Part shown: positions 1 through 23,590 of the stretch, in pieces
Numbering within the stretch: the first letter of the stretch is position 1
Layout of the letters: each line of letters opens with the position of its first letter
Origin: a virus
Strand: one strand, 5' to 3'
DNA length: 23,590 nt
Virus record (IMG/VR): IMGVR_UViG_3300009030_000346
Location: 1-23,590 of that record
Notes under the pieces: generated by a model
The model's input: only the letters and a program-made list of their open reading frames with translations
Told to the model about the DNA's origin: nothing
The model's database searches: none
Program-made: the position numbers and the translations under genes

Positions 1-279
1 ATGAGTGAGCGACTGGCAGAGATCAAGCGGAAAGCAAACCGCGAACCTATGGGAAGCAATGATGACCGCCGCTGGCTGATTGCCAAGGTCGAGCGGCTGG
101 AGCAGACAATCGTCAGTGCCACGAAGTACGCTTGCCAGGACGGCATGGAGGCTGCGGCGAAGATCAAGCTGATAGAGCCAGCAGGAATGCGGCGTGGTGA
201 TCCTACATGGGCGGCGGGATGGAATCGCGGAGTCCAAGACTTCCGTGCCGCCATCCGAGCGGAGATCAAGCATGAGTGA
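1..279 (+). CDS. Small hypothetical phage protein, first of a tandem pair
   Basis: This encodes 92 residues if the ATG at the first base is the true start; anything upstream is outside the window, so the start is unverified. The protein is hydrophilic and charged. A short helical stretch with the pattern IAKVERLEQ sits near residues 27-36. No catalytic motif or membrane segment is visible. The first residues (MSERL, then I-x-K-x-K) match the opening of the next gene, which has a similar V-x-RL helix, so the two look like diverged tandem copies. The stop at 277-279 overlaps the start of the next gene at 272, which suggests translational coupling. I do not recognise the function; its position ahead of a replication block fits a small early or accessory phage protein. 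Confidence 0.6.
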   Translation: MSERLAEIKRKANREPMGSNDDRRWLIAKVERLEQTIVSATKYACQDGMEAAAKIKLIEPAGMRRGDPTWAAGWNRGVQDFRAAIRAEIKHE

Positions 280-568
280 GCGACTAGGCCGAATAACAAA
301 GATCAAAGCGTTGTGGCTGCCAGGTATCCAAGACGAAAACTCTGGTTACATGTCAGTAGATATCGACGATGCCATCTGGATCGTTGGTGAGGTCGATCGG
401 CTGAGTGCAAAGCTATCGCGGTTCAGCGAGTTGCAATACAAGCGGCTCGATGAAGCCAAGACTGAGATCGACCGGCTGAAGGCAATACTGTCGTTCAAGC
501 GGTCCGCATCTGGCGACGTTCAGGTCGGGGTAAGATTGCCCAACCCCCAAGGAGCAACCCCATGCTGA
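272..568 (+). CDS. Small hypothetical phage protein, second of a tandem pair
   Basis: This encodes 98 residues. I chose the ATG at 272 over an upstream GTG at 194 because GGAG at 261-264 lies seven bases before it and the resulting N-terminus (MSERLGRITKIK) matches that of the preceding gene. The protein is hydrophilic. Its middle (VDIDDAIWIVGEVDRLSAKL) and the following EAKTEIDRLKAIL read as amphipathic helix or coiled coil. It overlaps the previous gene by eight bases and the next by seven. No enzyme motif is visible. A small coiled-coil accessory protein is the most that can be said. Confidence 0.6.
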   Translation: MSERLGRITKIKALWLPGIQDENSGYMSVDIDDAIWIVGEVDRLSAKLSRFSELQYKRLDEAKTEIDRLKAILSFKRSASGDVQVGVRLPNPQGATPC

Positions 569-1278
569 TCAAGACAATCGCCTCCATCGTCCTTGTAATG
601 GGCCTGTCTGCCGTAGTGCAGGCCGGTCATTTCTGTGAAACCGGCGTCGGCCTCCCCTGCATCGACATCCTGTTGACCGGCCAATCCGAAGCGAACGTCG
701 GCGACATCGTTGACGTGAACATCTCCATCGTTGCCCAACAGGACAAGGACGCCACGGCTGGCGAGTGGGTCGGCGTCGAAGTGGTACTGAATTGGGACCC
801 GGCCGTGATGGAGCCGGTGAGCCACACGATCTGCGACTCGCTCTACGACTACTTCCTCGTCTGGATATTTGTCAGCAACGATCCCGCCAATCTCTACTAC
901 GACTGCATCAACCAGGACATCAACCCGTTCGATGGTTGGCCCGACAACGACGGTGACATGAGCGTCCTCTACTTCTCCCCGCTCGGCACGGAACAGAACG
1001 TCTTTGCCAACCCAGCCATCCTCGGCACGATGCGGTTCCGCGTACTGGCTACCGGCAATCACACCGTCGGCATCACCCCATCCACCGATTGTTTCTTCCC
1101 AGACAACCCACAGGTGTTCCCGATTGAAACGCAGGTACTCGCCGGAGGCAACATCAACATGACCGGCGACCTGTCCAGCACATACGAGGTTGAGGTTCGC
1201 TCAGCGTTCGACACCGTGGACCCGCCCGGCGTGGGCATCGAGGACTTTTTAGCGTTACTGGCTGCATGGGGAACCTGA
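562..1278 (+). CDS. Secreted cohesin-like protein with planctomycete-type C-terminal tail
   Basis: This encodes 238 residues. AAGGAG at 549-554 lies seven bases before the ATG. Residues 1-22 form a clear signal peptide (charged start, hydrophobic core, VQA cleavage site), so the mature protein is exported. The body resembles a cohesin-like beta sandwich: an early strand with VGDIVDVNISI, then GVEVVLNWDPAVMEPV, and a later LGTMRFRVLATGNHTVGI. Several cysteines (positions 25 and 33, then in the CDS, DCIN and TDCFF contexts) could form disulfides outside the cytoplasm. The last 15 residues, VGIEDFLALLAAWGT, match the second half of the dockerin-like tail I know from secreted proteins of Phycisphaerae-type planctomycetes, but the usual calcium loop (DxNxDG) just before it is missing. 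A host-derived cargo gene is my inference. A virion-surface role is the alternative. Confidence 0.7.
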   Translation: MLIKTIASIVLVMGLSAVVQAGHFCETGVGLPCIDILLTGQSEANVGDIVDVNISIVAQQDKDATAGEWVGVEVVLNWDPAVMEPVSHTICDSLYDYFLVWIFVSNDPANLYYDCINQDINPFDGWPDNDGDMSVLYFSPLGTEQNVFANPAILGTMRFRVLATGNHTVGITPSTDCFFPDNPQVFPIETQVLAGGNINMTGDLSSTYEVEVRSAFDTVDPPGVGIEDFLALLAAWGT

Positions 1279-1409
1279 TGCAATACAAACCCGGAATGTT
1301 CGCCGACTGGAACGACATGATTCAGACCGTCACGACCTGGGTGGTGGTGGTTTTCTGCGCGTCCTGGCTTCTCGTGATCGGGGCCGCGCTGGTCTGGGAC
1401 CTGACATGA
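1278..1409 (+). CDS. 43-residue single-pass membrane protein
   Basis: The ATG at 1278 overlaps the TGA of the cohesin-like gene (TGATG), so it is probably translated by coupling; no good ribosome site precedes it. The protein has a short polar N-terminus (MQYKPGMFADWND) and one strongly hydrophobic helix at about residues 18-40 (WVVVVFCASWLLVIGAALVW), then only three residues. It therefore looks like a single-pass inner-membrane peptide. Small phage membrane proteins of this kind include holin-like, superinfection-exclusion and membrane-anchoring proteins, and nothing here distinguishes among them. Its stop overlaps the next start at 1406 (ATGA). Confidence 0.5.
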   Translation: MQYKPGMFADWNDMIQTVTTWVVVVFCASWLLVIGAALVWDLT

Positions 1410-1579
1410 GTGGTGAATGGCCCCTCGACGTCGAGTCTGCACTCAAGCTGCAAACCGAACTCGTCGCAGCGACACGTGTCCAGCTTGAAAAGGCTGGACT
1501 GGAACTGACAAGAACTTGGGCCGTGGTGGTGATCGTGGACCCGGATCCCGCCAAAGGCTCGATCAAACTGATTGGGTAA
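1406..1579 (+). CDS. Small hypothetical protein (57 residues)
   Basis: It starts at an ATGA overlap with the preceding membrane-protein gene. The sequence begins MSGEWPLDVESALKLQTEL and has a likely amphipathic helix over about residues 8-34, followed by a short beta-like run (TWAVVVIVDPDP) and a KGSIKLIG end. There is no recognisable domain. The gene carries one exact copy of the dispersed palindrome at 1471-1480, read here as Thr-Arg-Val through the codons ACA CGT GTC. The tight overlap is the main evidence that it is a gene. Confidence 0.45.
   Translation: MSGEWPLDVESALKLQTELVAATRVQLEKAGLELTRTWAVVVIVDPDPAKGSIKLIG
1471..1480. promoter_or_regulatory. Dispersed palindrome site (exact GACACGTGTC), first copy
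   Basis: This is the first exact copy in the window, inside the 57-residue gene and 65 bases after its start. Flanks are AGC and CAG. It lies ahead of the replication block. Confidence 0.5.
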
Positions 1580-1581
1580 TC

Positions 1582-1809
1582 ATGAAAGCTGTAATCACCG
1601 TCGAACTCTTGCCATTGAAATCGCATCAACGAACTGGTGGACCCGACAGGCCGTGGCTGGCCGAGAGCGTAATGACCGGCATGACAGACGGCGCCGAACG
1701 GGAGGGTACATGCCGTGGCGTCACCTTCGCGGCCACGCTCCGGACGTGCGTCCAGGGTGTGATCGGCCAATCGAGAGGAGCATACAGTGGCAGTCACGTG
1801 GACCGATAA
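1582..1809 (+). CDS. Doubtful small hypothetical protein (75 residues)
   Basis: The ATG at 1582 follows the previous stop by two bases, with no clear ribosome site, so coupling would be needed. The protein opens MKAVITVELLPLKSHQ, a plausible beta strand, then becomes low in recognisable structure with two cysteines (contexts GTCRG and RTCVQG). Its 3' end overlaps the replication-protein start at 1787 by 23 bases in another frame. No family is recognised. The 207-base interval between better-supported genes would otherwise be empty, which favours a gene, but the evidence is weak. Confidence 0.35.
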   Translation: MKAVITVELLPLKSHQRTGGPDRPWLAESVMTGMTDGAEREGTCRGVTFAATLRTCVQGVIGQSRGAYSGSHVDR

Positions 1810-2620
1810 GGACGGGTTCACCGGGATCGACTACCCAGCGCTGCGCAAGGACTTCCCGAACCTCGACATCGATCTCGAACTCGGCGGGATGAACGGCTGG
1901 CTGCGCGCTGGGAAAAAAAGGTACACGAACTGGCAGCGGTTCGTCGTGAACTGGCTGAACAGGTCAAGCCAGAACAAACAGAACGCGGATCAGTCCACCG
2001 ATGCCATGGACACCGCGTACCGATCCTGCACTAAGAACAAGATGTCACTCGACGATTGGGATCGTGTCCGTCGCATGATCATGGGCTACTGGACGAACTG
2101 GCGACCAGGTCCGGACGAGGCTCGGATATATGTCTGGAAGCTGTCGACCCTGTCGCCCAACGTGCTGCTCGGCGCCATTGGTGAGTTGATTGAAGCCGAC
2201 TTTCCCGGGCGCCGCCCCGACATCGGTAAGATCATGATCAAATACCGTCTGCGGATCGGCAAGGTCTTTCGGGACGCCTCGCATGAGAACTGCTGCGTCC
2301 GTTGTGAACAGCCTTACACTGCCGGGCAGAAAGAAAAGGATGACCTCTGCGTCGCGTGCGTCCGTCTTGAGCAGGATGAGATGAAGGCCGACCTTGCCAT
2401 CGACATCGACAAATGGTCGCACAAGATGGGGCTCATGTGGGCAAAGATGTTCCCTTTAGAGCGGCAGCGGGAGGCACCGGCCCCCGCTGTCGTTATTCCT
2501 GTTACAGCGGGCGCTCTGCCGGGGCCAGGGGAGTCGGGCCAGCAAGCCTTAGACACCGACTCGCCCGCGTTCGGCCTGTTGCCGGACAGCCTCGGTGGAG
2601 AGCCTTTGTACCTTCAATGA
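1787..2620 (+). CDS. Phage replication protein, helicase-loader / replisome-organizer-like, with zinc site
   Basis: This encodes 277 residues. I chose the GTG at 1787 because GAGAGGAG ends at 1780, an ideal distance upstream. Residues 34-59 read GMNGWLRAGKKRYTNWQRF and then VVNWLNR; the (T/N)W-x-RF-x-x-NWL pattern is common in phage replisome organizers and O-type replication proteins. Residues about 87-155 resemble helicase-loader helical domains (W-x-LSTLSPNVLLGAIGELIE, then FPGRRPDIGKI). Cysteines 170 and 173 with 188 and 191 form two CxxC pairs, a likely zinc ribbon. The C-terminal 60 residues are rich in Pro, Gly and Ala and probably disordered. The family role, bringing the replicative helicase to the phage origin, is known; assigning it here is inference from these patterns and from the nuclease next door. 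No Walker A motif is present, so it is not itself a helicase. Confidence 0.6.
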   Translation: MAVTWTDKDGFTGIDYPALRKDFPNLDIDLELGGMNGWLRAGKKRYTNWQRFVVNWLNRSSQNKQNADQSTDAMDTAYRSCTKNKMSLDDWDRVRRMIMGYWTNWRPGPDEARIYVWKLSTLSPNVLLGAIGELIEADFPGRRPDIGKIMIKYRLRIGKVFRDASHENCCVRCEQPYTAGQKEKDDLCVACVRLEQDEMKADLAIDIDKWSHKMGLMWAKMFPLERQREAPAPAVVIPVTAGALPGPGESGQQALDTDSPAFGLLPDSLGGEPLYLQ

Positions 2621-2630
2621 AAGAGCAGTC

Positions 2631-2969
2631 ATGACAGCCAGGGCGCCGATCGTCGAGTTACCAGGATGCAACAAGCTGGAGCAAGCCTACGCGGGTCGCC
2701 TGGTGACGATGGAGGCGGCGGGGGCCGTCGCGGCATGGTGGTATGAACCAATGCGGATACGGATCGGATGCTCCGCAGAGGGCCGCGACTCGTTCTACAC
2801 GCCTGACTTCATGGTCCAATTACCAGACGAGACGCTTGAATTGCACGAAGTCAAAGGCCGCTGGATGGAAGCGGCGCGTGTCCGAATACGTGCGGCGGCG
2901 ATGGTGTACCCTTTCACGTTCTTCGGGGTCACGCGTGATCGTGACGGATGGAAGTTCGAGCGGTTTTGA
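2631..2969 (+). CDS. PD-(D/E)XK family nuclease, DUF1064-like
   Basis: This encodes 112 residues from the ATG at 2631; a GTG at 2595 in the same frame is possible but no better placed. Visible catalytic residues are Glu17 in NKLEQAY, Asp59 in YTPDF, and Glu73 and Lys75 in LHEVKG. This is the E...PD...ExK layout of small phage PD-(D/E)XK nucleases such as DUF1064 proteins, which are thought to cut branched or recombining DNA during replication or packaging. The helix after the ExK (RWMEAARVRIRAAAMVYPF) also fits that family. It lies 10 bases after the replication protein, so a role in phage DNA replication or recombination is likely. A restriction-like anti-DNA role cannot be excluded. The active-site pattern is complete. 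Confidence 0.72.
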   Translation: MTARAPIVELPGCNKLEQAYAGRLVTMEAAGAVAAWWYEPMRIRIGCSAEGRDSFYTPDFMVQLPDETLELHEVKGRWMEAARVRIRAAAMVYPFTFFGVTRDRDGWKFERF

Positions 2970-2977
2970 CGTAGCCT

Positions 2978-2987
2978 GACACGTGTC
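2978..2987. promoter_or_regulatory. Dispersed palindrome site (exact GACACGTGTC), intergenic
   Basis: An exact ten-base palindrome lies in the 54-base gap between the nuclease gene and the small basic-protein gene, 36 bases before the ATG at 3024. The flanks read CCT on the left and CAG on the right, close to the ideal CTG...CAG. It is one of two exact copies outside coding sequence, which supports a role at the DNA level. Confidence 0.6.
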
Positions 2988-3023
2988 CAGGAGGCGCCAC
3001 ATCAACCGAAGGGAGTCACAATC

Positions 3024-3254
3024 ATGCCCGGACCTGGACCTGGACTCGGAAAGAAACTGAAGGCTCGCGCGGCCGCCCAGACCAAGAAAGCTATCAAATC
3101 TGCTGAAAGGCGAAGCACTCAACGCGCTTTCGAGAAGCTGACTACGAAGGCGGTCGGATCACCACCACCCAAGCCCCTGAGCCGTGAGGTGAAAGCCTTT
3201 CGAGCCGCCAAAGAGGCCAGCAGGGCAAAGAGACGATCAGCGAACCGAGCATGA
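3024..3254 (+). CDS. Small, very basic protein, possible nucleic-acid binder
   Basis: This encodes 76 residues. AAGGGAG around 3009-3015 precedes the ATG. The composition is extreme: lysine, arginine and alanine dominate, with few acidic residues and no hydrophobic core, in runs such as GKKLKARAAAQTKKAIKSAE and RAAKEASRAKRRSANRA. A short PGPGPGLG start and SPPPKPLS middle break the helices. Such proteins commonly bind DNA or RNA or act as small scaffolding or condensing factors; no specific fold is recognised. It sits directly downstream of one palindrome copy and of the replication and nuclease genes, making it one candidate, unproven, for a protein that coats or marks phage DNA. Confidence 0.6.
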   Translation: MPGPGPGLGKKLKARAAAQTKKAIKSAERRSTQRAFEKLTTKAVGSPPPKPLSREVKAFRAAKEASRAKRRSANRA

Positions 3255-3255
3255 G

Positions 3256-4122
3256 ATGATTGAACCCGTCGCATACATCAACCCCCGTGTCATTGGCCGA
3301 GCCAGTGAGCCTTACTGGACGCCAGAGCAGCTTTCGGAGCGAGCCTACGAACGGGCGATGCACCCCCAATACACGGGCGGCAGCATGATTCACATGCCGC
3401 AGGGCTGGATCTACACGATGTCGAGTGCGCCGTGGCTGGGGCTGGCTCAAGGCCACGGCGCCGCGTGGACAGATGTCCTGGGGCGAGTCCTGGCGGAACG
3501 GCCCGGCCACAAGTGGACCCTGTATAGCGGCTGGCAGATGTCCAGTGCCTACACGATCTACGGCCGACCCCGGCCCGACGGCGAGCAATGGGGATTCATC
3601 GGGGAACCCGATTGGGCCGACGCCGACAACCCCCAGCACGTCCGGATGCTGCGCGACCTGAACATTCAAGAGTGGGCTGACCGTGGCGTGACGAAGTTCG
3701 TATTCGACAGCGGATCAAAGGACCCGCGCGAGATCGTCCGGTGGCGTCGCAAACTACGCCGGGTCGTCAAGACGGTTGGGTTGGAGGCGATCCCATGGGT
3801 CGGTGGGCAGCAAGAGTTCGCGCACATTGACTGGCAATGGTGCGAGCAGTTCGGATTGGAGTATCACGGCAACCAGCGATTCCGAGCCGGTCGTCCGTTC
3901 CTTGAGGATGTACCGGCGTCATGTGTTGGCCGGGCGTTTGTATGGCTGGTTCACATGATGGACCCGCCGCCGACGCCGCTGGAGGTTGCGGGCATGATGC
4001 AGCGAGGCTGGACCCCGGTTGTCTCCGGATCGAGGGATCAACTCATGGCCGACGCGATGGCGATCTACACCGCGCCCGACCCCAGGCAGCCTCAACAGAC
4101 ACGTGTCCAAGGAGACGAGTGA
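3256..4122 (+). CDS. Hypothetical protein, TIM-barrel-like, possibly hydrolytic
   Basis: This encodes 288 residues, starting one base after the previous stop. It is rich in Trp and Tyr, and alternates short hydrophobic strands with helices: KWTLYSGW, then VTKFVFDSG, then the helix REIVRWRRKLRRVVKTVG, then LEAIPWVGGQQEF, then a C-terminal AFVWLVHMM strand. That beta/alpha rhythm with Asp or Glu and Trp at strand ends (FDSGS, WVGGQQEF) suggests a glycoside-hydrolase-like barrel. I cannot name a family or fix a catalytic pair. Because a holin-like and a spanin-like gene follow directly, a cell-wall or polysaccharide hydrolase (endolysin role) is a reasonable inference only. No signal peptide is present. 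The end of the gene carries a palindrome copy (4098-4107), which encodes Thr-Arg-Val. Confidence 0.6.
   Translation: MIEPVAYINPRVIGRASEPYWTPEQLSERAYERAMHPQYTGGSMIHMPQGWIYTMSSAPWLGLAQGHGAAWTDVLGRVLAERPGHKWTLYSGWQMSSAYTIYGRPRPDGEQWGFIGEPDWADADNPQHVRMLRDLNIQEWADRGVTKFVFDSGSKDPREIVRWRRKLRRVVKTVGLEAIPWVGGQQEFAHIDWQWCEQFGLEYHGNQRFRAGRPFLEDVPASCVGRAFVWLVHMMDPPPTPLEVAGMMQRGWTPVVSGSRDQLMADAMAIYTAPDPRQPQQTRVQGDE
3468..3477. promoter_or_regulatory. Dispersed palindrome, half-sites conserved (GACA-GA-TGTC)
   Basis: Both half-sites are intact with a GA centre, inside the TIM-barrel-like gene. Context is TGG on the left and CTGG on the right. A weaker relative, GGCAGATGTC, follows at 3533-3542 with flanks CTG/CAG, so two sites sit 65 bases apart. 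Confidence 0.4.
4098..4107. promoter_or_regulatory. Dispersed palindrome site (exact GACACGTGTC) at a gene junction
   Basis: This exact copy lies in the last codons of the TIM-barrel-like gene, 15 bases before the ATG at 4123, and abuts the ribosome site AGGAG at 4109-4113. A protein bound here could affect transcription through the junction or, if the RNA is recognised, initiation of the holin-like gene. Confidence 0.55.
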
Positions 4123-4335
4123 ATGCCACCATCCAAACTCAACGGAGTCCTGACCCGCGTCGTCGGAGTTCTATTCGCGGTGGCCCTGCTCGCCATCCTC
4201 GGCCTCTCATTCGCTAATCAGTCATCACTAGCTGGGCACAACAGCGCCGAGGGTCCGCACGGCAAGATCAACACGGATCTCGCTGCGATCAAGACGGACG
4301 TCGAGTGGATTCGGAAACAACTAGAGGATAAATAA
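4123..4335 (+). CDS. Holin/XhlA-like small membrane protein
   Basis: This encodes 70 residues. AAGGAG at 4108-4113 precedes the ATG at a good distance. One transmembrane helix spans about residues 10-31 (LTRVVGVLFAVALLAILGL). After it comes a polar segment ending in a helix, INTDLAAIKTDVEWIRKQL, whose IKTDVEWI-x-x-L pattern resembles haemolysin XhlA and related phage lysis-associated membrane proteins, though in XhlA the helix order is reversed. Its small size, single helix and place between a possible hydrolase and a spanin-like lipoprotein make a holin or holin partner plausible. Its stop overlaps the next start by one base (TAATG). The function is inferred, not shown. Confidence 0.55.
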   Translation: MPPSKLNGVLTRVVGVLFAVALLAILGLSFANQSSLAGHNSAEGPHGKINTDLAAIKTDVEWIRKQLEDK

Positions 4336-4820
4336 TGCGCAAGCTAGTCATCGCAATCGTCCTGGTGTCCTCGGTCGCCCTCGGCGGCTGTTCCACCACC
4401 TCTCCGGAGGATCTTGCAACGTGGCAACAGTCCAGCGCCATACTCGGTGAGGAAATCACCGCGCTGGAGATCGAGTTGCTTCAGGTGTCCGACCCAATCG
4501 AGCGAGCGTCGTTGCAGGCCAAGGTCGCGGAGGCGAAGCGGGTCCACGAGATATTCGACAACGCCATCACGTCCGCGACCAGCGCAGCCGATGCGCCGTT
4601 CGCATTCATGGAGACGGCGCTGCTGGTGGCCGGTGGTTTCTTCCCGCCTGCTCTGCTCGGACTGCCGATCATCCGCACGCTTAGGCGTCAGCGCTCGGCC
4701 ATCTTCACGGCGGTTGCCGCCGGGGGCGGGCCCAACAATCCCAACTTGGCGAAGGCATCGCTGAAGTCGAACCCGGCTGCGATGAATGCGCTGGCGAAGT
4801 GGAAGGCTAACGGCGCGTAG
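4335..4820 (+). CDS. Lipoprotein with second membrane segment; unimolecular-spanin candidate
   Basis: This encodes 161 residues. Residues 1-19 form a lipoprotein signal with lipobox LGGC (Cys19); Ser follows, which in Gram-negatives is not the Asp inner-membrane retention signal, so outer-membrane sorting is expected. Residues about 35-80 are helical and charged (EEITALEIELLQ, then IERASLQAKVAEAKRVHEIFD), likely coiled coil. Residues about 91-113 are a second hydrophobic stretch followed by basic RTLRRQR, consistent with a transmembrane helix with the tail in the cytoplasm. Lipid anchor, periplasmic coil and C-terminal inner-membrane helix is the architecture of unimolecular spanins such as T1 gp11, which fuse the two membranes at lysis. 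The roughly 40-residue tail after the helix is longer than I would expect, and an ordinary phage lipoprotein remains possible. Confidence 0.6.
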   Translation: MRKLVIAIVLVSSVALGGCSTTSPEDLATWQQSSAILGEEITALEIELLQVSDPIERASLQAKVAEAKRVHEIFDNAITSATSAADAPFAFMETALLVAGGFFPPALLGLPIIRTLRRQRSAIFTAVAAGGGPNNPNLAKASLKSNPAAMNALAKWKANGA

Positions 4821-7800
4821 TGAGCGTCCTCAAGGCGATATATCGAGGAACAACGCAGTTCGGCGCCCTCGGCCCAGCGCAAGTGCGACGTGTGTTGGCG
4901 TCAAAGAACAGCACGGGCTCGGACGTTCTGGCGGACATGCCTCGCGCCGGTTTGCCGTGCTACCGCGTCTCTCCGCGAGAGTGGACAGTTCCCGCCGGGC
5001 TGGTCGGAATTGGCTCAAGAGAGATGTTCAGTGGCTACGACGCGGACGGCGTCACGCCGATGCTGGCGTACTTCCAGGCCGGAAACTCCCACCTTCAGTT
5101 CTGGCTTGGCGATTTCAGCGGCGGCTCTGAGGACTATGACCTCGCGTGCGGCAAGGACGCTCTTGCCGATACGCTGTCGAATGCCTTTGACGTGGTCAGC
5201 GGTTCGTGGGCGGGTGGCTCGGCGACGCTCACGCTCGACGCGGAACACGCGATCACCACTTCACACACGCTCCGAGTGAGCGGCGTCACGCCGAGCGGAT
5301 ATAACGGCGACTTTGCAGTCACCGGCGAGACGTCGGACACCGTGACGTACACCGTGGCCGACCCCGGAGGCACAGCGTCCGGCGGGATAGCAGGCCGACT
5401 TCACACCCAGATAACCGACGTAGTGCAAGCCACGAGCGCGGACATCCCCAACGAATGCCACAAGCTAGAGGGCGGCATAGTTATCCCCGGCGCGTTCATC
5501 ATCTATTGCACCCATTTGTTTGACCGCAACGCTGGTGTCGGCGACCGCGACTGGCAGGCCGATGGCGTATCGCTGGTCATGTTCGACACCGGCAACCCCG
5601 ATCTGCCTTGGGACCTCGCGACGGCCGTGATCACCATCCTCAACCTCCCGAACCCCAACAACCTATTTCCAGGATGGCTGCGCGGCGCAATGTGGGCGCT
5701 CACGGGCTGGTTCCCGTTCGACAGCACGCAGACACGTGTCAACGTCGATCGGATCATGCTGCCGATCGTCGACTATATGAATGACAACCAGCAGCCGAGC
5801 GAACAGAAGCCCGGCGGCCAACTCCACTACGTCGAACTCACCAAGTCCGGCGGCAACTGGAGTTTCGCCAAATCGTTCGTCATGTACGAGCGGTCTGAGG
5901 GCAATGTCCATTTCCACTCTGCTTGTTGGACGCCCAACGGGATTTATCTGGCGCAGGGCGACGGCGCTGATCTGAACGAGGGAATACTGTTCACGCCCAA
6001 AGGGTCGTGGGACGACGTGACCACGGCCGAGAGTTTCGACGTGCATCGGCACTGGCATGGCGCCGGTTCGGACGACCCTGACCCAACCGATTCGCCGCAA
6101 CACGCGGGCTGCGCCGTCGGCAACAATCCAAACGAAATCGTTGTCGGCAACGATCTATCGACAGCGAACGTTTGGATGATGACCATTCCGGACGACCCGG
6201 ATGACGGACCTGGTATGCGTTCCATGGGAGGCTTCCATCGTGCGCGAGACTTGTCGGGCGGTACGAATCTTTCGTTGTGGATGGGAACTGCTGATCCGTA
6301 CAACAAGGACCGCTGCACGCTCATACGTCCCAACGGGGCTAATTCGATTGACCTTGCGAGGCTCTGGTATACGCCGGACAATCGGAGGTTTGCGCCGGTC
6401 GCTCGCTCTCCGTCCGACGTCCTCACTGGTGCATTCACAATGCCATTTGGCGACAGCCTGGTCTTGTCGTCTCGCATTGGTGGCACCGACACGTACACAC
6501 TGTTGCTCCCGAACATGCGGGGGCCGACGGCAGGGCTGGCGGTATCACGCGGCGCGACCAACGAACTCCGGCTGAGCGGCGGGGGTGTGACTAACCTGGC
6601 GATCGGCGTCGGCAACACAGTGACACGTATCACCGACGGACTGCACCCTGTTACCGGCGAACCATTGGACGCGCCGGGCTTCGGCCCGGTCTACCACTGC
6701 GTCACTGGCAACAATAGCGCGTCGATTATTGAGTTCACTCCCGCCGACGCCGAGACGTTCTCCCCGGCCTACGCGGTGATGACGGCCCATCTCAGGATCA
6801 TCGGAACGGAATGCTTCAACGGCATTTTCACGCTCGAAGATTCAGACAGTTCGCCCGCCGAAGTATTCTCCGAGCATGTCAAGATATGCGAACGGGAGGA
6901 GTGGACACCGATCTCGCAACACTTCCCGGCAGACGGGTTCGGTGGGACTTACAACCCGCTCCTGAAAATCCGGCTCCAATCCTTAGAGCCTCGCCGGATG
7001 GAGTTCTTGATCCAGCTTGAAGGCTTCTACAGCGGCGAACTGCCGCCGTACCCAATGGACGAGGACACGGTCGGCGCGGACGAGAACGTTTGGCAGAACC
7101 TCCCGGCCACCATGGACGAGGACACATGGACAATTGTCTTTGAATGCACGATCGAACCGTGGGCCCCGGACGCCTCAGTGTTCGGTATCGAGGGCGACAG
7201 CTTCACTATCCTGACGATCTGGGGGTCAAACGACGAGCGCATCGACATACTTTATCTCGCCGCCGTAAACGGCACGATCCGCGCCAATATCTACAACGGC
7301 GGCACACTGCAGGACACGAGCAACATCACCGACATCAACATCGCCAGGGGAGACAAGTTGTGGATCGGCTTTTCACAGGGGGTCGCTGGCACGCACCTCG
7401 TCGCGTCAACAGGCTCCCGTGAGCAGGGGTGGGAATCAGACCTGTCTCTGTTCGCCAACAACCTTTCCGTCGCGCCGAGGCAAGTGAGGTTCGGCGGGAG
7501 GTTCATGGACGACGTGATCCCGTTGTCCGTGAACATCGTCGGCGTGAACACGGACACGCAGTTGCTCCCGGACGCCATGATGGAGATGCTTGAGGACGAC
7601 AGCGATGACGAGACGTTTGGCGCTGGCGTGCCGACAGCCCCGTCGCTGGCGAACGACCCAAGCAGCGACACGGCCGAGTCGGTCAACGCCGGAACGACAA
7701 GTGTCAGCGTGACTGTTGAGGCCGGGCAGGTGTTGGTGGCAAGCGTTCACTCCCGCGACGCCACGCCTGCGGAACACACCATCACCAGCGTCGTGTTCAA

Positions 7801-8377
7801 CACCAGCGAGACGATGACGCAGGAGGAACTGCAACTCAACCTCACGGGGATCGAAAACCAGGTCGCGATCTACACGCTGCACAACCCGACGGCGGCCACG
7901 GCCAACGTCACCGTCAACTGGGCGAACACGCCGGAACGGGCGCGGCTGCACGTCTATGTCATTGACAACGCCGACATCCAGGCAGGGTCTTTCGTCGAGG
8001 CGCGGGACGGCGAGGTCGATGGGCGAGCGAGCGGGACCCCCCTGACGCTTCAACTCAACACCTCGCCCAATGCCCTCGTGCTGTTCGCCCAGACGCTCGA
8101 CGTGGGGCCGGACGACTCCACGGGCATCGTCGCACCGGGAGCAGACGGCTCACTGCTGTTCGAGTTTGACTGGACCACGGCGATCACGGGCGGGTCGTGG
8201 GGCTCCAGCTATACCAACGTGGCCGGTGGCATCACGACGTTGGGGTCCCAGTGGACCGACTCCCAGGATTATTCGGCTGCCATCATCTCCATCAGGGGAG
8301 GCAAGGTGCCGAGCGACGATGAGACTTATCGCAACCGAGAAAGGCCATTGCGGCGAGACGTCACCGGGTTCTGGTGA
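4820..8377 (+). CDS. Large modular fibre/adhesin-like virion protein (1185 residues)
   Basis: The GTG at 4820 overlaps the previous TAG. The protein is almost entirely beta-rich and has several modules. Residues about 133-193 contain the phage-tail pattern (SHTLRVSGVTPSGYNGDF, then TVTYTVADPGG), a small sandwich often seen in tail proteins. Residues about 200-600 contain Gly/Trp/Asp-rich blades (HFHSACWTPNGIYLAQGDG, NPNEIVVGNDLS, TLIRPNG) that could form a beta-propeller. Residues about 754-915 resemble a LamG/concanavalin-like lectin fold (WTIVFECTIEPW, then DKLWIGFSQG and RQVRFGG). An acidic linker (LEDDSDDE) leads to a C-terminal beta sandwich at about 950-1165. There is no signal peptide. 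The composition suggests receptor or glycan binding on the virion. Its place before the scaffold gene, where a portal gene would be expected, is unusual. The lectin and propeller calls are by pattern only. Confidence 0.65.
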   Translation: MSVLKAIYRGTTQFGALGPAQVRRVLASKNSTGSDVLADMPRAGLPCYRVSPREWTVPAGLVGIGSREMFSGYDADGVTPMLAYFQAGNSHLQFWLGDFSGGSEDYDLACGKDALADTLSNAFDVVSGSWAGGSATLTLDAEHAITTSHTLRVSGVTPSGYNGDFAVTGETSDTVTYTVADPGGTASGGIAGRLHTQITDVVQATSADIPNECHKLEGGIVIPGAFIIYCTHLFDRNAGVGDRDWQADGVSLVMFDTGNPDLPWDLATAVITILNLPNPNNLFPGWLRGAMWALTGWFPFDSTQTRVNVDRIMLPIVDYMNDNQQPSEQKPGGQLHYVELTKSGGNWSFAKSFVMYERSEGNVHFHSACWTPNGIYLAQGDGADLNEGILFTPKGSWDDVTTAESFDVHRHWHGAGSDDPDPTDSPQHAGCAVGNNPNEIVVGNDLSTANVWMMTIPDDPDDGPGMRSMGGFHRARDLSGGTNLSLWMGTADPYNKDRCTLIRPNGANSIDLARLWYTPDNRRFAPVARSPSDVLTGAFTMPFGDSLVLSSRIGGTDTYTLLLPNMRGPTAGLAVSRGATNELRLSGGGVTNLAIGVGNTVTRITDGLHPVTGEPLDAPGFGPVYHCVTGNNSASIIEFTPADAETFSPAYAVMTAHLRIIGTECFNGIFTLEDSDSSPAEVFSEHVKICEREEWTPISQHFPADGFGGTYNPLLKIRLQSLEPRRMEFLIQLEGFYSGELPPYPMDEDTVGADENVWQNLPATMDEDTWTIVFECTIEPWAPDASVFGIEGDSFTILTIWGSNDERIDILYLAAVNGTIRANIYNGGTLQDTSNITDINIARGDKLWIGFSQGVAGTHLVASTGSREQGWESDLSLFANNLSVAPRQVRFGGRFMDDVIPLSVNIVGVNTDTQLLPDAMMEMLEDDSDDETFGAGVPTAPSLANDPSSDTAESVNAGTTSVSVTVEAGQVLVASVHSRDATPAEHTITSVVFNTSETMTQEELQLNLTGIENQVAIYTLHNPTAATANVTVNWANTPERARLHVYVIDNADIQAGSFVEARDGEVDGRASGTPLTLQLNTSPNALVLFAQTLDVGPDDSTGIVAPGADGSLLFEFDWTTAITGGSWGSSYTNVAGGITTLGSQWTDSQDYSAAIISIRGGKVPSDDETYRNRERPLRRDVTGFW
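5731..5740. promoter_or_regulatory. Dispersed palindrome site (exact GACACGTGTC), intragenic
   Basis: This exact copy lies inside the large fibre gene, encoding Thr-Arg-Val via ACA CGT GTC. A close relative, GACACGTATC, lies at 6622-6631 in the same gene. Confidence 0.5.
7129..7138. promoter_or_regulatory. Dispersed palindrome, half-sites conserved (GACA-AT-TGTC)
   Basis: A fully palindromic ten-mer with an AT centre lies inside the fibre gene (encodes Thr-Ile-Val). It shares the half-site TGTC but not the CG centre, so it may be a weaker site or chance. Confidence 0.35.
7696..7705. promoter_or_regulatory. Dispersed palindrome, half-sites conserved (GACA-AG-TGTC)
   Basis: Both half-sites are intact with an AG centre, in the fibre gene (encodes Thr-Ser-Val). 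It lies about 560 bases after the previous copy and 700 before the strongest site at 8402. Confidence 0.35.
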
Positions 8378-8401
8378 TCCGCGAACGGCTATCATGCCGA
8401 C

Positions 8402-8415
8402 TGGACACGTGTCCA
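8402..8415. promoter_or_regulatory. Strongest palindrome copy: 14 perfect bases before the scaffold gene
   Basis: TGGACACGTGTCCA is a perfect 14-base palindrome in the 65-base gap between the fibre and scaffold genes, 27 bases before the ATG at 8443. It is too compact, with no loop, to act as an intrinsic terminator. It is the best match to the family consensus and lies at the entry to the capsid genes, as an operator or stoperator might. The rest of the gap holds the scaffold ribosome site (AAGGGGA around 8430-8436) and nothing else I can identify. Confidence 0.65.
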
Positions 8416-8442
8416 CGGCTTCTAACCACCAAGGGGACCTGA

Positions 8443-9318
8443 ATGAACATCTACCGATCGCCCGATGCCGACAAGGGGGGCCTTGGCTCTGACACCTTGA
8501 CAGCCGACGCAGCCCCGACCCCATCTTGGCGCGACGAACTGTCGGATGAACTGCGTGCTGACGCGACGGTCGCCAAGTACGAGACGCCGGGCGATCTCGC
8601 CAAGGCGTACGTGAACCTGAACAAGACGCTGGAGAACCGCGTCCAGATCCCCGCCGAGGGAGCCTCACCGGAGGAGATGGGCGCGTTCTACAACAGGATG
8701 GGGCGGCCGGAGAGCCCGGACGGGTACGAAATGCCGGGCGAACTCCCGGACAACGTCTCGGTCGACGAAGGCATCTCGAAAAGCTGGTTCAAGGAAGCCC
8801 ACGAGATGGGCCTGAACCGCCAGCAGGCCGCCAGAGCGGTCCGCTTCCAGGTCGATACAGCCGCCGCAGCCCAGCGACAGCAGGCCCAGGAGAGCGAGAA
8901 GGCGGCCCAGGCGTCGCTCGCTGAACTCAAAGAGGAGTGGGGCAGCGCGTTCGACGAGAAAACCCAGATGGCCCGTTCCGCGATGGCCCGGCTGGAGGAG
9001 GGTGGCGCCAAAGGCTTGGCCGCCATTATTCCCCCAGAAAAACTGCACGAGTTTCCTGCCCTGGCGCGGGCATTCGCACAGATCGGAAAATACATGACAG
9101 CCGATGAGATCCTTGGCCGTGGCAGCAGCGCCTCATTCAGCTACAGCCCGGCCGAAGCGCGCAGAGTGCTTGATCAGAAGCGTGGAGACGAAGATTTCAT
9201 GAAGGCGGTGCGCGACGAATCCAGCGGCGGACACAAGGCGGCGGCGGACGAATACGAGAAGCTGATCATGGCCGCGAACTTCAGCGAGGACAATACGGTC
9301 ATCGTGTCCCGGCCTTGA
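8443..9318 (+). CDS. Capsid assembly scaffolding protein
   Basis: This encodes 291 residues. AAGGGGA precedes the ATG. The N-terminus carries the scaffold signature of T7-like and related podophages: SWRDELSDELRADATVAKYE followed by PGDLAKAYVNLNKTLENR (about residues 28-66), then FYNRMGRPESPDGYEMP (about 82-98). The middle is a long charged, Gln- and Ala-rich helical region (about 120-175), and the C-terminus is helical and basic, as expected for a protein that binds coat subunits. Scaffolds direct coat protein into a procapsid and leave before maturation. Its position just upstream of the coat gene agrees. No protease domain is visible. The portal gene that usually precedes it in T7-like phages is absent. 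Confidence 0.88.
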   Translation: MNIYRSPDADKGGLGSDTLTADAAPTPSWRDELSDELRADATVAKYETPGDLAKAYVNLNKTLENRVQIPAEGASPEEMGAFYNRMGRPESPDGYEMPGELPDNVSVDEGISKSWFKEAHEMGLNRQQAARAVRFQVDTAAAAQRQQAQESEKAAQASLAELKEEWGSAFDEKTQMARSAMARLEEGGAKGLAAIIPPEKLHEFPALARAFAQIGKYMTADEILGRGSSASFSYSPAEARRVLDQKRGDEDFMKAVRDESSGGHKAAADEYEKLIMAANFSEDNTVIVSRP

Positions 9319-9476
9319 CTCTTGGAGAGACGCTGGATATATGTCTGGTGAGCAGGGACCCATGATCCAGGCCTGCCTCGAAGGATCCGACTGGCGACCG
9401 TAAGTCGCAAGGATGCCTGCCAGAGCGGCGGGGACCATCCGAAGCAAGCTATTCGTTTGCCTTCGGAGAATCCCCT
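9319..9476 (+). promoter_or_regulatory. Structured 158-base leader of the capsid gene
   Basis: This is the longest gap in the window. It holds a near-palindrome site (GATATATGTC, 9336-9345), a possible 20-codon reading frame (9341-9403), a hairpin with stem GCGAC/GTCGC (9394-9398 and 9404-9408, loop CGTAA), an enclosing short complement CAGGC/GCCTG (9368-9372 and 9415-9419), and a hairpin with stem TCCGAAG/CTTCGGA (9438-9444 and 9461-9467). The second hairpin covers part of the capsid ribosome site CGGAG (9464-9468). Such a leader could adjust translation or mRNA stability of the most abundant virion protein. The pairing is read by eye, not computed. Confidence 0.45.
9341..9403 (+). CDS. Possible 20-residue leader peptide
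   Basis: The ATG at 9341 opens a 20-codon frame (MSGEQGPMIQACLEGSDWRP, then TAA at 9401-9403) upstream of the capsid gene. GGAGA at 9324-9328 is a possible ribosome site, though 12 bases away, which is long. The stop codon falls in the loop of the GCGAC/GTCGC hairpin, so a translating ribosome would open that stem. That is the geometry of a leader peptide, but a frame this short can easily arise by chance. Confidence 0.2.
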   Translation: MSGEQGPMIQACLEGSDWRP

Positions 9477-10379
9477 ATGTCCTTCTCAATCGACAATGCC
9501 CACGTACAAGCGTTCTCGGAGACTCTGTTCTTCGAGGCGCAGCAGCGAATGTCCCGCACCCGCGCTCACTGCACCGTCGAGAGCGGCGTGGTGGGCGAAA
9601 GCAAGTCATACGACCGAATCGGCGGGTCCGAGATGGTGGAAATCACGGACCGACACGGCGATACGCCGTTCACGCCCGTCGATCACACCCGTCGGCGCCT
9701 GTTCCTGCGTGACTACGACTGGAACGAACTCGTCGACGACGCCGACAAACTCAAGACCATCATCCAGCCGGAGAACGCCTACACCAAGGCCGGTGCCATG
9801 GCGGCGGGCCGCCGGATGGACGACACCGTCTTTGCGGCGTTGGATGGGACCGCAGACACCTGGACCAAGTCGGGAGGCGGCGGAACGGCTGCTTTCGCTG
9901 CGGGCCAGATCGTCGCGGTCGACTACATCGAGGACGGCTCGGCGGTCAACAGCAACATGACCGTCGCCAAGATGCGAGAGGCCCGTCGGCTGTTCCTGAC
10001 GAACGAGGTCCCGGAGTTCGAGCCCCTGACGATGTCGATGTCCGGCTCGAACCTGATGGCGCTCATGCGTGACGACGAAGTCACGAGTGCCGACTACAGC
10101 ACGCTCAACGCCCTGATGCGCGGTGACATCACCGGCGCGAACTTCATGGGCTTCCACATGATCCACTCCGAGCGCCAAACGCTGACCGGCAACAACCGGC
10201 ACGTGCTGGCGTGGAGCAGGCGTGGTTGCCAGTTGTCGTTCGCCAAGGACGTCACTGGACGAGTGTCCGAGCGTGATGACAAGCGGTACAGCCTCCAGGT
10301 CTACTTCGCAATGAGCCTGGGTGCGGTCCGAATGGACGAGTTGGAGGTTGTTCGCATCCTCGCGGATGAGACTGCCTGA
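9477..10379 (+). CDS. Major capsid protein (podophage type)
   Basis: This encodes 300 residues. The ATG at 9477 follows CGGAG (9464-9468). The protein matches a coat-protein family of short-tailed phages: an N-terminal VQAFSETLFFEAQQRMSRTR helix, then SYDRIGG followed by DRHGDTPFTPVDHTRRRL (about residues 45-75), DYDWNELVDDADK (79-91), and GRRMDDTVFAAL (111-122). The C-terminal half contains FMGFHMIHSERQTL and the charged VSERDDKRYSLQVYFAMSLGAVRMDELEVV typical of the family's end. It forms the icosahedral shell. Position after the scaffold, length near 300 residues and a dedicated leader all agree. Alternative roles are unlikely. Confidence 0.9.
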   Translation: MSFSIDNAHVQAFSETLFFEAQQRMSRTRAHCTVESGVVGESKSYDRIGGSEMVEITDRHGDTPFTPVDHTRRRLFLRDYDWNELVDDADKLKTIIQPENAYTKAGAMAAGRRMDDTVFAALDGTADTWTKSGGGGTAAFAAGQIVAVDYIEDGSAVNSNMTVAKMREARRLFLTNEVPEFEPLTMSMSGSNLMALMRDDEVTSADYSTLNALMRGDITGANFMGFHMIHSERQTLTGNNRHVLAWSRRGCQLSFAKDVTGRVSERDDKRYSLQVYFAMSLGAVRMDELEVVRILADETA

Positions 10380-10452
10380 GTCTTTAGATCCCCGAAGTAA
10401 TACGGAGGCGGCCAAGGCTCCCGCTGACGGCTTCGACTTCTAGGAGTTTGTG
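10380..10452 (+). other. Gap after the capsid gene
   Basis: This 73-base gap contains the ribosome site TAGGAG (10441-10446) for the next gene and a possible weak long-range stem, CGAAG with CTTCG. I see no promoter or terminator in it. Confidence 0.4.
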
Positions 10453-10962
10453 ATGGCTAATTTCGGATCAACTGACGTGATGGACGGTGTTCTCGCATCG
10501 CCCCCAAGGATGGCGCCCGTCGGCCTGAATCGCGGCCGAGTGCGTATCCAGCAGGGCACGTTTCAAATGCCTGCCGGGTTCCTGATCAACGACATCATGG
10601 TGCTGTTCCGGCTGCCGACTGTCGCGCGGGTTCTCACACTGTTTACGCAGTGGGACGACTTGGGCGGCACGATGACGATGGACCTCGGCCTGTACGACGC
10701 GCACGAGAACCTTGCCGACACGCCCACCGTGCGAGACGCCAACCTGTTCGATTCGGCGGGCGTCGGCGGATCGGCCGGGTCACGGGTCGACCAGCGGTTC
10801 GCGAACCTCAACCACAACACGCAGGGCTTGCAGTTGTGGGAACTGTTGGGGCTCACCGCCGATCCGGGTGGGCAGTATGACGTCTGCATCACGTTCACCG
10901 CAGCCACGACGCCGATCGTCGGTGCCGATTACTCGTGGTCCTGCACGTACGTCGTTGACTGA
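10453..10962 (+). CDS. Capsid-adjacent virion protein, beta-rich, possible decoration protein
   Basis: This encodes 169 residues from the ATG at 10453; a GTG directly before it (10450) is in frame, but TAGGAG fits the ATG better. The sequence is beta-rich: GRVRIQQGTFQMPAGFLIND, then IMVLFRLPTVARVLTLFTQWDD, LGLYDAHENLADTPTV, and a C-terminal YDVCITFTAATTPIVGADYS strand pair. It has no enzyme motif or membrane segment. Genes directly behind the capsid gene in podophages often encode small head-decoration or head-fibre proteins, which I infer here. A strong hairpin terminator follows, so this gene and the capsid gene probably end a highly expressed transcript segment. Confidence 0.6.
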   Translation: MANFGSTDVMDGVLASPPRMAPVGLNRGRVRIQQGTFQMPAGFLINDIMVLFRLPTVARVLTLFTQWDDLGGTMTMDLGLYDAHENLADTPTVRDANLFDSAGVGGSAGSRVDQRFANLNHNTQGLQLWELLGLTADPGGQYDVCITFTAATTPIVGADYSWSCTYVVD

Positions 10963-10972
10963 CTGACACAGT

Positions 10973-11013
10973 CCGGGCCGGTGTTGCTCCCCTTCACCGG
11001 CCCGGCCTTTCCT
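10973..11013 (+). terminator. Hairpin terminator after the capsid operon
   Basis: A perfect 11-base stem, CCGGGCCGGTG (10973-10983) with CACCGGCCCGG (10995-11005), encloses an 11-base loop and is followed by CCTTTCCTG. The stem is very GC-rich but the T run is short, so some readthrough into the tail genes is likely. It sits 10 bases after a stop codon, exactly where a terminator or attenuator would separate abundant head proteins from less abundant tail proteins. The remaining bases to 11069 hold only the next ribosome site. Confidence 0.75.
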
Positions 11014-11069
11014 GCAAGTCGCGCGGCCGTGAGGCCAAACCGCCCACGAGGCCACGCAGGAGATACGCC

Positions 11070-11516
11070 ATGGGACTTCACCGTCTCGTTGAGAAGGTCC
11101 TGACAGGTGTCCAGTTCGGAACGGCATACGCCGACGAGATCCGTGCGATCCCGTTCGCACGCGCCGGGCCGATCGTGACACTGGTGAACACACAGCCGGA
11201 GATGACCGCGCTGACATCGGGCACGTTGTTCATCGTGCGCAGTACGGGGACGTTTACAATCCTCATGCCAAACCCCCTGACCGTCGGGGTCGGGAATTAC
11301 TGGGACTTCTTCAACGCGGTCAACCAAAACCTCACGTTCGACAGCGAAACTGACGAGATACTTGGCTACGGAGCCGACGCCGCCGTGTCGCTGCTGCGAG
11401 CTAACCAGGCCAGCGAAAAAACCGGATGGGGCGTTCGTTGGCTCTGCGACGGGGTCCAACTGATCCCAATGATCCACCTGGCAGACGCGGACCAGACCAT
11501 CGCGCACGTTTCGTAG
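11070..11516 (+). CDS. Beta-rich virion protein, paralog 1 of 3
   Basis: This encodes 148 residues; CAGGAGA ends about seven bases before the ATG. The N-terminus is a short amphipathic helix (MGLHRLVEKVLTGVQFG) followed by beta strands: LFIVRSTGTFTILMPNPLTV, then NYWDFFNAVNQNLTFDSETD, and a C-terminal WLCDGVQLIPMIHLADADQ. The same three blocks recur in the next two genes. The pattern of a strand, a LP/MP turn, an aromatic strand and then a GxxWLVF-like end is common in small sandwich domains of phage head-decoration and fibre proteins, so a surface role is inferred. It is the most diverged of the three. A near-palindrome copy (GACAGGTGTC) lies at 11102-11111. Confidence 0.6.
   Translation: MGLHRLVEKVLTGVQFGTAYADEIRAIPFARAGPIVTLVNTQPEMTALTSGTLFIVRSTGTFTILMPNPLTVGVGNYWDFFNAVNQNLTFDSETDEILGYGADAAVSLLRANQASEKTGWGVRWLCDGVQLIPMIHLADADQTIAHVS
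11102..11111. promoter_or_regulatory. Dispersed palindrome, half-sites conserved (GACA-GG-TGTC)
   Basis: This lies 32 bases inside the first of the three paralogs, with flanks CCT and CAG exactly as at 2978. It is just downstream of the terminator region, so it marks the head/tail boundary. Confidence 0.45.
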
Positions 11517-11525
11517 GAGGCTGCC

Positions 11526-11939
11526 ATGTCAGTCAGAAATATAATCGAGAATGTGTTGCTGGGACTCTCGCCAGCCGGAGTGCCGCAGCGCCGGTTGCGT
11601 GTCGTGGCAAAGGCGGCGAGCTACGGCGTGCTGGTCCGCGACAGCGGCACCGTGTTCACCACACGTGGGGCGGCCGGGTCGGTCGTGTTCACGCTGCCCG
11701 CGCTCGCAGACTCGGCGAATTGCCACTATTGGTTTGTGGCTGTTCCCGACGAGAACATGACGGTCGCGAGCGCCGAAGGCAACAACATGATCGCGTCAGG
11801 TGACGTCGCGGCGTCGTCGGTCGCCTACGCCACCGCGAACGAAAAAACCGGTGGCGTGTTCTACGTGGTCAACGACGGGACACAATGGCTCGTGTTCCCG
11901 CACCTGGCGAACGAGGGCCAGGCGATCACAATCGTTTGA
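11526..11939 (+). CDS. Beta-rich virion protein, paralog 2 of 3
   Basis: This encodes 137 residues. AGGAGG at 11515-11520, overlapping the previous stop, is an ideal ribosome site. Blocks shared with the next gene are clear: IxxxLxG...GVPQxRxR at residues about 5-25, VRDSGTVFTTRGAAGSVVFT with LPALADS at about 37-65, and a C-terminal VNDGTQWLVFPHLANEGQ. It lacks membrane segments and enzyme motifs. The strong ribosome site suggests high expression, as for a decoration or fibre component present in many copies. The exact function is unknown. Confidence 0.65.
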   Translation: MSVRNIIENVLLGLSPAGVPQRRLRVVAKAASYGVLVRDSGTVFTTRGAAGSVVFTLPALADSANCHYWFVAVPDENMTVASAEGNNMIASGDVAASSVAYATANEKTGGVFYVVNDGTQWLVFPHLANEGQAITIV

Positions 11940-11949
11940 GGAGGTTGAC

Positions 11950-12375
11950 ATGGGTTGGAAAAGAAAAGTCCAGGACATTCTCATGGGCAACCACCCGCTC
12001 GGAGTGCCACAGACACGCCGCAAGACGATCGACATCACGGGAAACGTGACGCTCTCCGTGCGCGACAGCGGCGCCATCTTCACCACGAACGGCGCGTCTG
12101 CGGCGTCCAACCTGGTTATCACGCTGCCCCTGCTCGCTGACTCGAAGGGGTGTGTCTACACGATCATCTGCACGACGGACGTGAATACGATCACAGTCGC
12201 CAGTCAGACGACAGACCTGATCACGTTCAACGACCTTTCGGCGACTTCCGTCGGCTTCAACGAGGGGACCGACGTCAATAACGTCGGCGGTGGGTTTACG
12301 TTCATCAACGACGGTACGAACTGGCTGGCGTTCGTGCATCTCGGAGACGAGGGTCAGTCAACCGTGGTGGTATGA
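11950..12375 (+). CDS. Beta-rich virion protein, paralog 3 of 3
   Basis: This encodes 141 residues. I chose the ATG at 11950 because GAGGAGGT just upstream is a near-perfect ribosome site and because the N-terminus (WKRKVQDILMGNHPLGVPQT) then aligns with paralog 2. Shared blocks are LSVRDSGAIFTTNGASAASN with ITLPLLADS, and INDGTNWLAFVHLGDEGQ at the C-terminus. A middle strand pair (VYTIICTTDVNTITVASQ) has the shape of the phage sandwich repeat. Tandem duplication is the simplest explanation of the three genes. The role is inferred as virion surface. Confidence 0.65.
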   Translation: MGWKRKVQDILMGNHPLGVPQTRRKTIDITGNVTLSVRDSGAIFTTNGASAASNLVITLPLLADSKGCVYTIICTTDVNTITVASQTTDLITFNDLSATSVGFNEGTDVNNVGGGFTFINDGTNWLAFVHLGDEGQSTVVV

Positions 12376-12999
12376 ATGGCGAACGAAACAGACGTTGTCA
12401 ACATCGCCCTGACGCTGCTCGGACAAGATCCGATCATGTCCATCAACGACGACACGACGCGGGCGGTCATCGCCAAGCGTCGGCTGCCGGACGTGCGCGA
12501 CTCCGTCCTTGAGATACCGCCAGCGTGGAACTTCGCGACGACGCGCGTGACACTGACGGCGCAACTCGCATTCACGCCAGCCTGGGGCATGACCAACGCC
12601 TTTGCGCTTCCCGCCGACTTCCTGGCCCTGATGACGACGCGCGACCAGACCAGCGAGTTTCGCCTGGAATACACCGCAGCCGACGGCCGCATCCTCGTGA
12701 CCAATATGGGGTCTGTCGATCTCATCTACGTGGCGAAGGTGGAGACGGTCAGCGTGTGGCCGCCGACGTTCGTGGACACGGTCGCGACCAAGCTGGCTGC
12801 CGAGATGGCGATCAAGCTGACCCGGAACATCAATCTGATGAAGGTCATGTACGACTTGTTTCAGGTCAAGCTGGACGAGGCACGGCTGTCCGACGCCCTC
12901 CAGGCACCGATCGAACAGGTCACGGGCACGCACCTGCTCACGGCGAGAATCGTCCCCGCCTGGCCGGACAACAGGCCGATCTCGAACCTGGTGCCGTAA
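12376..12999 (+). CDS. Tail tubular protein A (T7 gp11-like)
   Basis: This encodes 207 residues, starting directly after the previous TGA. The N-terminus has the classic pattern of this family: VVNIALTLLGQDPIMSINDD, then VRDSVLEIPPAWNFATTRVTL (about residues 40-60). A PADFLALM block follows, and the C-terminus is helical (VATKLAAEMAIKLTRNINLM). In T7-like phages this adaptor forms a ring between portal and nozzle and accepts the tail. Its length and position before the nozzle protein agree, though five genes separate it from tail protein B, which in T7 follows directly. No anomaly is seen in its key motifs. Confidence 0.85.
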   Translation: MANETDVVNIALTLLGQDPIMSINDDTTRAVIAKRRLPDVRDSVLEIPPAWNFATTRVTLTAQLAFTPAWGMTNAFALPADFLALMTTRDQTSEFRLEYTAADGRILVTNMGSVDLIYVAKVETVSVWPPTFVDTVATKLAAEMAIKLTRNINLMKVMYDLFQVKLDEARLSDALQAPIEQVTGTHLLTARIVPAWPDNRPISNLVP

Positions 13000-13370
13000 T
13001 GGCAACACCCCAGCAGTCGTACCAAGGCACCGACTCAAGGACGGCGCAAGGTGGCTGGTCGTTCCCGCCTCGCATCCTCGACCTGACGACACTGAACGCA
13101 ACGCTTGAGTTCGAGTTGAACATCCTGGGTATGGACCGCATCTCGGTCCGGCTCCAGACGGGCACGTGGTTGACCGCCGTCGTCTCGCTTGAGGCGTCGA
13201 TCGACGGGCAGAACTGGACACTGCTTGGGGAGCAGTTCACCGGCAGCCTTGTCGAGCAGGCGGCGATCAGCACCGACGGGTTCCCGATCGCACGGTTGAG
13301 AGTCGCGACGAACGACGCGGGTGCGTCGCCCGCGACGGCGTTTATCTACACCTACCAAACAGGCCGATGA
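12999..13370 (+). CDS. Small beta-rich tail-region protein (123 residues)
   Basis: The ATG at 12999 overlaps the previous TAA by one base. The protein has a polar start (MATPQQSYQGTDSRTAQGGW) and then alternating strands: LNATLEFELNILGMDRISVR, TWLTAVVSLEASIDGQNWTL, and a C-terminal IARLRVATNDAG. The VSLEASIDGQNWTLL pattern is common in small phage tail or baseplate-like sandwiches. No enzyme motif is present. It is coupled to its neighbours on both sides, and a minor tail or fibre-attachment role is inferred. Confidence 0.6.
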   Translation: MATPQQSYQGTDSRTAQGGWSFPPRILDLTTLNATLEFELNILGMDRISVRLQTGTWLTAVVSLEASIDGQNWTLLGEQFTGSLVEQAAISTDGFPIARLRVATNDAGASPATAFIYTYQTGR

Positions 13371-13744
13371 CCGGATACCCACGAAATCGCTACACCATCG
13401 GCGCTCACTTCGATGGAGGCGGGGGCGTTGTCGCCGTCAACTCAAAGGCTCGTCTGTTCATCACCGAAGATTTCCTGATCGAAGGCTGGTACTTGTTCGC
13501 GGACGTGTCCGGCAGCGTCGTGATCGACGTCTGGGCCGACACGTATCTCAACTATCCGGCGACCGACGCGGACACGATCACCGGCGGGGCTGAGCCCGCA
13601 TTGAGCGGGGCAATCACGGCGACGTCCGAAGCCCTGTCGGCGTGGACGCGGAAGCTGGACGCTTTTACCGCGCTGATCTTCAACATAGACTCAATCGCAA
13701 CAATAAAGGCGTGCGACCTGTACCTGGTCGGCAGCCGCCGCTGA
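13367..13744 (+). CDS. Phage fibre-type beta-sandwich protein (125 residues)
   Basis: It starts in an ATGA overlap at 13367. The whole protein is one recognisable phage module: HFDGGGGVVAVNSKARLFI, then LIEGWYLFADVSGSVVIDVW, ADTYLNYPATDADTITGG, and FTALIFNIDSIATIKACDLY. The motif set GGG, GW-x-L-x-AD-x-SGS-x-V-x-D-x-W, YP-x-TDADTI and F-x-(V/I)DS recurs at the ends of many phage tail-fibre and structural proteins. Here it stands alone as a gene rather than as the tip of a long fibre. A tip or decoration role in host contact is inferred. A near-palindrome (GACACGTATC) lies at 13538-13547. Confidence 0.7.
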   Translation: MTGYPRNRYTIGAHFDGGGGVVAVNSKARLFITEDFLIEGWYLFADVSGSVVIDVWADTYLNYPATDADTITGGAEPALSGAITATSEALSAWTRKLDAFTALIFNIDSIATIKACDLYLVGSRR

Positions 13745-13761
13745 CGGCAAGGAGCAACGTA

Positions 13762-14211
13762 ATGAGTTTCGTATTCACTAACTTCAAGCGGGCACTGGCT
13801 GAGGGCGAGATCGACCTCGTCAACGACGACATTCGAGCCGTCCTTGTCATGACCGACACCACGTTCGACGGTGCGGGCGACGAGGACAACGATCGGATGG
13901 ACGACACGACCACCGAGGACTACTGCGACGGCGCGAACCACGACAGCACCCTCGGCCACGCGCTGGCTACCCAGGCTGTCAACCAGGACGATCCGAGCAA
14001 CCGGGCCGAGTTCGACGCGATCGATCTGGTGTTCACCGCCCTCGGTGTCGGCACACGGCAGAACCAAGCCCTCGTCATATTCAAGTGGGTGACGGTCATC
14101 GCCGACTCGATCCCCATCGCGTACATCGACTCAGGTGGGTTCAACTTCGACGGCAACGGCGGCAACGTGACATTCCAGTGGAACGCCCAGGGCATCCTCC
14201 AGGTGACGTGA
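13762..14211 (+). CDS. Virion structural protein of a widespread small family
   Basis: This encodes 149 residues from the ATG at 13762, chosen because AAGGAG at 13749-13754 fits it. The layout matches a widespread small phage protein: an opening FKRALAEGEIDLVNDDIRAV followed by LVMTD, a central variable segment (DTTTEDYCDGANHD), EFDAIDLVFTALGVG, then IFKWVTVIADSIPIAYID and a C-terminal GNGGNVTFQWNAQGILQVT. The family is known from virion or fibre-adjacent genes and its precise job is unsettled. Its stop overlaps the next ATG. Confidence 0.7.
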   Translation: MSFVFTNFKRALAEGEIDLVNDDIRAVLVMTDTTFDGAGDEDNDRMDDTTTEDYCDGANHDSTLGHALATQAVNQDDPSNRAEFDAIDLVFTALGVGTRQNQALVIFKWVTVIADSIPIAYIDSGGFNFDGNGGNVTFQWNAQGILQVT

Positions 14212-14546
14212 TGGGCTGGTACGACGAGGCGCAGGGCATACACAACGACAACGTCGTTGGATGGGCCGTGTGGTTCAGTAGCGGTGCGCAATACTGCTCA
14301 CTGTCCCACACGGCCGACCAGTTGCCCGACGGCGTCGTACAGTGCATGTGGGTCTGGTGGTTCCAGTCGCGGGACCCAGACTACTTCGCCGGGGCGTTCT
14401 ACACACAGGAGGAGTACCCGATCCCGCATTCGGATCGGATTCTCCGGGGCGGTTGGACCGACATGGAGAACCACGACACCATTTGCAAGGCTGCCGCGAA
14501 AGAGTGGTGGCCTCCGAGTTGGATAGGACCGCTCGCCCATGTCTGA
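14211..14546 (+). CDS. Trp-rich hypothetical protein (111 residues)
   Basis: The ATG at 14211 overlaps the previous TGA. The protein is unusually rich in tryptophan (WAVWFSS, MWVWWFQSRD, EWWPPSWIG) with three cysteines, has no clear hydrophobic helix and ends in GPLAHV. I recognise no family. Aromatic-rich surfaces like this can bind sugars, but that is speculation. The overlap with both neighbours supports a real gene within the tail block. Confidence 0.55.
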   Translation: MGWYDEAQGIHNDNVVGWAVWFSSGAQYCSLSHTADQLPDGVVQCMWVWWFQSRDPDYFAGAFYTQEEYPIPHSDRILRGGWTDMENHDTICKAAAKEWWPPSWIGPLAHV

Positions 14547-15348
14547 GAAGTATTTTCTGCGCGGCGTCAATGTAGACACAACCTGCGACCTGGGGTTGGA
14601 CATTGACATGGACATGAACACGGTGCAGGGGTCCGACACCTCCCCTGTTTCTGCGTCGATCAGCTCCAACACGTTCGCGGACAAGTTCAGTTTCGACGTT
14701 GATGTCAGTGGCGACACGCCGGACGACGGCGACATCGACTACAGCCTCAAGATCGACGCCTCAACCGACGTAGACATGCGTGTGCGTGTGCAGGACATCG
14801 ACGACGCAGGATGTTCGATCGGCAGCACGACGACGGGCAGCATCCACGGCGCGCCCATCGGCACGGGTGTCATCACTGGCACGTTGTCGAGTCACGTCTG
14901 GGCCGCAGCGTCCGAGCGGCTTCGCATCATCATTGAGATGCGACGCACGGCGCTGTCGCTGCACGGAACAAAGACGCTTTCAATCGCGGTGTCGCACAAC
15001 GACAGCCACATCACCGCTCAGGGGTTCAGTGCTTCTGCTCCACAGACGCTCACGCCGGATCCCCAGACGATCCCAATCCTGGTTCCCGCGCCGACGATCG
15101 CGCTGACACGTGTCCAGACGCCAGATGCCCATGCGATCCCGCTTCTGCTGCCAGCGCCGACGATCGTGTTCGGAGGTATCAGCAAGACGCCGGATCCTGT
15201 GACCATTCCGCTCGTGCTTACGGCTCCGACGATTCATGTCGTCAAGACACCAGACCCCCAAGCGATTATGATCGTCATTCCGGCCCCGACCATTGATGTT
15301 CCCGGTGCCCCTGGGGCAGTAACGACTACCTGTACCCAGTGGGGATAG
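14539..15348 (+). CDS. Fibre-like protein with four C-terminal repeats (269 residues)
   Basis: It starts inside the end of the preceding gene. The N-terminal half is acidic and beta-like (LGLDIDMDMNTVQGSD, then FDVDVSGDTPDDGDIDYSLK). From about residue 172 four near-identical 20-23 residue units follow, each of the form TPDxxxIPxxxPAPTI plus a short linker, then a final GAPGAVTTTCTQWG. This regular hydrophobic/proline repeat would make a rod-like beta stalk. There is no enzyme or membrane motif. It lies just before tail protein B, so a short appendage or spacer on the tail is a fair inference. A palindrome copy sits in the first linker (15105-15114). Confidence 0.65.
   Translation: MSEKYFLRGVNVDTTCDLGLDIDMDMNTVQGSDTSPVSASISSNTFADKFSFDVDVSGDTPDDGDIDYSLKIDASTDVDMRVRVQDIDDAGCSIGSTTTGSIHGAPIGTGVITGTLSSHVWAAASERLRIIIEMRRTALSLHGTKTLSIAVSHNDSHITAQGFSASAPQTLTPDPQTIPILVPAPTIALTRVQTPDAHAIPLLLPAPTIVFGGISKTPDPVTIPLVLTAPTIHVVKTPDPQAIMIVIPAPTIDVPGAPGAVTTTCTQWG
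15052..15300 (+). repeat. Four tandem coding repeats of about 60-69 bases
   Basis: Units begin at 15052, 15118, 15187 and 15247, each opening with ACGCC or ACACC and encoding TPD, IP and PAPTI-type cores. Unit spacing is 66, 69 and 60 bases. Codon choices differ between units, so the protein pattern is conserved more than the DNA, suggesting an old expansion under selection. Confidence 0.7.
15105..15114. promoter_or_regulatory. Dispersed palindrome site (exact GACACGTGTC), intragenic
   Basis: This exact copy has flanks GCT and CAG, in the linker of the first coding repeat (encodes Thr-Arg-Val). The other three repeat linkers do not contain it. Confidence 0.5.
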
Positions 15349-15352
15349 ACCC

Positions 15353-17659
15353 ATGGCGACACCACGGCCATACCAGTCCAATTTCACGGCGGGAGAGTGG
15401 TCGCCACTGCTGAACGGCCGATCGGATCTCCGCAAGTACGCGAACGCCGCCAGAGAGATGACGAACGTGCTTGTGCAGAAGCATGGCGGGTTTGTCCGGC
15501 GGCCGGGAACGCAGCACGTTGCCGAGGTGAAGTTTCCGGCCAACTCCGGCACGAGGCTCATTGAGTTCCAGTTCTCTGTCGACCAGACATATGTCCTGGA
15601 GGTCGGGGCCGCCTACATCCGGTTTTACCGCGACCAAACGCAGATGACCCAGGTCGCGGGCGACCCGTCTCCCGGCACCATCACCGAGATCGTGGCGCCG
15701 TGGGCTGATGCCGAACTGATCCAGGTCAAGTTCACGCAGTCGGCGGATGTTCTCTACCTCACGCATCCGGACTATGAGGTCCGGACCCTGACGCGGACGG
15801 TCGGGAACGACACCGACCCGACAACGTGGGTCCTCGCACCGCTCGACACACAGGACGGGCCCTATCTGGACGAGAACACGTCGGACGACACGCTGGACCC
15901 GGACGGCACGAGCGGAACTGTCACCATCGTCGCCAGCGCCGCAAACACGTTCGTCGCCACGGACGTCGGGCGGTTGATCCGATTGACGCATCCGACGAGC
16001 AACACGGCGGGGTGGGCCATCATCACCGTCTTTACCAACGACACAACTGTCGATGTCGAGGTCCAGGTGGACTTCACCAGTCTCGCGCCGACGACCCGGT
16101 GGAGACTGGGGAGATGGTCCGACACGACCGGGTGGCCGTGGGCGGTCACGTTCCACGAGCAGCGGCTTATCTTTGGCGGGAGCCGCAGCAATCCCACAAC
16201 GTATTGGGGCAGCGAGGTCGGCGACTTCCCCAGCTTCTCACCGAGCGACCTGAGCGACGTGACGACGGTCATCGCGACGCACGCGGTCACTGGGACCATC
16301 GACAGCAATGAACTCAACGGCATCCAGTGGATCCTGTCGGACCCGCGTGGCCTGCTGATCATGACGTCCGGCGGCGTATTCGCCCGTCCCAAGAGCGACG
16401 CCCCGCTCACGCCGGACGACACCGGAATGCGGCTGCAAGACCCGACCGGGTCCCATGCGACAGCCCGCGCGTTGCGCTTGCCCGGCGCTGCGTTGATGGT
16501 CGCCAAGAGCGGGAGACGTGTCCACGAGTTGATCTACAACTTCGACGTCGACCGCGTGATCGCGCCGGACCTGTCGATCCTGGCTGAACATATCTCCGAG
16601 TCGGACATCGTCTACACGGCTTACCAGCTTGAACCCAACAGCATCATGTGGGCGATCCTGACCAACGGGATACTCGTCGGCATGACGTACGAGCGGACCG
16701 AGCAGATCATTGGATGGCATCGGCACCCGATCGCGGGGTCCCTCAACGGCTCGGACAACCCGACCGTCGACTCGATCGCGTCTATCCGTCAGGGAAGCGA
16801 CGACCAGCTTTGGATGATTGTCCAGAGAACGATCAACGGGATGATCCGGCGATACGTCGAGTTCCAGCAGGTGCAACTCGGCCGCACGGCACACCAAGAG
16901 GACGCTTGGCACCTCGATTCCGCGCTGGCGGTCGACAACCCGCTCCCGATCGCGAATGCGACACAAGCGAACCCGGTGATCATCACGACGTCGGTCGCGC
17001 ATGGACTCGTCTCTGGCGATTTCGTCCGGATCCGCGACGTTGTCGGCATGACGGAGTTGAATCAGAACGTCTACAAGGTCGCAGGCGAGACGGCGACTAC
17101 GTTCCAGTTGCGGGATCCCGACGACGATTCGGGGATCGACGGGACGGGGTTCACTGGGTACATCAGCGCGGGCGCGGTGTATAAACACGTGACGGTCATC
17201 AGTGGGCTCGGCCATCTTGAAGGTGAGACTGTCGGCGTGTTGGCCGATGGGGGCAGACACCCCACCAAAGTTGTCGCAGGCGGGTCGATCACGCTCGAAT
17301 ACGGGGCCAGCCGGATCCTGGTGGGGCTGGCCTTTGATTGGGCGTACGAATCCATGCCGATCGTCGACCTGACGCCGGGCGCCGACACGCGCGGGGCCGC
17401 CAACCGGATCGCGCAGGTCAACCTCTGGCTGAATCGCTCGATCGGCGGTCGGCTCGGCACGAACGAGAAGCCCGGCGACATCATCGAATACCGTTCCTTT
17501 GGCGACGAGATGAAGCCGGTCGAACTGTTCACTGGTGTCCTGGAGGCTGCGTTCCCCGGCAGCAGCGGGCCGGAGGCCACCATCCGCATCACGGGCGACG
17601 GGCCTCTGCCATTCAACCTGCTCTCTATGTCGGCGGAGATCACTTCGGATGAACTTTGA
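15353..17659 (+). CDS. Tail tubular protein B / nozzle protein (T7 gp12-like)
   Basis: This encodes 768 residues, starting four bases after the previous stop. The N-terminus is the family hallmark: SNFTAGEWSPLLNGRSDLRK, then ANAAREMTNVLVQKHGGFVR and RPGTQHVAEV, reading on to TYVLEVGAAYIRFYRD. It continues as a long beta-propeller-like body (WAVTFHEQRLIFGGSRSNPT is another typical block, about residues 263-282). Residues about 529-612 hold an inserted small sandwich (VIITTSVAHGLVSGDFVRIR, then VYKVAGETATTFQLRD), a common insertion in phage tail proteins. The protein forms the nozzle through which DNA leaves. Length is close to T7 gp12 (about 790). Two half-site palindromes lie inside it (15586 and a weaker one at 16513). 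Confidence 0.87.
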   Translation: MATPRPYQSNFTAGEWSPLLNGRSDLRKYANAAREMTNVLVQKHGGFVRRPGTQHVAEVKFPANSGTRLIEFQFSVDQTYVLEVGAAYIRFYRDQTQMTQVAGDPSPGTITEIVAPWADAELIQVKFTQSADVLYLTHPDYEVRTLTRTVGNDTDPTTWVLAPLDTQDGPYLDENTSDDTLDPDGTSGTVTIVASAANTFVATDVGRLIRLTHPTSNTAGWAIITVFTNDTTVDVEVQVDFTSLAPTTRWRLGRWSDTTGWPWAVTFHEQRLIFGGSRSNPTTYWGSEVGDFPSFSPSDLSDVTTVIATHAVTGTIDSNELNGIQWILSDPRGLLIMTSGGVFARPKSDAPLTPDDTGMRLQDPTGSHATARALRLPGAALMVAKSGRRVHELIYNFDVDRVIAPDLSILAEHISESDIVYTAYQLEPNSIMWAILTNGILVGMTYERTEQIIGWHRHPIAGSLNGSDNPTVDSIASIRQGSDDQLWMIVQRTINGMIRRYVEFQQVQLGRTAHQEDAWHLDSALAVDNPLPIANATQANPVIITTSVAHGLVSGDFVRIRDVVGMTELNQNVYKVAGETATTFQLRDPDDDSGIDGTGFTGYISAGAVYKHVTVISGLGHLEGETVGVLADGGRHPTKVVAGGSITLEYGASRILVGLAFDWAYESMPIVDLTPGADTRGAANRIAQVNLWLNRSIGGRLGTNEKPGDIIEYRSFGDEMKPVELFTGVLEAAFPGSSGPEATIRITGDGPLPFNLLSMSAEITSDEL
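15586..15595. promoter_or_regulatory. Dispersed palindrome, half-sites conserved (GACA-TA-TGTC)
   Basis: A perfect ten-mer palindrome with a TA centre lies inside the nozzle gene. The wider context CCAGACATATGTCCTGG continues the symmetry imperfectly. It encodes Thr-Tyr-Val, a conserved part of the family, so chance is possible. Confidence 0.35.
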
Positions 17660-18155
17660 GGTCACTCCGTTCGAGCCGATGGATCTTGAGGCGTTCAGGG
17701 GAACCAGCCTGACCTACGGCTCGGCGTTCGAGGACTGGGCGCAGGAGATCGTCGCCTCGCACCAACGGGACGGCCGCGTCTGGACGGGCAGGTGGAACGG
17801 CGCGGTTGCGGCGGTCGCTGGTTACGCGGAGCCTTGGCCGGGCCGGGCGTGCATCTGGATCGCAATCCTCGACGATTTCCCGCAATCAGTGAACGGAGCC
17901 GTCGCGCTCGCGCTCACTCGTCTCGGAAGGAAGCTGATCAGCGGGATGCCGCACCGGCGTATTGAGGCGACAGTGTTGGCGGGTTTCGACGCGGGCGAAC
18001 GATGGGCGCGAATGCTGGGCTTTGAATACGAGGGCACGTTGCGGTGTTATGATCCGCTGGGAAGGGATCATCAACTCTTTGCCATCGTGAGGTCTGAGCA
18101 ATGGCACCCCTCATCCCCATCATCGGCCTCGTCGGATCACTCGCTTCCGGTGTAG
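17649..18155 (+). CDS. GNAT-like internal virion protein (T7 gp13-position)
   Basis: This encodes 168 residues. The ATG at 17649 lies inside the end of the nozzle gene. The C-terminal half has a GNAT-like ending (EATVLAGFDAGERWARMLGF then EYEG, about residues 105-131) and a preceding strand-helix unit, but the acetyl-CoA loop (Q/R-x-x-G-x-G/A) is not evident, so activity is doubtful. Small GNAT-fold proteins between tail protein B and the internal core genes are common in podophages, and T7 gp13 occupies the same place. It overlaps the next gene by 55 bases. A structural or assembly role is more likely than acetylation. Confidence 0.65.
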   Translation: MNFEVTPFEPMDLEAFRGTSLTYGSAFEDWAQEIVASHQRDGRVWTGRWNGAVAAVAGYAEPWPGRACIWIAILDDFPQSVNGAVALALTRLGRKLISGMPHRRIEATVLAGFDAGERWARMLGFEYEGTLRCYDPLGRDHQLFAIVRSEQWHPSSPSSASSDHSLPV

Positions 18156-18574
18156 TTGCGATCGGATCGGCGGTTGTCGCCTCCAAGCAAGGCAGGGAGA
18201 GAGCCGAACTGGCCGAACAGGCCGGGGGGATCGAGGCTGATCGCGTCCGACGCGAGGGCAGGCGTTCCAAAGCGGACAGGGCCGTGCGTTTCGGGGCAAG
18301 TGGGGCTGTCCTTGGAACCGGCAGCACGCTGGACGTTCTGGCCGACGAGGCGGCGGAAATCGAGGAAGAAGCATTGCTTCGAGCCTTCGGTGGCGACCTT
18401 ACCGCCGCCAACCTCCGGGCACAGGCCGGGCAGACGCTCGCCAGCGGGATCATTACCGGAATCGGCTCATTCGGGACTGCGGTCGGGTTCGCTGGCGAGA
18501 TAGGTGACATCTTGAAACCGGCCGGAACGAGCCCGATCACCGTCCCGTCGTCCCTGATCGGACCCGTAGGATGA
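18101..18574 (+). CDS. Small internal core/ejection protein (T7 gp14-like)
   Basis: This encodes 157 residues. The N-terminus is hydrophobic (PLIPIIGLVGSLASGVVAIG, about residues 3-22), then a charged helix (QGRERAELAEQAGGIEADR), then the family-like block FGASGAVLGTGSTLDVLADE (about 63-82), and a glycine-rich hydrophobic segment near 115-137. This mixture of membrane-seeking and coiled regions is typical of gp14-type proteins, which are ejected and insert in the outer membrane to start the DNA channel. Position and size fit (T7 gp14 is 196 residues). It ends in an ATGA overlap with the next gene. Confidence 0.68.
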   Translation: MAPLIPIIGLVGSLASGVVAIGSAVVASKQGRERAELAEQAGGIEADRVRREGRRSKADRAVRFGASGAVLGTGSTLDVLADEAAEIEEEALLRAFGGDLTAANLRAQAGQTLASGIITGIGSFGTAVGFAGEIGDILKPAGTSPITVPSSLIGPVG

Positions 18575-20682
18575 CCCGCGTCCGCACCTCTCCGCTGAGC
18601 ATCCCGATCCCCACCGGCGGGGCCCGGCAAGCGCTGGGACTCTCTGGAGACATATCCAGAGCGACGACGGCGATCGTTACCGCGCTTGATAGATTCCGGC
18701 AGACCGTCAACCGCCGGAAGGTCATCACGGCCGAAACGAAATGGCTCAGCTTCCTGGCGAACGCCCAAGACGAGGTCGCGGAACTCGACCCCGACGACCG
18801 ATTGACATCGTTCCAAGCCCAAGCCAAAGAGTTCGGCAAGACGTTCAGCAACGTCAAGGACGGAGCGCTTCGCCAGGAAATGCAACTCGGTTTCGCGCGG
18901 GATGCGGCCCGGACCGAGATTCGCGTTCAACGCGACGCCCGCAAGGCCGAGGTTTCGGTGTCGAACGCTGCCCTTGAGGAACTGGGCGGCGAACTGCGTG
19001 CCAAGGCGCTGCGCGGCGAAAACACCCTGCAGGAGTCCATGGACCGGTACAGCGAGCGAGTGGATTGGCTGATCAACCATTCACATACGGCGCTGGAGGC
19101 AACGCAGAAGAAACGAGCGTTCGCTATCCAGATGGTCCGGACCCAGTTCGGAAGGATCAAGACGTCCGGCGAACTGACCGCGATCGCGAAGCACAAGATG
19201 ATCGGGGACCTTCTGGACTCCGACCTCGCCGCCGAGAACATGGACGCCGGAGAGATGGCGAACAAGCGCGACGAGAGCGTCAACATACTGGTCCAGGAGA
19301 CGCACCGGCTGGTCAATATCGCCTCGTCCGCCGTGATCCTCCCGAACGGCGGGGAAATGCTGGACACCATCGAAGATCAGGTCAGGAACATGCCGGACGT
19401 GATCGGAACGCTCAAGAGCGTCGCGCTGGCGGACATTGCCGCGTTCGGCATCCGCCGGGCTGCGATCGACGTTGACGCGCAGACGATCACGCATCAGTTC
19501 GCCCTTGATAAACCGCTGACCGGCCAATGGTCGCCGACGACGCTGAATGCGGCTTACGAAACGATCCAAGACGATACCCACGCGAGCATGGCTGATATCG
19601 GTGCGTGGTTCGCACGCGGGACGACGGGATTCCCGGACAACTTCAGGAAAGACTATCGCAACCTGTGGGACGCGGATTCGCGGTCGTTCGACCTCGCTAT
19701 GGCGATGGAAACGTACCGGGCGATCTCGGCCCAGCCCGGCGGCAAGGACCGGGTTGACCAGATGCTCGCCGAGACGGACATGAGCGACGTCGCGCAGACA
19801 ACTGTCAGGATGATCGCGATGGACGAACTCCTGGCCCCGCAAGTTCTCGAAATGATGTCCAGCCCGGACGCCAAGGCGACGCTGAATCGTGTCGCCAGCG
19901 ACCTCCAGGATCCGCTGATGATCGACGGCGACCAGTGGCGGGACGACATCGACAACTCGTTCGAGGGCCTTGGCGACGTCATGGTCAACAGAGAGGCATT
20001 GGCCGACTGGCGGGCCGGAGTCATGTTCAACATGCTCGCGAGGCAAGCCGCTGGCGCTATCGACCCGCTTGAACGCAAGGACGCCTACACCGGCGCCTCG
20101 AAGTTCGCCGTCGAGAACCTCAAGGGGCGATGGAAAGCACTCGACTTCGATATCGGTAACTGGGACTTTGTCCTGGTCCCGAAGTTCGTGGACGCGTCTC
20201 CAGCGATGACCGCATTCCTCAATGACCACGTCTCCGGCGACGAAACGCTGTATAGCTTGATCATCACGGTGGACGCGGACAAGAACCAGTTGCTCCCGTT
20301 CACCGAGGACGGCCAGATCACCGGGATCGCGTCATGGAATCCCGACACGGGCGAGGGCCAGATGCTCCGGCCCGATTCCAAGGGATGGAACGCTGCCATC
20401 AGGACCGTTCTGCCCGGCTCAAGGGCCATCGAACGCGACCAATGGCACCCGTATATGAGACAGTCGTCACACCAGGGCGGGTACATAGAACAGGCCGATC
20501 CAACGCTGGCGAGGAAGCTGTACGGGCAGGCAAAGGCGTATCTTGAGTCGATTGGAACGCTGTCCGACGATGACGCGGTGGCGAGCGAGCAAGTCTCTCG
20601 GATGGCCGAAGTCGTCGCCAAGACAAGGGGCTGGTTCGGCCTGATCCAACCGGAGCCTGCTGGTGACGCGGCTACCCAGTAG
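18571..20682 (+). CDS. Internal core/ejection protein (T7 gp15-like)
   Basis: This encodes 703 residues, starting in an ATGA overlap. The sequence is mostly helical and charged with no signal peptide: AKEFGKTFSNVKDGALRQEM, ALRGENTLQESMDRYSERVD and LDDLLDSDLAAE-like stretches read as long helices, as in the periplasmic tube protein gp15 of T7 (747 residues). The C-terminal part (about 510-700) is less helical with Trp-rich patches (KGRWKALDFDIGNWDFVLVP). Sequence similarity to T7 cannot be judged by eye; the assignment rests on size, helical content and its fixed place between the small core protein and the giant gene. A half-site palindrome lies at 19797. Confidence 0.68.
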   Translation: MTRVRTSPLSIPIPTGGARQALGLSGDISRATTAIVTALDRFRQTVNRRKVITAETKWLSFLANAQDEVAELDPDDRLTSFQAQAKEFGKTFSNVKDGALRQEMQLGFARDAARTEIRVQRDARKAEVSVSNAALEELGGELRAKALRGENTLQESMDRYSERVDWLINHSHTALEATQKKRAFAIQMVRTQFGRIKTSGELTAIAKHKMIGDLLDSDLAAENMDAGEMANKRDESVNILVQETHRLVNIASSAVILPNGGEMLDTIEDQVRNMPDVIGTLKSVALADIAAFGIRRAAIDVDAQTITHQFALDKPLTGQWSPTTLNAAYETIQDDTHASMADIGAWFARGTTGFPDNFRKDYRNLWDADSRSFDLAMAMETYRAISAQPGGKDRVDQMLAETDMSDVAQTTVRMIAMDELLAPQVLEMMSSPDAKATLNRVASDLQDPLMIDGDQWRDDIDNSFEGLGDVMVNREALADWRAGVMFNMLARQAAGAIDPLERKDAYTGASKFAVENLKGRWKALDFDIGNWDFVLVPKFVDASPAMTAFLNDHVSGDETLYSLIITVDADKNQLLPFTEDGQITGIASWNPDTGEGQMLRPDSKGWNAAIRTVLPGSRAIERDQWHPYMRQSSHQGGYIEQADPTLARKLYGQAKAYLESIGTLSDDDAVASEQVSRMAEVVAKTRGWFGLIQPEPAGDAATQ
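19797..19806. promoter_or_regulatory. Dispersed palindrome, half-sites conserved (GACA-AC-TGTC)
   Basis: Both half-sites are intact with a non-palindromic AC centre, in the gp15-like gene (encodes Thr-Thr-Val). It is the only copy in the 5 kb between 16513 and 21687, the sparsest stretch. Confidence 0.3.
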
Positions 20683-23590
20683 CTCAATCCTCGATTCGGT
20701 GATGGACGAGACGCCTCCGGCGAGTTCGATCCTTCACGCTGTCATGGCAGAGCCGGTTCCGGGCCGAGGCAGCCTCAAGGGAACCCCGTGGGACGTCGCC
20801 CTGCAAATGCTCCAGTCGATGCCGGGGCCGATCCCGATGGAGGAGACGTTCCTGGAGACGATGCGCACGACGGCCGGTCGCGGCATGTTCCAGACCATGC
20901 GACAGATGGCCGGGCTACGTCGAATGGGCGCCGGTGTCGTGGAAAGCGTCATCGGCAAGAACTTTATCACAAGCGTTCTGGCCGAGCAGGGCAAGCAAGG
21001 GCAGTTCGTGGCTGAACTGGGCCTGAAACTGCTCCCTCGCGACAAGCAAAGCGAGGGCGCGATCGAACGGCTACTGGGCAACGTCCTGGAAAGCGGTCCA
21101 TCGACCGCCTTGCCGATCGCCCTTGGGTTCGCCGCCGGTCCCGCCGGGCCAGCCGTGGCGTTCGCGATCTTCGCCGGGAGCATGGCGGCGCCGGTCGTCG
21201 GCGGTCAGTATCTTGAGGCGCTGGCCGAGGGCCGCAGCGAGGGCGAGGCCGAAATCGAGGCGATGGTCGCCGGTGCAGTCACCATCGCCACGGCGTTCAT
21301 TCCGTTCCAGTTCCTCCTGCAGAAAATCCCCGGCGCGGACCGCTTTATTGCCACGGCGGCCCGCCGGTGGGCATTCCGAGCGATCGGCGGCGCCGGGGGC
21401 GAGGGCGTTCAGGAGATCCTGGAAGGCATCGGGATCGAGACGGCCAAGGCGATCCTGCGGGATGACCCGGAGATCGCTTTCGGGATGCTGACGCACGAGT
21501 TCTGGGGCCCCTTGATCGAGGAAGCCGTCACGGCGGCGTTCATCGGCGGCACATTCGGGGGCACGATCGCGGCCCACGAGGAGATCACGGCCAAGATCGC
21601 CGAGGGCAAGCAACTCACCATCGACGACCTGAGACTCGCCCATCAGGTGATCTTGTTGACTCTCCCGGACTCCGCGCCTGCGCCTGGACAGGTGTCCACG
21701 GGACTCGACATAGTTGGCGAGCCGACACAACCTGGCTCGCCGGAAGCGATCTCGCTCGTCAAAGCGACCCAGATCCCGAAGATCACACTGACGAAAGCGC
21801 AGTCCCAAGAGATCGACGCGACTGCGGTGGGCACGCTCAAGCGGTTCGGCATTGACGCCGGAGGGGGAGCGGTCGACCTGGATTCGATGAACTCGCTCAC
21901 GCAGGAGCAGCGAGATCAGTTGGCGAGCCAACTGGAGCAGGACAACGACCCCGTCAATGGCCTGGAAGATCGGTCTGGTCCCCTGCGGCGGTCGATGGCG
22001 AGCCTCATCAGCAAATTGCGGGAGGGCGTCGCCGAGGTCGAGGTCGAGGCCGAGGCCGACGTCGCCGCCGATGAGGCCGCCGTAGAGCCCGTCTTAGACG
22101 TCAAGTCCAAACTGGCCTCTCTCGACGATCTGCTCCTGGGGGACGCTCAGGACGCGGCTCAGTTGATCAGGAGCGGTCCTCTGGGCAACGATGCCCAACG
22201 GAACGCCGACGCGGTGCTGGGAGAGGTCCAGAGGCGGCTGGACGAGCAAGCCACGGCACCCGAACCCACACCGCCGCCGCCCGACAAGCCGAAGCCCAAG
22301 GAGAAAGAATCCGTCCAGGATCTCATCCGCCGGATCGTCTGGGGCGGTCCGTACCGGGTCGAGACGGTCACGGAGGCCGAGGAACTGCTCCAGGAGATCC
22401 GCGACCTCAAGAAACTGGGCCGGGAAGCCATCCGGAAGGCCAGGGCCGAGGGCGTCGATACAGCGACACGTGTCTGGGAGGAACGGCTGCGTCGGGCCAA
22501 GAACCGCGCGGGCGAGATCGACGCGCTGAAGCAGGAACTCCTGGAGGCCCTGACCGAGCGATTCAAGGGCGCCCTACCCAAGAACCTCGCCAAGAAACTC
22601 AACCAGGTCCGGACCCGGAAGCAGCTTGACAACGCCATCGCCACCGCCGAGCGGCTGGTCCAGCGGCTTGAGCGGAGCGAGGCCATTGGCCGGGTCAAGA
22701 ACGCCATTCGTAGCGCCCGGAAGGGCCGTGTCGCCCCAGACATCCAGGAAGCAATCGACGATCTGCTCAGCGACGTCAACATTGTCAACCTGTCCGACGC
22801 GCTGCGCGACGTCCTGACACGTATCAGGATCGCCACCGAAGGCTCCGAGGTCGAACTGCCGAAGCGTCTTGAGGAGCAACTGAAGCGGCTCGATCGCACA
22901 AACGTCAAGGAACTCGAAACCAGCGACATCCAGCACCTCGCCGAAATGCTGGAGGGCCTGCTCGGCGTGAACGGCCGACGGATGGCCGCGAGGCGGGCGG
23001 CATTGGCACAGGCCGAGGAACGAGCCGCCGACGTCATGGCATCAGAGGTTGACGGCCGAGTCCGGCCCGGCCCCGGCGTCGTCGTTCCGACGGATCGGAA
23101 ACGACAGAGGCTCCGGCCGCTGCGGATCAACCGGCAGGGCAGGCAGGAGATCGACGACCCCGGCAAGCTGGGCGGCCTGGTCGAGATATCGCTCGGCCGG
23201 ATCCCCAACATGCTCGCGATGACGCTGGCTGAGTATCTGGGCGGCCGGGACAGCGGGACGTACGAGATCCTGTACGGCGACGTCGATCGCGGGATGGATC
23301 GGGCGTACGACCTTGAGTTTCAGTTCATTGAGATGTGGGAGTCCGAACTCAAGGCTCTCCGCGTGGATGACAACATCCTGCGCAGAATGTCGGCCCGGAT
23401 CGCGACCGCCAGCAACATCATCCTCAAGGCCGCGCAGTCGGTCGGCTTCCAGCCATTCGGTGAAACCAGCGCCGACATCATCAGTTACAAACTGTCGAAC
23501 GGTCAGACGATACAGATGGACAGGGACGAGCGGATGTACCTGCTCAACCTGCTCCGGCGACGGATCGCGTTCGAGGACATTGTTCATCGC
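20663..23590 (+). CDS. Giant ejection/polyvalent virion protein (T7 gp16-position), cut by window end
   Basis: An uninterrupted frame of 976 codons runs to the last base with no stop, so the protein is longer. I chose the GTG at 20663 because CGGAG (20651-20655) lies seven bases upstream and it overlaps the previous stop; an ATG at 20702 lacks a ribosome site. Residues about 145-230 are rich in small hydrophobic residues (LPIALGFAAGPAGPAVAFAI, then FIPFQFLLQKIP), like membrane-inserting segments. A helical, acidic region follows, then a Pro/Lys-rich linker near 533-550 (EPTPPPPDKPKPKEKE), long coiled helices to about 800, and a C-terminal part whose DERMYLLNLLRRR resembles domains of large phage polyvalent proteins. 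No lytic transglycosylase domain, as in T7 gp16, is evident in the N-terminus. The likely role is ejection into the cell with or before the DNA. Confidence 0.7.
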   Translation, partial: MTRLPSSSILDSVMDETPPASSILHAVMAEPVPGRGSLKGTPWDVALQMLQSMPGPIPMEETFLETMRTTAGRGMFQTMRQMAGLRRMGAGVVESVIGKNFITSVLAEQGKQGQFVAELGLKLLPRDKQSEGAIERLLGNVLESGPSTALPIALGFAAGPAGPAVAFAIFAGSMAAPVVGGQYLEALAEGRSEGEAEIEAMVAGAVTIATAFIPFQFLLQKIPGADRFIATAARRWAFRAIGGAGGEGVQEILEGIGIETAKAILRDDPEIAFGMLTHEFWGPLIEEAVTAAFIGGTFGGTIAAHEEITAKIAEGKQLTIDDLRLAHQVILLTLPDSAPAPGQVSTGLDIVGEPTQPGSPEAISLVKATQIPKITLTKAQSQEIDATAVGTLKRFGIDAGGGAVDLDSMNSLTQEQRDQLASQLEQDNDPVNGLEDRSGPLRRSMASLISKLREGVAEVEVEAEADVAADEAAVEPVLDVKSKLASLDDLLLGDAQDAAQLIRSGPLGNDAQRNADAVLGEVQRRLDEQATAPEPTPPPPDKPKPKEKESVQDLIRRIVWGGPYRVETVTEAEELLQEIRDLKKLGREAIRKARAEGVDTATRVWEERLRRAKNRAGEIDALKQELLEALTERFKGALPKNLAKKLNQVRTRKQLDNAIATAERLVQRLERSEAIGRVKNAIRSARKGRVAPDIQEAIDDLLSDVNIVNLSDALRDVLTRIRIATEGSEVELPKRLEEQLKRLDRTNVKELETSDIQHLAEMLEGLLGVNGRRMAARRAALAQAEERAADVMASEVDGRVRPGPGVVVPTDRKRQRLRPLRINRQGRQEIDDPGKLGGLVEISLGRIPNMLAMTLAEYLGGRDSGTYEILYGDVDRGMDRAYDLEFQFIEMWESELKALRVDDNILRRMSARIATASNIILKAAQSVGFQPFGETSADIISYKLSNGQTIQMDRDERMYLLNLLRRRIAFEDIVHR
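21685..21698. promoter_or_regulatory. Dispersed palindrome, near-perfect 14-mer (TGGACAGGTGTCCA)
   Basis: This matches the strongest site at 8402 over 14 bases except for one central base. It is read in a different codon frame (Gly-Gln-Val-Ser) from the other coding copies, which argues that the DNA and not the peptide is conserved. Confidence 0.5.
22465..22474. promoter_or_regulatory. Dispersed palindrome site (exact GACACGTGTC), intragenic
   Basis: This exact copy lies in the giant ejection-protein gene (encodes Thr-Arg-Val). A one-base variant with wider symmetry, CCTGACACGTATCAGG, follows at 22813-22828. Confidence 0.5.

What the first reader, a model, noticed from the sequence alone, without database searches (positions are those of the whole stretch)
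562..1278. Phage gene for a secreted cohesin-like protein with a clipped planctomycete-type tail
Seen: signal peptide, beta-sandwich body with cohesin-like strands, several cysteines, and a terminal VGIEDFLALLAAWGT. Known: tails ending in DFLALLAAWG after a calcium loop are typical of secreted proteins in Phycisphaerae-like planctomycetes. Here the loop before it is gone. This points to the host lineage and to a host-derived exported protein carried by a phage. It might alter the host surface, sequester host dockerin-like proteins, or block superinfection.
Basis: partly seen in the sequence, partly recalled or inferred. Interest (0 to 1): 0.65.

Follow-up and report, generated by a model that had tools for sequence, protein, structure and literature searches.

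The report
Phage-borne planctomycete cohesin-dockerin mimic
A podovirus from a metagenome carries a gene for a secreted protein built like a planctomycete's own surface-assembly parts and ending in a tail sequence found almost only in one planctomycete lineage, which points to the host and suggests the virus tampers with the host's cell surface.

Summary
ORF 562-1278 (238 aa) is a genuine gene of an HTVC010P-like podovirus: signal peptide, cohesin-family body, C-terminal half-dockerin. The body alone passes the Pfam cohesin cut-off (24.4 vs 24.1 bits). A profile made from planctomycete relatives only finds it at E 9e-16; that family occurs in 43 of 298 genomes of one planctomycete class and in 0 of 249 of a control phylum. 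The tail VGIEDFLALLAAWG is a lineage 'dialect': the exact decapeptide occurs in essentially one of 84,980 species genomes (24 of 25 stretches in Planctomycetota MAG B68T1L10). The looser motif occurs 94 times there and in none of 200 other genomes of its order.

The calcium loop is not gone: it keeps its length and ligands 1 and 12 but loses 3 and 5. What is clipped is the second dockerin repeat. The phage tail differs from every host copy by at least 6 of 30 bases, all synonymous, so the helix looks conserved rather than freshly copied.

Best reading: an exported mimic of host cohesin-dockerin adaptors that docks on or caps the host's surface network. Function is inferred; no CRISPR link and no second phage with the gene were found.

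The parts
549..554 (+). ribosome-binding site AAGGAG of the gene
   Evidence: sequence
562..1278 (+). gene for the 238-aa secreted cohesin-like protein with half-dockerin tail
   Evidence: ORF; Pfam Cohesin; planctomycete-only body profile E 9e-16
562..624 (+). signal-peptide-like N-terminus, aa 1-21
   Evidence: hydropathy and VQA cleavage-like site; no dedicated predictor was available
649..1185 (+). cohesin-family body, aa 30-208
   Evidence: 24.4 bits vs cut-off 24.1; alignment of 15; profile reaches PDB cohesins 3l8q and 5g5d
1210..1245 (+). degenerate dockerin calcium loop, aa 217-228 (DTVDPPGVGIED): ligands 1 and 12 kept, 3 and 5 lost
   Evidence: comparison with repeats of MAG B68T1L10
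1231..1272 (+). lineage-dialect dockerin helix VGIEDFLALLAAWG, aa 224-237
1278..1409 (+). 43-aa one-pass membrane protein whose start overlaps the stop of the gene; possible coupled partner
   Evidence: ORF and hydropathy 2.57; no function shown
272..568 (+). upstream phage ORF overlapping the gene by 7 nt

Best explanation
During infection the phage makes and exports a small protein that imitates the host's own cohesin-dockerin adaptors. SHOWN: signal-peptide-like start; body of the planctomycete stand-alone cohesin-like family; C-terminal dockerin helix in the dialect of one planctomycete lineage; second repeat absent; two calcium ligands lost; helix amino acids kept while codons drifted. 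INFERRED: the protein crosses the inner membrane; its helix is recognised by whatever host surface component binds that dialect; its cohesin body occupies dockerin tails of host surface proteins; and because its own dockerin is half-size and calcium-poor it acts as a decoy or chain-ending cap in the host's surface cohesin-dockerin network. The likely pay-off is masking or removal of a surface receptor (superinfection exclusion), or loosening of the surface layer.
For: Body family and planctomycete restriction. Tail dialect confined to one lineage. Tail codons diverged from host copies with the peptide unchanged, as if the helix were selected. Host relatives are cohesin-like plus tandem dockerin or PEP-CTERM-like anchor, often as neighbouring pairs. 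The same MAG has a cohesin-HYR-dockerin protein, the layout of the proposed 'planctosome' adaptor (PMC6461901). Truncated dockerins have been proposed to act through a single binding mode (PMC2930009).
Against: No binding, export or infection data. The MAG shows only one, sub-threshold, cohesin, so the partner of its many tails is unknown. The phage cohesin body is very divergent (long branch), so its ligand may have changed. The structure could not be predicted. The gene is seen in one record only.
Confidence: 0.4

Rival explanations
1. Exported adhesin: the tail is only a sorting address that parks the protein on the host surface, and the cohesin-like body binds cells, particles or polysaccharide, changing aggregation or attachment of infected cells.
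For: Single-repeat tails also occur on some host proteins (3 of 27). Relatives with PEP-CTERM-like anchors instead of dockerins show that the body is normally a surface-displayed module.
Against: Does not explain loss of the second repeat and calcium ligands; no carbohydrate-binding family was detected.
Confidence: 0.3
2. Passenger: an old host-derived gene whose dockerin is decaying, of little use to the phage.
For: Second repeat and calcium ligands lost; very long body branch; no other phage relative carries it among 84 compared records, many of them partial contigs.
Against: Intact ORF with ribosome site inside an overlapping operon; helix peptide exactly kept despite at least 6 synonymous differences in 30 bases; phage genomes shed useless genes (general knowledge).
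Confidence: 0.15
3. Lysis or virion-related protein: works with the coupled 43-aa membrane protein and the nearby lysis-like genes, or sits on the virion.
For: Start of the membrane ORF at 1278 overlaps its stop; a lipoprotein-like ORF lies at 4335-4820.
Against: Lies outside the structural module; signal peptide; no PHROG match.
Confidence: 0.11
4. Assembly chimera joining a host fragment to a phage contig.
For: Only one record covers the region; the near-identical contig L002 starts further downstream.
Against: Overlapping same-strand genes on both sides. GC 58.8%, like neighbouring ORFs 1787 and 2595 (59.6 and 59.4%) and far from the 66.8% of the host loci.
Confidence: 0.04

Closest known systems
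Planctomycete stand-alone cohesin-like secreted proteins (e.g. L050, L051, L061; bodies weakly match Pfam PF00963)
   Same: Signal peptide, same body (20-30% identity, invariant W, N, D-G, F), C-terminal dockerin in many
   Different: Phage copy has one repeat instead of two, degenerate calcium loop, long-branch body, extra cysteines
GC-type dockerin domain-anchored proteins (NCBIfam NF041540) and Dockerin_1 (PF00404)
   Same: C-terminal helix ...LLAAWG; relative L050 hits PF00404 above cut-off, L050 and L051 hit NF041540 below it
   Different: The phage protein itself hits neither model and lacks the second repeat
'Planctosome' adaptor proposed in freshwater Planctomycetes (Andrei et al. 2019, PMC6461901)
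   Same: Signal peptide, cohesin and dockerin in one secreted protein
   Different: No HYR domain; half a dockerin; carried by a phage
Cellulosomal cohesins (PDB 3l8q, 5g5d)
   Same: Body profile aligns over most of the domain (E 4e-4 and 1e-3)
   Different: No scaffoldin, no cellulose-degrading context

Membership tests
Cohesin (PF00963) | profile score over the curated cut-off | tested here: met
   24.4 vs 24.1 bits for the body alone; 23.2 for the whole ORF, so marginal
Cohesin (PF00963) | jelly-roll fold | tested here: inconclusive
   models without alignment had pLDDT 31 and 37
Cohesin (PF00963) | binds a dockerin | not testable with these tools
   needs a binding assay
Planctomycete stand-alone cohesin-like family | matches a profile built without it | tested here: met
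   E 9e-16, 56 bits
Dockerin type I (PF00404 / NF041540) | two calcium-loop-helix repeats | tested here: not met
   one repeat only; no hit to either model
Dockerin type I (PF00404 / NF041540) | Asp/Asn calcium ligands at loop positions 1, 3, 5, 12 | tested here: not met
   1 and 12 kept, 3 and 5 are V and P; 48 of 59 distinct host repeats have D or N at 1, 3 and 5
Lineage dialect VGIxDFLxLLAxWG | helix sequence as in MAG B68T1L10 | tested here: met
   exact match; 94 motif copies there, 0 in 200 order relatives
Planctosome adaptor | HYR domain with cohesin and dockerin | tested here: not met
   no HYR hit in the phage protein

The most novel reading that the evidence does not exclude
A phage-encoded dominant-negative subunit that caps or hijacks a planctomycete surface cohesin-dockerin network: to my knowledge the first viral interference with such a network.
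Probability: 0.3. Interest if true: 0.85.

Novelty: new variant of a known kind. Interest (0 to 1): 0.6.

Why it matters
Little is known of planctomycete phages, and the partners of the many dockerin-like tails in planctomycetes are unknown. A phage that keeps such a tail helix is independent evidence that the helix does something. Tail dialects may also serve as a protein-level host marker where CRISPR and DNA matches fail. If the cap/decoy model is right, the protein is a tool to probe what those networks do.

Tried and rejected
Close-relative scans of viral and genome collections with the whole protein found nothing, as did tblastn against phages with it (one weak, unrelated hit) and with two planctomycete relatives. 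A family-wide scan of viral contigs was not possible because alignment A1 is too diverse. CRISPR or prophage DNA: 55 of 248 genomes gave hits, all at noise level, and none of the eight best fetched lies in a repeat array. Recent-transfer idea: rejected by diverged tail codons. Tree placement of the body: unresolved long branch. tRNA-based host clue: none present. Profile of the phage capsid in 278 planctomycete genomes: one distant partial hit, neutral for host.

Full report
THE RECORD. The window is a 23,590-bp linear virus record. It is a podovirus of the HTVC010P type: major capsid protein at 9477-10379 (PF19821 E 2e-65), tail proteins at 12376-12999 and 15353-17659, nearest named phages being Pelagibacter phages and Manatee Spring podoviruses at about 31-42% identity. 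A near-identical contig, L002, overlaps the right part and extends to a terminase-like gene, but does not reach the gene in question.

THE GENE. ORF 562-1278 has a good ribosome site and overlaps both neighbours (7 nt upstream, 1 nt downstream), so it sits inside a phage operon. Its GC (58.8%) is like that of neighbouring ORFs 1787 and 2595 and unlike the host loci at 66.8%, which speaks against a chimeric join.

THE BODY. Residues 30-208 score 24.4 bits against Pfam Cohesin, over the cut-off of 24.1. Searching planctomycete genomes gave full-length relatives. Fifteen bodies align with invariant W, N, D-G and F. That profile reaches solved cellulosomal cohesins. It occurs in 43 of 298 genomes of the class of MAG B68T1L10, but in none of 249 genomes of a control phylum, that of a Gemmatimonadetes MAG. 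Built without the phage row, it finds the phage ORF at E 9e-16 and nothing else in 85 phage records totalling 875 kb. Membership in this planctomycete cohesin-like family is therefore firm; the exact branch is not.

THE TAIL. The codon pattern for DFLALLAAWG was scanned in 84,980 species genomes. 25 stretches matched: 24 in Planctomycetota MAG B68T1L10 (JADFOJ01) and one on a 4-kb contig of a Gemmatimonadetes MAG, which may be misbinned. The looser motif VGIxDFLxLLAxWG occurs 94 times in that MAG and in none of 200 other genomes of its order; relatives use other endings, such as VDAADLAALLSAWG or VDGEDLARLLAVWG. In the MAG the motif is the helix of a dockerin repeat, and 24 of 27 C-termini hold two repeats. 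The phage tail corresponds to one repeat. It stops at WGT, the point where some host first repeats run on as WGT-DPGGPPDLDGDG (L004, L014).

OLD AND PERHAPS SELECTED. The 30 bases for DFLALLAAWG differ from each of 21 host copies by at least 6 (mean 8.3; host copies differ among themselves by 4.4 on average), all synonymous; third-position GC is 0.4 against 0.87 in the host copies. The helix has thus kept its amino acids through much codon change, while the calcium loop and the body diverged. This suggests selection on the helix; it rests on ten codons and on comparing copies chosen for the identical peptide, so it is suggestive only.

CONTEXT IN HOSTS. Relatives of the body end in tandem dockerin repeats or in PEP-CTERM-like anchors, and seven loci hold one of each side by side (several PEP-CTERM and dockerin calls are by motif only). 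The MAG itself encodes a cohesin-HYR-dockerin protein (HYR 51 bits; cohesin and dockerin below cut-off), the plan of the 'planctosome' adaptor proposed from freshwater planctomycetes (PMC6461901). The many tails and few cohesins in the MAG leave the tail's partner unknown.

MECHANISM. Shown: architecture, family, dialect, truncation. Inferred: export, docking, and capping or decoy action on the host surface network, with receptor masking as the likely benefit. The main rival is a surface adhesin that uses the tail as an address. Truncated dockerins elsewhere have been suggested to act by a single binding mode (PMC2930009), so the half-dockerin need not be dead.

HOST. The tail dialect and the body family both point to Planctomycetota, and the tail to the lineage of MAG B68T1L10 or one not yet sequenced that shares its dialect. 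No CRISPR or prophage link was found, and the class name could not be checked, so the host call is good but not proven.

NOVELTY. No phage cohesin of this family was found in 50,697 phage records by tblastn, nor any dockerin tail of the patterns tried in 2.9 million viral contigs; the full-text searches listed no paper evidently about one. These searches are strict, so distant cases may exist. The parts are known kinds; the combination in a phage, with a host-lineage tail, is the new variant.

Noticed in passing
L096, L100, L106, L115, L118, L119, L121: Planctomycete cohesin-like genes of this family often lie as neighbouring pairs, one with a PEP-CTERM-like end and one with tandem dockerin repeats: a possible anchor-plus-subunit system.
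   Followed up: partly
L003-L027 (MAG B68T1L10, JADFOJ01): The MAG carries 94 copies of a single dockerin-tail dialect (VGIxDFLxLLAxWG) that none of 200 genomes of its order shares; relatives seem to have their own dialects.
   Followed up: partly
L020 133-195: A 4-kb contig of a Gemmatimonadetes MAG carries the same tail dialect; likely a misbinned planctomycete contig.
   Followed up: no
window 11070-12375: Three tandem paralogous genes upstream of the tail genes (38% and 27% identity), possibly capsid or tail decoration proteins.
   Followed up: partly
window 14539-15348: ORF whose C-terminal half holds a fourfold repeat of the type TPDPQxIPxxxPAPTI.
   Followed up: no
window 4123-4820: A small one-pass membrane ORF followed by a lipoprotein-like ORF (LGGC lipobox): candidate lysis module.
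   Followed up: no
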